Of a stretch of 64,000 nt of DNA, positions 1-64,000 are shown in pieces. Source of the DNA: an uncultured Bacteroidota bacterium (GTDB lineage Bacteria > Bacteroidota > Bacteroidia > Bacteroidales > UBA12481); assembly GCA_903851365.1 (NCBI GenBank), contig CAINOB010000100.1:1-64000 (forward strand). The letters run 5' to 3'. The translations under genes and the position numbers were made by a program. Every line of letters begins with the position of its first letter. Position 1 is the stretch's first letter. The notes beneath the pieces were generated by a model that saw nothing but the letters and a program-made list of their open reading frames with translations, was not told the DNA's origin and ran no database searches.

Positions 1-267
1 AACATTCTGAAAAATAACGTGTTGATCGAAAGAAGTATGAGCAGAAAAGGAAATTGTTGGGATAATGCGGTAGCGGAGAGCTTTTTTAAAACCATTAAAG
101 TTGAATGGATTTATAATTTCGAGTATGCCGATCAGAACCAAGCCAAGCTTTCCATTTTTGACTGGATCGAAAGTTGGTATAATCGGACCAGGCGACACTC
201 AGCATTGGGGTATAAAACAATCGAAGAGTTTGAGAGAATAAATAGTAATTTTAAAAATGCAGCTTAA
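1..267 (+). CDS. IS3-family transposase (OrfB), C-terminal fragment cut by the window edge
   Basis: The reading frame is open from base 1 (NILKNN...) and ends at 267, so the gene starts outside the window. It carries the end of the IS3/IS150 DDE integrase core: the SMSRKGNCWDNAVAESFF block holds the last catalytic Glu, followed by the usual tail (IESWYNRTRRHSALGY) that ends this family. An internal GTG at 19 could be taken as a start, but that is an artefact of the truncation. The segment is a normal full C-terminus with no stop inside it. Whether the whole element is active cannot be seen here. Confidence 0.9.
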   Translation, partial: NILKNNVLIERSMSRKGNCWDNAVAESFFKTIKVEWIYNFEYADQNQAKLSIFDWIESWYNRTRRHSALGYKTIEEFERINSNFKNAA

Positions 268-302
268 CTTAACTTACCGTCCATATTCTCGTGGTAGTTC
301 CA
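268..302 (+). repeat. Probable right end of the IS3-family element
   Basis: Right after the transposase stop comes a stretch whose reverse complement begins TGGAACTACCACGAGAATAT, a form typical of IS3-family terminal inverted repeats. The left partner lies outside the window, so the boundary at about 302 is inferred from position and base pattern only. Confidence 0.45.
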
Positions 303-745
303 GAATGAATGGATACAGTAAAGACAACATTAAACTGATAGAGTTTATTCCATTGTTGAAACCAATGTTCATTATTGTGCCAAAGGGTGAGATTGGAAGC
401 GTTGGCATTTGAAAACAACCCTTTTGATGGGCTCATCTTGATGCCGCATATGCTTCAAGTGGAAAAGATGATCGGCATAACTTTGTGATATTCTATTGGG
501 GATACTGGCTATTAACGTCAGAAACTTGTCGGCACGATGAACATAGCGATACCGAAGAATCTGAAGTGGGTGAGTCGTTATCTGAAGAAAAGCGAGAGGA
601 GCATTGCCTGTCACGCTCCGGAATTGAAAGACAGATCTCCCACTTAAAACTTGACCACTGGATGCTCCGCAATTAGCTGAAGGGCCCGCAGGGTAATAAC
701 ACCATTACATTATTGGCTGCTGCCGCATATAATATGAAGAAATGA
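303..745 (+). pseudogene. Decayed IS5-like (IS1182-type) transposase remnant
   Basis: The plus-strand frame ending here reads RSGIERQISHLKLDHWMLRN, then a TAG at 674-676, then LKGPQGNNTITLLAAAAYNMKK and a TGA at 743-745. This is the characteristic end of IS5/IS1182-group transposases (a RAGIEP..IGHLK.DHRM.RN..KG..GD.IN.LMAAAAYN pattern). Upstream, pieces such as LDAAYASSGKD lie in the same region but stops separate them, so the gene is broken by a nonsense codon and at least one other lesion. The 5' boundary is uncertain; the IS3 element abuts it and may have inserted into it. Confidence 0.65.
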
Positions 746-871
746 ATGGCCATACGAAAGGCGGAAATTTTTGCCCGCCTAAAATTTTAGTTTTTTCGGG
801 TCAAGGGTTGACGCTGGTTTATGCAGAAATCTCGGTGACCAAAAAATCCAGTATTTATGGGGATCAACTAA
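746..871. other. Short gap with a GC-rich hairpin
   Basis: There is no gene. An inverted repeat AGGCGG (759-764) / CCGCCT (775-780) with a 10-nt loop lies just past the IS5-like remnant, followed by an AT stretch and a T-run. It probably belongs to the end of that element and may act as a weak terminator. Confidence 0.35.
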
Positions 872-1792
872 TTAATGAAAATTATTTATGCAGCGGACAG
901 AAAGCCCGTTTTGTGCATCATCCGGGATTAGGTCATAATCACTCGATTGGATAAGGATAAAACTATAATAAGCCTTTGACCAAAATAAAGCATACTGACC
1001 AGCTGCAAAATATCCAAGACCATGAACGGGATGATAATTTGTAGCTCCCCCCGGGAGTACATCAAAACCACTTGAGTTATTACCATTACAATCGTTTCCG
1101 TAATAATCTTTTTCCCAGCCGTATACCGATTTTAATTTGATTCCTGGATGCGGATTAAGGTACTTGATCAAAATCATCCATTCGTCATATCCCGGTAAAT
1201 GCCATCCACCCGGACAAGCTTCAATAGCAGCGGGATAATTATATAAAACACCGTAAGTCAAATAATTGGCCGATTGCTTAGCCGCAAGCACGTTGGTTCC
1301 TGTATATCCGTAAACATAAAAATACTTTTCCAATTGACCATAAGCTTCCACAGAGTTAATTTTTGGTAGGTATGACAGGTTCTCAACCATCCAGATCTGT
1401 TTTCCTATCCTTTTCCATTTGTAATTATGATTATCACGAGTGTCGATGAATGTTCCAGTAGTATCCAATACAATAACTTTAATACTATCTGTTGTGATAT
1501 TCGTTCCATGAAAAAGGCGGAGCTTAATATAACATGTTCCCAGTTTTCCAGGAGCTATCCATCGAGTAGAACCATAGGATAAGTTATTGCTTGAAACCAA
1601 AGTACCAAATGAACATGACCATTCAAATTGGTCAACCTGATGAATGTTAGATGAAGTAAAAGATAAAGCTAAGGTATCCCCCGGATATACCGAATCCGGT
1701 TCTGCAAGTATGTTGTCAATCACTGGGAATACATGTGGTTTGCAAGAAAAGGCAACAAATACAAGCAATATAAAGAGAGCAATCCTTTTCAT
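872..1792 (-). CDS. Lipoprotein with Fibrobacter succinogenes-type major paralogous domain
   Basis: This is a predicted 306-residue surface lipoprotein. It has a hydrophobic N-terminus ending in AFSC (Cys17), then a beta-rich region (about 25-110) resembling an Ig-like fold, then the TIGR02145 paralogous domain (about 112-305). That domain shows its signature pieces: IGKQIWMVENL, YGVLYNYPAA, CPGGWHLPGYDEW, GFDVLPGG and a terminal LSVRCI. The family is common in Bacteroidota and Fibrobacterota, and no biochemical role is established. The gene stands alone between transposase remnants and may have been carried in or stranded there. The start fits the signal peptide. Confidence 0.85.
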   Translation of the reverse strand: MKRIALFILLVFVAFSCKPHVFPVIDNILAEPDSVYPGDTLALSFTSSNIHQVDQFEWSCSFGTLVSSNNLSYGSTRWIAPGKLGTCYIKLRLFHGTNITTDSIKVIVLDTTGTFIDTRDNHNYKWKRIGKQIWMVENLSYLPKINSVEAYGQLEKYFYVYGYTGTNVLAAKQSANYLTYGVLYNYPAAIEACPGGWHLPGYDEWMILIKYLNPHPGIKLKSVYGWEKDYYGNDCNGNNSSGFDVLPGGATNYHPVHGLGYFAAGQYALFWSKAYYSFILIQSSDYDLIPDDAQNGLSVRCINNFH

Positions 1793-2267
1793 AAGAATAA
1801 GAAAATATGAATTCAGAGGGTAAATTAGTTAAAAAATAACAGTTATCATAATCTTTCATCAAGAAGTTGACCTATCAAGTGAATATTAGCCAAAATTGGC
1901 GGCAAATTGAATTGGCAGGAGAGGTTTTTGAAATCAAGAAAAATTAATAAAATATTTCTGGCTTGTTAGAAATACGAAGATGTTTGTAAAACTGAAAAGT
2001 AATGTTTAAATTTAGTAGTTCAGAATTAGTTAGCCGAGTTAATTTTGACTATCCTATACCTATGGAAACCATTAAATTTTGGAGTTTTAAGCGTGTTTGT
2101 TTTGCATCTGCGTTAGGAGGAACTATTATCTTGTCAAATTGGGCCAAGGATACTTCATAATATTGGATTCTTCCTGAAAATACATTGATGCCCTTAATAT
2201 TATCGTTGACACTTAATCGGAATCGTACATAAATAAATTAAATCACTAATCAACAATTTTTTAAATC
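1793..2267. other. AT-rich non-coding gap
   Basis: No convincing gene was seen. One 32-codon ORF (2062-2160, METIKFWSFKRV...) is too short and featureless to call. The stretch separates the divergent lipoprotein and the truncated gene at 2268, so it should hold promoters for both, but I see no clear TAnnTTTG box. Confidence 0.4.
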
Positions 2268-2396
2268 ATGAAATTATTAGCATATATAATTATAATGATA
2301 ACTGCAATTTTCGGTAGTGCTTTTAGTATATATTGCCAACCTTCAGCAAATATCTCAGTCCTTTATAGTAAAATCAATACTCCGGTAAGTTTTTAA
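2268..2396 (+). pseudogene. 5' end of a secreted-protein gene cut off by the IS4-family insertion
   Basis: An ATG at 2268 opens a clean signal peptide (MKLLAYIIIMITAIFGSAF) followed by about 20 residues. The frame then runs into the left inverted repeat of the IS4-family element at 2375 and stops at 2396 inside it. The natural reading is a longer exported protein whose remainder was displaced. No matching tail is recognisable right after the element, although a plus-strand terminator (3776-3810) survives there. The product is unknown. Confidence 0.55.
2375..2393 (+). repeat. Left terminal inverted repeat of the IS4-family element
   Basis: It reads CAATACTCCGGTAAGTTTT and pairs with 3726-3744 with one mismatch. 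It lies just past the transposase stop codon. Confidence 0.8.
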
Positions 2397-3619
2397 CTAG
2401 CTAAACGTCCTATATCCAGGCACTCCATGAACAAGCTCCTGTATTTTTTGCAACTCAGGTCTAAAGCTAACTTTGAAAAAATAAATTCAGTCAGCATTTT
2501 GTTGAAGAACAATACTTTGACATCGCACATGGAGAATATCTCCTTTGCGGGTTCTTCGGTGCACAGCACCGTACCGGCCTTTGCCAGTGACACCGTTGTC
2601 AATGAAGCATTGACGTGGAAGTTGATCTTGTTTTCGCTTCTTGCCTGGCACTCCTCCATGCCGACATATTGTTTGGCATCCCGGAACAAAAATTCAATCT
2701 GGTACCGGCATGAATAATAATGATATATCTTCAGTGGGTCCTGCTTCAGATCGGTGGAAAACAGCACCGAGTAACCTGACTCATACCCTTGATTGTCATA
2801 GTTCTCAATATAAACGATGCGAATGAGCCGCTTGAGACCGATACTGTATACAATGCCAGAGAACAGGCAAAAATCATCGCCCTGCATGCAGAGTTTGATG
2901 CGTCGTCGGTCAATATATGACAGGTCTACCTTGGCGCCATATATACGTTTGCGTCCACGGCCAGGCTTCTGTTCCCCTTTAAAGGGATACCTGAGATTGG
3001 CATCCTGCCTGAGTTTACCAATCATCTCCATTCCAGATGCGCAGATGCCACTGACATACTTTTCTTTAGTAAAATACCCATCAGCCACATGATAGCCGAT
3101 ACCAAGCTCCTTCATCATCTGGCCGTGCTCCAATACGAAGCCGAGGTAATGGTCAATCAATGTGTCTTCCCGGTCCGCTCCTTTTTTAGCTACCGGAGTT
3201 TGCCTGGCGTCCAGAGAAAAAGCTGTCCGATTCCGGATGTCTACGACAGCCAGACATCCCATCTCGATACCACGCTTGATCTTTTGGGAGGTGGTACTCC
3301 AAAGCCAATCGACATGCGGGGTATGCTTTCCACTCTTAGGGATGAAGGTGGGATCAAAAACCGCAATAAGTTCCTCCGAGCATTCCGACTGGATCAACTC
3401 CTTGTTGAAGTCGCCCCAGGGGAAGGGCTGATCAAACTGGTTCCGGTAGGTTTTCTCATTAAGTTTTCCATACCTGGCAAGGTTTGTAAAGGTATATCGT
3501 CCGCGAAGTCCCATATAAAGCATCAGAAGGTGTTTCAGAAATTTTTGTCTGGGTTTGGTAATTCCGCTGATCTTGCTTATTGTTGCACTGATAAGGTCAT
3601 TGATCTTGTTAGAAAGCAT
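2393..3619 (-). CDS. IS4-family transposase
   Basis: This 408-residue DDE transposase would cut and paste the surrounding element. The catalytic candidates are Asp89 (in VFDPTF), Asp180 (in VADGYF) and Glu309. The stretch around Glu309 fits the IS4 signature Y-(2)-R-(3)-E-(6)-K exactly, with Tyr302, Arg305, Glu309 and Lys316. There is no frameshift or internal stop, and the length is normal for the family, so it may be functional. It is the only gene in the element and is read opposite to the gene it interrupts. Plus-strand ORFs over this region are shadows. Confidence 0.92.
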   Translation of the reverse strand: MLSNKINDLISATISKISGITKPRQKFLKHLLMLYMGLRGRYTFTNLARYGKLNEKTYRNQFDQPFPWGDFNKELIQSECSEELIAVFDPTFIPKSGKHTPHVDWLWSTTSQKIKRGIEMGCLAVVDIRNRTAFSLDARQTPVAKKGADREDTLIDHYLGFVLEHGQMMKELGIGYHVADGYFTKEKYVSGICASGMEMIGKLRQDANLRYPFKGEQKPGRGRKRIYGAKVDLSYIDRRRIKLCMQGDDFCLFSGIVYSIGLKRLIRIVYIENYDNQGYESGYSVLFSTDLKQDPLKIYHYYSCRYQIEFLFRDAKQYVGMEECQARSENKINFHVNASLTTVSLAKAGTVLCTEEPAKEIFSMCDVKVLFFNKMLTEFIFSKLALDLSCKKYRSLFMECLDIGRLAS

Positions 3620-3725
3620 CTAATGTTTGTTTTGTTTAGCGACTACAAACCAGATGCTTTTTTCTTTACCTATCCATCTATCAATAAGCGTTTTGTAAAC
3701 ATGCGATTGTTAATATCGTTTAATT

Positions 3726-3744
3726 AAAAGTTACCGGAGTATTG
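3726..3744 (-). repeat. Right terminal inverted repeat of the IS4-family element
   Basis: Its complement reads CAATACTCCGGTAACTTTT, differing from the left repeat only at the 15th base. It lies about 106 bp upstream of the transposase start. Confidence 0.8.
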
Positions 3745-3775
3745 CTATATCTGAAAAATAGGATAAAGACTTTAA

Positions 3776-3810
3776 GAGGTCAGGTTCGGAAAAGAATCTG
3801 GCCTTTTTTA
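3776..3810 (+). terminator. Rho-independent terminator orphaned by the IS insertion
   Basis: A stem AGGTCAG (3777-3783) / CTGGCCT (3798-3804) with a 14-nt loop and one G-U pair is followed by TTTTTT. It is oriented to end plus-strand transcription, but no intact plus-strand gene precedes it. It most likely terminated the gene whose 5' end is at 2268. Confidence 0.6.
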
Positions 3811-3845
3811 TTTGAAGTCAAGGGAAATACTTTCAGTAGTGCGGT

Positions 3846-4343
3846 TTACTTTATCCTGACCATGGTTCGCCCGCTAATACGCTTGCCGTTCTGGAGAACA
3901 GTCTGCACATACCGGTTGGGCGACTGTATGTCGATTTCCACCCGCAGTGCTGATTTGTTGGGATCGAGGCGGTTGGCGTAAGGCACTCCCACCATTAAAT
4001 TGTCGCGCGTGAACCAGCAGGCAAAAAGTTCCATATCAGACCCCTGGGTCACTTCGGCCTCGATGAACTGATTTCCTTTCGTGTCATAACCAAACAGCTG
4101 ACGCCTTTCAGAAATTACCTTCCCTTTGGTTTTTACCCGGGCATAACCATCCAGGCCGGTGCCGAACGGGTTCAGCTCTGTCACGAGGATGGTATCTTTT
4201 CCCAGATCCGCCTGCCAGGTGCCGGCCAGCTGCCGGAGAAGCTTCACCTGATCGGGTTTCGGAGAACCGGTTTGAGCCAAGGCTCCTGATGTAATGGCAA
4301 AAAGATAAACAAGCATGAATACAGAAGTCGGAATAGTTTTCAT
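3846..4343 (-). CDS. Secreted lipocalin-like (DUF1579-type) protein, function unknown
   Basis: This is a 165-residue protein with a signal peptide (about residues 1-23, ending at LAQTG). The mature part has the LAGTW opening and alternating beta pattern of small lipocalin-like families that bind or shield small molecules. No catalytic motif is visible. It is a single gene, and the terminator-like hairpin beyond its 3' end faces the other way. The family call rests on the LAGTW motif and size only; the function is not known. Confidence 0.6.
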   Translation of the reverse strand: MKTIPTSVFMLVYLFAITSGALAQTGSPKPDQVKLLRQLAGTWQADLGKDTILVTELNPFGTGLDGYARVKTKGKVISERRQLFGYDTKGNQFIEAEVTQGSDMELFACWFTRDNLMVGVPYANRLDPNKSALRVEIDIQSPNRYVQTVLQNGKRISGRTMVRIK

Positions 4344-4442
4344 GACATTGGATTATTTTTAGTTGTTAAGTTCTGAACCAAACTATTGCTATTGTTGGGC
4401 ATGGAGTTCTGAGGTATTTGGTCTATTCAAAATTAGCAAAAA

Positions 4443-4796
4443 GTGTGGCATGGTTTTTCGGTACCTTTGGATGTGTTAGAATGGCAAAATAAAAAAGCGA
4501 AATATATCTTTCTCACCGCAACTTTAGACGCTGCAATCTGGGGAGCAGAGCTTGCATCGGGCGAAGGGCGTGAAAGGATATATCTGGTAGAGCCAACAGG
4601 CATGATTGAGGACGATCCGAATCTGACTGATAAAAGGTTTCCTGGAAATCCAACTAAGTCATACCGTTCGGCTCATCCGTTTAAAGTTGTTGGCGAGATT
4701 ACTCTTTGGCAAAGTCATGCGCCGGAAAAAGTCGAAGCCATGAAAGAGGCTGTCGCCAAGCTTAAAGAACAGGGTATTGAGGCGATAGAGGACTGA
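4443..4796 (+). pseudogene. arr: Rifampin ADP-ribosyltransferase (Arr), 5'-truncated
   Basis: The 117 residues match the core and C-terminus of Arr enzymes, which inactivate rifamycins by transferring ADP-ribose from NAD: KAKYIFLTATLDAAIWGAEL, IYLVEPTG, EDDPNLTDKRFPGNPTKSYR and a terminal IEAIED. The N-terminal part that should carry the FYHGTKA motif, with the NAD-contacting His, is missing. Only an unrelated WHGFSVPLDV stretch precedes the homology, and a TAG lies in frame at 4434-4436. Complete enzymes are about 140-150 residues, so about 30 are lost. It is probably inactive; a GTG at 4443 is the only start available. Confidence 0.75.
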
Positions 4797-4895
4797 CCAG
4801 CCCGTTTTTTGGATGTAACAGAGGTTACGCAACTGTTTGAATTGGGATCCAATGTACCTTTAGCCAAAATTGTACGAAACAATTAACTTTTCGGA

Positions 4896-5603
4896 ATGAA
4901 GGATCAACCATTTAACTATTTAGAAAACCATTTCATTCATAGAAGCAACTGGCTGAGAGCAGCTGTTCTGGGTGCCAATGATGGAATTCTGTCAACCTCC
5001 AGCCTGGCGATTGGAATTGCAGCAGCGAGTAATGCCAGGGAACCTATTGTACTGGCGGCTATAGCTGGATTGGTTGCTGGTGCATTATCAATGGCAGCAG
5101 GTGAATACGTTTCGGTTAGTTCTCAAACAGATGTGGAAGAGGCTGATATTGAACGAGAAAGACAAGAGCTCAATGATATGCCCGAAATTGAACTTCAGCG
5201 ATTAGCGGAAATTTATGAGAAAAGAGGTCTTAAGAAGGAAACTGCATTAACCGTGGCAAAAGAATTAACTGAAATAGATGCATTAGCAGCACACATCAGA
5301 GATGAACTGGGCCTGAATGAAACAAGCAAGGCAAAACCAATACAAGCAGCTTTTGCTTCAGGATTATCATTTTCTGTTGGAGGAATACTTCCGCTGATGG
5401 TAGCACTCTTTCTGCCGGTGAAAAGCATTGAATACTATCTATATGGTTTTGCTATTTTCTTTCTGACTATTTTAGGTGCATTGGCTGCTAAAACAGGTGG
5501 TTCAAGTGTAGGTAAAGCAATTATCAGAATCACCTTTTGGGGAACTGTAGCTATGGGATTAACTGCATTTGTCGGATATTTGTTTAATGTAAACGTTGGA
5601 TAA
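4896..5603 (+). CDS. VIT1/CCC1-family divalent metal transporter
   Basis: This 235-residue inner-membrane protein of the VIT family moves Fe2+ or Mn2+ out of the cytosol. TM1 carries LRAAVLGANDGILST, and TM2 carries the AGALSMAAGEYVSVSSQ motif that lines the metal path. A charged helical cytosolic domain (about 75-150, rich in Glu) follows, then three further membrane spans to the C-terminus. Length and motif order are normal. The GH127 gene begins 19 bp past its stop, so the two may share a transcript although their roles look unrelated. The actual metal cannot be told from sequence. Confidence 0.92.
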   Translation: MKDQPFNYLENHFIHRSNWLRAAVLGANDGILSTSSLAIGIAAASNAREPIVLAAIAGLVAGALSMAAGEYVSVSSQTDVEEADIERERQELNDMPEIELQRLAEIYEKRGLKKETALTVAKELTEIDALAAHIRDELGLNETSKAKPIQAAFASGLSFSVGGILPLMVALFLPVKSIEYYLYGFAIFFLTILGALAAKTGGSSVGKAIIRITFWGTVAMGLTAFVGYLFNVNVG

Positions 5604-5622
5604 AACTATAACGCATTATAAA

Positions 5623-8600
5623 ATGAAAACCTGTAAGCTGATTGTTGGACTCCTGTTAATTTTCTGTGCTTTGGATACAGCCAGGCTTTGTGCACAAACC
5701 GGTGATCAAATCTTGGACGGAATTGGAGAAACAGGATTAATTGCCCGTTATACCTTTAAAGGGGATGCAAAGGATTGGTCGCGTAACAATCTGCATGGCA
5801 GTATTATAGGCACAGGTTTCAAGTTTGTGGACGATTCCCTGTTTGGTAAAGTGGTCTCTTTATCAGGCGATAGTGAAACGTTTATCTCCATACCGGTTGA
5901 AGCAGTGAAAGGAGAGGAATCATTGAGTATTACCGGATGGATATATCTGCGTTCGGCAAAAGGCGGACCCGTATTTTTCGATTTTGGAAAAAACGGCCAT
6001 TCGCACTTCTTTGCGGCTCCGGCCGGGATTATGGACAATGAAGGTTTTCAGGCACAAATCCTCACAAGCTCTGGAAAGTATATCGCCAATTCACCTGCAG
6101 TGACTATGAATAAATGGAATCATTTAGCGATAGTTATTAATGTTCCGTCCAAAACTTTGACCACTTACCTGAATGGCGCACTGGTGAGTGAGGTTAAGGA
6201 GGTAGGGGTATTGTTGGAACAACTTTTCGATAATAAATCAGGAGATAATAATAAACTTTATATCGGCAAATCGCTGGATTCTGATCACACCTTTTTCAAT
6301 GCCAAATTGTACGATTTCCGTATCTACAGAATCCCTTTGACCGAAAGCCAAATTGCCAGAATCCAAAGTAATGCTTTGAGAAAGGAAGGAACAGTTGCCA
6401 GAAGAAGAGCTGAACCCGACCGGAGTCTTCCAGCTTTTCCCACAACTACACCCCAGTTGTATAATGCATTTCTGACCAGTGTTCCAGACATCCGGGTGGA
6501 GACAGTAGTGGGTGAGTTACCAAGGTTGCCACGCCATGTTAAGGGCGTTTACACCAATAATATCGAACGACCAGATGTATTAGTGGTCTGGCCGGCACCC
6601 CTGAATAACAGCCAGGTACTTACCGCTGGCACCTATACCATAATAGGAAAGGTTGCGGGAACCGATCTCCATCCCAATGCGATTGTCACCGTTAAAGAAG
6701 GTAAAGCACCTGCCACACCGGGTCGAAGGCTGGAAGTTTTTAAGCTTGATCAGGTTTCATTAAACACGGATATTCATAATGATAAAACGAAGTTTATAGA
6801 GAACCGTGATAAATTTATTACGGGCCTTGCCCTAACCAATCCTGACAATTTCCTTTATATGTTTCGTAATGCCTTTGGGCAGAAACAGCCTGCGGGGGCA
6901 GTAGCACTGGGGGGTTGGGATAGTCAGCAAACGAAGTTGCGCGGTCACGCAACCGGTCATTATCTCAGCGCCATAGCTCAGGCCTATGCCAGTACCGGAT
7001 ATGACCCGCAGCTTCAGGCAAATTTTGCGGATAAGATGAAGTACATGGTGAATACCCTGTATGAATTATCACAACTGTCCGGAAAACCACAAACAGCAGG
7101 GGGACCGCAAGTTTCGGATCCAAAACTGGTGCCACCCGGTCCGGGTAAATCAGGATTCAATTCAGATTTGAGTGTCGAAGGTATACGTACAGATTACTGG
7201 AATTGGGGCAAGGGATTTATCAGTGCTTATCCGCCCGACCAGTTTATTATGTTAGAAAATGGGGCTACCTATGGAGGGGATAATGCAAAGGTCTGGGCAC
7301 CCTACTATACTTTGCACAAAATCCTGGCCGGATTGATGGATATTTATGAAATCAGTGGCAATGAAAAGGCGCTGGAAATAGTAAAAGGCATGGGCGACTG
7401 GGTATTTGCCCGATTGAGTCCGTTGCCAACTGAAACACTCATCAGTATGTGGAACCGGTATATTGCCGGGGAGTTCGGGGGAATGAACGAAGCGATGGCA
7501 AGGTTGTATCGAATTACAAAAGAGCCTCGATATCTGAAAGTTGCACAATTATTTGATAACATTAAAGTATTCTATGGCGATGTTCAGCATTCGCATGGGC
7601 TTGCTAAAAATGTAGATATGTTCCGTGGGTTGCATGCCAACCAGCATATCCCTCAGATTATCGGGGCACTTGAACTTTATCGAGATTCGGATACTCCTGA
7701 ATATTACCATATCGCCGATAATTTCTGGGATATGGCCACGAATGATTATATGTACAGTATCGGCGGAGTTGCCGGAGCACGTAACCCGAATAATGCAGAG
7801 TGTTTCACGAGCCAGCCGGCAACACTTTATGAAAACGGTTTTGCGGCTGGTGGCCAGAATGAAACCTGTGCTACCTATAATATGCTCAAATTAACCAGAG
7901 ATCTTTTTCTCTTTAATCAGAGTGCAGAGTTAATGGATTATTACGAGCGCGGGCTTTATAATCACATTCTGGCTTCTGTTGCAGAGAACTCGCCTGCCAA
8001 TACCTACCACGTGTCCTTGCGCCCAGGATCAGTAAAACAGTTTGGTAACGAGGATATGGATGGTTTTTCCTGTTGTAATGGCACAGCTTTGGAGAGCAGC
8101 ACAAAACTTCAAAACTCGATCTATTTTAAAAGTGCCGACAACCAGGCTTTGTACGTGAACCTTTATGTTCCTTCAACATTAAAATGGACCGATAGGAATA
8201 TCATGGTAACCCAATCCACGGCTTATCCAAAAGAAGACCATACCCGGTTAACTATAAAAGGGAATGGCATTTTCGATCTGAATGTACGGGTGCCGCATTG
8301 GGCAACCAAGGGCTTTTTTGTGATGATCAATGGCAAAGAAGAAAAAGTTAAGGCTGTGCCAGGAAGCTATCTGACAATAAACCGCAAATGGAAAGACGGG
8401 GATATGGTGGAATTACGTATGCCGTTTAAGTTTTATTTAGAGCCCATTATGGATCAGCAAAATATTGCCAGTTTGTTTTATGGACCTGTTTTACTGGCAG
8501 CCCAGGAACCGGAGCCCCGGACCGACTGGCGTAAGGTTACCTTAAATGCAGATGATATAAGTAAATCCATATCAGGCGATCCAAGTCAGTTGCAATTTAC

Positions 8601-8679
8601 TATTGACGGTATTACTTATAAACCTTTCTATGAAACCTATGGGCGTTATTCGGTTTATCTGGATGTAAATCTAAAATAG
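5623..8679 (+). CDS. Secreted GH127 beta-L-arabinofuranosidase-like enzyme with LamG and Ig-like domains
   Basis: Start ATG 5623 gives a proper signal peptide (MKTCKLIVGLLLIFCAL...CAQ); a TTG at 5596 overlaps the previous gene and is less likely. The order is: LamG/concanavalin-like sugar-binding domain (about 28-245), bacterial Ig-like domain (about 290-355), then the (alpha/alpha)6 GH127 domain to the end, with total length about 1018. GH127 enzymes release L-arabinofuranose using a zinc-bound Cys nucleophile. Here Glu747, Cys749 (NETCATYN) and the Cys817-Cys818 pair (FSCCNGT) match that site. The enzyme is presumably periplasmic or surface-exposed. The added LamG domain is larger than in minimal GH127 enzymes. 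Confidence 0.92.
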   Translation: MKTCKLIVGLLLIFCALDTARLCAQTGDQILDGIGETGLIARYTFKGDAKDWSRNNLHGSIIGTGFKFVDDSLFGKVVSLSGDSETFISIPVEAVKGEESLSITGWIYLRSAKGGPVFFDFGKNGHSHFFAAPAGIMDNEGFQAQILTSSGKYIANSPAVTMNKWNHLAIVINVPSKTLTTYLNGALVSEVKEVGVLLEQLFDNKSGDNNKLYIGKSLDSDHTFFNAKLYDFRIYRIPLTESQIARIQSNALRKEGTVARRRAEPDRSLPAFPTTTPQLYNAFLTSVPDIRVETVVGELPRLPRHVKGVYTNNIERPDVLVVWPAPLNNSQVLTAGTYTIIGKVAGTDLHPNAIVTVKEGKAPATPGRRLEVFKLDQVSLNTDIHNDKTKFIENRDKFITGLALTNPDNFLYMFRNAFGQKQPAGAVALGGWDSQQTKLRGHATGHYLSAIAQAYASTGYDPQLQANFADKMKYMVNTLYELSQLSGKPQTAGGPQVSDPKLVPPGPGKSGFNSDLSVEGIRTDYWNWGKGFISAYPPDQFIMLENGATYGGDNAKVWAPYYTLHKILAGLMDIYEISGNEKALEIVKGMGDWVFARLSPLPTETLISMWNRYIAGEFGGMNEAMARLYRITKEPRYLKVAQLFDNIKVFYGDVQHSHGLAKNVDMFRGLHANQHIPQIIGALELYRDSDTPEYYHIADNFWDMATNDYMYSIGGVAGARNPNNAECFTSQPATLYENGFAAGGQNETCATYNMLKLTRDLFLFNQSAELMDYYERGLYNHILASVAENSPANTYHVSLRPGSVKQFGNEDMDGFSCCNGTALESSTKLQNSIYFKSADNQALYVNLYVPSTLKWTDRNIMVTQSTAYPKEDHTRLTIKGNGIFDLNVRVPHWATKGFFVMINGKEEKVKAVPGSYLTINRKWKDGDMVELRMPFKFYLEPIMDQQNIASLFYGPVLLAAQEPEPRTDWRKVTLNADDISKSISGDPSQLQFTIDGITYKPFYETYGRYSVYLDVNLK

Positions 8680-8714
8680 AGTTTAGAAGTATAGGAGGAT
8701 AGGAGTTTAAGGGG

Positions 8715-9842
8715 TTAGGATAGTTTGTTTTTCAGGATTTTATAACCGAGACCGATCGAATAATAGTGTCCACTAAAAGGAGCGGCTTTGAGGGCCAGGT
8801 TGAAGCGCCCTATATTGAACTGCATGGCCAGACCGTAAATAAAGTGGCTGACCTTTTTGTCAACATCAACGAGTGGTGAAAGGGAATAAGAATCGGAGCC
8901 CTGTGCCATCGAAGTGTAAAAATCCCGGGCTATGGAGATATCAATTCCCCCGTCGGTGGCAACCTTATAGGCCGAACTGTTCAGGGAGGAGAACAGCGAA
9001 AGGTCCAGAAAGCCGAACTTTTTTGTCAGGACTGCTTCAAAACCCAGGTTCGAGGAACTGTAGCTGATCCCCTTAAGGTTATTGACCACCTGGATCTTGT
9101 CAGAACTCGGTGCTTCGATATTTCCGATCAGGTCAGGCCCCACCTCTGCCCCTATTGCTATCATACTGTAATCGACTCCCACGGTGAGGAAAAATTTCCG
9201 GTCGTGGAGCAGCGGTACCCAATGCAACACATCATGCCTGACCGCAAAAGTTGCCATGATATCCTTCGATAGGGAAAGGCTTTGGGCAATCCCTTTGGTA
9301 GCCAGTTTCAGGGCGCCAGGCAGAACGCCGACCGACACCTCCGTACCGTAGCCAACTCCTAAACTTAAAACCGGCATGATCGAGGGGGCGAATCCCAGGC
9401 CGGTGCCGATCCCGGGGAAAAGGGGCAGACTAAATCCGAGGTTATCTCCGCTAAAAGGATTGACCAGCGCAAGGCCTGTTGCTTCGTCGAGGAACCGGAA
9501 GACCAGGTTTCCCGGCTGTTCGGTGCCAAAAAGACTGGGTGCCGGACCGGTCAGAATAAAATTGTCTGAAAAATCAGGGTTAACAAAATCTGTACTTAAA
9601 CCCAGGCCCACCCTGAGGGATAAGGAGAGCTCCCACCTCTTCAGAATATCGCCCGTGGTGTTCAGATTGTTCAGGAATGCAAACCCTTGATGACGGGTCA
9701 GATCGCAAAGGTAGGATTCGGTATAGGACGAGAAATTTGCGGGGATGGTATTCAACTGTGCGCCGACGTTGGTCTGGGCTTTCGCCTGAAATGCTGCAAG
9801 GGACAGAACTATAAACAGGGAAAAAAATATCTTGGATTTCAT
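8715..9842 (-). CDS. Outer-membrane beta-barrel-like protein (DUF6588-like), function unknown
   Basis: This is a 375-residue protein with a signal peptide (cleavage after QAKA). The mature chain is made of alternating hydrophobic and polar beta strands with many Gly residues, for example LSLSLRVGLGLST, LSLGVGYGTEVSVGVL and FNLALKAAPFSGHYYSIGLGY. It ends in a strand close to the C-terminus, as in outer-membrane barrels. It resembles the DUF6588 group of Bacteroidota. No catalytic motif is present. A role as porin or barrel scaffold is inference. It lies 35 bp upstream of the next minus-strand pseudogene in coordinates and may share its transcript. Confidence 0.65.
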   Translation of the reverse strand: MKSKIFFSLFIVLSLAAFQAKAQTNVGAQLNTIPANFSSYTESYLCDLTRHQGFAFLNNLNTTGDILKRWELSLSLRVGLGLSTDFVNPDFSDNFILTGPAPSLFGTEQPGNLVFRFLDEATGLALVNPFSGDNLGFSLPLFPGIGTGLGFAPSIMPVLSLGVGYGTEVSVGVLPGALKLATKGIAQSLSLSKDIMATFAVRHDVLHWVPLLHDRKFFLTVGVDYSMIAIGAEVGPDLIGNIEAPSSDKIQVVNNLKGISYSSSNLGFEAVLTKKFGFLDLSLFSSLNSSAYKVATDGGIDISIARDFYTSMAQGSDSYSLSPLVDVDKKVSHFIYGLAMQFNIGRFNLALKAAPFSGHYYSIGLGYKILKNKLS

Positions 9843-9877
9843 GACTTCGTGGATAAAGATTATTGGATATATCGTGA

Positions 9878-10743
9878 TTAATCAACCGGGCTCAATTCCA
9901 GAACACCCTTCTTGCCCTCGGACTCTCCGGATAGCTTGATATACCCGAACCGCGATTTAACTACCGTCAGCACGTTGGTGAATTTGGGGAAAACCAGTTT
10001 CAGGCTGACCGCTCCATTAGTTTCTTTAATAACTGCATAGGATCCGATAACCGTGGCATGTTCTTTTGCTGTTCCAAACCTTTCAATTTCTTTGGGAGAT
10101 CGCTTTTCACCCGGGGTAAACACAAAGCGGTCAGCCTTCTCAAACCGCATCGTATTATCGGTGTAATAGGTCCAATCCGGATCACCGGTCAGGTCTTTGC
10201 CTTGTTCATCCACGATGGTGCTCACTTTCCAGGTACGGCCGGACCTGGTTCCTTTAGACTCCTCGTCCCATTTGCGCAAGCACAAATGCAGGTGGGCCGG
10301 CGGCGTATTTAACGGTCCCCTGTATATAAGCTCCATTTTTTCATTTACCGAGCCAAATGCACCCGGGGAACTGGTACGGTCATCAATATAAATATAGCCC
10401 TTTATATAGGGAAGCCTGGGATTCGACCATGTGGAATTACCGCTTGAATCACGGCAGTCCACATAAAGTACTCCTGCATACTTGGCATAATGCAAAGAAT
10501 CGTTCATACGATCGAAATGAAACGCGCCCTCAGGGGCCATATTCTTATTAACAGGATCTTTCCCAGCTCAAAACCTGATAAATTACTGAAGAACCAGGTG
10601 CTCATGACTATCACCTTATAGTCACTATGACTATGAACCTGTTCTGTATAAACCCAAAAATCATCGTTTTCGCAGGCGGGGAGGGCCAGGCACAGGAGCA
10701 GAGTAAACATGCCTGCCCGTGTGGGAAAAAGTTTAAGTTTCAT
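9878..10743 (-). pseudogene. Lipoprotein gene split by a one-base frameshift
   Basis: The 5' part (10743 back to about 10560) encodes a lipoprotein signal (LLLCLALPAC, Cys24) and runs to SNLSGFELGK. The frame then garbles (ILLIRIWPLRARF) and stops at 10504. The other frame picks up at KDPVNKNMAPEGAFHFDR and stays open to 9878, encoding about 225 further residues. Joined across GGGAAAGAT near 10556-10564, the two give one plausible protein of about 285 residues, as if a single base were lost. The second frame has a TGA just upstream, so it has no independent upstream start except ATG 10540. The family is not recognised. It could be real decay or a sequencing error in a short homopolymer. Confidence 0.65.
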
Positions 10744-10870
10744 GGAGGTGGGGGAATTATTTATTGCCTATTTGAGTTAATTCGTTGGGTAACAACCCGA
10801 GCTACAATCATTAAAGTTATATCTAAATAATAACTGGAAATCTTACTATTTGACGAAAGGCTTATTATAA

Positions 10871-11401
10871 TTGACGAAAAACTTAAGTGTTCTATTAATA
10901 TTTCTGTGCTTTAGCCAGATTGCAATCACCCAACCGGATTATTGGGCAAATCTGGTCTATTTCAGTGGATTCTTTAATCAGGCCACTTGAAATTGCCTTG
11001 AAGGAGCATCCGAAAATGGTATTTCACTTTATAATCTGGCAGTAAATAAGCCGATTCCAGAGAAGGACAGGAGTTTTTTCATCCGTTATGGATTATCAGA
11101 TGCCAATAATGTTTCGAAGATTTTTTGCTATTTTGAGGACAGTGATTTAGACCATCTTTGTATTCAATTAAAATCGAGATATATCAAGATGGTCAAAGGC
11201 TTGTTTGATTATCAAAAATTAAGTCATGAATTTCAGATACCAGCTGATGAGCTGTTTTTAGTCGTATCGCATGAGATCGCCTACGAGATATTCAAAAGGA
11301 TGAATGAAAATAAGATGTCTGTCTATATCCCGATTTTAAAAGAGAATAATCCGACACTCGACTTCTCCCCGTTAGTTTCATGGAAATTATCGAAGAGGTG
11401 A
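10871..11401 (+). pseudogene. Secreted-protein gene interrupted by an in-frame TGA
   Basis: A TTG at 10871 opens a signal-peptide-like sequence (TKNLSVLLIFLCFSQIAITQ), reads to FSGFFNQAT, meets TGA at 10988-10990, and continues open in the same frame for 136 codons to a stop at 11399-11401 (NCLEGASENGISLYNLAVNK...LSKR). The continuity of a 176-codon frame with one stop supports a gene with a nonsense mutation. An internal ATG at 11189 leaves only 70 residues. I do not recognise the family. The end overlaps no other gene, and the AlkD start lies 29 bp on. Confidence 0.5.
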
Positions 11402-11430
11402 ATAGCTGTTTATATTTATCTTTATCACCC

Positions 11431-12138
11431 ATGAAAACCCTGCTTGACACTCTTCGCGACGAGCTTGCTGCCAAAGCTGACCCAGTCTGGAAATCGGGCG
11501 CTGAAAGGTACTTCAAAGAACCTGTCCAGTTTTACGGCTTAAGCAATTCGGCAGCCCGTAAAATCGGCAGCGAGTATTACCAGCAGCTTAAAGGTCATAC
11601 CAAGGATGAGATTCTGGCCCTTGGCGAGGAGCTCATGAAATCCGGACTTATGGAGGAGACCATCATCGCCTGCGACTGGTCGAATCGTCTTCACCAGAAA
11701 TTCGAACCTGCTGATTTCGTAAAATTCGAGCGGTGGATCTCGCAATACGTAAACAATTGGGCAGCCTGCGATACACTTTGTAATCACACCGTAGCTGAAT
11801 TTATTGTGATGTATCCCACACATCTGGCTGATCTCAAAAGGTTTGCCCAGTCGGAGAACCGCTGGTTGCGGCGTGCGGCAGCGGTTACTCTCATTATCCC
11901 GGCCAGCCGGGGAAAATTCCTACCTGATATATTCGAAATCGCTACCCTACTCCTCGATGATACCGACGACCTGGTGAGGAAAGGCTATGGCTGGATGCTC
12001 AAGGCTGCTGCCGAATCTCACCGGCAGGAGGTGTTCGAATTCATCATGCGGCACAGGACGACCATGCCCCGAACGGCATTAAGGTATGCCATCGAAAAAA
12101 TGCCTGCAGAAATGAAATCAGAGGCAATGAAAAAATGA
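11431..12138 (+). CDS. DNA alkylation repair glycosylase, AlkD family
   Basis: This 235-residue HEAT-repeat DNA glycosylase removes alkylated bases such as 3- and 7-alkylpurines. Trp110, Asp114 (NWAACDT) and Trp188 (YGWMLKAAA) sit one residue off the Trp109, Asp113 and Trp187 that form the active cleft of Bacillus cereus AlkD, so the catalytic residues are intact. Start ATG 11431 gives the family length; an ATG at 11380 lies inside the preceding pseudogene and adds an unrelated leader. The stop overlaps the start of the next gene (ATGA), so the two are probably translated together. Confidence 0.93.
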   Translation: MKTLLDTLRDELAAKADPVWKSGAERYFKEPVQFYGLSNSAARKIGSEYYQQLKGHTKDEILALGEELMKSGLMEETIIACDWSNRLHQKFEPADFVKFERWISQYVNNWAACDTLCNHTVAEFIVMYPTHLADLKRFAQSENRWLRRAAAVTLIIPASRGKFLPDIFEIATLLLDDTDDLVRKGYGWMLKAAAESHRQEVFEFIMRHRTTMPRTALRYAIEKMPAEMKSEAMKK

Positions 12139-13406
12139 AATCAGCATCCTATTTTATCACCGCCTTTTATCTGTTTACCAGTTTATCACTTACTGCCCAG
12201 GAGGCAACCGGAATACAATCCGCTATCCGTGAGATGAGTAAGGAAACCGACCCCTATAAAAGTGTCAATATCAAGAATCGAATTATTAATGATTATAAAC
12301 TTGACAGTCTTAAAGATTCCGAAACCATAGATTTACTAAAAGGCAATATTGCAGTTGCCTTTGCCTTGAAAAAGAATTATATCGAATTCGAAAAGCAGAT
12401 CAGCCTGATAAAAAACAAGTTCAATCAGACGTCCATTTGCAGTTTGGCTGCCGATGAGCTTTTAGATAAAAATATTGATGCTGATTTAGCTTGTAAAATT
12501 GCAAAGGAAACCCTGGATAAATATTTTTCTTTTAGGGACGATCCGGCTGCAAGGCCAGAAGGTTACACCAAGGAGGACTGGGATCGGTTTATGAGTTTCG
12601 CAAAGTTTCCTTATTACGACACCTATGCAAAGTCCCTGTTTGCACTGAAAAGATATGATGAAGCCTTAAAATACCAGCGTATGGCATTGGATGACAAGCC
12701 GGAGGAGGGACTGCCGGGTTCGGTGGAACGATATGCTAAACTGCTGGAATTAACAGGTAAAAAAGAGGAAGCCAAACAGTTGCTTTTAAAATTAGCGAAG
12801 CAGGGGAAATTAAATCAGGGAATGACGAAACAATTGCAATCCACTTTTATTTCGGAAAAAGGCAGTGATGAAAAGTTGGGCATTTTTATTGACAGTCTTC
12901 AGAAAAATGTTCAGGCATCGTTGATTCAGGAGCTGAAACCAAAAATGCTGAATGAAACAGCTCCGGCATTTTCCATTAAAGATATCAATGGTAAACCCGT
13001 GAGCTTATCGGACTATAAAGGGAAAATTGTAATTCTGGATTTATGGGCAACCTGGTGTGTCCCTTGTATAGCTTCGTTTCCAGCAATGCAGAAACAGATA
13101 GAAAAACACCCGGAAGTTGTGTTTTTATTCATTGCCGTCAATGAAAAAGGAAATGATGTTTTGGAGAGAGTAAAAGCATTTATCAATAAAAACAAATACC
13201 CGTTCCAGGTACTTCTTGATGAGCCAATGAAGGATGCCCCGGGTAAATTTAAAATCACTTCATCGTATAAGCCAAGTGGAATACCCGCTAAATATTTTAT
13301 TGATAAAGAAGGCAAACTTCGATTTAAATCACAAGGTTTTAGTACCGACTCTGAGTTGATAAATGAAACAGATGCGATAATTACTATTCTGAAGAGTTTA
13401 AAATAA
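12135..13406 (+). CDS. TlpA/ResA-like thioredoxin-fold protein with long N-terminal helical domain
   Basis: This is a 423-residue exported protein: signal peptide (ending LSLTAQ), a mostly helical middle (about 25-280) with a TPR-like segment around YDEALKYQRMALDD, then a thioredoxin-like domain (about 285-420). The active site is WCVPC with Cys308 and Cys311, preceded by LSDYKGKIVILDLWATW, the standard TlpA arrangement for periplasmic disulfide reduction. It overlaps the alkylation-repair gene by 4 bp (ATGA). Its 3' end overlaps the convergent propeller gene by 23 bp. The redox partner is not known. Confidence 0.9.
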   Translation: MKSASYFITAFYLFTSLSLTAQEATGIQSAIREMSKETDPYKSVNIKNRIINDYKLDSLKDSETIDLLKGNIAVAFALKKNYIEFEKQISLIKNKFNQTSICSLAADELLDKNIDADLACKIAKETLDKYFSFRDDPAARPEGYTKEDWDRFMSFAKFPYYDTYAKSLFALKRYDEALKYQRMALDDKPEEGLPGSVERYAKLLELTGKKEEAKQLLLKLAKQGKLNQGMTKQLQSTFISEKGSDEKLGIFIDSLQKNVQASLIQELKPKMLNETAPAFSIKDINGKPVSLSDYKGKIVILDLWATWCVPCIASFPAMQKQIEKHPEVVFLFIAVNEKGNDVLERVKAFINKNKYPFQVLLDEPMKDAPGKFKITSSYKPSGIPAKYFIDKEGKLRFKSQGFSTDSELINETDAIITILKSLK

Positions 13407-16362
13407 GAAGTTCATTCCATTTCGCTCTTAATTGCTCAAACTTTTTTTGAGTTTCTTTTACGGCTGCAACTGCCTGGTCAGTCGGAGGCTGATCCGCACC
13501 CTGAAGCAAATTTAACAGGCTGCCAAATGAACTTCCCAGCCGGCTGAAATCCGCCTCGGTTGGAGATTCATTTTTGAATTTCTCCTTCAGCTTAACACGC
13601 AGGTTTTTAATGTCGTTAACTATCTCTTTGCAATGGATTCTCCCTTCATAACATTGAAAAGATAGATCGAATTGTTTCTCCAAATCGGCTACTGAGGTCT
13701 TGACTCTCGGATCCATTTTCACCTCAAAGGTCTGATTAAATGATTGTCCGTCGACAGTGAGTTTTACCTGATAAACTCCAGGCATCACCCAGGGCGATGA
13801 GAAACCGGGAGCCGTATTCATGAAAGTAGCCGACATCGGGAAGGAAGCCTGATTATTCGATGGCGTATAATGCATATCCCAGGTAAAACGGTGTGACCCC
13901 GGTTTCGAGGAGAGTATTTGCTGCGGCCGCATCCAATAGGGCGGAATGTTACCCGGAGAAATTACCATTAAACTATCGAGACTGCTGTACTTCCGGATTA
14001 AATTATTTTTTGCATCCAGTATTTCAAGGGTCACCACCTTTTTACTATCACTCAGGAAATAATCAATGATGGCGCCATCCGGAGGATTCTGTCCAGCAGG
14101 CTCTTCCTGTGGCAAGGGTGTATCAGTATTCATGTTCCACCTGATGCGCAATGCTTTCTGTGGTTGATACAGGATTGCGGCAGCCTGAGTTAGTGCAGTA
14201 TTTATCTGCCGGAGGGGCGTGATATTATCCAGTATCCAGAAACTGCGGCCATGGGTTCCCACAACGATATCATCGTCCTTTATGACCAGATCGCGGACGG
14301 AAGTGGCAGGCATGTTCAGTCGGAGACTTTGCCAGTTTTCCCCATTATCAAATGAAACATAAACTGCCCTTTCGCTCCCTGCAAATAATAATCCTTTACG
14401 TTTGGGATCTTCCCTAACCACGTTTATTGGATCCTCAGGCAAGCCATGCACAATCTCCTTCCATGTTTTGCCGCCGTCAACGGTTTTGTAAATATGTGGA
14501 TGCATATCATCACAACGTATTCGGTTTATGGCTGCAAAAGCAGTATTTACATCGAAATGACCTGCATCCATCAATGAAATTTTGCTCCATGAGCTGATGT
14601 CAGGAGGGGTAACGTTGGTCCAGTTTTTGCCGCCATCTTTGGTCACATGAATTAAACCATCATCAGTGCCACACCAGATGGTATTTATGTCGATATAGGA
14701 CGGTGCGACGGTATAGATTACTCCCCGCCGTGGCATGACTTTAAAATCATCCTTGGTATATATTCCGACACTCGGAGGAATTTCCCAGGTTTCTCTGGTA
14801 AGATCGGGACTGATCACCTGCCAGCTCTTGCCCCCGTTCATCGTCTTAAAAAGCATATTACCAGCAAAGTAGAGCGTTTTATTGTCCACCGGGCTAAACA
14901 ATACTGGCGCTGTTCTTATGGAGCGAACCTTACCGCTTCGTAAAGGTTCGGGCGAAACGTTCTGTACCTGCCCGGTTCGTTTATCATACCTTGAGACTTT
15001 GCCGCCGTAAATAATATCCGGATTTAAAGGATCAGGAGCAACATAGCCATATTCCTCGACGCCAACTGAGTGCCACTCCCGGAATGTGATGCCACCATCA
15101 TTTCCCCTGGATGCCACACCTGCACTGCCGCTCTCCTGCTGTCCCCCATATACATTATAAGGAAATGCATTATCGGTATTGACATGGAAAAACTGTGAAG
15201 TGGGTTGGTTATACCATGATGAAAAAGTCTGGCCGCCGTTTACGGTAATAATCGCTCCCTGGTCGCTGGCTATTAAGATGATACTGGAGTTCTCCGGATT
15301 GATCCAGATCCGGTGGTAATCGTCTCCACCTGGAGCACCGCGAAATGCGCTCCAGGATTTGCCTCCATCGATAGATTTCCAGGTTACCACATTGGCGCTA
15401 AACACAATATCAGGATTTTTGGGATCCACTTTTACTTCAGCAAAATCGCTGCCCCTTCCCCAATACCGTCCATCAGTTTGTATTCTCTTCCAGCTTTCAC
15501 CTCCGTTATCGCTTCTGTAAATACCGCCTTCACTGCCGGCATCGACGGTTGCATACATTCTTTTTGAATCCGAGGGAGCAATGCAAAAGCCGATCCTTCC
15601 GAGGCCCTGGGCAGTGGTTGGCAGCCCGCCGGTAATCTTTTTCCAAGAGGTCCCGCCATCAGTACTTTTAAAGAGTCCGCTTTCTTTACCGTTCCATTCT
15701 CCGTTTTCCCAGGGGCCCTGTCTGCCGGCCCACAGATCAGCAAAAACTATTTGCGGATTATTCGGATCGATGGTTACTTGTATGGCTCCCGTGTTTTCGT
15801 CTTTGTAGAGGACCTTCTGCCAACTGTTTCCACCATCGGTTGACCTGTAAATACCGCGTTCGGTATTTGGCCCATATGGATGGCCCAAAGCAGCGACAAA
15901 AACCCGGTTTTCATCTGTCGGGTCTATAGCTAATCCCCCAACCTGCTGGACGTCATTCAAACCCAGATGTATCCAGGTTTTTCCAGCATCAGTTGATTTA
16001 TACATTCCGTCGCCCACAGAAAGATCAGGACGCTGTACTCCTTCGCCGCTACCGACATAAATAATATTGGGATTCGATGGAGCCACTGCTACATCACCGA
16101 TCGATCCGGTGGGCTGATCATCGAATATAGGAATCCAGGTACGCCCGTAATCCGTTGTCTTCCAAACACCACCATTGTTCACACCGATATAGAATACGTT
16201 GGGCTGCTGTGGAACACCAACTGCGCCCACCGTGCGGCCGCCCCGATGTGGGCCGATCATCCGCCACTGCATCGCGTTATAGAACTTGCTGTCAATTGAT
16301 TGCGCATTCAATGCGCCAACCAATAGGACAAATACGAATAACACCCGGGTAAATTTTTTCAT
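13384..16362 (-). CDS. Secreted VPS10/sortilin-like beta-propeller protein (BNR repeats)
   Basis: Start at 16362 gives a signal peptide (KKFTRVLFVFVLLVGALNAQ); an upstream start at 16416 would add an 18-residue leader that hides it. The mature chain, about 970 residues, has many BNR/Asp-box repeats of the S-x-D-x-G-x-T-W type (TTDYGRTW, STDAGKTW, STDGGNSW, STDGGTSW, SIDGGKSW, TMNGGKSW, TKDGGKNW, TVDGGKTW, SFDNGENW), indicating two stacked propellers. A beta-rich domain and a helical tail follow. Such proteins are often annotated as glycosyl hydrolases, but no catalytic residues can be assigned. The 3' end overlaps the convergent thioredoxin gene. Confidence 0.88.
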   Translation of the reverse strand: MKKFTRVLFVFVLLVGALNAQSIDSKFYNAMQWRMIGPHRGGRTVGAVGVPQQPNVFYIGVNNGGVWKTTDYGRTWIPIFDDQPTGSIGDVAVAPSNPNIIYVGSGEGVQRPDLSVGDGMYKSTDAGKTWIHLGLNDVQQVGGLAIDPTDENRVFVAALGHPYGPNTERGIYRSTDGGNSWQKVLYKDENTGAIQVTIDPNNPQIVFADLWAGRQGPWENGEWNGKESGLFKSTDGGTSWKKITGGLPTTAQGLGRIGFCIAPSDSKRMYATVDAGSEGGIYRSDNGGESWKRIQTDGRYWGRGSDFAEVKVDPKNPDIVFSANVVTWKSIDGGKSWSAFRGAPGGDDYHRIWINPENSSIILIASDQGAIITVNGGQTFSSWYNQPTSQFFHVNTDNAFPYNVYGGQQESGSAGVASRGNDGGITFREWHSVGVEEYGYVAPDPLNPDIIYGGKVSRYDKRTGQVQNVSPEPLRSGKVRSIRTAPVLFSPVDNKTLYFAGNMLFKTMNGGKSWQVISPDLTRETWEIPPSVGIYTKDDFKVMPRRGVIYTVAPSYIDINTIWCGTDDGLIHVTKDGGKNWTNVTPPDISSWSKISLMDAGHFDVNTAFAAINRIRCDDMHPHIYKTVDGGKTWKEIVHGLPEDPINVVREDPKRKGLLFAGSERAVYVSFDNGENWQSLRLNMPATSVRDLVIKDDDIVVGTHGRSFWILDNITPLRQINTALTQAAAILYQPQKALRIRWNMNTDTPLPQEEPAGQNPPDGAIIDYFLSDSKKVVTLEILDAKNNLIRKYSSLDSLMVISPGNIPPYWMRPQQILSSKPGSHRFTWDMHYTPSNNQASFPMSATFMNTAPGFSSPWVMPGVYQVKLTVDGQSFNQTFEVKMDPRVKTSVADLEKQFDLSFQCYEGRIHCKEIVNDIKNLRVKLKEKFKNESPTEADFSRLGSSFGSLLNLLQGADQPPTDQAVAAVKETQKKFEQLRAKWNELLILNSSE

Positions 16363-16444
16363 AGCGGTTGTAAATGTGTGAATTATGCAATTCTTAATGA
16401 AATTATTGTAACACATACCATTTGAAAAAACGTCACTATTGTGT

Positions 16445-17281
16445 ATGACAAACTTCTCTTACCATTTACTTCAGATACCCTCATTCTTACTTTTTATTTT
16501 GATCATGGCCTTTGCAGCCGCGGTTGCAGGTCTTAGTACCTATCTTTTTCGTAAATACGCTAAGGTAAAAATACTACGTTCACACAATGAAGTTACCGGC
16601 TTCCTCTTTTTAGCTATTGCAAGTTTTTATGCATTTCTGCTCAGCTTTATTGTATTCCTGGTGTGGGGCCAGTTGAATGAAACCAGAACCAATGTGAGTA
16701 ATGAAGGAAGTTCTGCATTGGGGTTATACCGCGATATCAAATTTTAACCTGATACGCTTGAATCCAAACAACTCATGATCGTATATCTTGATTTTGTATA
16801 TAACGTTATAGATGAAGAGTTTCCTAATCTGGAACAAATGAAGCCGAGCCGAAAAACACCGGAATCATTCGACAGGGTTTTTTATAAGATAGAGCACCTC
16901 ACTCCAAAAAACCAGTTTCAGATTCAGCTTGTTGCAGAAATGTTCAACCATTTGAATGCCTTGTCCACTTACCGTGGCCTCCGGGATGCTTCTGCCAACA
17001 AGCAGATTCCTGCTCCATTGTGGTGGCCGATGATACTGGGAGCTATGATCACTATTTTCTGTGCAATGCTGCTGGACATTGAGCATGCACGTCTGCATGT
17101 ATCGTTAACTGCGCTCTTAAGTGTATTCATTGCCATGATTTTCTATATCATTCTGTTGCTAGGTCATCCCTATTCTGGCAGTCTACGAATTAAGCCGCAA
17201 TCCTATAAACAGATATTTACAGCGGAACAGTGGTACTCTGAAAATCAGACTAAAACACAAGAACAAAATAAAATCAAATGA
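16445..17281 (+). pseudogene. DUF4239 (bestrophin-like) membrane protein with an internal TAA
   Basis: The frame from ATG 16445 encodes two membrane spans (PSFLLFILIMAFAAAVAGL and EVTGFLFLAIASFYAFLLSF), then NETRTNVSNEGSSALGLYRDIKF and TAA at 16745-16747. It reopens in the same frame (PDTLESKQL) and carries two more spans (PMILGAMITIFCAMLLDI, LLSVFIAMIFYIILLLGHPY) to 17281. The total of about 278 codons matches the 4-TM DUF4239 family, whose function is not established. A single nonsense change, such as Tyr TAT to TAA, explains it. Translation might restart at ATG 16775. The 3' end overlaps the following lipoprotein start (ATGA). Confidence 0.8.
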
Positions 17282-17763
17282 CTACAGTCTCACCTTTTTA
17301 CAGGTTATTTTTAACAGGAACAATATCAGCAATCATGCTGATTTCCTGTAGCTCGCGCACCCCCAAAGCCGACGATGCATTTGAACTGGTAAAGAAAGAA
17401 AGAATGCAGTCGAACGACAGTAGTTTTGTAAGCAATAAAATAATTCAGGAGTCGATGAAAACCGTTATTGAGAAAAAAGCCGAAACTCCGGATGAATGGA
17501 CACTTTTTAAGACAGAAACAGAGAAGAATATCAGAGTGAATGAGAAAATCATCAAAGAATTAGAAGCGTTGGAAAACGGCAATGGCAGCCTGCGCAGAAA
17601 AGTGGCAAATTTAAAAAAAGAGAATAGCGACCTGAGAATCAGGATGGATGAATATAAAGAAGAAGTGAAAGTAAAGTGGGAAATGTTCAAAACTTCTATG
17701 AGTCACAATGTAAAGGCAATTGACATTGAGCTGACTACTCTGAATGCAGCAGCCAGGAAATAG
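17278..17763 (+). CDS. Coiled-coil lipoprotein, function unknown
   Basis: This is a 161-residue predicted lipoprotein: hydrophobic segment ending LISC (Cys24), then a charged helical chain with Lys/Glu heptads (about 75-150, KIIKELEALENGNGSLRRKV and onward) that should form a coiled coil. It starts within the stop of the DUF4239 gene (ATGA overlap), so the two were an operon and the lipoprotein may work with that membrane protein. If the upstream nonsense codon is real, translational coupling depends on the restarted frame. The family is not recognised. Confidence 0.75.
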   Translation: MTTVSPFYRLFLTGTISAIMLISCSSRTPKADDAFELVKKERMQSNDSSFVSNKIIQESMKTVIEKKAETPDEWTLFKTETEKNIRVNEKIIKELEALENGNGSLRRKVANLKKENSDLRIRMDEYKEEVKVKWEMFKTSMSHNVKAIDIELTTLNAAARK

Positions 17764-17783
17764 AAATTATGGTCAAATTTTCC

Positions 17784-19130
17784 CTATAGATACTCCCAAG
17801 GAAATTTCCATGGATCCCTGTACTCCGGAATAGAGAGCCTTGTCGCTTCAGGGTCACCGATGATCATCTCTTTTATCGGATCGAACTGTATCGACCGGCC
17901 GAGCTTCATGGCCAGAACGCTCAGCTCGATCGGAGCATCCACTTTGATATGATATTCCGGATTGCAAGAAGGTTGTTTTCTTGATTTGACACAATTCAGC
18001 CATTCGATTTCATGTCCGGGGGAGGAAGGAATGGTTTGTGGAGGGGTTTGCATGCCATCCATCCGGTTTCCTTCGGGAAGAATCTGATGGGTGTCGTAGT
18101 CAGTTAGCAGGGTGCCATTAACTCCATGGAAATAGAGGCCCAGGCGTCGCTGGCTCTCCTTTGCTTTCAGAAAATCGAATCCGTAACTATTTGTTGATGA
18201 GTGCATCCAGCTCATGGTCAGGCCTGGATACCGCCAGATGACCTCATGGTTATCGTACGCATCGCTATCGTCGTTGAGGATAAAACGGCCTCCTGTGGCA
18301 CAGATTTCCGTAGGATAACCCAGATCGAGTGCCCAGATAGGCAGATCGGTGATGTGAGGTGCCATCCCGGGGGTCCAGCCTCCGCTGAAATCCATCCAGA
18401 AACAGTGATAAAAGGCATCCTTCGTGAGGAAGGGATTGAATGGCTGCATCCGTGCGGGTCCAACCCACATATCCCAGTTAAGCCCTTCAGGAATCTTGTC
18501 GGTGTTGGCTCCATGGGATACGCCGTTTGGCGCTTCATTGTGGACGAAGAAAGTCCGGACGGCGCTGATTTTGCCCAGGTTGCCCGATCGTATGAGTTCC
18601 ACCATTCGGCGGTAATGCTCGCTGGCATGAATCTGGGTCCCCACCTGGCAGATAATGTTGTGTTTGCGGACGGCATTCCGGACCGCAACTGCTTCACCAA
18701 AATGCATTGCCATTGGCTTTTGCAGATAGATATCGATCCCTGCCTTTGCAGCATCAATGGCCTGCAGGGCATGCCAGTGAGCCGGAGTCGAAATGATTAC
18801 GGCATCAAGGCCAGGGTGTTTTAAAAGGTCACGATAATCCGTATAGCCTTTGCATTTATACTTGCTTACGATAGGATCGAGCCGCTGTTTCCAAACATCA
18901 CAAGCGGCAACCAGAACAGCATCGGGATGCATCATAGCTGCATTGAGATTGCCGGTACCCATCGAGCCGCACCCGATAATTCCAATGTTTATCTTGTCGC
19001 TTGGGGCGATGGTCCTTTTCCCTTCTGCAGCTTGGGAACCCAGTACCATTGGAGCAGCCAGTGAAGCTATCGTTGTAGTTTTCATGAATTGCCTCCGAGA
19101 GTAAACAGTATTTTTTTCGTTGTCTTTCAT
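17784..19130 (-). CDS. Tat-exported Gfo/Idh/MocA-family oxidoreductase
   Basis: This is a 448-residue NAD(P)-dependent oxidoreductase-like protein with a twin-arginine signal (SRRQFMK, residues 11-17) and a following Ala-rich segment, so it is folded with its cofactor before export. The Rossmann motif GIIGCGSMGTGN lies near residue 50. The usual EKP motif is LQKPMAM, which keeps the key Lys but replaces Glu with Gln, and the HASEHYRR segment lies further on. Relatives act on sugars or sugar derivatives, and some are GH109 glycosidases. The exact substrate is unknown. It follows the DUF6807 gene with a 4-bp gap, an arrangement common in carbohydrate clusters. Confidence 0.9.
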   Translation of the reverse strand: MKDNEKNTVYSRRQFMKTTTIASLAAPMVLGSQAAEGKRTIAPSDKINIGIIGCGSMGTGNLNAAMMHPDAVLVAACDVWKQRLDPIVSKYKCKGYTDYRDLLKHPGLDAVIISTPAHWHALQAIDAAKAGIDIYLQKPMAMHFGEAVAVRNAVRKHNIICQVGTQIHASEHYRRMVELIRSGNLGKISAVRTFFVHNEAPNGVSHGANTDKIPEGLNWDMWVGPARMQPFNPFLTKDAFYHCFWMDFSGGWTPGMAPHITDLPIWALDLGYPTEICATGGRFILNDDSDAYDNHEVIWRYPGLTMSWMHSSTNSYGFDFLKAKESQRRLGLYFHGVNGTLLTDYDTHQILPEGNRMDGMQTPPQTIPSSPGHEIEWLNCVKSRKQPSCNPEYHIKVDAPIELSVLAMKLGRSIQFDPIKEMIIGDPEATRLSIPEYRDPWKFPWEYL

Positions 19131-19134
19131 TGGT

Positions 19135-20199
19135 TTATTTTGAAGGTTGATTGTATTCGTCCCACCATCCGGCGGTTACGGTTGTATCAGGTTTTGAGCC
19201 ATTATGTACTACCAGCCGATATCGCAGCACGAGTGGATGGCCTTTCAACAGGGGATAACGGGTTCCATGCGCCGGAAAAGCAGGTTGCACCCAGGCCAGG
19301 TTGGGGTATTCCACCCAGGGTCCGGGATAATCAGGGTTTCCTTTGTACTGTAAAATTGACAGGCCCGATGGGGATCCGGCATCCTGGAAAGTTCCGCTCA
19401 GATCGGACCACGACCGGACTGGCGAAGTCCCCGGTTGATCAGTAAAATGAGTGAGGGTCTGTGATTTTGGTGATTGCATCCGGATATTGAAGCAGCCGTA
19501 ACTGTTGGTTTGCCGCGTGGCGATTGAGATGCTGTCTTCCAGAGCGCTAAGACGAATGGTGATATCGATGATCCTTTTATCTGCAGTTGCCGGATATACC
19601 CGGATGATGGAATTTTCCAAAACGATTGGCTTTTTGTCTTCCCACATCCAGCGGTTTTCTGCGGATATCTCGGCATAATCTGTACCGTTTACCAGATCGA
19701 CCTTCCCAGTTGGCCGGGCAAAGATCCGCTGAAGAGCGTAAAGATCGCCCTGAAGCGAACCGTACCTGACTTCGGGCCAGGCCCACCAGATGCCACGATG
19801 GTGCGGTTCACCGTCGAGCGGCCAGTCGCGGGTGAGCGTCTCCCCCTGCAATCCGAACAGCGGATGGATATAATCACTGCGGGGTATGGCATAAATGTTT
19901 GTGGTTACCACGGTATCCTTGCGAACTCCCGGATGCTGACTGATATATTCGTCGCGGTAGGTACCGGTGACTTCGCCCTCCACCGGTTTCTCCTTGCGTT
20001 CACCGTTCAACCGTATCACATCTTTCTCATAAACAGTCTTATAGTTGTACTGGAGCACAGCTTTTCCGTCCTCCTCAATCCTGTATTGCCCGTCGGGCAG
20101 CCGGAAAGCCTTCATGGTTTTTCCTTTCGGAGTAAAGCTTGATATTATCAGAAACAAGGCGGCCAGGAGAATGACTGCCGGACAGGTTCGGTGTTTCAT
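19135..20199 (-). CDS. Secreted DUF6807 (PmoA-like) protein
   Basis: This is a 354-residue protein with a signal peptide (VILLAALFLIISSF). It shows the hallmark block of the DUF6807/PmoA-like family: HPLFGLQGETLTRDWP, DGEPHHRGIWWAWPEV and later NSYGCFNIRMQSP. The paired His residues in PHHRG suggest a metal or sugar site, but no activity is established. The family is found beside Gfo/Idh/MocA oxidoreductases in Bacteroidota and Planctomycetota, and here it is the first gene of the pair, 4 bp before the oxidoreductase. A joint role in modified-sugar metabolism in the periplasm is inference. Confidence 0.85.
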   Translation of the reverse strand: MKHRTCPAVILLAALFLIISSFTPKGKTMKAFRLPDGQYRIEEDGKAVLQYNYKTVYEKDVIRLNGERKEKPVEGEVTGTYRDEYISQHPGVRKDTVVTTNIYAIPRSDYIHPLFGLQGETLTRDWPLDGEPHHRGIWWAWPEVRYGSLQGDLYALQRIFARPTGKVDLVNGTDYAEISAENRWMWEDKKPIVLENSIIRVYPATADKRIIDITIRLSALEDSISIATRQTNSYGCFNIRMQSPKSQTLTHFTDQPGTSPVRSWSDLSGTFQDAGSPSGLSILQYKGNPDYPGPWVEYPNLAWVQPAFPAHGTRYPLLKGHPLVLRYRLVVHNGSKPDTTVTAGWWDEYNQPSK

Positions 20200-20234
20200 G
20201 AGTAAATTATTTTACCCTGAAATATAGGTTAATT

Positions 20235-20720
20235 CTAAAGATTTTTACATTTACCCGACCAGCTATCAATATCCAGCCGGACGATTTCTGTTTTTGCAAA
20301 GGAATTTGTGGCATATTTCATTCCGGCTGTTTTATCGGCAGGGGAATATTTATCCAGGAAAAGCTCCAATGCTTTCATCCTTTCTTCAGAGAGGATACTT
20401 ATAAATGCCTTGCCGTCGAGAATAATGCTTTCATATTCCGTGGTAAATTTCCCTGAAATAACATGGGTTCGACCCACGATACAAAGTGAAACATTATTGC
20501 ATATTTCAATACAGCGAAGTTTTCTTCCTTCTTTGGCACAATGAAAAAAAACTGACCCTTTACCATCCCAAACATAACTTATCGGCACAGCATATGCTCC
20601 GCCATTTTCAGCCTGCATAGACAACACCGCAAATTCTCCTTCAATCAGCAATTTTCTGGCAGCCACTTCATTTAGCAAACGATCTTGGCGCCTTATATCA
20701 GAATTGGAATAATGCATCAT
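20235..20720 (-). CDS. Pyridoxamine 5'-phosphate oxidase-fold protein (NimA-like)
   Basis: This 161-residue flavin-binding split-barrel protein matches the 5-nitroimidazole-reductase-like group: AVLSMQAENGGAYAVPISYV, then VFFHCAKEGRKLRCIEICNN and VCIVG-type strands. Such proteins bind FMN, and some reduce nitroimidazoles; most act on unknown substrates. It is cytosolic, with no signal. It is a single gene separated from the DUF6807 gene by 35 bp, and divergent from the DUF1801-like gene. It may start at either of two adjacent ATGs (20720 or 20717). Drug resistance should not be inferred from the fold. Confidence 0.85.
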   Translation of the reverse strand: MMHYSNSDIRRQDRLLNEVAARKLLIEGEFAVLSMQAENGGAYAVPISYVWDGKGSVFFHCAKEGRKLRCIEICNNVSLCIVGRTHVISGKFTTEYESIILDGKAFISILSEERMKALELFLDKYSPADKTAGMKYATNSFAKTEIVRLDIDSWSGKCKNL

Positions 20721-20856
20721 CCCACTTGTTTAAAGTTCAACAAATTTAATCCATTAATGTCTCCATCAGTGAGATAAACTAATTAAACAATTGTTCACGA
20801 ATTTTGTATAATCGAGTGATGGTAATATATCGTAACCGATAACTAATAAGGACATT

Positions 20857-21261
20857 ATGCCAATTACGGAAGAAACAAGGATTTTGATTTTTAATAAATT
20901 GAAAAAAAACCTGGAAAAATTTACTCCTCCGATGGTGGTGAGAATTGATACTTTAAACAGTTCTTTCGAGATTATTGGTAATAAGCCGGTTCCTTATGGT
21001 TATGACAAAAAGCTTATACCCGGAATGTTTTTCGCAACAATAGCTCAGCGAAAGGACAGTGTGACTTTTCACTTTTTCCCATCTTATATGAATGCAAATC
21101 TGAGGGAGGTTGCTCCCTCTCTTTATAAATATCTGAAGGGAAAAACATGCTTCCATTTTACTAAGGAGGAGCAAGTAAATGAACAGGAGCTAACCTTATT
21201 ATTACAGGAAGGATTTATGTTCTGGGAAAAATCCGGATATATGAATACTACCTCCCCATAA
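20857..21261 (+). CDS. DUF1801-like small cytosolic protein
   Basis: This is a 134-residue protein. The middle, KPVPYGYDKKLIPGMFFATIAQRKDSVTFHFFP, fits the YdhG/DUF1801 pattern of a small alpha/beta fold that covers a hydrophobic pocket. No catalytic motif or signal is visible. It converges on the DUF169 gene, with stops 10 bp apart. An ACCTCC/GGAGGT inverted repeat (21250-21255 and 21275-21280) straddles the two ends and could act as a weak shared terminator. The function is unknown. Confidence 0.65.
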   Translation: MPITEETRILIFNKLKKNLEKFTPPMVVRIDTLNSSFEIIGNKPVPYGYDKKLIPGMFFATIAQRKDSVTFHFFPSYMNANLREVAPSLYKYLKGKTCFHFTKEEQVNEQELTLLLQEGFMFWEKSGYMNTTSP

Positions 21262-21271
21262 GCTTGATCTA

Positions 21272-22024
21272 TCAGGAGGTAATTCTCTTTTTCACGGTTT
21301 CCCAGGTGTCAGTAATCAGAAAGCTTTCCTCCATATAATCAATCATCCTTTCAAACTTTATCATGGGAACAGCAAAGGATAATATATTAGCCGGAACGCA
21401 GGGACGTGCTGAAGGATCGAACATTCCAATGACAGCCCTTGGTCGGTCAGCATCTTTTTCAAGATAAGGGTAGTGAACGATGGAACTGCAGCCAGCCCCA
21501 AAAGGAGTATAGGTGCTGTTTGGCTCCACCTGATCAAAATTGGTCAACGTAAAAAGGCCCGACAAAACATCGGGTTTTGCAAAGAAGATGACAACCGCTG
21601 GTTCATCAATCTCCTCAAGCTTATCCCAACGTTTAAAAATGATGTAATTGCCTTTAGCGTCTTTTACCGTTTTCTGTTCTTTTTGCAATTCGAGCACCAT
21701 TTCAGGAGTTCTTATGTACCGTTCACCCTCCATTTTACCTGGGATTCCGCAGGATAAAAAATATTCGAAATTGTGACGAATGGTATCTGAATAACCGAGA
21801 TATCGTTTCGCTCCCCCGCAAGCAATGGCATCTGCATCATAAGCAAGTGATTCGCCATTCCTGACTTTTGCCAATTCGCAGATTAAACAGCTTCGGCCTT
21901 TAGCTTTTGTAACAATCCTGGCATTTTGAGGCTCTTTATGGTAGTAAAAAGTGATTGGCAATTCACTTGATCCAAAATATTTTTCCCACAGTTGAAGGAA
22001 TCTTTCTTTAAGGTTTGTGTCCAT
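21272..22024 (-). CDS. DUF169-family protein
   Basis: This 250-residue cytosolic protein carries the DUF169 pattern: CLICELAKVRNGESLAYDAD, ACGGAKRYLGYSD and FGAGCSSIVHYPY. Several conserved cysteines (SCLIC, ACGG, GAGC) could bind a metal or cofactor. The family is widespread in anaerobes and often lies near redox genes, but it has no established function. It is divergent from the next gene with only 31 bp between the predicted starts. Confidence 0.85.
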   Translation of the reverse strand: MDTNLKERFLQLWEKYFGSSELPITFYYHKEPQNARIVTKAKGRSCLICELAKVRNGESLAYDADAIACGGAKRYLGYSDTIRHNFEYFLSCGIPGKMEGERYIRTPEMVLELQKEQKTVKDAKGNYIIFKRWDKLEEIDEPAVVIFFAKPDVLSGLFTLTNFDQVEPNSTYTPFGAGCSSIVHYPYLEKDADRPRAVIGMFDPSARPCVPANILSFAVPMIKFERMIDYMEESFLITDTWETVKKRITS

Positions 22025-22055
22025 GTCTTAAAATTAGAGAAACCGCACTAAAACA

Positions 22056-23711
22056 ATGGTAAACGTCGGACAATTTTTGAATATATTTACCATCGTGAAC
22101 CTTAAATTGATTGACCTGTCTGCCATCGCTGCATTTTTGCTGCTCACCTTCTCTGTTTCCGCACAGCAGGTGACTGTAAAACACCCTGTCCGTTTCGATG
22201 AATCAAAACCATTGAATGACAGTTTGTTCCGGGGTGAAACCTCCAAGCAGCAACCTTACCAATATTTATACCCCGATCAAAAACCGTCGCATAAGCCAGG
22301 GAAGGGTAATTCCAGTGCCCTGCAGGTGGAGCAGACTCATATGGGAGCAGGCCCGGCGCCTCAACTGATTGCAAGTTTCGGCGGTCTGGGGGCAGGCTTT
22401 CCCGGTACCGACAGTACGGTACGGTTCCGAAATCCGTCGGATAACACACTTGCCGTTGGATATGATCACATCTTCCAGATCGTCAATTCGAGGATGGCCA
22501 TATATACTAAGGCTGGCAAACAATTCGATGAAACGGGAAAGGTACTTTTCGGACCGGTTGAAACCCGGATGGTTTTTCAGGGATTCGGGGGAGTATGCGA
22601 GAAAACCAACAATGGCGATGCTGTGGTCCGATACGATCAATTGGCCGACCGCTGGTTGATTGTGATGCCGATATTCAGAAAAAGCAAGGAGGGAACATAC
22701 AGCATGTGTTATGCGGTGAGCATGACCCCCAACCCGTTCGGGCCCTACTATCGATACGAATTCATAAGGGAATTGTTTCCCGATTATCCCCGTCCGGCTG
22801 TGTGGCCAGATGGATATTATATCACCACAAGTACCGGCGATAACGTGATCCAGAAGCACGCGGTGGTTGTTGACCGTAACCGGATGCTGAAAGGGGAGGA
22901 GGCAACGGAGCAGATGTTCCTCCTGGATGGAGTCAATTTCCTGATCAATGCTGATCTTGAAGGACCCCGTCTGCCACCCGCCGGTGCCCCCAATATCATG
23001 ATGGCTGCCGGAGGGTCTCAACTTCATGGTATCCTTAAGGATGATGGGATTTTCATCTGGAAATTCCATACCAATTGGGAGGATCCCCAAAAGAGCCGTC
23101 TTGAGGGTCCGGTCAGGATTCCCGTTGCACCCTATGAATACCTAGGAGGGGGGCAGCTCACCGAAGCGGTTCCACAGCCAGGCAGCAGCCAGCGCCTGGA
23201 TGCCCAGGGCGACAAGCTCATGGCGCGAATGGTTTACCGGCGGATCGGCAATCGCGAATCCTTGGTTGTGGTTCACTCGGTAGCTACTTCAGCAGGTGGC
23301 GGTGGAGTGCGATGGTATGAGTTTCGTCTAACCAGGAAAGGTGATCCAGTGTTATTTCAGCAGGGAACCTACGCTCCGGAGGGCAACTTCCGCTGGATGG
23401 GTAGTCCGGCTATTGATGCGGCAGGGAATATTGGAATCGGCTACTCCTTTGGCGGATCAGGTGATTTCGCCGGTCAGAGATTCGCCGGCCGCCTGGCGAG
23501 CGATCCTGCCGGGATATTTTCACTCCAGGAATCTATCCTGGTGAAGGGCGAGGCTGCACAGGAGCGCAACCGCCGTTGGGAGGATTATACGCAGACGGCT
23601 GTTGACCCTATCGACGACCGCACACTCTGGTATGTGGGTGATTATCTGAAAAAAGGCGAAAAAAATTACTCCACCATGATCGGCGCATTCCGGCTTGGCA
23701 CGGTGAAATAA
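22056..23711 (+). CDS. Large secreted protein of unknown family
   Basis: This 551-residue protein has an N-terminal hydrophobic segment ending FSVSAQQ. A GTG at 22095 would give a cleaner signal peptide (NLKLIDLSAIAAFLLL) and leave room for a promoter, so the true start may be there. The mature chain is beta-rich with repeating motifs such as FRNPSDNTLAVGYDHIFQIVNS, AVVRYDQLADRWLIVMP, MGSPAIDAAGNIGIGYSF and YTQTAVDPIDDRTLWYVGDY, which look like propeller blades of a sialidase-like fold. No catalytic set is identifiable. Expected on the cell surface or in the periplasm. The minus-strand 274-residue ORF over it is a shadow. Confidence 0.75.
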   Translation: MVNVGQFLNIFTIVNLKLIDLSAIAAFLLLTFSVSAQQVTVKHPVRFDESKPLNDSLFRGETSKQQPYQYLYPDQKPSHKPGKGNSSALQVEQTHMGAGPAPQLIASFGGLGAGFPGTDSTVRFRNPSDNTLAVGYDHIFQIVNSRMAIYTKAGKQFDETGKVLFGPVETRMVFQGFGGVCEKTNNGDAVVRYDQLADRWLIVMPIFRKSKEGTYSMCYAVSMTPNPFGPYYRYEFIRELFPDYPRPAVWPDGYYITTSTGDNVIQKHAVVVDRNRMLKGEEATEQMFLLDGVNFLINADLEGPRLPPAGAPNIMMAAGGSQLHGILKDDGIFIWKFHTNWEDPQKSRLEGPVRIPVAPYEYLGGGQLTEAVPQPGSSQRLDAQGDKLMARMVYRRIGNRESLVVVHSVATSAGGGGVRWYEFRLTRKGDPVLFQQGTYAPEGNFRWMGSPAIDAAGNIGIGYSFGGSGDFAGQRFAGRLASDPAGIFSLQESILVKGEAAQERNRRWEDYTQTAVDPIDDRTLWYVGDYLKKGEKNYSTMIGAFRLGTVK

Positions 23712-23725
23712 GAACTCAGAGCAGA

Positions 23726-24133
23726 TTATCTCGATCTCATTTTATTCCCTTTTGGATCGTGCGTTACTTCGGCCAGACCAAGAGCCTCCATTAAAGGGGG
23801 TATATACATTCCGAAGCGTCCACGAAGCCCTTTCTTCATTCCATACCAGCCACCAACCGGATTATTTTCTGAACGACCCCATGCTTCAACAGTTCCTTCC
23901 TTTGCAGGTTTTTGTTCATCTGCGCTACCCAATTCCATCCAGTCGCCATGGTCTTTCAGCATTTTATGCAAATCGTTAAGGCAATCTAAATTATAAAGTA
24001 AAACTGTTTTACCAACTGTGCATACCAAAACATCTTTGCCATCTTTCTGGTCCAAATGCATGGTATATTCACTGGTCAATGGCGGTGTTTTCAATGCCAT
24101 AGGATTATCTTTAGTGCCTATATTGAATGACAT
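23726..24133 (-). CDS. Small cytosolic protein, family not recognised
   Basis: This 135-residue protein has no signal peptide or membrane span. Its first half is beta-rich (EYTMHLDQKDGKDVLVCTVGKTVLLYN as two or three strands) and its second half contains SENNPVGGWYGMKKGLRGRF, a Gly- and Arg-rich stretch that could contact nucleic acid or phosphate, which is speculation. Composition and length look like a real gene. It converges on the large secreted-protein gene with 14 bp between stops, and is divergent from the radical SAM gene. Confidence 0.65.
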   Translation of the reverse strand: MSFNIGTKDNPMALKTPPLTSEYTMHLDQKDGKDVLVCTVGKTVLLYNLDCLNDLHKMLKDHGDWMELGSADEQKPAKEGTVEAWGRSENNPVGGWYGMKKGLRGRFGMYIPPLMEALGLAEVTHDPKGNKMRSR

Positions 24134-24198
24134 ACCTTTTAATTAGTTTTCAAATCTAACATCTTATATACCTAAAAGTTTAAGTCCGGTATTAACTT

Positions 24199-24206
24199 TA
24201 ACTTTG
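24199..24206 (+). promoter_or_regulatory. Candidate Bacteroidota -7 box for the radical SAM gene
   Basis: TAACTTTG fits the TAnnTTTG consensus and lies 28 bp before the TTG start at 24235, a workable distance. The -33 element is not clear. Confidence 0.35.
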
Positions 24207-24234
24207 TTGCCTGAATTATACTGAATCATCTCCT

Positions 24235-26124
24235 TTGCCACAGTCAGTTCTCCTCATAACGCCCCCGTTTACCCAGCTGAACACCCCTTATCCGGCAACA
24301 GCCTATCTGAAGGGATTTCTGAACACACGAAAAATACGTGCGAACCAGGCCGATCTGGGGATTGAGGTGATCCTTGAACTTTTTTCATCGAAAGGTTTAA
24401 CCTCGCTGTTCAGAGAAACCGGCACGAGAAGCGGTAAATTATCGAAAAATGCACGCCGGATTATCAGTTTACAGGATGATTATATCCGGACCATAAACCC
24501 GGTAATCAGTTTTTTACAAGGGAAAAATCCATCGCTGGCTTACCTTATCTGCGAGGGGAATTACCTTCCTGAAGCTTCAAGGTTCAATGATCTGGAAGAT
24601 CTCGACTGGGCCTTTGGCACCATGGGTATTCAGGATCAGGCGAAGCATCTTGCCACTCTGTATCTGGATGACCTGTCGGACCTGATTACGGAGGTAGTCG
24701 ATCCGCATTTCGGATTCAGCCGATATGCCGTAAGGTTGGGACGATCGGCCTCCACTTTTGATGAAATGGAAACGGAGCTAGGCAAGGAAAACAGCTTTAT
24801 CGATCATTTGCTGATCCTGCTGCTGGAGAAAAAGCTGGAACTTTATAAACCGTCACTGGTGGGTTTATCGGTTCCATTTCCAGGGAATTTATTTTCTGCC
24901 TTCCGATGCGGGCAATGGATCCGTAAAAACCGCCCGGAAATAAAAACCGTTATCGGCGGAGGATTTGCCGGCACCGAACTCCGGTCGCTGAGTGACCCCA
25001 GGGTATTCAATTATATCGATTACATCATTCTGGACGATGGAGAGGCACCGCTGGAACAGCTGATCAGCCATCTCGACGGGGAGGCTGGCCCGATGGATTT
25101 AAAAAGGACATTTACGTTGAATGAAGGCAGAGTTGCTTATCAGAACGAATCAACTGCAGCCGATATCCCCCAAGCACAATTGGGCACTCCGGATTATTCC
25201 GATCTGCCCCTGGATCAATATATTTCAGTGGTTGAGGTAATAAATCCGATGCACCGGCTCTGGAGCGACGGGCGTTGGAACAAGCTCACCCTGGCACATG
25301 GATGCTATTGGGCCCAGTGCACGTTCTGCGATACTTCGCTTGATTATATCAGGAGATATGAGCCTAATCCAGCGCCGCTAATCTGCGACCGTATTGAAGA
25401 AATTATCAGGCAGACCGGTCAGTTCGGCTTTCACTTCACGGATGAGGCAGCCTCCCCGGCACTTTTACGAGCCCTGGCAAAGGAGATTATCCACCGAAAA
25501 CTGACGGTGGCCTGGTGGACCAATATCAGGTTTGAAAAAAGCTTTAACGCAGAACTTTGCAGCCTGCTTAAGGAATCTGGATGCATTGCTATTTCCGGCG
25601 GGCTGGAGGTAGCCTCCGACCGGCTGTTGAAGCTCATCAACAAAGGAGTTACCGTTGAGCAGGTGGCACAGGTGGCAGCAAATTTTACTAAAAATGGCAT
25701 CATGGTTCATGCTTACCTGATGTACGGATTCCCCACCCAAACCGCCCAGGAAACAATAGATTCTTTGGAAGTAGTCAGACAACTGTTCGAACTCGGACTG
25801 GTCCAGTCGGGATTCTGGCACCACTTTGCCCTCACCGCACACAGCCCGGTTGGGCTGAATCCGGAGAAATTCATGATCCATCGAACCAATACCGAAACAG
25901 GTTCATTCGCCAACAACGACCTGACTTTTACCGATCCAACCGGATGCAATCATGATGCTTTCAGCGAGGGGCTCCGGATATCGCTGTTCAACTATATGCA
26001 TGGCATTGGCTTTGATTTACCGCTCAGCGATTGGTTCGGGTTCAAGGTGCCCAAGACTACAGTGGCAAGGGGCTTTATTCAGAAAATATTAAAGGAGCAG
26101 ACTGTCAAGAAAGCCCATCAATAA
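24235..26124 (+). CDS. B12-binding radical SAM protein with CX4CX2C cluster motif
   Basis: This is a 629-residue protein. The N-terminal part (about 1-250) looks like a cobalamin-binding Rossmann domain (PPFTQLNTPYPATAYLKGFL, GLSVPFPG, IGGGFAG). The radical SAM barrel (about 345-560) has Cys357, Cys362 and Cys365 in GCYWAQCTFCD, that is CX4CX2C rather than the usual CX3CX2C. GGLEVASDRLLKLINKGVT and AYLMYGFPTQT are typical barrel strands. Relatives act in methylation, ring rearrangement and other difficult chemistry; the substrate here is unknown. TTG at 24235 is the only plausible start after an in-frame stop at 24199. It converges on the polyferredoxin gene, which could supply electrons. Confidence 0.88.
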   Translation: MPQSVLLITPPFTQLNTPYPATAYLKGFLNTRKIRANQADLGIEVILELFSSKGLTSLFRETGTRSGKLSKNARRIISLQDDYIRTINPVISFLQGKNPSLAYLICEGNYLPEASRFNDLEDLDWAFGTMGIQDQAKHLATLYLDDLSDLITEVVDPHFGFSRYAVRLGRSASTFDEMETELGKENSFIDHLLILLLEKKLELYKPSLVGLSVPFPGNLFSAFRCGQWIRKNRPEIKTVIGGGFAGTELRSLSDPRVFNYIDYIILDDGEAPLEQLISHLDGEAGPMDLKRTFTLNEGRVAYQNESTAADIPQAQLGTPDYSDLPLDQYISVVEVINPMHRLWSDGRWNKLTLAHGCYWAQCTFCDTSLDYIRRYEPNPAPLICDRIEEIIRQTGQFGFHFTDEAASPALLRALAKEIIHRKLTVAWWTNIRFEKSFNAELCSLLKESGCIAISGGLEVASDRLLKLINKGVTVEQVAQVAANFTKNGIMVHAYLMYGFPTQTAQETIDSLEVVRQLFELGLVQSGFWHHFALTAHSPVGLNPEKFMIHRTNTETGSFANNDLTFTDPTGCNHDAFSEGLRISLFNYMHGIGFDLPLSDWFGFKVPKTTVARGFIQKILKEQTVKKAHQ

Positions 26125-26127
26125 ATC

Positions 26128-27357
26128 TCATAGAAACAGGAATAGATATAGCGTGTAGCCTGCCAGCACTACCAGAAAAATACTGAAGAGAGCTATGATC
26201 TTATTCTGCTGACGATTGTTTTGAACCTTACGAAGCTCCTGCAAGCAAAAGATAATGGAGAGGATGCTTCCTGCGAGAATACCCAGTCCCTCAAAAACAT
26301 GCCGTCTCTGCAGGCTTATCAAAGGAACGCCGTGGATGGAAGTCAGGTTAACCAAAGCGAAAAATATGAATGGAATCAGGAAAAATCCGAAAAATCGGAA
26401 GTTGTATTTCTGTGATTGCCTGGTGATAGGCCTGATTACGTAACTGAATAAATAAAAGAGCAAAAAGGAGATCCCGGTAAAAACAGCTATTACCAGAAGT
26501 TCATTCCAAACCGGATTTTCAAATCCAACAACATGGTTGATCTTATCGAGGTAATCCTTGATCAGGTATAATGCAATTGAGAAACCGATAAAGCAGCTTG
26601 CGAAAGCCGATTCTGCCTGGTTCAGTTTTATGTTTGACAAAAATCCTTTCACCGGAGAGTGCAAGAGGATGCGCGGTGAATCGGCTGGGCAGTTTTTCAG
26701 GCAATTGCCGCAGGAGATACAATCGGCATCCAGATCATGTTTCCTCACACACAGGCCCATCGGACACCCAGCGGATTTTTCGGTACCCTGAAGGCATTCA
26801 AACTTTTTACATTCGCTGCAAGCCTTGTCATCTTTGCTCAGCTTAATGATCCTGAGTCTGGAAAAAACACCTCCGGCAACCCCCAAAGGACAAAGATAGC
26901 GGCACCAGGTCCGTCGGCGGAAAAAGGCTCCCGAAATCACGGCCATCGTAAAAATGGTCAATAATAATATACTCGATGCTGCGGTAGAACCGGCCATATG
27001 AACCATAGTCTCAATCAGCAGGATCAGGATAAAAAATCCATAGGCAAACCATACCCCGAATTTTTTGAGAAAAAGTGGGGGATGAAATTCGTTACCCACC
27101 ACTTTCTGAACCATATCGCCTGCTTCACCAAAGGGGCAGACACCGCAGAAAAACCGGCCAAACAAAATAAATAAAATCGGTTGCAAAGCCCAGAGCAATA
27201 CCCACATGACTGATAAGCCGGAATTTTTTCCTTCGGCCTGATCGCCAAAAAGTAAAACATAGATCAGGTAAAAGAACCCAATTAATACCGGAATCCTGAA
27301 AATATCCGGATACCATTTCCACCTTAGGACCGACTCAATGGATTTTAGTCTTTTCAT
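26128..27357 (-). CDS. Membrane polyferredoxin (NapH/NosR-like 4Fe-4S protein)
   Basis: This 409-residue inner-membrane electron carrier has several membrane spans in the first 150 residues and more after about 240. It has two CX2-3CP motifs at the membrane face, Cys71/Cys74 (FFCGVCPFGE) and Cys152/Cys156 (CRYLCPLG), as in NapH, NosR and PceC-like proteins. Two [4Fe-4S] sites follow, using Cys180, 183, 188 and 198 and Cys213, 216, 219 and 223 (CISCGNCLKNCP); the first departs from standard ferredoxin spacing. It would pass electrons between the quinone pool and a redox partner. It overlaps the ATPase-like gene by one base (TGATG), so the pair is co-translated. Confidence 0.9.
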   Translation of the reverse strand: MKRLKSIESVLRWKWYPDIFRIPVLIGFFYLIYVLLFGDQAEGKNSGLSVMWVLLWALQPILFILFGRFFCGVCPFGEAGDMVQKVVGNEFHPPLFLKKFGVWFAYGFFILILLIETMVHMAGSTAASSILLLTIFTMAVISGAFFRRRTWCRYLCPLGVAGGVFSRLRIIKLSKDDKACSECKKFECLQGTEKSAGCPMGLCVRKHDLDADCISCGNCLKNCPADSPRILLHSPVKGFLSNIKLNQAESAFASCFIGFSIALYLIKDYLDKINHVVGFENPVWNELLVIAVFTGISFLLFYLFSYVIRPITRQSQKYNFRFFGFFLIPFIFFALVNLTSIHGVPLISLQRRHVFEGLGILAGSILSIIFCLQELRKVQNNRQQNKIIALFSIFLVVLAGYTLYLFLFL

Positions 27358-27896
27358 CAGGTGGAATAGATTTTCTTTATCGTGAGAATGTTCTGATCAG
27401 CCAAACGTTGATAGGTCAATCCATCCGCAAGATGCCTGACCATATGAAATCCCAGGCCCTGGAATGAAATCTCCTCGATAGGAGCATTTAAGTCGATCTT
27501 TGGCATCGCAGTTGGATCAAATTCTGCATTCCGGTCCCTGATGTTTGCCAGTATCTGGCCTTGCTCCAGGAGGAGTGTGATCAAAACTCTGAGGTCTTGC
27601 TGATCGGCATTCCGGTGACGAAGAATGATCGTATAAATCTCTTCCAGGATAATATTCAGGTCGAGGATGGTTTTGACAGGAACATCGTACCTGACCAGGT
27701 CATCCAGAATTATGGCAAGCTTGTCAAGTTCGAAGATATCCCCCTTTAATTCTATCTCCATTTTCCTGGCTGCCTGAGGCTCAGGCACCCTGCCCTTTTC
27801 CTTCTTATTCCGGAACAATTTTAAAAGGTAGGCTGATAGAACAGTGACCCCGATTATGACTAAAAAAGTTACCAGGATAGTCAGGTGGGAAGTCAT
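27357..27896 (-). CDS. Membrane-anchored RsbW-like ATP-binding (HATPase) protein
   Basis: This is a 179-residue protein: one N-terminal membrane span (about 7-27, ILVTFLVIIGVTVLSAYLL), a short basic linker, then a GHKL-type domain resembling anti-sigma factor kinases. The N-box-like ILEEIYTIILRH and G-box-like GLGFHMVRHLADGLTY are visible, although the canonical Asn of the N-box is not obvious, so kinase activity is uncertain. It is first in the transcript before the polyferredoxin, which suggests it senses or regulates that electron route. Free anti-sigma factors are normally soluble, so the membrane anchor is unusual. Confidence 0.75.
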   Translation of the reverse strand: MTSHLTILVTFLVIIGVTVLSAYLLKLFRNKKEKGRVPEPQAARKMEIELKGDIFELDKLAIILDDLVRYDVPVKTILDLNIILEEIYTIILRHRNADQQDLRVLITLLLEQGQILANIRDRNAEFDPTAMPKIDLNAPIEEISFQGLGFHMVRHLADGLTYQRLADQNILTIKKIYST

Positions 27897-28045
27897 GTTT
27901 TCAATAGGATCAATAGGTTAGGTACAGTAATATTAGGAAAAAGGAAATTAATATTCAAACATGGGCATTGATCATTCAGAGGCGGGTTTCTTTGCTAAAT
28001 TCGCTCCTGAAATTTCAAACAGCAAATCATAATACCCGATACTAC

Positions 28046-30247
28046 ATGAAAAAGCTATTATCGTTATTCACGTTCATCACCATGTTTACCTTGGCACAGA
28101 GCCAGGAAACTCCGGTAATCCAGATAGAAACCAATAATTCTGTCCTGGTTCTTAAAGTTGGCAAGGACCAGAAATTATACCAATGCTATTTGGGAACCAA
28201 GCTGACCGGCAATACGTCTTATGATGTGTTATCGAAGGAAAACACAAGATCGTTCGTGATTAATGATGGTAACCCGATTGTGAATCTGCGGCATCTGGTT
28301 TATCCGACTTTTGGAACCGACAACCTTTTTGAACCGGCCATCCGGATGACCCATAACGATGGAAATCCATCGCTGGAACTTATTTACGTCAGCTATCAGA
28401 CGATAAAAAAGGACGATAATATTTCGGAGACAATTATCAAGCTTAAGGACCCGCAGTATCCCGTTGATGTGACATTGCATTATAGAGCTTTTAACAACGA
28501 AAACGTAATTGAGCAGTGGAGCGAGATTCAGCATCAGGAAAAGAATCCGGTGATGCTCTATAATTACGCCTCCTCGATGTTGCATTTCGATGCCGATCAT
28601 TATTGGTTAACCCAGTTTCATGGTGATTGGGCCAAGGAGGTGCGCATGCAGGAAAGTGAGCTGACCAGCGGCACCAAGGTGATCGATTCAAAATTAGGCG
28701 CTCGTGCCGATATGTATCAAACCCCAATGTTTTTCCTTGCCCTGAATGATAAAGCAAGTGAAAATTCGGGCGAACTGGTCGCCGGAACAATTGCCTGGTC
28801 GGGTAACTTCAGGTTGGCTTTTGAACTGGATAATAAGAACTCACTTCGGATAAGCTCAGGGATAAATCCCTTTGCATCAGAGTACAGTCTGCCCTCAGGG
28901 AAAACCTTTACCACCCCTACGTTTATTTACACTTTTTCAAATACAGGGAAAGGTCAGGCCAGCCGTAACTTGCATGCCTGGGCCCGGAAATATGGCATTA
29001 AGGACGGTGAGAAACCCCGCCTCACCCTGCTCAATAACTGGGAAACCACTTACTTCAATTTCGATGAAAAGAAATTAGCGGATATGTTCGTGGATGCAAA
29101 AACTTTAGGAGTCGATATGTTTTTGCTGGATGATGGATGGTTTGGGAATAAATATCCACGGAGCGGGGATAAATCGGGGTTGGGCGACTGGCAAAGCACC
29201 AAGACAAAACTTCCGAACGGGCTGGGTTTTCTAATGAAGCAGGCTGAGACTACCGGCACAAAATTCGGGATCTGGATTGAACCTGAAATGGTAAATCCAA
29301 AAAGCGAATTGTATGAGAATCATCCCGACTGGGTACTCAAGCTTCCGAACCGGCCGGAAAATTATTACCGCACACAATTGGTGCTCGACTTATGCAATCC
29401 GGCAGTGCAGGATTTTGTTTTTAAGGTGGTTGATGATATTATGCAGACCGGATCCGGAGTATCCTTTTTTAAATGGGATTGCAATCGCATGATGACCAGT
29501 GCCTATTCCACCTATTTGAAAAATCAGCAATCGCATTTGTTTATCGAATATACCAACGGGTTGTATAAGGTTCTGGACCGGATTAAGGCAAAATATCCTA
29601 ATCTGCCGATGATGCTCTGCTCCGGTGGCGGTGGACGAACCGACTATGGTTTCCTCCGGTATTTCACTGAATTCTGGGCGTCAGATGACACCGATCCGGT
29701 TAACCGGGTATATATCCAGTGGGGATACTCGCAGTTTTTCCCGTCGTTTTCCATTTGCAACCATGTTACCTCCTGGGGAAAGCAATCCATCAAGTTTAAG
29801 ACCGATGTTGCCATGATGGGCAAACTGGGTTTTGATATCAATGTAAAGGACCTGAAAGAAAATGAGTTGAAATATGTTCAGCTAGCCGTTGCAAATTACA
29901 AGCGGTTAAGTCCGGTCATCTGGCAGGGTGATATGTACAGGCTTATTTCACCATCGGAAGATAGCCGTGCAGTGGTCATGTATACCGACGCAGTAAAAAG
30001 CAAAGCTGTTTTATTCTCCTATACGCTTCACCCGATGTACGATCCATTATATGCTCCGGTGCGCCTTCAGGGCCTGGATGCAAAAAAAATGTATAAGGTG
30101 GAAGAAATCAACCTGATGCCCGGAGCAAGAAGGTCACTGGAAGAATCGGGGAATTCCTATACCGGCGATTTTTTAATGAACGTGGGTTTGCGGGTTTCAG
30201 CATCAAGTAACGAGACGAGTGTGGTGCTGGAGATTACAGAAATTTAA
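28046..30247 (+). CDS. Secreted GH36 alpha-galactosidase
   Basis: This 733-residue enzyme would remove terminal alpha-galactose from oligo- and polysaccharides. Start ATG 28046 gives a signal peptide (KKLLSLFTFITMFTLAQSQ); an upstream start at 27968 adds a 26-residue non-signal leader. An N-terminal beta-supersandwich (to about 310) precedes the catalytic barrel. The nucleophile is Asp478 in KWDCNR, and the acid/base is in ASDDTD (Asp547/Asp548), both canonical for clan GH-D. FLLDDGWFG and GIWIEPEMVNP are standard family blocks. Length is normal. No transporter or regulator lies beside it. Confidence 0.95.
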   Translation: MKKLLSLFTFITMFTLAQSQETPVIQIETNNSVLVLKVGKDQKLYQCYLGTKLTGNTSYDVLSKENTRSFVINDGNPIVNLRHLVYPTFGTDNLFEPAIRMTHNDGNPSLELIYVSYQTIKKDDNISETIIKLKDPQYPVDVTLHYRAFNNENVIEQWSEIQHQEKNPVMLYNYASSMLHFDADHYWLTQFHGDWAKEVRMQESELTSGTKVIDSKLGARADMYQTPMFFLALNDKASENSGELVAGTIAWSGNFRLAFELDNKNSLRISSGINPFASEYSLPSGKTFTTPTFIYTFSNTGKGQASRNLHAWARKYGIKDGEKPRLTLLNNWETTYFNFDEKKLADMFVDAKTLGVDMFLLDDGWFGNKYPRSGDKSGLGDWQSTKTKLPNGLGFLMKQAETTGTKFGIWIEPEMVNPKSELYENHPDWVLKLPNRPENYYRTQLVLDLCNPAVQDFVFKVVDDIMQTGSGVSFFKWDCNRMMTSAYSTYLKNQQSHLFIEYTNGLYKVLDRIKAKYPNLPMMLCSGGGGRTDYGFLRYFTEFWASDDTDPVNRVYIQWGYSQFFPSFSICNHVTSWGKQSIKFKTDVAMMGKLGFDINVKDLKENELKYVQLAVANYKRLSPVIWQGDMYRLISPSEDSRAVVMYTDAVKSKAVLFSYTLHPMYDPLYAPVRLQGLDAKKMYKVEEINLMPGARRSLEESGNSYTGDFLMNVGLRVSASSNETSVVLEITEI

Positions 30248-30248
30248 A

Positions 30249-30288
30249 AATGTGCTAATTTACTAATGTGCTAATGTGCTAATTTTAA
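30249..30288 (+). repeat. 8-nt tandem repeat, AATGTGCT type
   Basis: Five units in a row: AATGTGCT, AATTTACT, AATGTGCT, AATGTGCT, AATTTTAA (three exact copies). It begins immediately after the GH36 stop and lies in the gap before the peptidase gene. Confidence 0.7.
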
Positions 30289-30306
30289 AACCAAAATAGA
30301 CAGATC

Positions 30307-31848
30307 ATGAACAGAAAAGCCTCTTTACTCGCCCTGCTCATTACCCTCTTCGTATCAGCAGGATCACTCCTGGCCCAGCAACAGTCTGATGCAGGTTATA
30401 AATCCATAAGTGAAGCAGAATTGCGCAGTCATATCTATTTCCTCGCATCGGATTATATGAATGGCCGTGTGGCAACCTCTCCTGAATATGCAATTGCAAC
30501 GCAATATGTGGCCTCGCAGTTCGTGAAAGCCGGTCTGAAACCGATTGTTACCAAGGAAGGCAGCGAGCCCAGCTATTTCCAGGGATTGCCTTTTGCCCGC
30601 ACCAGTTATAACGATCAGCTTTTATGGACCATTACGCGGAAGGGAACGGATACCAAGCTGACGCATAAAAAGGATTACAAAATCCTGATGGGCAGTCCGT
30701 TAAATTTTGATAAAAAGCAGTTGGTTTATGTGGGTTATGGTATTGAAGAGCCGACTGAGAACTGGAACGATCTGAAGGATCTCGACCTCACCGGGAAGAT
30801 TGCCGTTTGTTTGGCGGGTGCCCCGATGAAGGATGGGAAGCCCGTATTATCGAAGGCTATAAATGATAAATACAATGGCCGGCGGGGATACTTTTTTAAA
30901 GCTTTCGGAGGCATATCGGGAAAGGGAGCAGCCGGGATTATCATGGTTGATCCTAATGGTTCGGCAGGGTTGGTATACGATGAAGTCAACAGCTCATTCA
31001 CCACTGAAAAAACCAACTATCTGGGTGGAAAGAAAAATGGCCCTTCCGGCACCCGTCCATCGATATATCTGGCAAAACCCGAATTTCTCGACCTGGTAAT
31101 GCCCGGAAACAAGAAATACAAACCACAGGTGTTGGAAGATACCTACCTCACCAGTAAGATTGAAATCCTTAAGGAAGATACTTTATATTCGAACAACGTT
31201 ATCGGCATAGTGCCAGGCACCGACAGTGTGCTCAGCAATGAATACATTATCGTAGGCGGTCACCTTGATCATATTGCACCGCAGCAGGGCAAGGTCTGCA
31301 ACGGTGCCGATGATAACGCCAGCGGATCAGCCGGTGTGATGGAAATTGCTGAAGCTGTGGCCATGAACCCATGCAAGCGCACAGTAGTATTTGTTACCTG
31401 GTCGGGCGAAGAAATGGGTCTCCTTGGATCAGCCTACTTTATTCAAAGCGGACTTATCCCTAAAGAAAAAATAAAGTTCAATATTAACATGGATATGATC
31501 GGTCGTACCGGTAAAGGGAACGAAGCAACTCGTGCTCATTTCGTGGTAACTGACGAAAAATATCTGAAAGGAATCACTTCTTTCATTCAGGAAATTAATC
31601 AGGGAGTGACCGATTTTCCCATACTTTTCAATGACGATAAACACTCCCCCGGAGGCAGCGACCATATGAGTTTCATGCAGGCCGGAATTCCCGCATTTTT
31701 CTTCTTTTCAGGGGTGCATGCCGATCTGCACAATCCGGGTGATGATCCGGAAAAGATCGATTACGCCAAGGCAGCCAGCATCTGCAGGTTAGGATATCTC
31801 ATTGCGGAGAAGCTCGGAAATATGGCAGTGGTACCGAATTTCGAATAG
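30307..31848 (+). CDS. Secreted M28-family zinc aminopeptidase
   Basis: This is a 513-residue exopeptidase-like protein with a signal peptide (LLALLITLFVSAGSLLAQ). A helical cap and a PA-like insert precede the M28 core. Di-zinc ligand positions are all present: His319 (GGHLDH), Asp335 (GADDNASG), Glu368/Glu369 (WSGEEMG), Asp396 (NMDMIGR) and His471 (VHADLHN). It probably works in the periplasm on peptides from protein breakdown. The stop codon runs into a GTGACAG repeat, and the following esterase gene begins 13 bp later, so a shared transcript is likely. Confidence 0.93.
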   Translation: MNRKASLLALLITLFVSAGSLLAQQQSDAGYKSISEAELRSHIYFLASDYMNGRVATSPEYAIATQYVASQFVKAGLKPIVTKEGSEPSYFQGLPFARTSYNDQLLWTITRKGTDTKLTHKKDYKILMGSPLNFDKKQLVYVGYGIEEPTENWNDLKDLDLTGKIAVCLAGAPMKDGKPVLSKAINDKYNGRRGYFFKAFGGISGKGAAGIIMVDPNGSAGLVYDEVNSSFTTEKTNYLGGKKNGPSGTRPSIYLAKPEFLDLVMPGNKKYKPQVLEDTYLTSKIEILKEDTLYSNNVIGIVPGTDSVLSNEYIIVGGHLDHIAPQQGKVCNGADDNASGSAGVMEIAEAVAMNPCKRTVVFVTWSGEEMGLLGSAYFIQSGLIPKEKIKFNINMDMIGRTGKGNEATRAHFVVTDEKYLKGITSFIQEINQGVTDFPILFNDDKHSPGGSDHMSFMQAGIPAFFFFSGVHADLHNPGDDPEKIDYAKAASICRLGYLIAEKLGNMAVVPNFE

Positions 31849-31868
31849 TGACAGGTGACGGGTGACAG
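31848..31868 (+). repeat. 7-nt tandem repeat spanning a stop and a start codon
   Basis: Three units: GTGACAG, GTGACGG, GTGACAG. The first begins on the last base of the M28 stop codon, and the third supplies the GTG start used for the next gene. The same unit recurs at 38671-38682 (minus), 47113 and 51207. Confidence 0.75.
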
Positions 31869-32707
31869 CGAAAAAACTACTGATCGGAATAACTGCTCTT
31901 GCCATTTTATCGGGGTGCCGCAAAGATGATGGAATTACTGGCATAGAAACAGCAAACCCGGTGAATGGAGTTAATGCCGTATACAATTACAAAGGCTTCT
32001 GGTACAATTTCATGATTTATAAACCTGCCGATCTGCCCGTAAATGCACCATTGGTTTTTGTTTTACATGGCGCCGGTGAGAAAAATCTGACTTATTATAA
32101 CTGGGGATTTAATGCCGTTGCCGATACAGCAAAATTTCTGGTATGCTATCCTCAAGGGAAAAACAATGTATGGGATAGGCAAGATCACAATACAACCGAT
32201 GTCCTGGTTTTAAAATCCCTTGCAAAGGCATTACAGGAGAAATATGGCTTGTCGGCAAGCCGGACATTCAGTTGCGGTTTTTCAGCAGGTGCCTGCATGA
32301 GTTATCTTCTGGCCATGGATGCAAACGATGTCTTCAAGGCAATTGCCTGCATATCAGGTAACATAAGTGATAATGTATGGAATGATAAACCATCTGCCAC
32401 AACGGTTCCCTGCTTCACCATTCACGGTACGGCCGACGATATAGTTCCGATTTCCGGAGGGGGGTACGATAAGGCACCGCCAACGCAGGAAATTGTTGAC
32501 TACTTCGCAAAATCCAATAAATGCAAGCCGGCTGATACTCTTAGCATCTCACCAGGCACTACAGCTTTCATCTTTAAAAACCCGACCGATACCAAAGAAG
32601 TTTGGTATTATCGCATTAAGGATCTGGGGCATTTATGGCCTTCCATGACAAATAATGGCGGATTTAATCCATGCAAGGAAATTTGGCGCTTTTTTAATAA
32701 ATGGTAA
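31862..32707 (+). CDS. CE1/LpqC-like lipoprotein esterase
   Basis: This 281-residue alpha/beta hydrolase is related to feruloyl esterases and PHB-depolymerase-like proteins that remove acyl or phenolic groups from polysaccharides. The lipobox LSGC places Cys19 at the N-terminus, so it is membrane-tethered. The triad is Ser141 (GFSAGAC), Asp192 or Asp193 (GTADD) and His257 (LGHLWP). The start is uncertain: the only candidate is GTG 31862, which lies in a GTGACAG repeat, and no upstream in-frame ATG gives a signal. The alpha/beta hydrolase at 32709 follows with one base between. Confidence 0.85.
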   Translation: MTAKKLLIGITALAILSGCRKDDGITGIETANPVNGVNAVYNYKGFWYNFMIYKPADLPVNAPLVFVLHGAGEKNLTYYNWGFNAVADTAKFLVCYPQGKNNVWDRQDHNTTDVLVLKSLAKALQEKYGLSASRTFSCGFSAGACMSYLLAMDANDVFKAIACISGNISDNVWNDKPSATTVPCFTIHGTADDIVPISGGGYDKAPPTQEIVDYFAKSNKCKPADTLSISPGTTAFIFKNPTDTKEVWYYRIKDLGHLWPSMTNNGGFNPCKEIWRFFNKW

Positions 32708-32708
32708 T

Positions 32709-33635
32709 ATGAAAACAAGACTAATTACCCTGCTCGCATTATCCATTTTCCCGATGGCTATGCCAGCCCAAACGGTTCTTAAGAATGAGCGATACGGACC
32801 CGCTGAGCGAAATGTTTTTGATATTGTTTTGCCGGTGTCGGATAAGCCGACTCCACTCGTCATTTATATTCATGGAGGAGGATTCACCGGAGGTGACAAA
32901 AATGTGCCTTTTGAATGGAGGAAGCAGGATGTGGCTTACTTCCTGGAGCACAATATCGCCTTTGCATCTATCAATTACAGCTATTACAAAACCAATGATT
33001 CTTTGGGAGTCAACAGGTGTTTGAAGGATGTCAGGACTGCCCTTCAGTTTATCCGTCATCACGCTGACAGGTATAATATTTCTAAGGAATTGATTGGATG
33101 TTACGGGCATTCGGCAGGTGCGGGATCAAGCCTTTTCCTGGCTTTTCACGACGATTTTGCCTTAAAAAATGATACCACCCTGCTTGGAGAATCCACGAGA
33201 ATCAAATGTGCCGGGGCGCTTGATACCCAAGCCACTTATGATCTTTTCAGATGGATGGATTTCATCCCCAACCTCAAAATGGTTGTCAACCTCATGAGAA
33301 AAAGTTTTTACGCCGCGATCTCCGGTTTTTACGGATATCCTGATTATGAAAGCTTCAAGCCGGTTCAAGCCAGGACTGTAAAACCACTGGATATGCTTAA
33401 TATGATAAGTCCGGATGATCCCCCGATTTATGTCATGAACCTTCAAAAGCAGAGGTTTCCCGTTAGCTTTGGTATCATTGAGCACCACAGGAAACACGCC
33501 CTTATTCTTGATCGGATACTGAACGAGCAAAAGGTGGAACACCAGGTATATGTCCGCAAACCAAAAATTAAGAAGGAGGCTGATATTAAGCTGCCTGTGA
33601 GGGAGTTTTTAACGGAGCATCTGAAACACGGCTAA
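32709..33635 (+). CDS. Secreted alpha/beta hydrolase (BD-FAE-like esterase)
   Basis: This is a 308-residue exported esterase-like protein. Start ATG 32709, one base after the previous stop, gives the signal peptide TRLITLLALSIFPMAMPA; a start at 32655 inside the previous gene is rejected. The oxyanion motif HGGGF is at 55-59 and the nucleophile Ser135 in GHSAG. The His near the C-terminus is probably in the EHHRKHA segment. The fold matches bifunctional acetyl/feruloyl esterases of the BD-FAE type. Its position in tandem with a CE1-like esterase suggests a shared task in deacylating plant polysaccharide. Confidence 0.83.
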   Translation: MKTRLITLLALSIFPMAMPAQTVLKNERYGPAERNVFDIVLPVSDKPTPLVIYIHGGGFTGGDKNVPFEWRKQDVAYFLEHNIAFASINYSYYKTNDSLGVNRCLKDVRTALQFIRHHADRYNISKELIGCYGHSAGAGSSLFLAFHDDFALKNDTTLLGESTRIKCAGALDTQATYDLFRWMDFIPNLKMVVNLMRKSFYAAISGFYGYPDYESFKPVQARTVKPLDMLNMISPDDPPIYVMNLQKQRFPVSFGIIEHHRKHALILDRILNEQKVEHQVYVRKPKIKKEADIKLPVREFLTEHLKHG

Positions 33636-34213
33636 ACTGTTCCCTTTGTAATCCATTTGCCAACCGTTGGAGCAATGTAATTTCTCATTTTATTCAGCAG
33701 GTCGTTAATATCATCGCTGATGATCAGCATTTCCTGGTTAGCAGCTTTAAGAAATCCACGATCAACCATGGTTTGAACGAGGGTAATCATCGGGTCATAA
33801 AATCCATCGATATTCAGGATAGCTATTGGCTTTTTGTGGAGACCAAGTTGCGCCCATGTCAACATCTCGAAGAATTCCTCCAGGGTCCCGAAACCGCCCG
33901 GCAAAGCAATGACACCATCGCACAGCTCATTCATTCTGGTTTTTCGTTCGTGCATGCTATCCACGAGGATCAGCTCGGTGAGTCCGTTATGTGCAATCTC
34001 CTTGTCGCTTAAGAAGACGGGCAGCACCCCGATAACCTTTCCTCCAGCCTGCAAAGTCGCATCTGCAACCGCGCCCATCAATCCAACATTGGCACCCCCA
34101 TAAACCAGCCCGATACCATTTGAAGCGAGAGCCTCGCCAAGTTGCCGTGCCCCGGCCAGGAAATTTTCACCAAAACCAGCGCTGGATCCGCAGAATACCG
34201 TAATCATTTTCAT
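33632..34213 (-). CDS. LOG-family phosphoribohydrolase (TIGR00730)
   Basis: This 193-residue cytosolic protein of the Lonely-Guy family cleaves nucleoside monophosphates of the cytokinin type to free base and ribose 5-phosphate. The hallmark motifs are present: MHERKTRM (87-94) and PGGFGTLEE (105-113). Start ATG 34213 gives the normal length; the longer start at 34300 adds 29 residues unrelated to the family. The gene is convergent with the esterase, stops overlapping by four bases. Its role in bacteria without cytokinins is probably nucleotide salvage. Confidence 0.92.
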   Translation of the reverse strand: MKMITVFCGSSAGFGENFLAGARQLGEALASNGIGLVYGGANVGLMGAVADATLQAGGKVIGVLPVFLSDKEIAHNGLTELILVDSMHERKTRMNELCDGVIALPGGFGTLEEFFEMLTWAQLGLHKKPIAILNIDGFYDPMITLVQTMVDRGFLKAANQEMLIISDDINDLLNKMRNYIAPTVGKWITKGTV

Positions 34214-34335
34214 TGGAGCAAAACTAAAGATATTAAGGTTACCTACCCAAACCGGGTAAAAATCATTTGCTTTCCATCGGGTTATTTTGCCTAATTTCAA
34301 ATCCGGTAAGAGGTCATAAAAATTCTGTGATTGTC

Positions 34336-36258
34336 GTGAAGTCCTGTATTAATTTATTGCTTGCCACTATATTGCTGGTGTCATGCACTGCTAATAAACG
34401 TGTAACGACGATTGAGTATGCCTTATTGAAACAGAAGGACAGTTGGCTGCATCATCCCGTGTATGGCGATCCTTCGTGGGACAATTTTATTCATGATCGT
34501 GATAACCCAGTAACCCAGGGAACTCCCGGCACAGAGTGGCCGGTGAACGGTTTCCTTTTTCTCGATCCGGTATCCGGATGCGAATATTTATATGGCGGTG
34601 TTTACTCCCGCAATTATGCTTTTAATCTGGCTGAGAATCCGGAAAACCAGATGCGATGTATAGGATACCGGTCATGCAACCGAGGAAAATCCTGGGATAG
34701 TCTTGGGTATGTGCTTCCGTTTAATGGAGTTCGCATGAAAGGCGAAAAAGTGGATATAGGAGGAGCGCCCGATGTCAGCGTGGTCTATGATAATGGCAGG
34801 TACCATATGATTTTCGACTGGCTTTCACGAGATTTTGCCTGGAACAATGCCGGGCCATCCGGAATTGGATATGCCGTAGCCGATAAGCCTGAGGGGCCAT
34901 TTATCATTGATCCCAATCCGGTTTTTACGAATTATAAGGTATTGGCAAATCCGATATTGGGCAAGTATAACCGGGCTTATGCAGCATCACTTATCAGGCG
35001 AAAAAATGACTGGATGGTTCTTTTTATGCTTGATTCCGGGGAGAATTTCAGCTGGGCCTTTGCCGCCATCACTGCAAAATCCCCTGGTGGCCCGTGGTCG
35101 GAACCGGTGATTATCAATTCTGTGGAATCACCGCTATACTATCCCGTTTTACTGGAATATTTTCCTGCTTTCACTCACGAAGGATACCTCTATGCACCGG
35201 CAACTTCCGTTGCCATGAACAGAAATTATCAGGCTATTTTCCGCTGTAAGGTTGAAAAGGCCCATAATCCATCAGAATGGGAGCTTTGGAGGGACGGTTC
35301 CAACTGGCACAGCCTCCCGCTGGATAATGAATATGAGGGAATCTGGGGCCAGACTATCACTGGATTTATTGATCATGCTGATACACTCCGGGTGATGTTT
35401 CCATCATTGAACAGCAGAGATCTGGGCACCTTAAATCTGGCATCCCGTTCATGGTCCAATGGTTACCGCCAAACCGGATTTATGCTGAGCGGACATAAAG
35501 CACCCTCGATCAGCTATATCTATCAGGAATACAGAAAGCCCGTACTAAATATCACTTTTAAGAATACAGGGGATTTTTCAGTGATTTTCGATGCGCTTTC
35601 ACCTCTCGGACCGGATGCTCCAACCTCGAACAGCAAAATTAATCCGCTGATGTTTTCGGATCAGAAAAGGATCGGAATCAAGGGAAACCAGTGGGAACTG
35701 GCACAAACAGACCGTAAGAATGAAAAGGCAATACTAGCTCATGGAACATTTCCCGGCGGGGATGTCATCACCATTAAGGTTGATTTTAAGGAAGGCAAAA
35801 GACAAATTAATATCAACGGCAAAGAGGTGTGGACCGGAAGTCTGGAGGAGCGCGGGGGGCACATCGGGTTGAGCTGCGGGGAGCATTCATCGGTTGAGGT
35901 AAGCTCATTCCAGGTAAAAGGAGAGCCTATCGAATCCTCTTTTACTTATTTATTTACGGAACTGCAACTGGGGGCAGGAACGGGGATTTCGAAACCTGCC
36001 AAACGCCTGAAACTGAATTTTACCGGAACCCGTTTTACCCTTTTACAGCCAGAAAAGCCGGCAACGGGTAAAATCAGGGTAAAAGTGGATGGTGACAATG
36101 AAGTGGTACTCGATACCCGCATCGTCCAGCCCGGGAAAAACGGGGAGCTTTATGAGTCAAAACCATTTGTTCATGGGAAACATGCTGTGGAAATTGAATT
36201 GCTCGAAGGCATCCTCCCTGTGGAACGTATCAAGGTTAAATCTGAATCTTTACATTAA
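34336..36258 (+). CDS. GH43-like five-bladed propeller lipoprotein with C-terminal beta-sandwich
   Basis: This is a predicted lipoprotein of about 640 residues. The GTG at 34336 gives KSCINLLLATILLVSC with the lipidated Cys at 17; other GTG or ATG starts further upstream give poorer signals. Residues about 60-390 carry GH43/GH32-type propeller pieces: FLFLDPVSGCEYLYGG, VDIGGAPDVSVVYDNGRYHM and GIGYAVADKPEGPF. A beta-sandwich domain (about 420-640) with VKVDGDNEVVLDTR follows. The catalytic Asp/Glu set is not certain, so it may bind or cleave arabinan or xylan-type chains. It is transcribed with the next gene (11-bp gap). Confidence 0.75.
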   Translation: MKSCINLLLATILLVSCTANKRVTTIEYALLKQKDSWLHHPVYGDPSWDNFIHDRDNPVTQGTPGTEWPVNGFLFLDPVSGCEYLYGGVYSRNYAFNLAENPENQMRCIGYRSCNRGKSWDSLGYVLPFNGVRMKGEKVDIGGAPDVSVVYDNGRYHMIFDWLSRDFAWNNAGPSGIGYAVADKPEGPFIIDPNPVFTNYKVLANPILGKYNRAYAASLIRRKNDWMVLFMLDSGENFSWAFAAITAKSPGGPWSEPVIINSVESPLYYPVLLEYFPAFTHEGYLYAPATSVAMNRNYQAIFRCKVEKAHNPSEWELWRDGSNWHSLPLDNEYEGIWGQTITGFIDHADTLRVMFPSLNSRDLGTLNLASRSWSNGYRQTGFMLSGHKAPSISYIYQEYRKPVLNITFKNTGDFSVIFDALSPLGPDAPTSNSKINPLMFSDQKRIGIKGNQWELAQTDRKNEKAILAHGTFPGGDVITIKVDFKEGKRQININGKEVWTGSLEERGGHIGLSCGEHSSVEVSSFQVKGEPIESSFTYLFTELQLGAGTGISKPAKRLKLNFTGTRFTLLQPEKPATGKIRVKVDGDNEVVLDTRIVQPGKNGELYESKPFVHGKHAVEIELLEGILPVERIKVKSESLH

Positions 36259-36269
36259 ATAATAATTCA

Positions 36270-37187
36270 ATGAAAACTCTGTTAAAAACTGCCATTGTTC
36301 TGGTCATGCTACTTATGCCATACCGGCTGTTTTCCCAGCAGATAGCTGATTCGGCGTATCAGCCTGTAATTGCCAATCCGGCTTACGGACAAGCTAAAGG
36401 ACCAGTTATATATATTGATGAGGGGCATTACAACTTTCATACTCGTACAGGACGATATTTACCTTTTGCTCATCTTCTGGAGAGGGATGGTTATCAGGTT
36501 AAAGATTATCAGGGCACATTTAATAAGGATAAATTATCGGCAGGAAGAATTTTGGTGATCGCAAATGCATTGAACAAAAAGAATGTTGATGACTGGTTCC
36601 TGCCCACCCCATCGGCCTTTACACCCGAGGAAATTGAAGTGGTGAAAAATTGGGTTCATGAGGGCGGCAGCCTGTTCCTGATAGCGGATCACTTGCCTAT
36701 GGCCGGTGCTGCTATGGACCTGGCCGGTGTATTTGGTTTTAAATTCACCAATGGGTTTGCCATGGATACCCTTGGAAATGGAACCGATCTATTTAGTTTG
36801 AAAGATAAAACCCTTACTGAAAGCATCATAACGAAGGGCAGGAATGCTTCTGAAACGGTTGATCGGGTTGCCACATTTATGGGGCAGGGATTCAGGATAC
36901 CAGTGGAGGCCACACCGATACTTACATTCAGGGCGAGTTTCATTAATTTATCGCCCGACACGGCCTGGGCTTTTAAGCCAAATACCCCAAAATTCAGTCT
37001 CGGGGGTTGGTCGCAGGGCGCATACAGGCAATTTGGCAAAGGCAGGGTGGTTGTGTTCGGTGAGGCCGCCATGTTCACCGCTCAACTGGCCGGACCCAGC
37101 AAATTTAAAGCAGGGATGAACAGTGATCTTGCCCCTCAGAATTTTCAGTTATTGCTGAATATCATTCACTGGCTGGATCGTTTATAG
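36270..37187 (+). CDS. Secreted DUF4350-like protein
   Basis: This 305-residue protein has a signal peptide (TAIVLVMLLMPYRLFSQQ). GPVIYIDEGHYNFHTRTGRY opens a Rossmann-like fold seen in glutamine-amidotransferase-like DUF4350 domains. FTPEEIEVVKNWVHEGGSLF and LIADHLPMAGAAMDLA continue it. The catalytic Cys of true amidotransferases is not evident, so it is probably a binding or scaffold domain. It lies 11 bp after the propeller lipoprotein and is probably co-transcribed. The 3' end overlaps the convergent sugar-binding protein by 6 bp. Confidence 0.7.
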   Translation: MKTLLKTAIVLVMLLMPYRLFSQQIADSAYQPVIANPAYGQAKGPVIYIDEGHYNFHTRTGRYLPFAHLLERDGYQVKDYQGTFNKDKLSAGRILVIANALNKKNVDDWFLPTPSAFTPEEIEVVKNWVHEGGSLFLIADHLPMAGAAMDLAGVFGFKFTNGFAMDTLGNGTDLFSLKDKTLTESIITKGRNASETVDRVATFMGQGFRIPVEATPILTFRASFINLSPDTAWAFKPNTPKFSLGGWSQGAYRQFGKGRVVVFGEAAMFTAQLAGPSKFKAGMNSDLAPQNFQLLLNIIHWLDRL

Positions 37188-38447
37188 CTTGCCCTGCACA
37201 TAGGCTGCTGCAGATTCCGGAGTGTAGGTGCCCAGGAACATTCCCTGAAGTGCCTCATTCATAAGGGCATCGCCACCGGGTGATTTCGAATTCAACTTTT
37301 CATCCATCAGCCGAACAGTCAGGTTAGCCGTAGCTGTGACATTATACATTTTCTGAGCCAGCGGATTAGTCAGAACAGAGGTGCCCGGTGTATAGGAGAA
37401 AAATCCCGGAAGCTCAGTCATCACAGATTGGGCATACTCTGATCCGGCCACCCATTTAATATAGTCAAGGGCTGCATCCAGGTTTTTAGAATTTTTGTTC
37501 AGGCTGATCCCAGCATCTACCTGGAAACAATACTGAAGCTGATCGCCAGCTTTTTTTACTGGAGGAGCAAACCATCCAATGGTTGAGCTGTTTGCTCCAA
37601 GACCATCAAATACGCTGATTTCCCATGATCCACCGATAAACATCGCCGCTTTGCCGGATGCGAACAGGACTTTTGAATTTTCGTAACCCAGGGTTTCGAA
37701 GCCAGTAGGAAAATATTTTTTTAGTGAATAAACGGCCTTAAAAGCATCGATAAAATTGGCATCGGTAAGCTTTTTTGTGCCAGCCATTAAAGCCTGACGG
37801 GCTGTTTCGCCTCCATAAAAATTAGCGCCCAGCCCGCAGAACATTACGCGGTTTAAAGTCCATGCGTTATCACCCACTCCCTGAGCAATAACCTTTTCCC
37901 CGGAGGCAAGAAGCTTTTCGCAAGCGGCTATAAATTCATCCCAGGTTGCAGGTTCCTGAATATTGTATTTAGCAAAAATCGACTTATTGTAATAGATCCC
38001 ATGGGTAACCCCTACCGACGGTGCGGCATAGGTTACTCCGCTTTCGGTTGTCCAGGCCTTAACCGGCACCTGGTTGAAAGAGGCCAGGTCAGGGATAACC
38101 TTTGTGAGGTCATATAAGTAACCGCCATCGTAAAATGCGCGGCCCCGGTCGTAAGAAAACATAAATAGAATATCGGCACCAGCACCCTTATCCAAATCAG
38201 CTTTGGTGACTTCATCATAGGTTACAGGATCATATGAATTAAAATGAATAGTGACATTCGGATGCGATGCGGTATAGAGTGCATTGATCCGGTTCATCTC
38301 ATCAACATCATCAATTCTCCAGCTGCTGAAAGTAAGTACAACCGGGTCTGCAGCTGTTTTGCAGCCCATAAATCCGGATACAAAAAGTATCGCGACAAAA
38401 AATAAAATAAAATTTTGGGCCAATCTGGTCTGCGTTAGCGTTTTCAT
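37182..38447 (-). CDS. ABC-type sugar-binding lipoprotein (family 1), orphan
   Basis: This 421-residue extracellular solute-binding protein of the SBP_bac_1 fold has a lipobox ending FMGC (Cys29). The core pattern is clear: VVLTFSSWRIDDVDEMNRIN, GADILFMFSYDRGRAFYDGG, GIYYNKSIFAKYNI and WEISVFDGLGANS. Such proteins deliver sugars or oligosaccharides to ABC permeases. No permease or ATPase gene lies nearby, and sugar-ABC systems are uncommon in Bacteroidota, which mostly use SusCD, so its partner is elsewhere or it acts alone. A minus-strand gene upstream is separated by 210 bp. Confidence 0.88.
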   Translation of the reverse strand: MKTLTQTRLAQNFILFFVAILFVSGFMGCKTAADPVVLTFSSWRIDDVDEMNRINALYTASHPNVTIHFNSYDPVTYDEVTKADLDKGAGADILFMFSYDRGRAFYDGGYLYDLTKVIPDLASFNQVPVKAWTTESGVTYAAPSVGVTHGIYYNKSIFAKYNIQEPATWDEFIAACEKLLASGEKVIAQGVGDNAWTLNRVMFCGLGANFYGGETARQALMAGTKKLTDANFIDAFKAVYSLKKYFPTGFETLGYENSKVLFASGKAAMFIGGSWEISVFDGLGANSSTIGWFAPPVKKAGDQLQYCFQVDAGISLNKNSKNLDAALDYIKWVAGSEYAQSVMTELPGFFSYTPGTSVLTNPLAQKMYNVTATANLTVRLMDEKLNSKSPGGDALMNEALQGMFLGTYTPESAAAYVQGKL

Positions 38448-38640
38448 AAGTTATCGGGTAAATTGAAGTGATTCCGGAGTGATTATCCTATAAAAATAGA
38501 CACTTTGCCCATATAGTCAGAGAAGTCCGGATACTATTTGACAAATGATTCCCAACTAACTATTGATATATTTACATGAGTTAATATTGGCTTGAATGCT
38601 GAAATTACAGATTCAAGTGTGCATGAAGTACCCTGCCCGT

Positions 38641-38683
38641 TGCCGACTGCCAACTGCCTACTTTCCATTGTCGCCTGTCACCG
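38641..38683 (-). repeat. Composite intergenic repeat at the DUF6702 gene end
   Basis: The minus strand carries GTGACAGGCGAC (38671-38682) and then GTAGGCAGTTGGCAGTCGGC (38643-38662). The second part shares GTAGGCAGTTGGC with 47182-47194, next to another GTGAC repeat tract. The first unit encodes the C-terminal TGD of the DUF6702 protein. Confidence 0.65.
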
Positions 38684-39182
38684 TGTAAGTGTAAGTCGGG
38701 TGCTCCCTTGAGTGTATCTGGCTGATAGTTTTTGCTCCGGTCTTGAGATTGACGAGGTTTTTCTGGTCCGGGAAACGATCCTGAAGTGTTGAATTTGTGA
38801 TTTCGAGAGGCTTATCCGGATTTAATCCCTGCTTTGTTTCCAGATAAATCCAAATAACATCGGCCTCAATCTCTTTTCCGATAAAAATCAAATCCAGATT
38901 TTTACCCTCCTGTCTGAAATTCAATGTTGATGTGAGATAATTAACAAGTACAGAATCGGCTTTCGGATACTCTTTGGCGGAGCCGATCCCAAGCTTAATT
39001 CCAGTCTTTTCGAGCACTGCTGCCTGCAAATCATCTGTAAATATCCGCGAGGAGATCTCAAGTTTTCGTGACTCCTTATTTATATCTATCTGTGTCATAG
39101 ATACATAAAATTTATGCGCAGCACTTGTAAGCGCCATGCAAGAGAGCAGCAACAAGCAGGAAATTAGATATCTCTTAAACAT
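38658..39182 (-). CDS. Small exported protein, DUF6702 family
   Basis: This protein of about 174 residues has a signal peptide (FKRYLISCLLLLSCMALTSA). The mature part begins HKFYVSMTQIDINKESRKLE, with a conserved His after cleavage and a beta-rich chain typical of DUF6702 proteins in Bacteroidota, whose function is unknown. Start 39182 is preferred over 39194 because a -7 box (39199-39206) sits too close to the outer one. The last residues (VTGDNGK) are encoded by an intergenic repeat. It is divergent from the M1 peptidase gene with about 70 bp between, and M1-DUF6702 pairing suggests a functional link. Confidence 0.78.
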   Translation of the reverse strand: MFKRYLISCLLLLSCMALTSAAHKFYVSMTQIDINKESRKLEISSRIFTDDLQAAVLEKTGIKLGIGSAKEYPKADSVLVNYLTSTLNFRQEGKNLDLIFIGKEIEADVIWIYLETKQGLNPDKPLEITNSTLQDRFPDQKNLVNLKTGAKTISQIHSREHPTYTYTVTGDNGK

Positions 39183-39198
39183 AATTCTGATCAACTTT

Positions 39199-39206
39199 CA
39201 AATGTA
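39199..39206 (-). promoter_or_regulatory. Candidate -7 box for the DUF6702 gene
   Basis: On the minus strand the bases read TACATTTG, a perfect TAnnTTTG match, 16 bp before start 39182. The shared region also contains TAACTTTTG on the plus strand, which could serve the M1 gene but has an extra base. Confidence 0.35.
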
Positions 39207-39251
39207 TAACTTTTGTAAACTTGTCTTGATTAAACGACAATACTTCATCCC

Positions 39252-41603
39252 ATGAAAAAATGTATTTCTTTTCTGGTTTTATGCCTGGTGGTTGTATCAG
39301 CAATGGCTCAGGATCACCCGCATAAATTTGGTCAGATGAAACAGGAATTTGCCACGCCGAACAATACGCGTACAGCTTCGGGAGCTCCCGGCCACGAGTA
39401 CTGGCAGCAGGAGGCAGATTATACGATGAATATTTTACTGGATGATGAGCACCAGCGTATTTATGGCGATGAAGTAATTACCTATAGCAACAATTCTCCG
39501 GATGTACTGAATTATTTGTGGGTACAGCTCGATCAGAATATGATGGCACCCGACAGCGATACCAAGAAGATCAGTACCGGAGGATTGGCCGGGGGATATT
39601 ATGGCAGGCAGGGGGGTGGAAATGCACCGCAGGGCGCCACACGAATCAGCATGCAGCAGCTCACGAGGCTTTTTCATGAATTCGATGGCGGATTTAAACT
39701 CGATTACGTCAGGGATCTGAAGGGAAAGGACTTACAGGTAACCGTAAATAAAACCATGATGAGGGTTGATCTGGATCAGCCGCTCAGGCCGGGAGCCAAA
39801 TTTGCCTTCACTATTAAATGGTGGTACAATATCAACGATCGGATGAAAGATGGCGGCGGACGGTCGGGGATGGAATATTTTCCGGAAGAGAACAATTACA
39901 TCTATACCATAGCACAGTTTTATCCAAGGATGGCCGTTTATAATGAAGTTGAAGGATGGCAGAACAAGCAGTTCCTGGGCTCCGGTGAATTCACCCTGCC
40001 TTTCGGAAATTTCCAGGTTAACCTGACCGTTCCGGCCGATCATGTTGTTGGAGCGACCGGCGTTCTTCAAAACGGAAAAGTTGTTTTAACACAAGAGCAG
40101 CGCGATCTGTTCGAAAAGTCGAAAACGTCAGCTGACCCCGTGATCATAGTTTCCGAAAAAGAGGCCCGCGAGAAGGAAAAAACTAAAGTCAAAGAAACAA
40201 AAACCTGGACCTTTAAAGCTGAGAATGTCAGAGATTTTGCCTTTGCCTCCTCCCGGAAATTTATCTGGGATGCCATGGGGGTAAAATTTGGCGACCACAC
40301 CGCTATGGCCATGTCGTATTACCCGAAGGAGGGCAATCCTCTTTGGGAGCGTTACTCCACCAGGGTAGTTGCGCATACGTTAAAAACCTATTCGAAATAT
40401 ACTTTCCCGTTCCCATATCCAACAGCCATATCGGTCCATACAAACAATATCGGGATGGAATATCCGATGATTTGCTTCAATGGCGGACGTCCGGAACCTG
40501 ACGGAACCTATTCCGAAGGGACCAAATGGGGCATGATAGGTGTGGTTATTCATGAAGTGGGTCACAACTTTTTCCCGATGATTGTGAATTCCGATGAGCG
40601 TCAGTGGACCTGGATGGACGAAGGTCTCAATTCATTCCTTCAGGGAGTTGCCGAGCGTGAATGGGATGCCAAATGTCCGGCTTACAATGGGGATCCAAGA
40701 AGCATTGTGTATTATATGGGCAGTGACCGGTCGACCCAGGATCCGATCATGACAAATTCGGAATCCATCAAAAATTTCGGATCCAATGCTTATACAAAAC
40801 CCGCTGCTGCACTGAATATCCTACGTGAGACAGTAATGGGACCCGAACTTTTTGAATTTGCTTTCAGGCAATATGCACAGCGATGGATGTTCAAGCACCC
40901 AACCCCTGAAGACTTTTTCAGGACTATGGAAGATGCTTCCGCAGTAGATCTCGACTGGTTTTGGAGGGGATGGTTTTATACCACCGATCATGTGGATATC
41001 AGCCTGAGTGAAGTAAAGCACTATTTTGCACGCAATCTGGATCCGGCAGTTAAGAAAGCTGAAGATAAAAAGGAGAAAGCCGCCGAGCCAGAATACATTT
41101 ACTTCACCCGGATGCGTGATAAAGGATTTTTAAGCGCAACCGAAAAAGATGCAAGCCTTCAGGATTTTTATAACAGTTACGATCCCTACCAGGTGAATGA
41201 CGGTGACAAAAAGAATTTCGAAAAGCTGGTTGCCAGCCTTACTCCTGAAGAAAAGGCACTGGTCGATAAAGGGTATCATTTTTATGAACTTACCTTTAAG
41301 AATGTAGGTGGGTTGGTTATGCCGATCATCCTGAAGTATAAATACACCGACGGTACTGATAAGGTAGAACGTTTTCCGGCCCAGATCTGGCAACGGAATA
41401 CCGAAGAGATTACAAAACTGATTATTTCGACCAAGGAGATAGCGGAAATTGAGTTGGATCCATTTCTGGAGACAGCAGATACTGACCGTAACAATAATTT
41501 CTGGCCGCCAAAAACTGAGCCCACGCGTTTCGAGATTTACAAATCGCAGGATAACCGCGGAGGCGGCGGCAGCAATCCCATGAGGGAAAGCAAGAAAGAG
41601 TAA
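39252..41603 (+). CDS. Secreted M1-family zinc metallopeptidase
   Basis: This is a 783-residue aminopeptidase-like enzyme with a signal peptide (ending VVVSAMAQ). The zinc site is intact: HEVGH at 434-438, then Glu457 in WMDEGLN, the family spacing of 18 residues. The upstream substrate motif is IGMEYPMICFNGG instead of the usual GAMEN, which is typical of this Bacteroidota subgroup. A domain rich in Lys/Glu and ending in a Gly-rich tail follows (DNRGGGGSNPM). It should trim peptides in the periplasm. Divergent from DUF6702. Confidence 0.93.
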   Translation: MKKCISFLVLCLVVVSAMAQDHPHKFGQMKQEFATPNNTRTASGAPGHEYWQQEADYTMNILLDDEHQRIYGDEVITYSNNSPDVLNYLWVQLDQNMMAPDSDTKKISTGGLAGGYYGRQGGGNAPQGATRISMQQLTRLFHEFDGGFKLDYVRDLKGKDLQVTVNKTMMRVDLDQPLRPGAKFAFTIKWWYNINDRMKDGGGRSGMEYFPEENNYIYTIAQFYPRMAVYNEVEGWQNKQFLGSGEFTLPFGNFQVNLTVPADHVVGATGVLQNGKVVLTQEQRDLFEKSKTSADPVIIVSEKEAREKEKTKVKETKTWTFKAENVRDFAFASSRKFIWDAMGVKFGDHTAMAMSYYPKEGNPLWERYSTRVVAHTLKTYSKYTFPFPYPTAISVHTNNIGMEYPMICFNGGRPEPDGTYSEGTKWGMIGVVIHEVGHNFFPMIVNSDERQWTWMDEGLNSFLQGVAEREWDAKCPAYNGDPRSIVYYMGSDRSTQDPIMTNSESIKNFGSNAYTKPAAALNILRETVMGPELFEFAFRQYAQRWMFKHPTPEDFFRTMEDASAVDLDWFWRGWFYTTDHVDISLSEVKHYFARNLDPAVKKAEDKKEKAAEPEYIYFTRMRDKGFLSATEKDASLQDFYNSYDPYQVNDGDKKNFEKLVASLTPEEKALVDKGYHFYELTFKNVGGLVMPIILKYKYTDGTDKVERFPAQIWQRNTEEITKLIISTKEIAEIELDPFLETADTDRNNNFWPPKTEPTRFEIYKSQDNRGGGGSNPMRESKKE

Positions 41604-41681
41604 ATGGCCATCTTTTGAAAGTGCCGAAGCATTGTCAAGGCTGGTAGGGCTGCCGTTGTTTAAAAGGGGTAATCAATCGCA

Positions 41682-42269
41682 TTATTTCTCAACTGGAATC
41701 CTGAAGCCTACCGGTCTTCTGTTTTTAATAGCAGGTTCGATAAGCTCCTTAAGGATTTGGTAGATATGACCAATCTGATTGTTATTTTCGATCTGAGCAG
41801 CTTCAATAGTTTCTATTTTCTCCAGTAATTCCGAATAGTTTGCTATCATCTGCCTCATCTTAACAAACACCCTCATTATCTGAATATTAACAGATACGGC
41901 TATAGGATTATTAATCACGCTCGATAACATGGCTACACCCTGTTCCGTGAATGCAAATGGCTTATATTTAGAATGTTGTCCCCTATTTCCATTCTTTAAG
42001 GTCACAAATTGTGACCTTAAAGAATTTTCTTCCTTGTAAATTGCTGAATTTCTGAATTTTAACCACTCTCTTTCGGTTAACTCAAACATAAAATCTTTTG
42101 GAAACCTAACCAGGTTTCTCCTTACAGCCTGCTTTAATACCTTGACTTCAATACAATATAGTTCAGCAAGATCAAAATCAAACAGGACCTTCTGGCCCCG
42201 GATTATTACAATGCATTTGAATACTTGTTCCTCAGGTAAACCAGAAACTTCGGTCTTAAGCTCTTTCAT
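41682..42269 (-). CDS. ORF6N domain protein
   Basis: This 195-residue cytosolic protein has the ORF6N domain (about 15-110): IIRGQKVLFDFDLAELY, VLKQAVRRNLVRFPKDFMFEL and KPFAFTEQGVAMLSSVI. ORF6N is a DNA-binding module of phages and baculoviruses, also found as a free chromosomal protein in Bacteroidota. A coiled-coil segment (about 140-175, ELLEKIETIEAAQIENNNQ) follows and could dimerise it. No phage genes lie around it. The usual guess is a regulatory or mobile-element-derived role. Confidence 0.9.
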   Translation of the reverse strand: MKELKTEVSGLPEEQVFKCIVIIRGQKVLFDFDLAELYCIEVKVLKQAVRRNLVRFPKDFMFELTEREWLKFRNSAIYKEENSLRSQFVTLKNGNRGQHSKYKPFAFTEQGVAMLSSVINNPIAVSVNIQIMRVFVKMRQMIANYSELLEKIETIEAAQIENNNQIGHIYQILKELIEPAIKNRRPVGFRIPVEK

Positions 42270-42345
42270 AATGAAGGATAAATTTTATGATATAGATGCT
42301 TAATTCGAGGACAATTGGAAAATTTGTATTAAAAAAACTCCTGGT

Positions 42346-43203
42346 TCACCTGGTGGGAATCCTTTTAATGAGGCTCAGCAATCCCAGGAAAACAATGAAG
42401 CATAGATTGACCGCCATGCTCAGCAGGATGAGGAAATAAAAGGCTGAAAGATATCGGCTGGCCTCCAGGAAAGCGGTTTTAGTAAAGTCGCCGATCCATA
42501 GGGTGCCAAGGTTAAAGAGCAAAAGAATGATCAGAAAAAATACAAATCCTCCGGCTGCACCTTTAAAGTCGGCACGGCTCAGGGTAATGGAACTGCCAAT
42601 TGAATAGGATACGAAAACCATGAGGAATATTTTCCAGAGTGCCGAATGCTGACCGTTAAATACGATATCGAAATAACCGGTCATGCCGGACCAGGTATTA
42701 ACCGCAACCAATTTTAATGAGGACAATTTTAATAGGGCGGCTGTACCATAATCACCGGAATAAATTGAGGCTACATTTATTCTGAAAAGCAGCACGTTCA
42801 TCAGGAAGAGCAAAGCAGTACCAAAGAGTATCGGACCTATACCGATCCAGAAATTCCCGATTCGCTGATAAATGCTGCGTTTGTTATACGTGTGATTGAC
42901 ATATCCAAGTGTCCCGTTTACGGATTTAGGGGTAAACAGTTTGATCTCCTTAATTTTATGTGCGAATATCAGGGCAAAGAAAGCATGCCCGAGCTCATGC
43001 ACTGCTGTGCCGAGCCATCCGAACAAAAACAGGTAGCCGTTCCGTCCGAATACCGAATACCCCAGCATTGCATTCCGGGTGGAAATCAGGTTCATCAGCA
43101 GAGTAAGAATAACAAGCGGCCCAAGCAGAATGAGGGTCTGGGTTAGGGTAGCAGATAATACGCTGAGAAGGTAACCTGGTAAATCTGAAAATATCTTATC
43201 CAT
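42346..43203 (-). CDS. M50-like membrane metalloprotease-type protein
   Basis: This is a 285-residue polytopic membrane protein. One membrane segment carries HELGH at 69-73, as in site-2 proteases, and the chain has about six spans (LILLGPLVILTLLM, LFLFGWLGTAVHE, ILFGTALLFLMNVLLF, LMVFVSYSIGSSI, GFVFFLIILLLFNLG, FLILLSMAVNLCFIVF). The second zinc motif (NPDG/LDG) of true S2P enzymes is not evident, so it may not cut peptides. It is a single gene between ORF6N and the type IX cargo gene. The partner or substrate is unknown. Confidence 0.8.
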   Translation of the reverse strand: MDKIFSDLPGYLLSVLSATLTQTLILLGPLVILTLLMNLISTRNAMLGYSVFGRNGYLFLFGWLGTAVHELGHAFFALIFAHKIKEIKLFTPKSVNGTLGYVNHTYNKRSIYQRIGNFWIGIGPILFGTALLFLMNVLLFRINVASIYSGDYGTAALLKLSSLKLVAVNTWSGMTGYFDIVFNGQHSALWKIFLMVFVSYSIGSSITLSRADFKGAAGGFVFFLIILLLFNLGTLWIGDFTKTAFLEASRYLSAFYFLILLSMAVNLCFIVFLGLLSLIKRIPTR

Positions 43204-43285
43204 TTATTATCCGATCTGAGGAACGGATAAAATTAAGAATTATACCGGTGGCAAAATGCGAAAATAATCGGGTGTGGTTTTCATA

Positions 43286-45220
43286 TTATCGGACAATGAC
43301 GACTTTCTGATAAATGGTCGGGCTATTTTTCATTTTCAGATAATATATTCCCCTGCCCAATGTGGTGGTATCCCATGCCATCTGATGATCGCCGGCAGTC
43401 TGACTGCCCAGATCCAGTTCGTTAACTATTCTTCCGGAATAATCGACCACCTGAATATTTACCGTCTGGTCGCTTGAAATGGCATAATGAATAGTTGCAT
43501 TTGAACTGATCGGGTTTGGCGAAACAGAGATTGAAGGATCAAGGCTGAGGACCCGGGATTCAATCAATTTTGAAGACTGAAGTTTTAAAGGGGTGAATGC
43601 GGTACTTGTAAGCATATCGGCCCTGAAAGTGATTGATTCAGCGTACTCGTACCATGTATCGTTCTTCTGATCGTGCAGGCGGAAAGTTACCTTTTCACCT
43701 TCAACGGCATTGCTGAAAGTGAGGAGACTATTAATATATTCACCGGTAGGAGCAAAAAGCATTGCATGGCTTTCTCCGCGAATCTGGCCATCAACAATGG
43801 AATAAAGGGTATAGCTGTCGCCATTAATATTCTGCCCGTCTAAATAGGCGGAGGCTGTTATTTGTCCGGAATATTGAAATGATTCCGGCGTTACACTCCC
43901 GCCGGCATTGGCTAAGAAGACTGGGCTAATGCTTTTCAGTTCGCTGCCTGCATAAGTAAGGATTGCGGTATGGCTGGTTTTCAAAATATAACCTTCCAGC
44001 GGTTTCATTTCGGTTAATCCGCCGAACCAACCTGAACCCGTATAAAACATATCTGACAAAGAAGTATTCTTGATATAATCGTTGGCAACGGGATTAATGC
44101 TTGCCAGTGCAACGTTCATTGTTTTTGCCGTCTGAGGCAGGTAACCGATCCATGACCAGCCATTCCTTATATTTATCGGATTGGCAGCCGGATCAACGGG
44201 ATAACCTTCAAATTTCAGGACATCTGCGTGAGTAAGCCTGATTTTGTACATCTGTTTCGGGTCGATAGTCTGAAGATCTCCAAACCAGCCATATCCAGCG
44301 TAATAATAGGCCGACTGAGTCTGGCTCTTGAGATAATCGCCCTCGGTAGGATTCAGGTTAGCTAAAACGGCGCCGACCGACATATCGGTGTTTTGTAGGT
44401 TCATGCTAAACCAGTTCCATCCGGAAGCTAAATTCCTGGATGCGGTTAACGTGGCAATATTATGGAAAACATAGGGAGCAACAGCAGATCCCAACATCAT
44501 ATTCGATTCGAAATCAACTGTTTCCACCAATGCCAGGACGGTATCCTTAACAGCGTCATAATACTTAAATGCGAGTGGTTCTCCTGAAGCAACATCACTG
44601 TAGCAACGGAGTTGCATTCCGAATTTACCCGTTGGGCCAACTAAACCGCCTGTCACTACACCACGACAGGTATTGCCGGCAAAAGCGGCAAGAATGCCGT
44701 TGGCTTGTGTACTGAGTGTTTTATCGATCATGACCCCAGCAATTATTTCACCATCATAGGTAAACTCTCTTGCATTGACACTCCAGTCGGGCCTGCTTTT
44801 GCCTGATGATCCCAGCGTAGCATGGAGCAATTTCGGAGCCACTGCTGATCCTGACTGCTGGTCGGCGACAAATGGGGTTGTTTCGGAGATGTCATAGACC
44901 TTATCGGCTGAAGCATCATAATATTTAAATGTAACAGTCTGGCTTGCAGGAGAATTACTATACACCCGGACAATAAACAAATCGTTACCGGCATAAGTCA
45001 GAGCGTCGGATTGCACTCCCTGAAGCACACCATCGACGAAGGCACCTAACATGCCATTGGTCTTGACTGGCAGGTTATTGATGAAAACCTGCGCCGTTAC
45101 TTCCATATCATAGGAATAATTAATCGGATCAACCTTCCAGTACGGACGATTGGTTTGTCCGTTTACATTGGTGGATACAATAAGCATCAACACCAAAATC
45201 ATTTTGAATGAATTTTTCAT
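43286..45220 (-). CDS. Type IX-secreted repeat protein with C-terminal sorting domain
   Basis: This 644-residue protein has a signal peptide (SFKMILVLMLIVSTNVNG) and a classical type A sorting domain in the last 80 residues (SPNPISSNATIHYAI, VDYSGRIVNELDLG, LGRGIYYLKMK). The body holds three copies of a beta domain that opens W-V/K-x-N/D-x-x-x-[FY]-x-[YF]-x-[GM]-x-I/V (about 25-135, 145-255 and 435-545). Between them lie two copies of a shorter repeat, LASGWNWFSMNLQNT and NIRNGWSWIGYLPQT, each with TGSGWFGGL-type ends. It is surface-displayed, and a binding or adhesion role is inferred. Confidence 0.88.
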   Translation of the reverse strand: MKNSFKMILVLMLIVSTNVNGQTNRPYWKVDPINYSYDMEVTAQVFINNLPVKTNGMLGAFVDGVLQGVQSDALTYAGNDLFIVRVYSNSPASQTVTFKYYDASADKVYDISETTPFVADQQSGSAVAPKLLHATLGSSGKSRPDWSVNAREFTYDGEIIAGVMIDKTLSTQANGILAAFAGNTCRGVVTGGLVGPTGKFGMQLRCYSDVASGEPLAFKYYDAVKDTVLALVETVDFESNMMLGSAVAPYVFHNIATLTASRNLASGWNWFSMNLQNTDMSVGAVLANLNPTEGDYLKSQTQSAYYYAGYGWFGDLQTIDPKQMYKIRLTHADVLKFEGYPVDPAANPINIRNGWSWIGYLPQTAKTMNVALASINPVANDYIKNTSLSDMFYTGSGWFGGLTEMKPLEGYILKTSHTAILTYAGSELKSISPVFLANAGGSVTPESFQYSGQITASAYLDGQNINGDSYTLYSIVDGQIRGESHAMLFAPTGEYINSLLTFSNAVEGEKVTFRLHDQKNDTWYEYAESITFRADMLTSTAFTPLKLQSSKLIESRVLSLDPSISVSPNPISSNATIHYAISSDQTVNIQVVDYSGRIVNELDLGSQTAGDHQMAWDTTTLGRGIYYLKMKNSPTIYQKVVIVR

Positions 45221-45561
45221 ATAATATGCCTTTTGAGCGTTACTTCCTTTACTTTAAGCCTAATCCCTTGACAAAGGACCAACAATCATTTATCAATAAA
45301 AGTCAGATTGTATATTCGGTTACGAAATTTGTATAGTTGGTTACAAAAACTGTGTAAACGGTAAAACTTTTTGATGATCGTACGCAAATCGTTGACGATC
45401 GGAAACCTTCGACTGCTATTTAACATTGTTTTATTCATATATTTTTTATATGGAAATTGAAAAGTTTTTGTTAATGAATAATTGGCTATTTTAGTGGTTT
45501 ATAGATCACCACTTTACACGACCGATGGGATTCTAATGGCAAGTACAAATCCGGGAGAAGC
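45221..45561. other. Divergent intergenic region with tandem direct repeats
   Basis: This 341-bp AT-rich gap separates the cargo protein gene (minus) and the S41 protease gene (plus). It holds the 21-nt repeat described separately. A T-rich stretch TATTTTAG about 60 bp before 45562 is a weak -7 candidate. I see no coding ORF here. Confidence 0.5.
45309..45371 (+). promoter_or_regulatory. Three 21-nt direct repeats, LytTR-type spacing
   Basis: The units TGTATATTCGGTTACGAAAT(T), TGTATAGTTGGTTACAAAAA(C) and TGTGTAAACGGTAAAACTTT(T) begin at 45309, 45330 and 45351. GGTTAC recurs at a 21-bp interval, two helical turns, which is how dimeric LytTR-type regulators space their half-sites. They lie 89 bp before the cargo protein gene start and 191 bp before the protease gene start. 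The third copy is degenerate. Confidence 0.5.
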
Positions 45562-47130
45562 ATGAGGCGGACACTCATACTATTACTAATAGCCTTTTTA
45601 TTTGGTGGCTGTTTGTCGCTGGAGAAATCGACCAGCAGTCTGACGGCACTTCACAGTCCGGAGAAATTAAAATCCGATGCTGATTTCATCTACGGAAAAC
45701 TTCAGAAGCTGCATCCCTGTCTGGACAACTATACCAGTAAGAAGGAGCTGGATTTTAAGTTCGACAGCCTGAAATTATCGATCACTTCCCCCATGACGAG
45801 CAATGAATTTTTTTTCAGGTTAAGTCCTGTGATTGCCGCAATAAGGCAGGGACATACGAGAGTTTCACCGATAAATAAGAAACTTTCCGTAAAGCATGAG
45901 ATCAATCCTGGCATGCCTGGGACCCTTCAATTTTTTCAGTATGATTTTGAAATGTTCGACAATCGGTTTTACATTACAAAAAACATCGGAGGGCATAAAG
46001 ATATCAAGCCACCGTCGGAGCTGGTATCCGTGAATAACCATACTCCTCAGGAAATACTAAGAAAATACAGAAATACGCTAACTTCCGACGGATTCAATCA
46101 GACGTTTATCGAGAGGCGACTCAGCAAAGATTTACCATCCTATTTATATTATGAGGATGGTTTGGCTGACAGCGTTGTGTGTGAATTAAGATACCGCGAT
46201 ACTCTCTTGAGGGTATGCTTGCGGCGCAATACAAAATATAGGGCTCCAAAAGTAGCTATATCCCGGGCTCAGAGAGTTGAGGAAAGGTTTGCCCGGAAAA
46301 AGGAAAATTCGAAGAGAGAGGAGCAGGGTTATAACGAAATTACGCGCACCTACAGCAAGAACCTAAGCTTTCCAGTACCCGACAGCAGCATAGCTATACT
46401 GAAGATCAATGATTTTTCAGACGGAAATCACCAGAAGTTTTATCGTGAAACCTTCAGGCTGCTCGATACGCTTAAAACAAAAACCCTGATTCTTGATATC
46501 AGGGATAATCCCGGTGGTGAATTGCGCGATGCTGCAGATTTATTCTCCTATTTGACTGATACCAGTTTTGTTTTCATCGATAAATCGGAAGTGGCCTCCA
46601 AAGCAAGTCTGTTTTATGCCAATTTCTTTAAAGGCAATCCATTGATAATCAATATTATTATTTCATTAGCTTATCCGATGGAAATGGTTATCCGAGGAGT
46701 GCAGGTTCTGATGGTTACCAAAGACGGTGATGGCAGATACCTGTTTCCATTTCCGGAGTCGACAAAAAGCAATTGTAAAAACATCCATTTTAAAGGGAAG
46801 GAATATGTTCTGATCAATGGGGGAACTTTTTCCGCTGCATGCATTCTTGCATCAAATTTAAAGGGGTCAAAAAGGGCATTTTTTGTCGGGGAAGAAACCG
46901 GTGGCGATTACAATGGCACCGTGGCAGGCAGGATGGCCACCTTTACATTGCCAGAATCCCGGCTGAAAGTCACTTTCGGGCTGGCTCATGTGCAGCCGTG
47001 TTACAAGACCGGCATGACAGGACATGGAATCTTTCCTGATGTAAGGATCAGGCCAACACTGGAAGACAGACGACAGGGGGTCGATCCGGAAATGGAATAC
47101 GTACTGAAGAAGGTGACGGGTGACAAGTGA
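45562..47130 (+). CDS. S41-family serine protease lipoprotein
   Basis: This 522-residue lipoprotein (lipobox FGGC, Cys17) belongs to the C-terminal-processing peptidase family. An N-terminal helical cap (about 40-120) with PVIAAIRQGHTRVSP precedes the catalytic domain: LILDIRDNPGGELRDAADLF, then NGGTFSAAC with nucleophile candidate Ser424, then FFVGEETGGDYNG. The general-base Lys of CtpA is not in the usual place, and Glu residues in GEETGG recall the tricorn-like subgroup. It probably degrades periplasmic proteins. The last residues (VTGDK) come from a 7-nt repeat tract. Confidence 0.87.
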   Translation: MRRTLILLLIAFLFGGCLSLEKSTSSLTALHSPEKLKSDADFIYGKLQKLHPCLDNYTSKKELDFKFDSLKLSITSPMTSNEFFFRLSPVIAAIRQGHTRVSPINKKLSVKHEINPGMPGTLQFFQYDFEMFDNRFYITKNIGGHKDIKPPSELVSVNNHTPQEILRKYRNTLTSDGFNQTFIERRLSKDLPSYLYYEDGLADSVVCELRYRDTLLRVCLRRNTKYRAPKVAISRAQRVEERFARKKENSKREEQGYNEITRTYSKNLSFPVPDSSIAILKINDFSDGNHQKFYRETFRLLDTLKTKTLILDIRDNPGGELRDAADLFSYLTDTSFVFIDKSEVASKASLFYANFFKGNPLIINIIISLAYPMEMVIRGVQVLMVTKDGDGRYLFPFPESTKSNCKNIHFKGKEYVLINGGTFSAACILASNLKGSKRAFFVGEETGGDYNGTVAGRMATFTLPESRLKVTFGLAHVQPCYKTGMTGHGIFPDVRIRPTLEDRRQGVDPEMEYVLKKVTGDK

Positions 47131-47154
47131 CGGGTGACAAATGACAGGTGACCG
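47113..47154 (+). repeat. 7-nt tandem repeat tract at the S41 gene end
   Basis: Six units: GTGACGG, GTGACAA, GTGACGG, GTGACAA, ATGACAG, GTGACCG. The first units encode the C-terminus and stop of the protease. A GTAGGCAGTTGGC segment (47182-47194) follows, as in the composite repeat at 38641-38683. Confidence 0.8.
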
Positions 47155-47229
47155 AGAAAGAAGACCGAGAGACGGAAAACAGTAGGCAGTTGGCTGATTT
47201 TATTATATTAGCCGGATAAGACCTGACCA

Positions 47230-49932
47230 ATGAAAAAAGCTATCCTATCCATCGTTTATGTTGCTTTTGCGTTATTTCTTGGGTACCTCGCATCAGGCGG
47301 GGTAAACGGGTTCCTCGGAATAAAATACAAATCGAAATCGACACCGGAAACTGATACGGTGACATCAGCTAAGTCTGACAACCAGCCTGTCAGGTCGCTC
47401 AAGCTGCGTCTGGCAGATTTCGGGGGTGTTGGAATCATTCCGGATACGGCAAACTGGGGCGATAATTATCAGCATAACGTTCACCGTTTCGAGGATCTGA
47501 TAACAGAAAAAGCACCGTTTCTGGAGCCGAAAGCCTATGAGCGCATCGGAACTGAGCTTGACACATTTGTCAGCCGGATGCAAACCTTTAACATCAACGG
47601 AATTGTTTTTCCTGCCTTTCTGGAGTTGGTAAGTTTCGGCGATTGGGCCGAAGGAAAGAATATTTATCCCGAGAACGATAGCTATCGCCAACGACATCTT
47701 GCCCTTCAAAAGGGGTTCGGAAAGTGGATGGAGAAAATTGCTCAGAAAGGGATGGATGTTTATCTGTATACTGACATGGTCGCACTGACCCCTCCCCTCG
47801 AAAAATATCTGCTAAAAAAATACGGGAAGATAGATCCGGAAACAGATGAATTCTGGGTAGTTTACAAAATGGCCTGCGAGGAGCTTTTTAACCGGCTTCC
47901 TGAGGTGAGCGGCATCATGCTTCGGATTGGAGAAGCCGGTTCCATATATAATAAGCCCGGATGGAATTATTACAGTCAGCTATTGGTGCGAACGGATAAG
48001 GCCGTTGATAAAATGTTGTCTGCTTTTCTGGAGGTAGCAGAGAAGCACCATAAAAAAATCATTTTCAGGACCTGGTCCGTTGGGGTGGGACAGATAGGAG
48101 ATATGCACACCAATCCCGAGACTTACCAACGGATTTTTGGTCATATTCATTCGGAAAACCTGATTATTTCGACCAAATATTCTCGTGGCGATTTCTATTC
48201 CTGGCTTCCGTTCAACGAAACTCTGAAACAGGGTGATCAGCGCCGGATTGCCGAGTTTCAGCTGCGACGCGAATTTGAGGGTCTGAATGCCTTTCCAAAT
48301 TTTATGGGTCCGCTGTATCAAAAGGCCCTGCTTCAATTTGCCACAAAAAATGAGAATTTCGATGGGGTTTGGCTTTGGTCGCAGGAGGGAGGACCGCTAC
48401 GCGCAGGTCCGATGTCGATCTACCCTTTCCACGGATTCAATACCGTTACCGATCTCAACGTGTATGCCGTTGGCCGGCTGATGAACAATCCGGCAGCTGA
48501 CCTGAAAAAAATAACTGCCGATTGGGCGGGGTTAAATTTCGGTGACGACAGCCTGATGCAAAGAACCTTGACTCATGTGTTCTTGAATTCGCACAATACT
48601 ACCTGCAAGGGTTTATATATCAGTGAATTTGCAAAATATGATGTCAGGGCGCTCGGTTTGGAACCGCCACCGATGCTCTGGATATTTGAATGGGACATTG
48701 TTGGTGGATCACCCTCGGTTTTCAGCAACATTTACTACATCGCAAAAGATCATATCACCGCAGCTATTGCCGAAGGATATGAAGCGGCGGATGAGGCACA
48801 GCAGATGATTGCCGGCCTGAGTGCAGTGAGCGATCGTGTGAGCCGGAATAATGACAAGTATAGCGCCTTGCAGGCTTCACTGGCTTATGAGCAGAATTTA
48901 TTTACCACCCTCGCGCATTTCAGAAAGTACATGCTCACCTATTATGAGTGGCTTGCCAATGGCGGGAGTGATTTAAAGAAAACATGGAAAAATTCGATGC
49001 AAGATTTTGCTTCAGCGGAAAAAGTGCATACTAAGACTTATGGTGCGAATCTTGATTTTCCAGCCTACAATTTCCGTGAAGCAAAAGTGGCGACTAAAAT
49101 TGCTCAACGCACCGATATTACTACCTGGCTGGCGCGGTTGCTGGCCCTGATTATGGTTATCGCTTTTGCCCTGGGCTCACCGCTCCTTCAGAAACGGATG
49201 CCAGCGTTTAAAGGAAAGCGGGCCACAGCGATGTTATGGTACGGCAGCATCAAACCCTCGGGCAGCGGCGGCACCAGCTGCGAACGTGCCGATACCGGGC
49301 CATTGGGATTGTTTTCGTTTGTCTATATAATATTTGCACTATCCGTTTTCACTTCCTTTGCGGCACCGGTTTTTGTGGTCTCACTTTTTATCCTGACCCT
49401 TATATATATCGGGTTAAACATGAAATTAGCCTCCTCACCGGGCAACTGCGATCAGGTGGCAAAAATCGCCTCCTTTCTTTCACCCGCCCTGCTTTTTCTG
49501 GGTATATTGATGTTGTTTACCGCATGGAGGGGACCAACGGCATTCTGGTATTTCTTCTGGACCTCAGCCTCATTCCGGATTGTTTTCCTGATGGTATTTG
49601 TGTTGTTTGTACTCCGGGCCTATTATACCTGGGCGGTTACCCTTACTACAACCTTGCATCACAGTGCGTTAAAATCCGCAGGGATTATGCTCTTCGTGCA
49701 GGGAATCCTGTTCGCCGCAGGTGGTGGCATTGCTTCAATCTTCGGATTTGAGAAAACGCTTACGGTACTCAACGACGAGTTGATGCTGCTGCCAGGCGGA
49801 TTATCAAGAATACTGGGGATTACCACACACCTGGAGATTCCAACGAACATACCGACGGTGGTGATGTACCTGGGATTGGTATTGGTGCTTTTGGGAATTG
49901 GTTGCTTAGCAATAAGGCAGAGGTCATCATAA
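47230..49932 (+). CDS. Glucuronidase-like barrel fused to a multi-span membrane domain
   Basis: This 900-residue protein has an N-terminal signal-anchor (ILSIVYVAFALFLGYLASGG). A TIM-barrel-like region (about 55-470) resembles alpha-glucuronidases of the GH67/GH115 type: MQTFNINGIVFPAFLEL, IMLRIGEAGSIY, FDGVWLWSQEGGPLR and NVYAVGRLMNNPAADLKKI. A helical tail (about 480-625) follows, then about seven membrane spans from residue 631 (TWLARLLALIMVIAFALG, FSFVYIIFALSVFTSFAAPV, LSPALLFLGILMLFTAW, FRIVFLMVFVLFVLRAYYTW, IMLFVQGILFAAGGGIASI, VVMYLGLVLVLLGIG). Soluble relatives lack such a tail. Catalytic residues cannot be fixed from sequence alone. Confidence 0.72.
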   Translation: MKKAILSIVYVAFALFLGYLASGGVNGFLGIKYKSKSTPETDTVTSAKSDNQPVRSLKLRLADFGGVGIIPDTANWGDNYQHNVHRFEDLITEKAPFLEPKAYERIGTELDTFVSRMQTFNINGIVFPAFLELVSFGDWAEGKNIYPENDSYRQRHLALQKGFGKWMEKIAQKGMDVYLYTDMVALTPPLEKYLLKKYGKIDPETDEFWVVYKMACEELFNRLPEVSGIMLRIGEAGSIYNKPGWNYYSQLLVRTDKAVDKMLSAFLEVAEKHHKKIIFRTWSVGVGQIGDMHTNPETYQRIFGHIHSENLIISTKYSRGDFYSWLPFNETLKQGDQRRIAEFQLRREFEGLNAFPNFMGPLYQKALLQFATKNENFDGVWLWSQEGGPLRAGPMSIYPFHGFNTVTDLNVYAVGRLMNNPAADLKKITADWAGLNFGDDSLMQRTLTHVFLNSHNTTCKGLYISEFAKYDVRALGLEPPPMLWIFEWDIVGGSPSVFSNIYYIAKDHITAAIAEGYEAADEAQQMIAGLSAVSDRVSRNNDKYSALQASLAYEQNLFTTLAHFRKYMLTYYEWLANGGSDLKKTWKNSMQDFASAEKVHTKTYGANLDFPAYNFREAKVATKIAQRTDITTWLARLLALIMVIAFALGSPLLQKRMPAFKGKRATAMLWYGSIKPSGSGGTSCERADTGPLGLFSFVYIIFALSVFTSFAAPVFVVSLFILTLIYIGLNMKLASSPGNCDQVAKIASFLSPALLFLGILMLFTAWRGPTAFWYFFWTSASFRIVFLMVFVLFVLRAYYTWAVTLTTTLHHSALKSAGIMLFVQGILFAAGGGIASIFGFEKTLTVLNDELMLLPGGLSRILGITTHLEIPTNIPTVVMYLGLVLVLLGIGCLAIRQRSS

Positions 49933-50068
49933 GGAATTATGCAATTCTTTTCCCAGCCATCGGACCGGGCTTGAGTGAGTGAATTTCCTCGATCCAAAAA
50001 TAGCATTACACTTCAATTTTTTCGCCTCAGGCAGCCATTAATTTCATGACTGATAAAAGCAAGATGAG

Positions 50069-50076
50069 TATATTTG
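50069..50076 (+). promoter_or_regulatory. Candidate -7 box for the PHP gene
   Basis: TATATTTG matches TAnnTTTG exactly and lies 28 bp before the start at 50105. A TTTC at 50042 is a loose -33 candidate. Confidence 0.4.
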
Positions 50077-50104
50077 GTCGGGTAAAAAACCAAGTCCCGT
50101 AAGC

Positions 50105-51217
50105 ATGAAATCCAGAATAATAATAATCGTTTCGGTGATCCTCCTTGCGGGCACCTTATCAGCTTTTCAGAAAAAAGAATCCGTCCGTTTCTATAAGGGG
50201 AACATGCACACGCATTCTTACTGGAGCGATGGGAACACTTACCCGGAGGAGGTTGCCCGGTGGTACAGCGACCATGGATATCACTTCCTCGCGATTACCG
50301 ACCACAACCTTATTCAGAAGGGGATCAGGTATCGGGTGTCGGGGAAAGACTCCGTGCGTTTAAAGGAACTGACTGATTTAAGTAAAGAGTTTGATAAAAA
50401 AGACGAATTCCTCCTGGTTCAGTCGGAGGAAATTACTGACGCTGCAGAAAAACGACCGGTTCATCTGAATGGGTTCAATCTTAGTCAGGTAGTGAAACCG
50501 ACCGGTGGAGCCACTGTTTCTGAATGTTTAAATTCCAATGTAGTGGCGATTCGTCAGGCACTTGAGGTGGATGGCAACCCCGAATGGATATCCGTAAACC
50601 ATCCCAATTTCGGATGGGGACTCACTTCCAAAGACCTGGCGGAGTGCGGAGCGCGGTTCTTTGAGGTATTTAACGGACATCCTTCAGTCCATAATTATGG
50701 CGATTCCGTTCATCCGGGCACAGAGACCATGTGGGATCAGGCCAACAAATGGAGGGTCGACCACAATGAAAAATTATTGCTCGGAACCGCCACTGATGAT
50801 GCGCACCAATACGACAAATATGAAACGGGCAAGGCAAACCCCGGTCGCGGCTGGGTGATGGTCAGGGCCAGTGAACTGACCCCTGCGGCTCTTTATCAGG
50901 CAATGATGAACGCCGATTTTTATGCTTCTACCGGCGTGGAGCTCGAGGATTTCAAAGTTCATAAGATGACCATGACCATCAGGATAAAACCGATCAAGGG
51001 GGTTCATTATACCACGGAATTTATCGGGTGGATGCATGGTCAGGATCACGCAGAGGTTCTGGCAACCGTTAGCGGGACAAAAGCGGTTTACACGGGTACC
51101 GGTAAGGAACTTTTTGTGCGGGCCAGGATCATATCGGACAAGGATAAGGCAAATCCCTTTGTTTGGGGAGATAAGGAAATGGCCTGGGTGGAGCCTTTTA
51201 CGCCGGGTGAAAAGTGA
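50105..51217 (+). CDS. Secreted PHP-domain phosphoesterase
   Basis: This is a 370-residue exported protein with a signal peptide (IIIIVSVILLAGTLSA). The PHP metal motif is MHTHSYWSDG (His35, His37), followed by ITDHN with Asp66 and His67, SEEIT, and VNHPNFGW with a further His. GTATDDAHQY late in the chain completes the site. PHP enzymes hydrolyse phosphoesters using a trinuclear metal centre. Export suggests a periplasmic phospho-ester or nucleotide substrate. The last residues overlap the first repeat unit at 51207. Confidence 0.87.
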   Translation: MKSRIIIIVSVILLAGTLSAFQKKESVRFYKGNMHTHSYWSDGNTYPEEVARWYSDHGYHFLAITDHNLIQKGIRYRVSGKDSVRLKELTDLSKEFDKKDEFLLVQSEEITDAAEKRPVHLNGFNLSQVVKPTGGATVSECLNSNVVAIRQALEVDGNPEWISVNHPNFGWGLTSKDLAECGARFFEVFNGHPSVHNYGDSVHPGTETMWDQANKWRVDHNEKLLLGTATDDAHQYDKYETGKANPGRGWVMVRASELTPAALYQAMMNADFYASTGVELEDFKVHKMTMTIRIKPIKGVHYTTEFIGWMHGQDHAEVLATVSGTKAVYTGTGKELFVRARIISDKDKANPFVWGDKEMAWVEPFTPGEK

Positions 51218-51227
51218 CGGGTGACGG
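51207..51227 (+). repeat. 7-nt tandem repeat at the PHP gene end
   Basis: GTGAAAA, GTGACGG, GTGACGG, then degenerating AAGACGA-type purine-rich sequence to about 51260. It covers the stop codon at 51215-51217. Confidence 0.7.
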
Positions 51228-51287
51228 AAGACGAAGAAGAAGAACGATAGACGGAAGACGGACAGAAATAGCCCTCGTAGAGTTGTC

Positions 51288-51307
51288 ATCCCGGCGAAAG
51301 CCGGGAT
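51288..51307 (+). repeat. Palindromic GAAA-loop hairpin, widespread intergenic repeat type
   Basis: ATCCCGGC-GAAA-GCCGGGAT forms an 8-bp perfect stem with a GAAA tetraloop. Flanking TGTC and CTC match the TGTCATCCCGGCGAAAGCCG family of palindromes seen in many bacterial genomes. There is no T-run after it, so it is probably not a terminator. Confidence 0.7.
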
Positions 51308-51392
51308 CTCGTCGCTTTCCACGAAACTGCCCAGTTGTGAGAACAATTTGGTCTTATAATCGTTTTATTTTCCTGAAATAAAATAATTCAAA

Positions 51393-51830
51393 ATGTCAAA
51401 AGTTAGTACCTATCTGAATTTCCCCGGCAATACGGAAGAAGCTTTTCTCTTTTATCAATCGATTTTCGGTGGTGAGTTTATCGGCGGCGGAGTAGCCCGA
51501 TTCGGCGATTTCCCTCCCGGCCCGGATGCGCCACCCCAGCCTGAAAGCGTGAAAAATCAAATCATGCATATTGAGTTGGCCTTGCTGGGCGGGCATGTAT
51601 TGATGGGATCGGATGCCCCTCCGGAGATGGGCTTTAAAGTAAACTTAGGTAACAATAATATGATTATGCTGGAACCGGATACCCGGACTGAAACCCGTCG
51701 ACTTTTCGATGCATTATCGGCCGGAGGTATTGTCACGCAGAATCTTGAAGTGATGTTCTGGGGAGCTCTTTATGGTGCCTGCACTGATAAGTTTGGCGTG
51801 TTGTGGATGTTTAATTGTACCGAAAAATAA
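51393..51830 (+). CDS. VOC-fold (PhnB-like) protein
   Basis: This 145-residue protein of the vicinal-oxygen-chelate superfamily has the PhnB-like pattern: YLNFPGNTEEAFLFYQSIFG, then IMHIELALLGGHVLMGSD and FWGALYGACTDKFGVLWMFN. These proteins bind small molecules through a metal or pocket, and the substrate here is unknown. Cytosolic. It forms a tight cluster with the SRPBCC gene (3-bp gap) and the frameshifted second VOC gene, a set that often travels together. Confidence 0.9.
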   Translation: MSKVSTYLNFPGNTEEAFLFYQSIFGGEFIGGGVARFGDFPPGPDAPPQPESVKNQIMHIELALLGGHVLMGSDAPPEMGFKVNLGNNNMIMLEPDTRTETRRLFDALSAGGIVTQNLEVMFWGALYGACTDKFGVLWMFNCTEK

Positions 51831-51833
51831 ACC

Positions 51834-52268
51834 ATGGGAAATACAACTATTACCATCCAGGCCACCCTGAATGTGCCGGTTGACATGGTATGGAAACTTT
51901 GGTCGGAGCCGGAACATATTGTCCGCTGGAACGCCGCATCGGATGACTGGCATACTACAAAAGCTGAAAATGACCTGCTTGACGGTGGTCGGTTTAGTTA
52001 CAGAATGGAGGCTAAAGATGGCAGCATGGGGTTTGATTTCTGGGGTACTTATGACAGGATCGTTCTCCATCGGCATATCGACAGCACCCTTGGCGACAAC
52101 AGGAGAGTGAAAACCACTTTTTCAGCTATTGATAACCAGACTGACATTGTTCAGTCATTTGAAGCCGAAGGCACCAATCCGGTAGACATGCAACGTGCCG
52201 GCTGGCAAGCAATTTTAGATAATTTTAAAAAATATGCAGAAGCAAATTACTCCATGCCTATGGTTTGA
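51834..52268 (+). CDS. SRPBCC/AHSA1-like ligand-binding protein
   Basis: This is a 144-residue START-fold protein: ITIQATLNVPVDMVWKLWSE opens the domain, WNAASDDWHTT marks the pocket rim, and GWQAILDNFKKYAEA is the C-terminal helix that closes it. Such proteins bind hydrophobic ligands, and some assist Hsp90. It lies between two VOC genes, and its 3' end overlaps the next VOC gene by 35 bases. The ligand is unknown. Confidence 0.9.
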   Translation: MGNTTITIQATLNVPVDMVWKLWSEPEHIVRWNAASDDWHTTKAENDLLDGGRFSYRMEAKDGSMGFDFWGTYDRIVLHRHIDSTLGDNRRVKTTFSAIDNQTDIVQSFEAEGTNPVDMQRAGWQAILDNFKKYAEANYSMPMV

Positions 52269-52703
52269 TACTCAAGCCGAAGAAGCAGCCAATTTTTATA
52301 CTTCGGTGATCAGGAATTCGAAAATCGATTCCATTAGCCGATATGGCAAGGAAGGTTTCGAAATTCACGGAAAGAAGGAAGGTACAGCGCTTACCGTTGC
52401 TTTTCAGATTAATGGACAGCCTTTTACTGCATTAAATGGCGGGCCCGAATTTAAATTTAATGAGGCGGGTCCTTTCAAATTTTCTGTGACTCACAAGAGG
52501 AAATAGATTATTACTGGCAACGATTAACTAAAGGCGGAGAAGAGGGCCGGTGTGGCTGGCTGAAGGACAAATTCGGCGTTTCTTGGCAGGTTGCCCCTTC
52601 CATCCTGCCCGAGCTTCTGGCAGATCCTGCAAAGGCCGGTAAGGTAATACAGGCATTCATGAGAATGACAAAATTCGAGATTTCAAAATTGCTGGAAGCC
52701 TAA
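52234..52703 (+). pseudogene. PhnB-like VOC protein (3-dmu-9_3-mt type) with one frameshift
   Basis: The 5' frame reads QKQITPCLWFDTQAEEAANF...FKFNEAG and then drifts to a stop at 52506. The +1 frame reads SFQIFCDSQEEIDYYWQRLTK...GWLKDKFGVSWQV...ISKLLEA to 52703, exactly the missing half of the family. One extra base in GCGGGTCC near 52464-52472 explains it. Joined, the protein is about 156 residues, normal for the family. It is either a recent pseudogene or an assembly error. Confidence 0.85.
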
Positions 52704-52746
52704 GGCATTCATCCGGAGCCATAAATATCCATCAGGCGGTTTTTTT

Positions 52747-52772
52747 AATTAGTGGTTTTTCACTAATTTTTT
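52747..52772 (+). terminator. Rho-independent terminator after the VOC cluster
   Basis: Perfect 8-bp stem AATTAGTG (52747-52754) / CACTAATT (52761-52768) with a GTTTTT loop, followed by a T-run. It separates the VOC/SRPBCC genes from the GH30 gene at 52787. A T-run also precedes the stem. Confidence 0.75.
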
Positions 52773-52786
52773 GGAAAATTTGATCT

Positions 52787-54262
52787 ATGAAAAAGATTTA
52801 TATTTTCCTAAGCATCTGTTGTTTAGCTGCATGTACGGAGAATAAACCAACAAATTTGCCTGTCGCAGCCGCAAAAGACGGTGCCTCCTATTCCGCCGAA
52901 GGCAAAAAGGTGATTGTTTTTACCACCGCCGATAGCAGTAAATTAAGGCTCACGGCAACAGATACTTTATCTTTTTCACATTTTGATCAACCTCTGGAAA
53001 CCCAGCCGTGCATTTTTGTGGATCCGGCTCACCATTTTCAAACATTTCTTGGCATCGGCGGCGCTTTCACAGATGCATCGGCGGAGACCTTCGCCAAGCT
53101 ACCTGCCGATAAGCAGAAGGAGCTGATTGAAGCCTACTATGATAGCAACAGGGGTATCGGCTATACCTTTGGAAGAACACACATGAACAGCTGCGATTTC
53201 TCGAGCGACATGTACACCTATATCGCCGATGGTGATAAGGACCTTAAAACTTTCAGCATCGCACATGATGAAAAGTTTAAGATCCCCCTGATAAAGCGAG
53301 CCATTCAGGCTGCTGGAGGGAAAATCGATTTATTCGTCAGCTCATGGAGCCCCCCAGCCTGGATGAAAGACAATAACGACAGGTTACATGGAGGGAAATT
53401 GAAACCCGAGTATTTCCAGACCTGGGCAGATTACTATGTGAAGTATATACAGGCTTTGGAAAAAGATGGCGTTCCGGTTTGGGGTCTCACCGTCCAGAAT
53501 GAGCCCATGGCCAAGCAAATATGGGAGAGCTGCATGTACACTGCCGAGGAGGAAAGGGATTTTATCAAGAATTTCCTCGGACCAACCCTCCGGAAAAATA
53601 ACATGAGCGGTAAGAAACTCATCGCCTGGGACCATAACCGCGATCTTCTTTACCAACGGGCATCAACACTTCTGAGCGATCCTGAGGCTGCCAAATATAT
53701 CTGGGGAATTGGATTCCACTGGTATGAAGTATGGACCGGAAGCAGGCAATACGATAATGTCAGCCGAACGGCAGAAGCATTCCCGGGCACCAATCTTTTG
53801 CTTACCGAAGCGTGTAATTATCCGTTCAGCTGGCAGACTTTTGACCAGTGGAAATGGGGAGAAAATTACGGTGAAAATATGATCCATGATTTTAACACCG
53901 GCGCCGTGGCCTGGACCGATTGGAATATTCTGCTTGATGAAACCGGCGGCCCCAACCATGTTAAAGGTTTCTGTTTTGCTCCGGTGCATGCAAAAACCCA
54001 GGACGGAACGCTCCACTACATGAACTCCTATTATTATATCGGGCATTTCTCAAAATTCATCAAACCTGGGGCAAAAAGGGTGATCAGCTCCTCAAACAGG
54101 GCTCAGCTGCTTACCACCGCGTTTATTAATGCGGACGGCAAACTCGCTGTTGTGGTCATGAATCCGACCGCCGAGAAGTTCGCTTACCGGATGTATATTG
54201 GCACAAAAGCCGTTGAAACTTTAAGCCGCCCACATTCGATAAGCACCCTCGTAATTCAATGA
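52787..54262 (+). CDS. GH30 glucosidase-like lipoprotein
   Basis: This 491-residue lipoprotein (lipobox LAAC, Cys16) belongs to the GH30_1/GH30_3-type glycosidases. The barrel holds FLGIGGAFTDASAETF, FGRTHMNSCDFS and SWSPPAWMKDN, which shape the sugar site. Acid/base is Glu239 (TVQNEPM), and nucleophile is Glu341 (LLLTEACNY). A beta side-domain ends the chain. It would cleave beta-glucosyl or beta-xylosyl linkages at the cell surface or periplasm. It overlaps the GH106 gene by 4 bp (ATGA), so both are made together. Confidence 0.93.
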   Translation: MKKIYIFLSICCLAACTENKPTNLPVAAAKDGASYSAEGKKVIVFTTADSSKLRLTATDTLSFSHFDQPLETQPCIFVDPAHHFQTFLGIGGAFTDASAETFAKLPADKQKELIEAYYDSNRGIGYTFGRTHMNSCDFSSDMYTYIADGDKDLKTFSIAHDEKFKIPLIKRAIQAAGGKIDLFVSSWSPPAWMKDNNDRLHGGKLKPEYFQTWADYYVKYIQALEKDGVPVWGLTVQNEPMAKQIWESCMYTAEEERDFIKNFLGPTLRKNNMSGKKLIAWDHNRDLLYQRASTLLSDPEAAKYIWGIGFHWYEVWTGSRQYDNVSRTAEAFPGTNLLLTEACNYPFSWQTFDQWKWGENYGENMIHDFNTGAVAWTDWNILLDETGGPNHVKGFCFAPVHAKTQDGTLHYMNSYYYIGHFSKFIKPGAKRVISSSNRAQLLTTAFINADGKLAVVVMNPTAEKFAYRMYIGTKAVETLSRPHSISTLVIQ

Positions 54263-56997
54263 TTAAAAAAAGGTTTTGGGAGCTATTGCTCATTTTCTGG
54301 ATTTTCTGGGTAGTTGAGGGAACAGGGTTTGGACAGGAGAAAGCGGGTCCATGGGTATGGTGGTTCTGGCCGGGAGCGGCAGTGACTGAGACTGGGATCA
54401 GGAGCCAGATGATATCTTTTCAGCATTCCGGATTCAGCGGGGCGAGCATCAATTCCATTTATGCCGCAAACGATCTGCAGCATCCGCCAATACCTTTTAT
54501 GAGCGATAAATGGATCGGCATGATCCGGTTCACCCTTAGAATTGCCGACAGTTTGGGAATGCAGGTCGATCTTTCGCCTGTGAGCGGATGGCCATTCGGC
54601 GGACCATCGGTTAAGCCCGCCGATGCTGCTAAAAAGATTTTGGGTACCATTATCGGACCTATTCATGGAAATACCGATATCGAAAAGAAAATCCTTTCCC
54701 CGGATACAGCCCGTCTTTTATCCCTCACTGCTGTTCAATCTAATGATAAGGCAGGCAGTAATTTGGACCAGCCAACGGACCCCATCAGCCACATTGCCAT
54801 TCAACTTTTAGCTCAGACCGACAGTGCCGGGGTACTCCGGACTAAACTTCCGGGGGGAGAATGGAAACTTTATGCCCTCTACCTCAAACCTACCAGTCAA
54901 AAGGTGAAACGGGCAGGGCCAGGCGGCGAAGGCCTGGTTCTGGATCCATTCAGCAAGCCAGCCGTGGAGCATTATCTCGACGGATTGAGCGAGGCAATGA
55001 AGCCCTTTTCCGAGCTTAAATTGCACGCAGTATTTAATGATTCCTACGAGGTTTACGGCGCCGACGGTACCCCTGATATTCTCAATGAATTCCGTACACG
55101 ACGGGGATATGCGCTGGAGGATTTTTCCGATATTTTTCTCGGTCCGGCCGACAATCCGGCAAGGCTGAGGATACTTGCAGATTATCGTCAGACTTTTGCC
55201 GAATTACTGAATGAAAAGTTATTAGGGACCTGGAATGCTCACTCCCATAGCCTGGGTTTGAAAACCCGGGAGCAGGCACATGGTGCACCGGGCAATCTGC
55301 TTGATCTTTATGCCGCAGCAGATATTCCGGAGACAGAATCCTTTGGGTCGAGCGCTTTCAAAATACCGGGGGTGGTTACCGACCCCGATTATAGTCCGAC
55401 AACCTTTGGCCGTCCCGATCCGCTGGTGATGAAGTTTGCCACTTCAGCAGCGAACGTGAGCGGGAAAAACATCGTTTCCTCGGAATCTGCCACCTGGCTC
55501 GCCAACCATTTCAAGGTTTCGCTGGCGCAGGTAAAGCCCCAGATTGATGAACTTTTTGCTGCCGGGGTCAACCAGGTGATGCTGGCCAGCGCTTCCTATT
55601 CACCAGCTGATGTTCCCTGGCCAGGATGGGTTTTTTATGCATCCACAGATTTTGGTCCAAACACCTCTTTTTATAATTACCTGCCCGACTTCAGCAAATA
55701 TGTGAGCACCTGTCAGGAAATCCTCCGGGAATCAACCCCTGACAACGACCTCCTGATTTATTTCCCATTTTCCGAGGTCATCTCCAAGATCGGGAAGGAT
55801 ATGGGTAATCTGGTGACATTCGAAGTGCACTATCCTGGAAAATGGCTCTATGCTTTTGCTTATGGAAAGCTTGCCAGGGAACTCTTCGACAAGGGCATAT
55901 CATTCGATTTCATCTCCGATGATCAACTTAAGGCTCTGTCTCCACATTCGAAAAAACCCATTCTGATCCCTGATTGCCGGTTCATGCCCGTGGAAACCGC
56001 CCGCGCTATTAATAGACTTGCAGATTCAGGTGCAACAGTGATTTACCAAAATCAACAACCGGCGGATGTCCCAGGATTCTTCCGGGTTCAGGAGCGACTA
56101 AAGGAACTCACCACCATTAATAAAAGCATTTTAGCCACTGGAAAAAAGGTATCCATTGTTAATGCAGATATCCCCTTAGCCCTTCAAAAAGCAGGAGTAA
56201 AATCAGAACCATTCGGTACCCATGGACTCCGATATATCCGCAAGGTCAAGGGATCTGAAACTATTTATTTTGTCACGAACCTGGCCAGCGAGTTTCATGA
56301 AGCCTGGCTCAAACCAGCAACCAATGGCCGCAACGTCATTTTTTTCGATCCGCTCACCCATAAATCGAGTTCCATGCCCCGGGATACCAAAGGCGGGATA
56401 TTTCTGCAACTCGAACCGGGCCAATCCTGCTTCATCACGATCAATGATTCCAATTCGAAAGCCAATAAACAAAATAAGACATCGAATTTAGCTGTTTCAG
56501 GGACCAATGAAATCAGCATACCGGGTCCCTGGAATCTTTCATTTTCAGGTGGCGGACCCGTGGTGCCTTCACCGGTTATTGCAGCCACTTTAGGAAGCTG
56601 GACCCAGCTGGCCGATACACTATGCCGCTGGTATAGCGGAACCGGCACCTATGAAACTGATTTCACCCTTCCCATAAGAATCGTTACCGGGGCAACTTAC
56701 ACCATGAACCTGGGTGATGTCAGGGAGGCTGCCGAAGTCTGGATCAATGGTCACCCGCTGGGCCGTGCCTGGTGTGTACCTTTCCGGCTCAATATCGACC
56801 CTGCCTATCTGAATAAAGGAACCAACCACCTGAAAATTGCAGTCACCAACCATGCCGTCAACCGGATTATCTGGCAAGACAAGAACAGAGTGCCATGGAA
56901 GAATTATTTCTTTGTCGACATTCTTTACAAAGACTTCAATGCAGCCAAATGGCTTCCGGTGGAATCAGGTCTGTTAGGGCCCGTCACAATAAGGTGA
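54259..56997 (+). CDS. GH106-type alpha-L-rhamnosidase
   Basis: This 912-residue exported enzyme would release terminal rhamnose from pectic or other plant and algal polysaccharides. The signal peptide is weakly defined (LLLIFWIFWVVEGTGFGQ). The family opening WVWWFWPGAAVTETGI and the blocks VPWPGWVFYASTDFGPNTSF and LLIYFPFSEVI are GH106 pattern. A C-terminal beta-sandwich (about 770-905, TMNLGDVREAAEVWINGHPL) resembles the sugar-binding domain of GH2-type enzymes. It starts inside the stop of GH30. Catalytic Glu residues were not assigned. Confidence 0.85.
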   Translation: MIKKRFWELLLIFWIFWVVEGTGFGQEKAGPWVWWFWPGAAVTETGIRSQMISFQHSGFSGASINSIYAANDLQHPPIPFMSDKWIGMIRFTLRIADSLGMQVDLSPVSGWPFGGPSVKPADAAKKILGTIIGPIHGNTDIEKKILSPDTARLLSLTAVQSNDKAGSNLDQPTDPISHIAIQLLAQTDSAGVLRTKLPGGEWKLYALYLKPTSQKVKRAGPGGEGLVLDPFSKPAVEHYLDGLSEAMKPFSELKLHAVFNDSYEVYGADGTPDILNEFRTRRGYALEDFSDIFLGPADNPARLRILADYRQTFAELLNEKLLGTWNAHSHSLGLKTREQAHGAPGNLLDLYAAADIPETESFGSSAFKIPGVVTDPDYSPTTFGRPDPLVMKFATSAANVSGKNIVSSESATWLANHFKVSLAQVKPQIDELFAAGVNQVMLASASYSPADVPWPGWVFYASTDFGPNTSFYNYLPDFSKYVSTCQEILRESTPDNDLLIYFPFSEVISKIGKDMGNLVTFEVHYPGKWLYAFAYGKLARELFDKGISFDFISDDQLKALSPHSKKPILIPDCRFMPVETARAINRLADSGATVIYQNQQPADVPGFFRVQERLKELTTINKSILATGKKVSIVNADIPLALQKAGVKSEPFGTHGLRYIRKVKGSETIYFVTNLASEFHEAWLKPATNGRNVIFFDPLTHKSSSMPRDTKGGIFLQLEPGQSCFITINDSNSKANKQNKTSNLAVSGTNEISIPGPWNLSFSGGGPVVPSPVIAATLGSWTQLADTLCRWYSGTGTYETDFTLPIRIVTGATYTMNLGDVREAAEVWINGHPLGRAWCVPFRLNIDPAYLNKGTNHLKIAVTNHAVNRIIWQDKNRVPWKNYFFVDILYKDFNAAKWLPVESGLLGPVTIR

Positions 56998-57023
56998 GGA
57001 GCTGATTGGTGAGGAGTTTAGAA

Positions 57024-60000
57024 TTAATACGTCATGGCTTTGCGCTGAATTTTTGATTCACGAAGGTGAAGAGCCTTATGGTAGATTATCGGGAATACCA
57101 GCAACGTGAAAACCGTTGAAGTAACCAATCCGCCGATAATTACGATGGCCAAAGGCTTTTGACTTTCCGAACCGATTCCCGTGCTTATGGCTGCCGGAAA
57201 AAGTCCGATTGCAGCCATCAGGGCAGTCATTACCACCGGCCGGATTCTAAGTTTTACAGCATTGATGATGGCATCGTTCAGGTGCTCCACCATTTTGGCC
57301 TGCCGGTGGAATTCGGATATGAGAATCACCCCGTTCTGGACACAGATCCCAAACAGCGCGATGAACCCGACACCTGCCGAAATCCCGAAATTAATTCCGG
57401 TAATGTGCAGCGCCAGAATACCACCGATCAGTGCGAATGGAACATTTATCAACACATAACCCGCATCCTTGGCATTGCCAAACATGATGAACAATAAAAT
57501 AAAAATCAATATCAGGCTGATTGGAACCACCTGCACCAGCCGGTTACTGGCCCTCACCTGGTTTTCAAATTCACCTGTCCAGCCTATTGTGTATCCCTCC
57601 GAAAGTTTGATATTGGAATTGACTTTCTTCTGTGCTTCGGCAATCGTACTGCCAAGGTCCCTCTCGCGCACCGAGAATTTTACTCCGATAAACCTTTTGG
57701 AATTGTCTCTGTAAACAAATGCCGGACCCGTGATCTGCTTCACCGAAGCCACTTCTTTCAAAGGTATCAGGCTTCCCGTTATGGTGGGGATCATCAGCAT
57801 CATAATATCGTTTTCGTCTTTACGGAAATCCTTGTCGTAACGGATGCGGATGTCGAATTTCCGTTCTCCCTCAAATTTCTCGGTGGCAGTTTTTCCTCCG
57901 ATAGCCATCTCAATCACTGCCTGGGCATCAGCCTTGGTAATCCCATAAAGGGCCATCTTTTCCTCATCCAATAAAATACTGATCTCGGGTTGTCCGATAT
58001 TTCTCATAACACCCACATCTTTTATCCCCGGAACATCCTTGATCTGATCGATTACCTCATTTGCATAATCATCCAGTTTATTGAGGTCGTCGCCATAGAT
58101 TTTTACTGCATTTGAGGCATTCATCCCGGCTACTGCTTCCTCGACATTATCAATGATGGGCTGCGAATAGTTGTAGATGATCCCCTGATAATTTCTCAAC
58201 TTCTGATCCATCTGGTCCACCAGGGCATCTGATGAGATTTTGGGCTTCCATTCCTCCTTTGGCTTCAGGTTCACCTGCATCTGAACATAATAAAAACCGC
58301 TGGGATCGGTCCCGTCATTACTTCGGCCGGTCTGCGACAACACTCCGTTCACCTGCGGAAATTTCATCAGTTCCTTACGCAGGACACTAACCATTTCAAT
58401 AGTTTTCGGCAAAGAGTAGCTCATCGGCATTTTTGCCTCCACCCATAGAGCTCCTTCATTGAGCTTGGGCAAAAACTCAGTCCCCAGCCAGTGAGTTGAT
58501 ATAATGGTCAAGGCAAACGAGACTACCGCAATGATGATTGTGAGCCGCTTATTTGCAAAGGTCCAGTTAAATCCCCTGGTGACCACCTTATTCACAAACC
58601 TGGTGAAGAAATTGTGCTTTTCCCTGACGTTTTTATTTAACAGTATCGACCCTAACACCGGTACCAGGGTAAGTGTGAAAATCAGGGCTCCCAGCAAGGC
58701 AAAACCCAGCGTCCAGGCCAGTGGCGAGAACATTTTTCCCTCTACTTTTTCGAAGGAAAAAATGGGGAGTAATGCTGAGATGATGATGAGCTTGGAGAAA
58801 AATATGGCCTTGCCCATCTGAACGCCGGTATTTCTTACCAGGCCCATCTTTGCCAGCTTATTGAATTTCTCCATTCCCCGCTTGTGCGCCTCGTGATCGA
58901 GCGCTACAAATATTCCCTCCACCATCACCACCGCTCCATCGATGATAATGCCAAAGTCGATGGCGCCGAGGGAAAGCAGGTTGGCGCTCATCCCCTTGAG
59001 ATGGAGCATTAGAAAGGCAAACAGCAGGGCCAGCGGGATGATCATTGCCACAATAATGGTTGTTCTCCAGTCGGCCATGAAAAGAAATACGATAACAGTA
59101 ACCAGGATGATCCCTTCCACCAGATTGTGCATGACGGTTTTTGTACAATACTTCATCAGGTTATCCCGATCATAAAAGGTTACCATCTTAACATCCGATG
59201 GCAGGATCGTTTTATTCAGCTCCCTGATTTTTGCCTTGACGCTGGCAAGAACCTCGGTGGGATTCTCGCCCTTCCGCATGACCACAATTCCTTCCACCAC
59301 GTCATCATTCTTATCCAAACCAACCTGCCCCACCCTCGGTGCACTGGCTACTCTAACGGTTGCCACATTTTTTACCAGCAAGGGGTTTCCGTTGAAAATA
59401 TCGACGATGGTGTTTTCGATATCCGACATATTATCCAGCAACCCCAAACCCCTCACGACAAAAGCCTGGCCATTCTTCTCAATGATATCCCCACCAACAT
59501 TTATATTGGACTTGCTCACTGCCTGAAATAACTCAAGCGGAGTCAGGTTATATTGCTGAAGCTTGAGTGGGTCGACCGAGATTTCATAAATTTTCTGCTG
59601 ACCGCCAAAAGCAACTATATCTGCAACCCCCGGCACTCTCCGGAGTTCCTTGTCAATCGTCCAGTTTTGTATGGTCAGGAGGTCCCTGGAGTCGCGTATA
59701 TCGCTTTTCAGGACATAACGGAAAATTTCACCGGTTGGCCCGTACGGCGGTTGAACATCTGCAGCAACCCCTTCAGGCAGCTGAACAGTAACAAGCTGAT
59801 TGTTAACCTGCTGACGGGCAAAAAAATCCTCCACATTGTCATCAAAGATTATCTTCACCACGGATAAGCCGAACATGGTGATGCTCCTTACACTTGTTTT
59901 TTTCTGGACCCCGCTCATGGCCACCTCAATCGGCGTAGTGACGAACCGCTCCACCTCCTCGGCGCTCTGACCGTTCCATTGAGTAACGATGATGATTTGG

Positions 60001-60143
60001 GTATTTGTGACATCGGGAAAAGCTTCAATCGGTATTTTCACGAAACTCACGATTCCGGCTACCAGCAATATTCCCACCCAGAAGAAAGTGAAAAACTTAT
60101 TCTTGAGCGAGAAGGCAATTACATTTTTAATAAACTTATTCAT
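57024..60143 (-). CDS. CzcA/CusA-family RND metal-efflux pump
   Basis: This 1039-residue inner-membrane proton-driven pump of the heavy-metal (HME) RND family has 12 membrane spans. The fourth span carries DFGIIIDGAVVMVEG with Asp396, Asp402 and Glu409. This is the DFGxxxDGAxxxVE signature of divalent-cation pumps (Zn, Co, Ni, Cd), not the Cu/Ag type. It is the last gene of a minus-strand operon and follows the adaptor with a 7-bp gap. It would expel metal ions from periplasm through the adaptor and TolC. Length is standard. Confidence 0.94.
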   Translation of the reverse strand: MNKFIKNVIAFSLKNKFFTFFWVGILLVAGIVSFVKIPIEAFPDVTNTQIIIVTQWNGQSAEEVERFVTTPIEVAMSGVQKKTSVRSITMFGLSVVKIIFDDNVEDFFARQQVNNQLVTVQLPEGVAADVQPPYGPTGEIFRYVLKSDIRDSRDLLTIQNWTIDKELRRVPGVADIVAFGGQQKIYEISVDPLKLQQYNLTPLELFQAVSKSNINVGGDIIEKNGQAFVVRGLGLLDNMSDIENTIVDIFNGNPLLVKNVATVRVASAPRVGQVGLDKNDDVVEGIVVMRKGENPTEVLASVKAKIRELNKTILPSDVKMVTFYDRDNLMKYCTKTVMHNLVEGIILVTVIVFLFMADWRTTIIVAMIIPLALLFAFLMLHLKGMSANLLSLGAIDFGIIIDGAVVMVEGIFVALDHEAHKRGMEKFNKLAKMGLVRNTGVQMGKAIFFSKLIIISALLPIFSFEKVEGKMFSPLAWTLGFALLGALIFTLTLVPVLGSILLNKNVREKHNFFTRFVNKVVTRGFNWTFANKRLTIIIAVVSFALTIISTHWLGTEFLPKLNEGALWVEAKMPMSYSLPKTIEMVSVLRKELMKFPQVNGVLSQTGRSNDGTDPSGFYYVQMQVNLKPKEEWKPKISSDALVDQMDQKLRNYQGIIYNYSQPIIDNVEEAVAGMNASNAVKIYGDDLNKLDDYANEVIDQIKDVPGIKDVGVMRNIGQPEISILLDEEKMALYGITKADAQAVIEMAIGGKTATEKFEGERKFDIRIRYDKDFRKDENDIMMLMIPTITGSLIPLKEVASVKQITGPAFVYRDNSKRFIGVKFSVRERDLGSTIAEAQKKVNSNIKLSEGYTIGWTGEFENQVRASNRLVQVVPISLILIFILLFIMFGNAKDAGYVLINVPFALIGGILALHITGINFGISAGVGFIALFGICVQNGVILISEFHRQAKMVEHLNDAIINAVKLRIRPVVMTALMAAIGLFPAAISTGIGSESQKPLAIVIIGGLVTSTVFTLLVFPIIYHKALHLRESKIQRKAMTY

Positions 60144-60150
60144 GGCCTGG

Positions 60151-61236
60151 CTAGTCGTTTAAAGCATCATAAATCAACATCCCATTTTTTGTAATAACGG
60201 TTTCACCCTCAGAAAGTCCGCTGCTGACATAGGTTATATCGCCTAATTGCCTGTAAACCTCAATCTTTCTGGTATCGATATTCTGCTTGTCGCGGAACAC
60301 CATGACCCAATATTTGCTCTTATCAAAAATCACCGCCGATGATGGTACCGCGATCATTTTTTCCTTTTCGGAATAATTAACCGCAACGGTGCAATTCATT
60401 TCGGGTTTCAGCTTAAAATCAGCATTGGGAATCTTGATTCTCACTTTCATGGATTTTGTACCCGGGTCGATAGCGTTGAATATTTTATCGATTTTCCCCA
60501 GATAGGCGCTGTCGGGAAATGCCAGGGTTTTTATCGTAACATCGAACCCGACCTGAACCTTTGATATATCGCTTTCGTTCACATTGGCCAGTGCCCAGAC
60601 CTCATTGATTTCGGCGATCGAGAAAAGCGGTTCGGAAATGTCTGACCGGATTTGCTCATTCTGGTTGATTTTCTTCTGTACCACAAATCCGCTTATCGGG
60701 GCTAAGATATTATAAATCGATCCTTTACCCAGATTATAGATTTTGTAAATCTCATTCATCCGCTCCCATTCGGCTTTCGATTTTTCCAGCTCCTTTTCAG
60801 CAGCAATCAGGTCCTTTTCGGAATTCAGCTTTCCGGCAAAAAGGTCCTTTGCCACCTGCAGATTTTTCTCGGCGATTGCCACATCATTAATGGCATCGAG
60901 CTTTTCTTTCTGGAAGGCAGCAACCTCGCTGCTCTGTATACTCGCCAGCAACTGCCCCTGCTTGACGTAATCCCCCAGTTCAACTTCGATGGATTTTACC
61001 ACGCCGCTGACCACCGGATATACCTGGGCGGTTTTATTATTGTCTGCGGATATTTTTCCAAACAAACGGATTTCGTTTTTCACTTCTTCGACCCGAGCCT
61101 TGCTGAATTCGCACCGCGCCATCATGGTATCGCTCATGGAAAAGGCTGTGAGCATTTCAGCCGGTTTATTTGTGCGGCACCCAAAAAAAAGAATTACAGC
61201 GGTACCGATGGCCAGATAATTGATTGCACTTTTCAT
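60151..61236 (-). CDS. RND periplasmic adaptor (CzcB/CusB-like) lipoprotein
   Basis: This 361-residue membrane-fusion protein has a lipobox FFGC (Cys20). The order is: barrel-sandwich half (VYPVVSGVVKSIEVELGDYV), alpha-hairpin coiled coil (about 105-170, AEKNLQVAKDLF), second sandwich half (APISGFVVQKKI), beta barrel, and membrane-proximal domain. It links the pump to the outer-membrane tube. It lies between TolC (1-bp gap) and the pump (7-bp gap), so the three are co-expressed. Confidence 0.93.
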   Translation of the reverse strand: MKSAINYLAIGTAVILFFGCRTNKPAEMLTAFSMSDTMMARCEFSKARVEEVKNEIRLFGKISADNNKTAQVYPVVSGVVKSIEVELGDYVKQGQLLASIQSSEVAAFQKEKLDAINDVAIAEKNLQVAKDLFAGKLNSEKDLIAAEKELEKSKAEWERMNEIYKIYNLGKGSIYNILAPISGFVVQKKINQNEQIRSDISEPLFSIAEINEVWALANVNESDISKVQVGFDVTIKTLAFPDSAYLGKIDKIFNAIDPGTKSMKVRIKIPNADFKLKPEMNCTVAVNYSEKEKMIAVPSSAVIFDKSKYWVMVFRDKQNIDTRKIEVYRQLGDITYVSSGLSEGETVITKNGMLIYDALND

Positions 61237-61237
61237 T

Positions 61238-62500
61238 TTAATAAAGATCTTTTCCGACTATTTGATTGATTTCTTCACCTGATTCAACTAATTGAATTTT
61301 AACTCTTACCAGTTCGGTAAGCACCTCATTATAGGATTCGAAAAAATCCACGAACTCAATCATGGAAACATTTCGTTTTTGAAAATTCTCGATCATCCCT
61401 TTTAATGTTATTTCAAAATCCTGGTTATATAATTTGCTTGCCTTTTGATATTCCGATACCGTTTCCGAATAAAACGCATAGGTGCCCTGCAATTGGCCCA
61501 TAATTTCATTTTTCATGCCAAGCAAATCATATTCAGCCTGATTGAGCTTGAATTGTGATGCCTTAATATTCCCCTGATTACGGTTCCAGACAGGGATCGG
61601 TATTTCGATTCCTGCGGTTATCTCGTTTTTGAAAGCTCCCCCCATCTGGTCATACGAAGTATTGAAATTGATGTCGGGAACCGCCAATCTTTTCTGATAC
61701 TGCAGATATTGCCGTGCAAGGACCTTGTTTTGGTCCATAATGAGCAGATCGGGACGGTTAGCCAAAGCCTCGGCCTTCAATTCTTCAATCGTGTATAGTC
61801 GGATATACTTTGAGATTTCATTTTCGGTATATTCAAACTCGATCGGGGCAGAGGACTGGAGAAGCTTTTGCAGGTCGGCCTGATTATCATAATATTGCTT
61901 GAGTAAATCAGCCCGATCGTCACTCAGCTTTAAAATAGCACCCTTTAAACGGACCAGCTCCTTAAGCGGGATATTTCCTTTATCCACCTGTATCTGATAG
62001 GCAACACTGATCGTATCGAGCAGCGCCATTTGATTGTTGTATTTATCAATCAGGAAACGCTCCTGCCCAACCGCAAAAAGAGCGCTGTGGAGCTTAAATT
62101 TCAGCTGGCGCAGCAGATCCTGAAATTGCAATTCCGCAATCGACTGATTGGTTTTTGCCATCTCAATTTCTGATTTTCGCTTCCCACCCAGTACGATGAG
62201 TTGTTGAAACTGTATCGACTTGTCGCCGTTTTGCCCGGCATGCAAAACTTTTTTATTTTCAGGATCATACGCGTTGAATTCCAAGGATAGAACTGGATTT
62301 GGATAGAGCCTGGCCTGAATGACCTGTGCTTTCTGCGACTCAATATTCATGGAAGATGCCAGCAAACTGAAGTTCCTGGCCAAAAAAAGACTGTCGGCCT
62401 GCCGCAAATTAACCTTAAGGGTATCTCCGGCATGGAGGTTTACTGTCCAGATCAGACCGGCAGCCAGAGTTAAATACTTCAACCCATTCATTTTTGTCAT
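61238..62500 (-). CDS. TolC-family outer-membrane efflux protein (CzcC-like)
   Basis: This is a 420-residue outer-membrane channel subunit with a signal peptide (LTLAAGLIWTVNLHAG). The family shows two repeats of helical hairpins: LYPNPVLSLEFNAYDPEN with Pro-rich strands, then VPDINFNTSYDQMGGAFKNE, EIPIPVWNRNQGNIKA and long helices. Trimers form the exit duct for the RND pump. It precedes the adaptor by one base, and follows the kinase gene after a 63-bp gap, where a metal-responsive promoter could also sit. Confidence 0.93.
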   Translation of the reverse strand: MTKMNGLKYLTLAAGLIWTVNLHAGDTLKVNLRQADSLFLARNFSLLASSMNIESQKAQVIQARLYPNPVLSLEFNAYDPENKKVLHAGQNGDKSIQFQQLIVLGGKRKSEIEMAKTNQSIAELQFQDLLRQLKFKLHSALFAVGQERFLIDKYNNQMALLDTISVAYQIQVDKGNIPLKELVRLKGAILKLSDDRADLLKQYYDNQADLQKLLQSSAPIEFEYTENEISKYIRLYTIEELKAEALANRPDLLIMDQNKVLARQYLQYQKRLAVPDINFNTSYDQMGGAFKNEITAGIEIPIPVWNRNQGNIKASQFKLNQAEYDLLGMKNEIMGQLQGTYAFYSETVSEYQKASKLYNQDFEITLKGMIENFQKRNVSMIEFVDFFESYNEVLTELVRVKIQLVESGEEINQIVGKDLY

Positions 62501-62563
62501 ACTCAGAATTTGATGACAAAAATCCCCGATCCGACCTTAAGGATTCCTTAAGAACGATAAAAT

Positions 62564-63925
62564 TCACCTTAAGGGCAGGGTAATGACAAAAGTATTGGTG
62601 TTATTGCCGGCCGATGCATAGGATACCCGGCCGCCGTGAAGAGTGATAATTTTGTGGATAAAAACCAGGCCTAATCCAAAACCCCTTTTTCCCTGACTAT
62701 TTTCACCCCGGAAAAAATGCTGGAATAAAAACTTTTTTTCCTCCTCGCCGATCACCTTGCCGCTATTCTCAAAATCGATCCTGATTTCTTTCGGCAGGGC
62801 AGTCATTGTTATTTTCGCCTTTCCGTTGTCACTATAATGTATGCAATTCAGCATCAGGTTCATCAATGCCGATTTCACCAGCCGGGCATCAGCAAGGATA
62901 ACCAGTTTGCTTTCCTCATCGGCCTCAGCATATTCAATTGAAAATTGAAAATCGGGATAAATTTTACTAAGTTCTTCAGCTACATCAAAGATCATTTCAT
63001 CGATTCTGAATGAACTGTATTTCGCAATATTTCCGGTTTCCGCATTGGAAATTTCGAGTAGGGCATTAATTATTTCGCTCAGATTGCGGGTATCCTCTTT
63101 TTGAATTTCGATCAGGGCCCTGATTTTTCCAATGTCTGTTTCTTTCTCAATTCTTTCAAAATTTGATACGAGAATGGTAATCGGGGTCTTTAATTCATGG
63201 GAAATATGGTGAACGGCATGTTTCTGGAAGGCAAAGGCATCATTCATCTTCCTGATCAGAATATTGAATTGTTCGCCCAGCTGGGTGATTTCATTTTTCA
63301 GATCTTTGGTCTCGATCGGGATAAACCGCTCGAGAAAATCATAATTGTTGATCCTTTCGGTGATGTCGGCAATTGGCTTGGTTATAATCCTCGAGAGATA
63401 GAGCGAAACCAATACCACAAGCACTGAAATGATGAGAAAAGTGGCAAACAGCACGTTCTTCAGATAATTCAGTTTTGTATATCCGAAAGTGTCAAAAGCC
63501 TTGCTGATACCGTAATAGGCAATGCCTGAATTTTCAATATACACTCCCACCACGTCGTACAATTCATCCTTCTTCTCGATCCACCTCTTGGCAGGGGATA
63601 AATCGTTGATAATTTCCCTTGAAAAGGTAATCGGCGTATCATCAATACTGGAATAAATGAGCTTTCTGTCTTTATCGAATATCAGCAATTTTTCATCAAA
63701 CAACTTATTGATATTCAGTCGGTCGATCTTATTGATGATATTATTGTCAATCTGCTTGATTTCGGTCAGAAACGTCAGTGTAGTGGTAATTTTTTCCTTC
63801 TGCCGCTGCTGAAATTCCTCCTCCCGATACCCTGAAAAAAGGGTATAAATAAGAAAGAGCGCCACGCCGGTCATCAGGATTGTGCTGATCGAGAAATAGA
63901 GCAGTATTTTTCTTCTGATACTCAC
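62564..63925 (-). CDS. HAMP-domain sensor histidine kinase (CusS-like)
   Basis: This 453-residue inner-membrane sensor has two membrane spans (about 9-31 and 155-175) around a periplasmic sensing domain, a HAMP linker (ITKPIADITERINN), an H-box with His243 (HHISHELKTP), an N-box (LMLNCIHYSDNG) and a G-box (GFGLGLVFIHKI). It presumably detects external metal and phosphorylates the adjacent regulator. It starts with GTG and overlaps the regulator stop by 4 bp (GTGA), so the two are co-translated. Metal ligands are not clear in the sensor. Confidence 0.93.
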   Translation of the reverse strand: MSIRRKILLYFSISTILMTGVALFLIYTLFSGYREEEFQQRQKEKITTTLTFLTEIKQIDNNIINKIDRLNINKLFDEKLLIFDKDRKLIYSSIDDTPITFSREIINDLSPAKRWIEKKDELYDVVGVYIENSGIAYYGISKAFDTFGYTKLNYLKNVLFATFLIISVLVVLVSLYLSRIITKPIADITERINNYDFLERFIPIETKDLKNEITQLGEQFNILIRKMNDAFAFQKHAVHHISHELKTPITILVSNFERIEKETDIGKIRALIEIQKEDTRNLSEIINALLEISNAETGNIAKYSSFRIDEMIFDVAEELSKIYPDFQFSIEYAEADEESKLVILADARLVKSALMNLMLNCIHYSDNGKAKITMTALPKEIRIDFENSGKVIGEEEKKFLFQHFFRGENSQGKRGFGLGLVFIHKIITLHGGRVSYASAGNNTNTFVITLPLR

Positions 63926-64000
63926 TTTTCTTCAAAATAATAGCCAAAACCCGGCTTTGTTTTTATCGACTGCTTACCAAACGGCTTATCCACCTTGTTA
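63922..64000 (-). CDS. Response regulator, C-terminal end cut by the window edge
   Basis: The minus strand from the window end reads NKVDKPFGKQSIKTKPGFGY and stops at 63922 after YFEEK, the recognition-helix and wing of an OmpR/PhoB-type DNA-binding domain. The receiver domain lies outside the window. It is the partner of the adjoining histidine kinase and presumably activates the efflux genes downstream of it. Confidence 0.85.
   Translation of the reverse strand, partial: NKVDKPFGKQSIKTKPGFGYYFEEK

Follow-up and report, generated by a model that had tools for sequence, protein, structure and literature searches.

A GH67-like barrel fused to a conserved seven-span membrane module in Bacteroidota and an Asgard archaeon, a candidate membrane-embedded exo-uronidase

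Most glycosidases are either soluble or tethered through one anchor. The window analysed here (64,000 nucleotides, positions 1 to 64,000 of contig CAINOB010000100.1 from an uncultured member of the Bacteroidota) contains a gene that a preliminary description, made from the letters alone, had read as a GH67/GH115-type barrel with an N-terminal anchor and about seven further membrane spans, held on the inner membrane with the barrel facing the periplasm and possibly coupling sugar cleavage to transport or signalling. This raises the question of whether such a fusion is real, and what an enzyme of this layout could do at the membrane.

The gene is a 900-amino-acid open reading frame with an ATG start that fills exactly the first interval of Table 1, and its product runs from an N-terminal membrane anchor through a GH67-like barrel and a helical linker to a C-terminal seven-span module. 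The soluble part is about 600 residues long and, by hydropathy, the C-terminal spans of the window protein start at residue 630. Six C-terminal hydropathy peaks are seen in the window protein, as in L001 and L004, and seven in five of the seven full-length relatives described below; the N-terminal span is present in all seven. The AlphaFold2 model (pLDDT 80.6, pTM 0.80, with pLDDT below 50 in loops 66-84, 386-399 and 479-489) has seven long C-terminal helices (628-649, 689-707, 713-734, 740-767, 780-808, 813-838 and 874-899), and hydropathy and model helices together bear out the anchor and the set of about seven spans. Because the first cytoplasmic loop (649-691) carries seven K/R residues and the C-terminus is basic, we place the barrel in the periplasm, in support of the orientation first proposed. 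In this topology, predicted from hydropathy and charge, the N-terminus would lie inside and, in archaea, the barrel would lie outside the cell.

Table 1. Features of the fused gene and of its neighbours, in coordinates of the window
Feature	Position	Strand	Basis or remark
Fused gene, GH67-like barrel and seven-span module, 900 aa	47230..49932	+	ORF and homologues
N-terminal membrane anchor, residues 4-22	47239..47295	+	hydropathy 2.15 over 19 residues; model helix 2-29
GH67-like catalytic barrel (by homology), residues about 56-490	47395..48699	+	VIA to 1mqp; Foldseek 1l8n
E235, candidate general acid (RIGEAG)	47932..47934	+	invariant in A1; in both alignments offset by one column from the GH67 acid
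R280, aligned with the conserved Arg of GH67 (WRAF)	48067..48069	+	alignments
K316, aligned with AguA K359 (counted along the alignment)	48175..48177	+	alignments
D321, aligned with AguA D364 (counted along the alignment)	48190..48192	+	invariant in A2
E342, aligned with AguA E386 (residue changed to Gln in 1mqr, per its title)	48253..48255	+	alignments
Motif GLEPPPMLWIFEWD, residues 476-489	48655..48696	+	identical in all 8 fused rows of A1; different in soluble relatives
Helical linker, residues about 491-626	48700..49107	+	model helices 495-532, 541-577, 580-604, 616-626
Seven-span membrane module, residues about 628-900	49111..49929	+	hydropathy, model helices
Outer-face motif RGPxxFWxxxWxxxxF, residues 767-782	49528..49575	+	7 invariant residues in A1
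Outer loop of spans 6-7, with LPGGLSRILGITTHLxIP	49741..49857	+	16/37 residues of 840-876 invariant
S41 peptidase	45562..47130	+	PF03572 77.1 bits; not seen beside the relatives read
PHP-phosphoesterase-like protein (by eye), directly after the fused gene	50105..51217	+	no Pfam match at 0.001
GH30 glycosidase	52787..54262	+	PF02055 253.2 bits
GH106-type rhamnosidase-like protein	54259..56997	+	PF17132 191.7 bits

A pattern scan of genome contigs returned nine loci encoding relatives, with E 0 for eight of them. Seven are full length (L001 and L003-L008, which are 83, 65, 45, 45, 42, 40 and 41% identical to the window protein, respectively), and L002 and L009 are the two ends of one gene in the same assembly. 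The set covers MAGs of Bacteroidales or Bacteroidetes, one of Flavobacteriales and one of Candidatus Baldrarchaeum, an Asgard archaeon (L008). We rejected a chance or chimeric reading frame, since the whole layout recurs at 40-83% identity in Bacteroidota MAGs and in the Baldrarchaeum MAG, and is therefore a conserved architecture. This recurrence suggests that the fusion represents a genuine class of membrane-bound enzymes. In the open-access literature subset that was searched, we found no description of a GH67-like barrel joined to a seven-span module.

Among 395 genomes of the phylum, 67 match at E 0.001. The only full-length match is that of the window's own genome, and the other 66 match nowhere outside profile positions 205-546, for the most part in ORFs some 700 amino acids long. 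Within the order, 7 of 393 genomes match at E 1e-20, three with a fused gene (G000, G007 and G466), one with a decayed copy (G018) and three with soluble relatives only. The membrane module of the G466 copy (L067, 8877-11591) contains an in-frame TAG flanked on both sides by conserved sequence, and a true stop, recoding or an assembly error are alike possible. A search of 120 genomes related to the Flavobacteriales copy found that copy only, no relative was among 18 pattern matches from viral contigs, and four plasmid records gave partial barrel matches only.

In the Asgard phylum, the full profile matches 5 of 227 genomes, namely G454, which holds L008; G868, in which the fused gene lies in two pieces; G819, with a membrane module and no barrel; and the distant G915 and G975, with an anchor, a GH67-like part and C-terminal spans. 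The module profile alone matches 3 of 225 (G454, G819 and G868), and a search of 59 genomes related to G454 found G454 and G819 only. We do not favor contamination as the origin of the Baldrarchaeum copy given the five matching genomes, although the L008 gene has 39.7% G+C compared with 44.6% in the preceding 9.4 kb of its contig. In the tree, L008 stands in an open fork with L005 and other Bacteroidota rows (81/80), with the other Asgard rows on very long branches, an arrangement compatible with transfer between Asgard archaea and Bacteroidota in either direction. The N-terminal part is longer in L008 and other Asgard rows than in the window protein, which would fit loss in Bacteroidota. Near one broken end of the two-piece G868 gene (L084 6702-7061, L085 2-1249) is a resolvase-type recombinase ORF (PF00239). 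The distant Asgard proteins (L082 1782-4889, L083 4600-7629) have the same order of anchor, GH67-like barrel and C-terminal spans, with changed catalytic positions and a membrane part in which no similarity to the window module was detected, either in a comparison using just the two G915 and G975 rows or with the module profile.

The barrel itself is kin to known GH67 enzymes. The family profile matches AguA (1mqp) at E 1.3e-8 and a GH67 alignment built for comparison with 97.9% probability, and the model, in line with the GH67/GH115-type reading of the preliminary description, matches GH67 best in structure, with 1l8n as the top Foldseek match (E 1.9e-12) and 1mqp as the best VIA match (Z 20.5, rmsd 2.9, 398 residues aligned, model residues 56-591). 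GH138 (BP0997), a barrel likened by fold alone, comes next (VIA Z 17.8 to 18.2, the latter to 6hzg), and GH115, also scoring below GH67, is a weak Foldseek match (4zmh, E 2.8e-5) and its model is not listed by Pfam. According to an excerpt of one study, GH115 has the GH67 fold without the GH67 active-site residues, and arginines often bind glucuronate in glucuronate-binding proteins (PMC3879575). Since the active-site residues of GH115 differ and those of GH67 are kept here, GH67 is the better comparison, and of the GH67/GH115 reading it is the GH67 half that stands, with GH115 less apt. We do not file the window protein as a GH67 member because it stays below the Pfam cut-off (GH67C 24.8 bits, cut-off 27; GH67M, cut-off 23.5 bits, not listed) and the GH67 N-terminal domain is absent, only about 55 residues preceding the barrel and model residue 56 aligning at chain residue 141. 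L008 (GH67C 28.9) and L082 (GH67M 29.6) pass one Pfam model each. Compared with AguA and GlcA67A, the protein thus shares the barrel fold, the catalytic Asp and Glu, the Arg and Lys equivalents and part of GH67C, but differs in its fused-only motifs, its anchor and its seven-span module.

In GH67 enzymes, an Arg and a Lys hold the uronate. The acidic residues looked for in the barrel are present: two sequence alignments pair D321 and E342 with AguA D364 and E386. Together with R280 and K316, these two residues are invariant in all eight fused rows of alignment A1, a set of mutually related rows from MAGs to which all our invariance counts refer. E235 is conserved as well but lies one column off the GH67 acid, E285 in AguA numbering. 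The barrel is GH67-like by fold and by residues, and homology suggests that it is catalytic. Its closest counterparts outside the fused family are soluble GH67-like proteins of about 590 amino acids in Bacteroidota (alignment A5: L013, L017, L019, L060, L064 and L074; profile E 1.1e-41). They keep equivalents of E235, R280, K316, D321 and E342 in the five rows shown, but have no membrane module and carry other sequence at the place of EPPPMLWIFEWD. In the two that were scanned, no Pfam family exceeded its cut-off and there was no match in NCBIfam. The L074 copy (4803-8759, minus strand) is part of a 1319-amino-acid protein with a second large C-terminal region.

Invariant positions make up 113 of 345 residues in the barrel (residues 56-400) compared with 28 of 280 in the membrane module. 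In the module they are strongly one-sided under the predicted topology, with 26 on the outer face, one in mid-membrane and one on the cytoplasmic side. The concentration of these 26 within the predicted outer zone, which comprises 104 residues, has a hypergeometric probability of 1.3e-10, which is a guide only because the zones are predicted topology and the eight rows are related; without the 838-876 loop, 10 of 12 invariant module residues still lie in the outer zone (4.8e-5). This outer-face bias gives little support to signalling through the membrane, and we do not favor the coupling to signalling that had been raised for this protein. The GLEPPPMLWIFEWD motif and the outer loop of spans 6-7 are candidates for a shared membrane-proximal site.

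As to what the module is, none of six related modules (window, L008, L066, L004, L005 and L006) gave a Pfam match above cut-off, and Foldseek found no PDB fold with E below 0.001 (best E 0.29). The best VIA match, a photosystem I subunit (Z 7.6 over 82 residues), falls in a range that the tool calls common. A fold match could have been missed because the model of the module alone is only moderate (pLDDT 75.2, pTM 0.69). A PDB sequence search with the module gave a single match at E 0.071, which we take as chance. Yip1 gained no support as its identity, a profile comparison with Yip1 rows finding nothing for the window set and nothing of note for the G915 and G975 set (probability 1.2%); the G915 protein (L082) reaches 18.6 bits to Yip1, with a cut-off of 28.6. 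The original statement was that no named family with this order of parts was known; for the membrane part, these Pfam, PDB and profile comparisons likewise gave no named family.

We suggest, giving it an even chance, that the protein is an inner-membrane-embedded exo-uronidase whose seven-span module presents a membrane-proximal, uronic-acid-capped substrate to the barrel. The anchor and the module would hold the barrel at the periplasmic face of the membrane (in archaea, at its outside), R280 and K316 would hold the uronate carboxylate, and D321 and E342 could act as bases, with E235 as the likely acid, in an inverting removal of the terminal uronic acid. The barrel might dock at a membrane-proximal site made up of the module's outer face (RGPxxFWxxxW plus the LPGGLSxIxGITTHLxIP loop) and of EPPPMLWIFEWD, the barrel motif seen only in fused proteins, and this site might also present the substrate, which would be capped with uronic acid and either linked to a lipid or bound to the membrane. 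We count in favor of an exo-uronidase the same domain order in Bacteroidota and Baldrarchaeum, the GH30 and GH106 genes in the window, and two PfkB kinases near the L007 copy that resemble KDG kinases and score below the NCBIfam cut-offs. Counted against it are the GH67 match below the Pfam cut-off, the offset of E235 and the retention of the module without a barrel in two genomes.

Alternatively, the module could serve as the inner-membrane component of an exporter that also comprises TolC and the two HlyD-type adaptors, with the barrel removing a uronic-acid cap from the cargo before it leaves. We regard this as possible but on the whole unlikely. It draws on one Bacteroidales clade (L004, L006 and L007) with the gene order HlyD1, fused gene, second adaptor, TolC-type gene, on a GTG start that overlaps the HlyD1 stop in L006, L007, G1145 and G1152, but not in L004, and on barrel-less forms that, in G1145 and G1152, still occupy the place between the two adaptor genes. 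The HlyD/TolC operon of this clade does point to a transport setting, in which the suggested coupling to transport might apply, but no adaptor gene is found in those flanking stretches that can be seen around the window copy, L001, L003, L005, L008 and G466 (the upstream view ending at the contig end in L001 and L005, with little downstream in L008). Furthermore, in G533 HlyD1 and the second adaptor are separated by about 160 bases that contain no ORF, G018 has a decayed copy in the slot, the operon is without an ATPase or pump, and the cytoplasmic side of the module is almost devoid of conserved residues. HlyD1 was rejected as a private partner, since 40 of the 149 genomes searched in the order hold relatives at E 1e-40. 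An ABC-exporter-like ORF stands before HlyD1 in 13 of the 14 HlyD1 flanks read (12 adjoining, one with a small ORF between; called by eye, with two confirmed by Pfam), and G533 has none. A one-carbon set adjoins the HlyD operon in two Bacteroidales genomes (L007 1294-8581, L068 7050-15332), comprising in L007, by Pfam, a formate-THF ligase, a pterin-binding methyltransferase-like protein and an MTHFR-type protein and, by eye, a corrinoid protein and its activator; the L068 set was called by eye.

The barrel-less genes of G1145 and G1152 consist, in frame, of anchor, linker and seven-span part. They were found among 119 relatives of the L007 genome, nine of which match at E 1e-20, some being genomes already known. 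Their comparison (pN 0.333 and pS 0.715 over 450 codons, 49% identity) indicates purifying selection, but not its exact ratio, since dS is saturated. As the module persists without the barrel in these two genomes, it must do something alone there. Both have lost the loop motif of spans 6-7 along with the barrel and keep RGPxxFW, and the barrel-less Asgard gene in G819 is the reverse, retaining most of the loop but with QGF in place of RGP, so that we propose no rule linking loss of the loop motif to loss of the barrel. The G018 remnant has no room for a barrel, and the barrel-less state may therefore be a step towards gene loss. Among 198 relatives of G1152, the module profile gave nine matches at 1e-6 and no further barrel-less gene, the matches being known copies (including G018, G466 and G007) and a 66-amino-acid fragment at a contig start in G1142. 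With the HlyD/TolC setting and these barrel-less forms, a role in export is open for the one clade.

We likewise think it unlikely that the module is a mere anchor and the enzyme a conventional alpha-glucuronidase of the periplasm that acts on imported oligosaccharides of xylan or pectin. The window copy has GH30 and GH106 genes in its vicinity, as, by eye, does L002, and L003 has a GH130-type gene and a hybrid two-component regulator nearby, as might be expected of such an enzyme, but the neighbours differ from relative to relative among those read. Moreover, the outer-face invariants and the outer loop of spans 6-7 represent more constraint than an anchor needs, and the N-terminal span would already suffice. 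Near L002 there is, by eye, also a protein like the PHP-like one of the window, and the window itself encodes at 42346-43203 (minus strand) a membrane protein that carries an HELGH motif, looks M50-like by eye and is without a Pfam match at 0.001.

A wider possibility, which we consider quite unlikely, is that the module is a new membrane-protein family that joins TolC and two HlyD-type adaptors in a tripartite envelope assembly lacking any known pump, the GH67-like barrel being a removable periplasmic tool and the fusion having been exchanged between Asgard archaea and Bacteroidota. That the barrel is a glycan sensor, binding without cleaving while the module signals, is highly improbable. 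In its favor are the seven spans, the propeller-type regulators near L003 (hybrid two-component) and G466 (SpoIIE-ended) and the altered catalytic positions of the distant Asgard relatives (G975 is without an E342 equivalent); against it are catalytic residues invariant in every fused row, the lack of a conserved cytoplasmic face and a domain search that found no effector domain in the window protein.

An architectural analogue is the inner-membrane peptidase ClbP, described in an excerpt of one study as an N-terminal periplasmic catalytic domain with a C-terminal three-helix membrane domain (PMC9889268); the likeness is by that description alone and only one of layout, ClbP being a peptidase and its membrane domain having three helices. 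For the exo-uronidase that we suggest, a membrane-held enzyme with a conserved surface on its own side of the membrane fits work on membrane-proximal or lipid-linked glycans capped with uronic acid. The natural barrel-less forms and the conservation of a single face offer a direct way to test what the module does. More generally, a GH67-like enzyme joined to a conserved polytopic module in two domains of life suggests glycan work at the membrane surface, or the hand-over of its product to envelope machinery.
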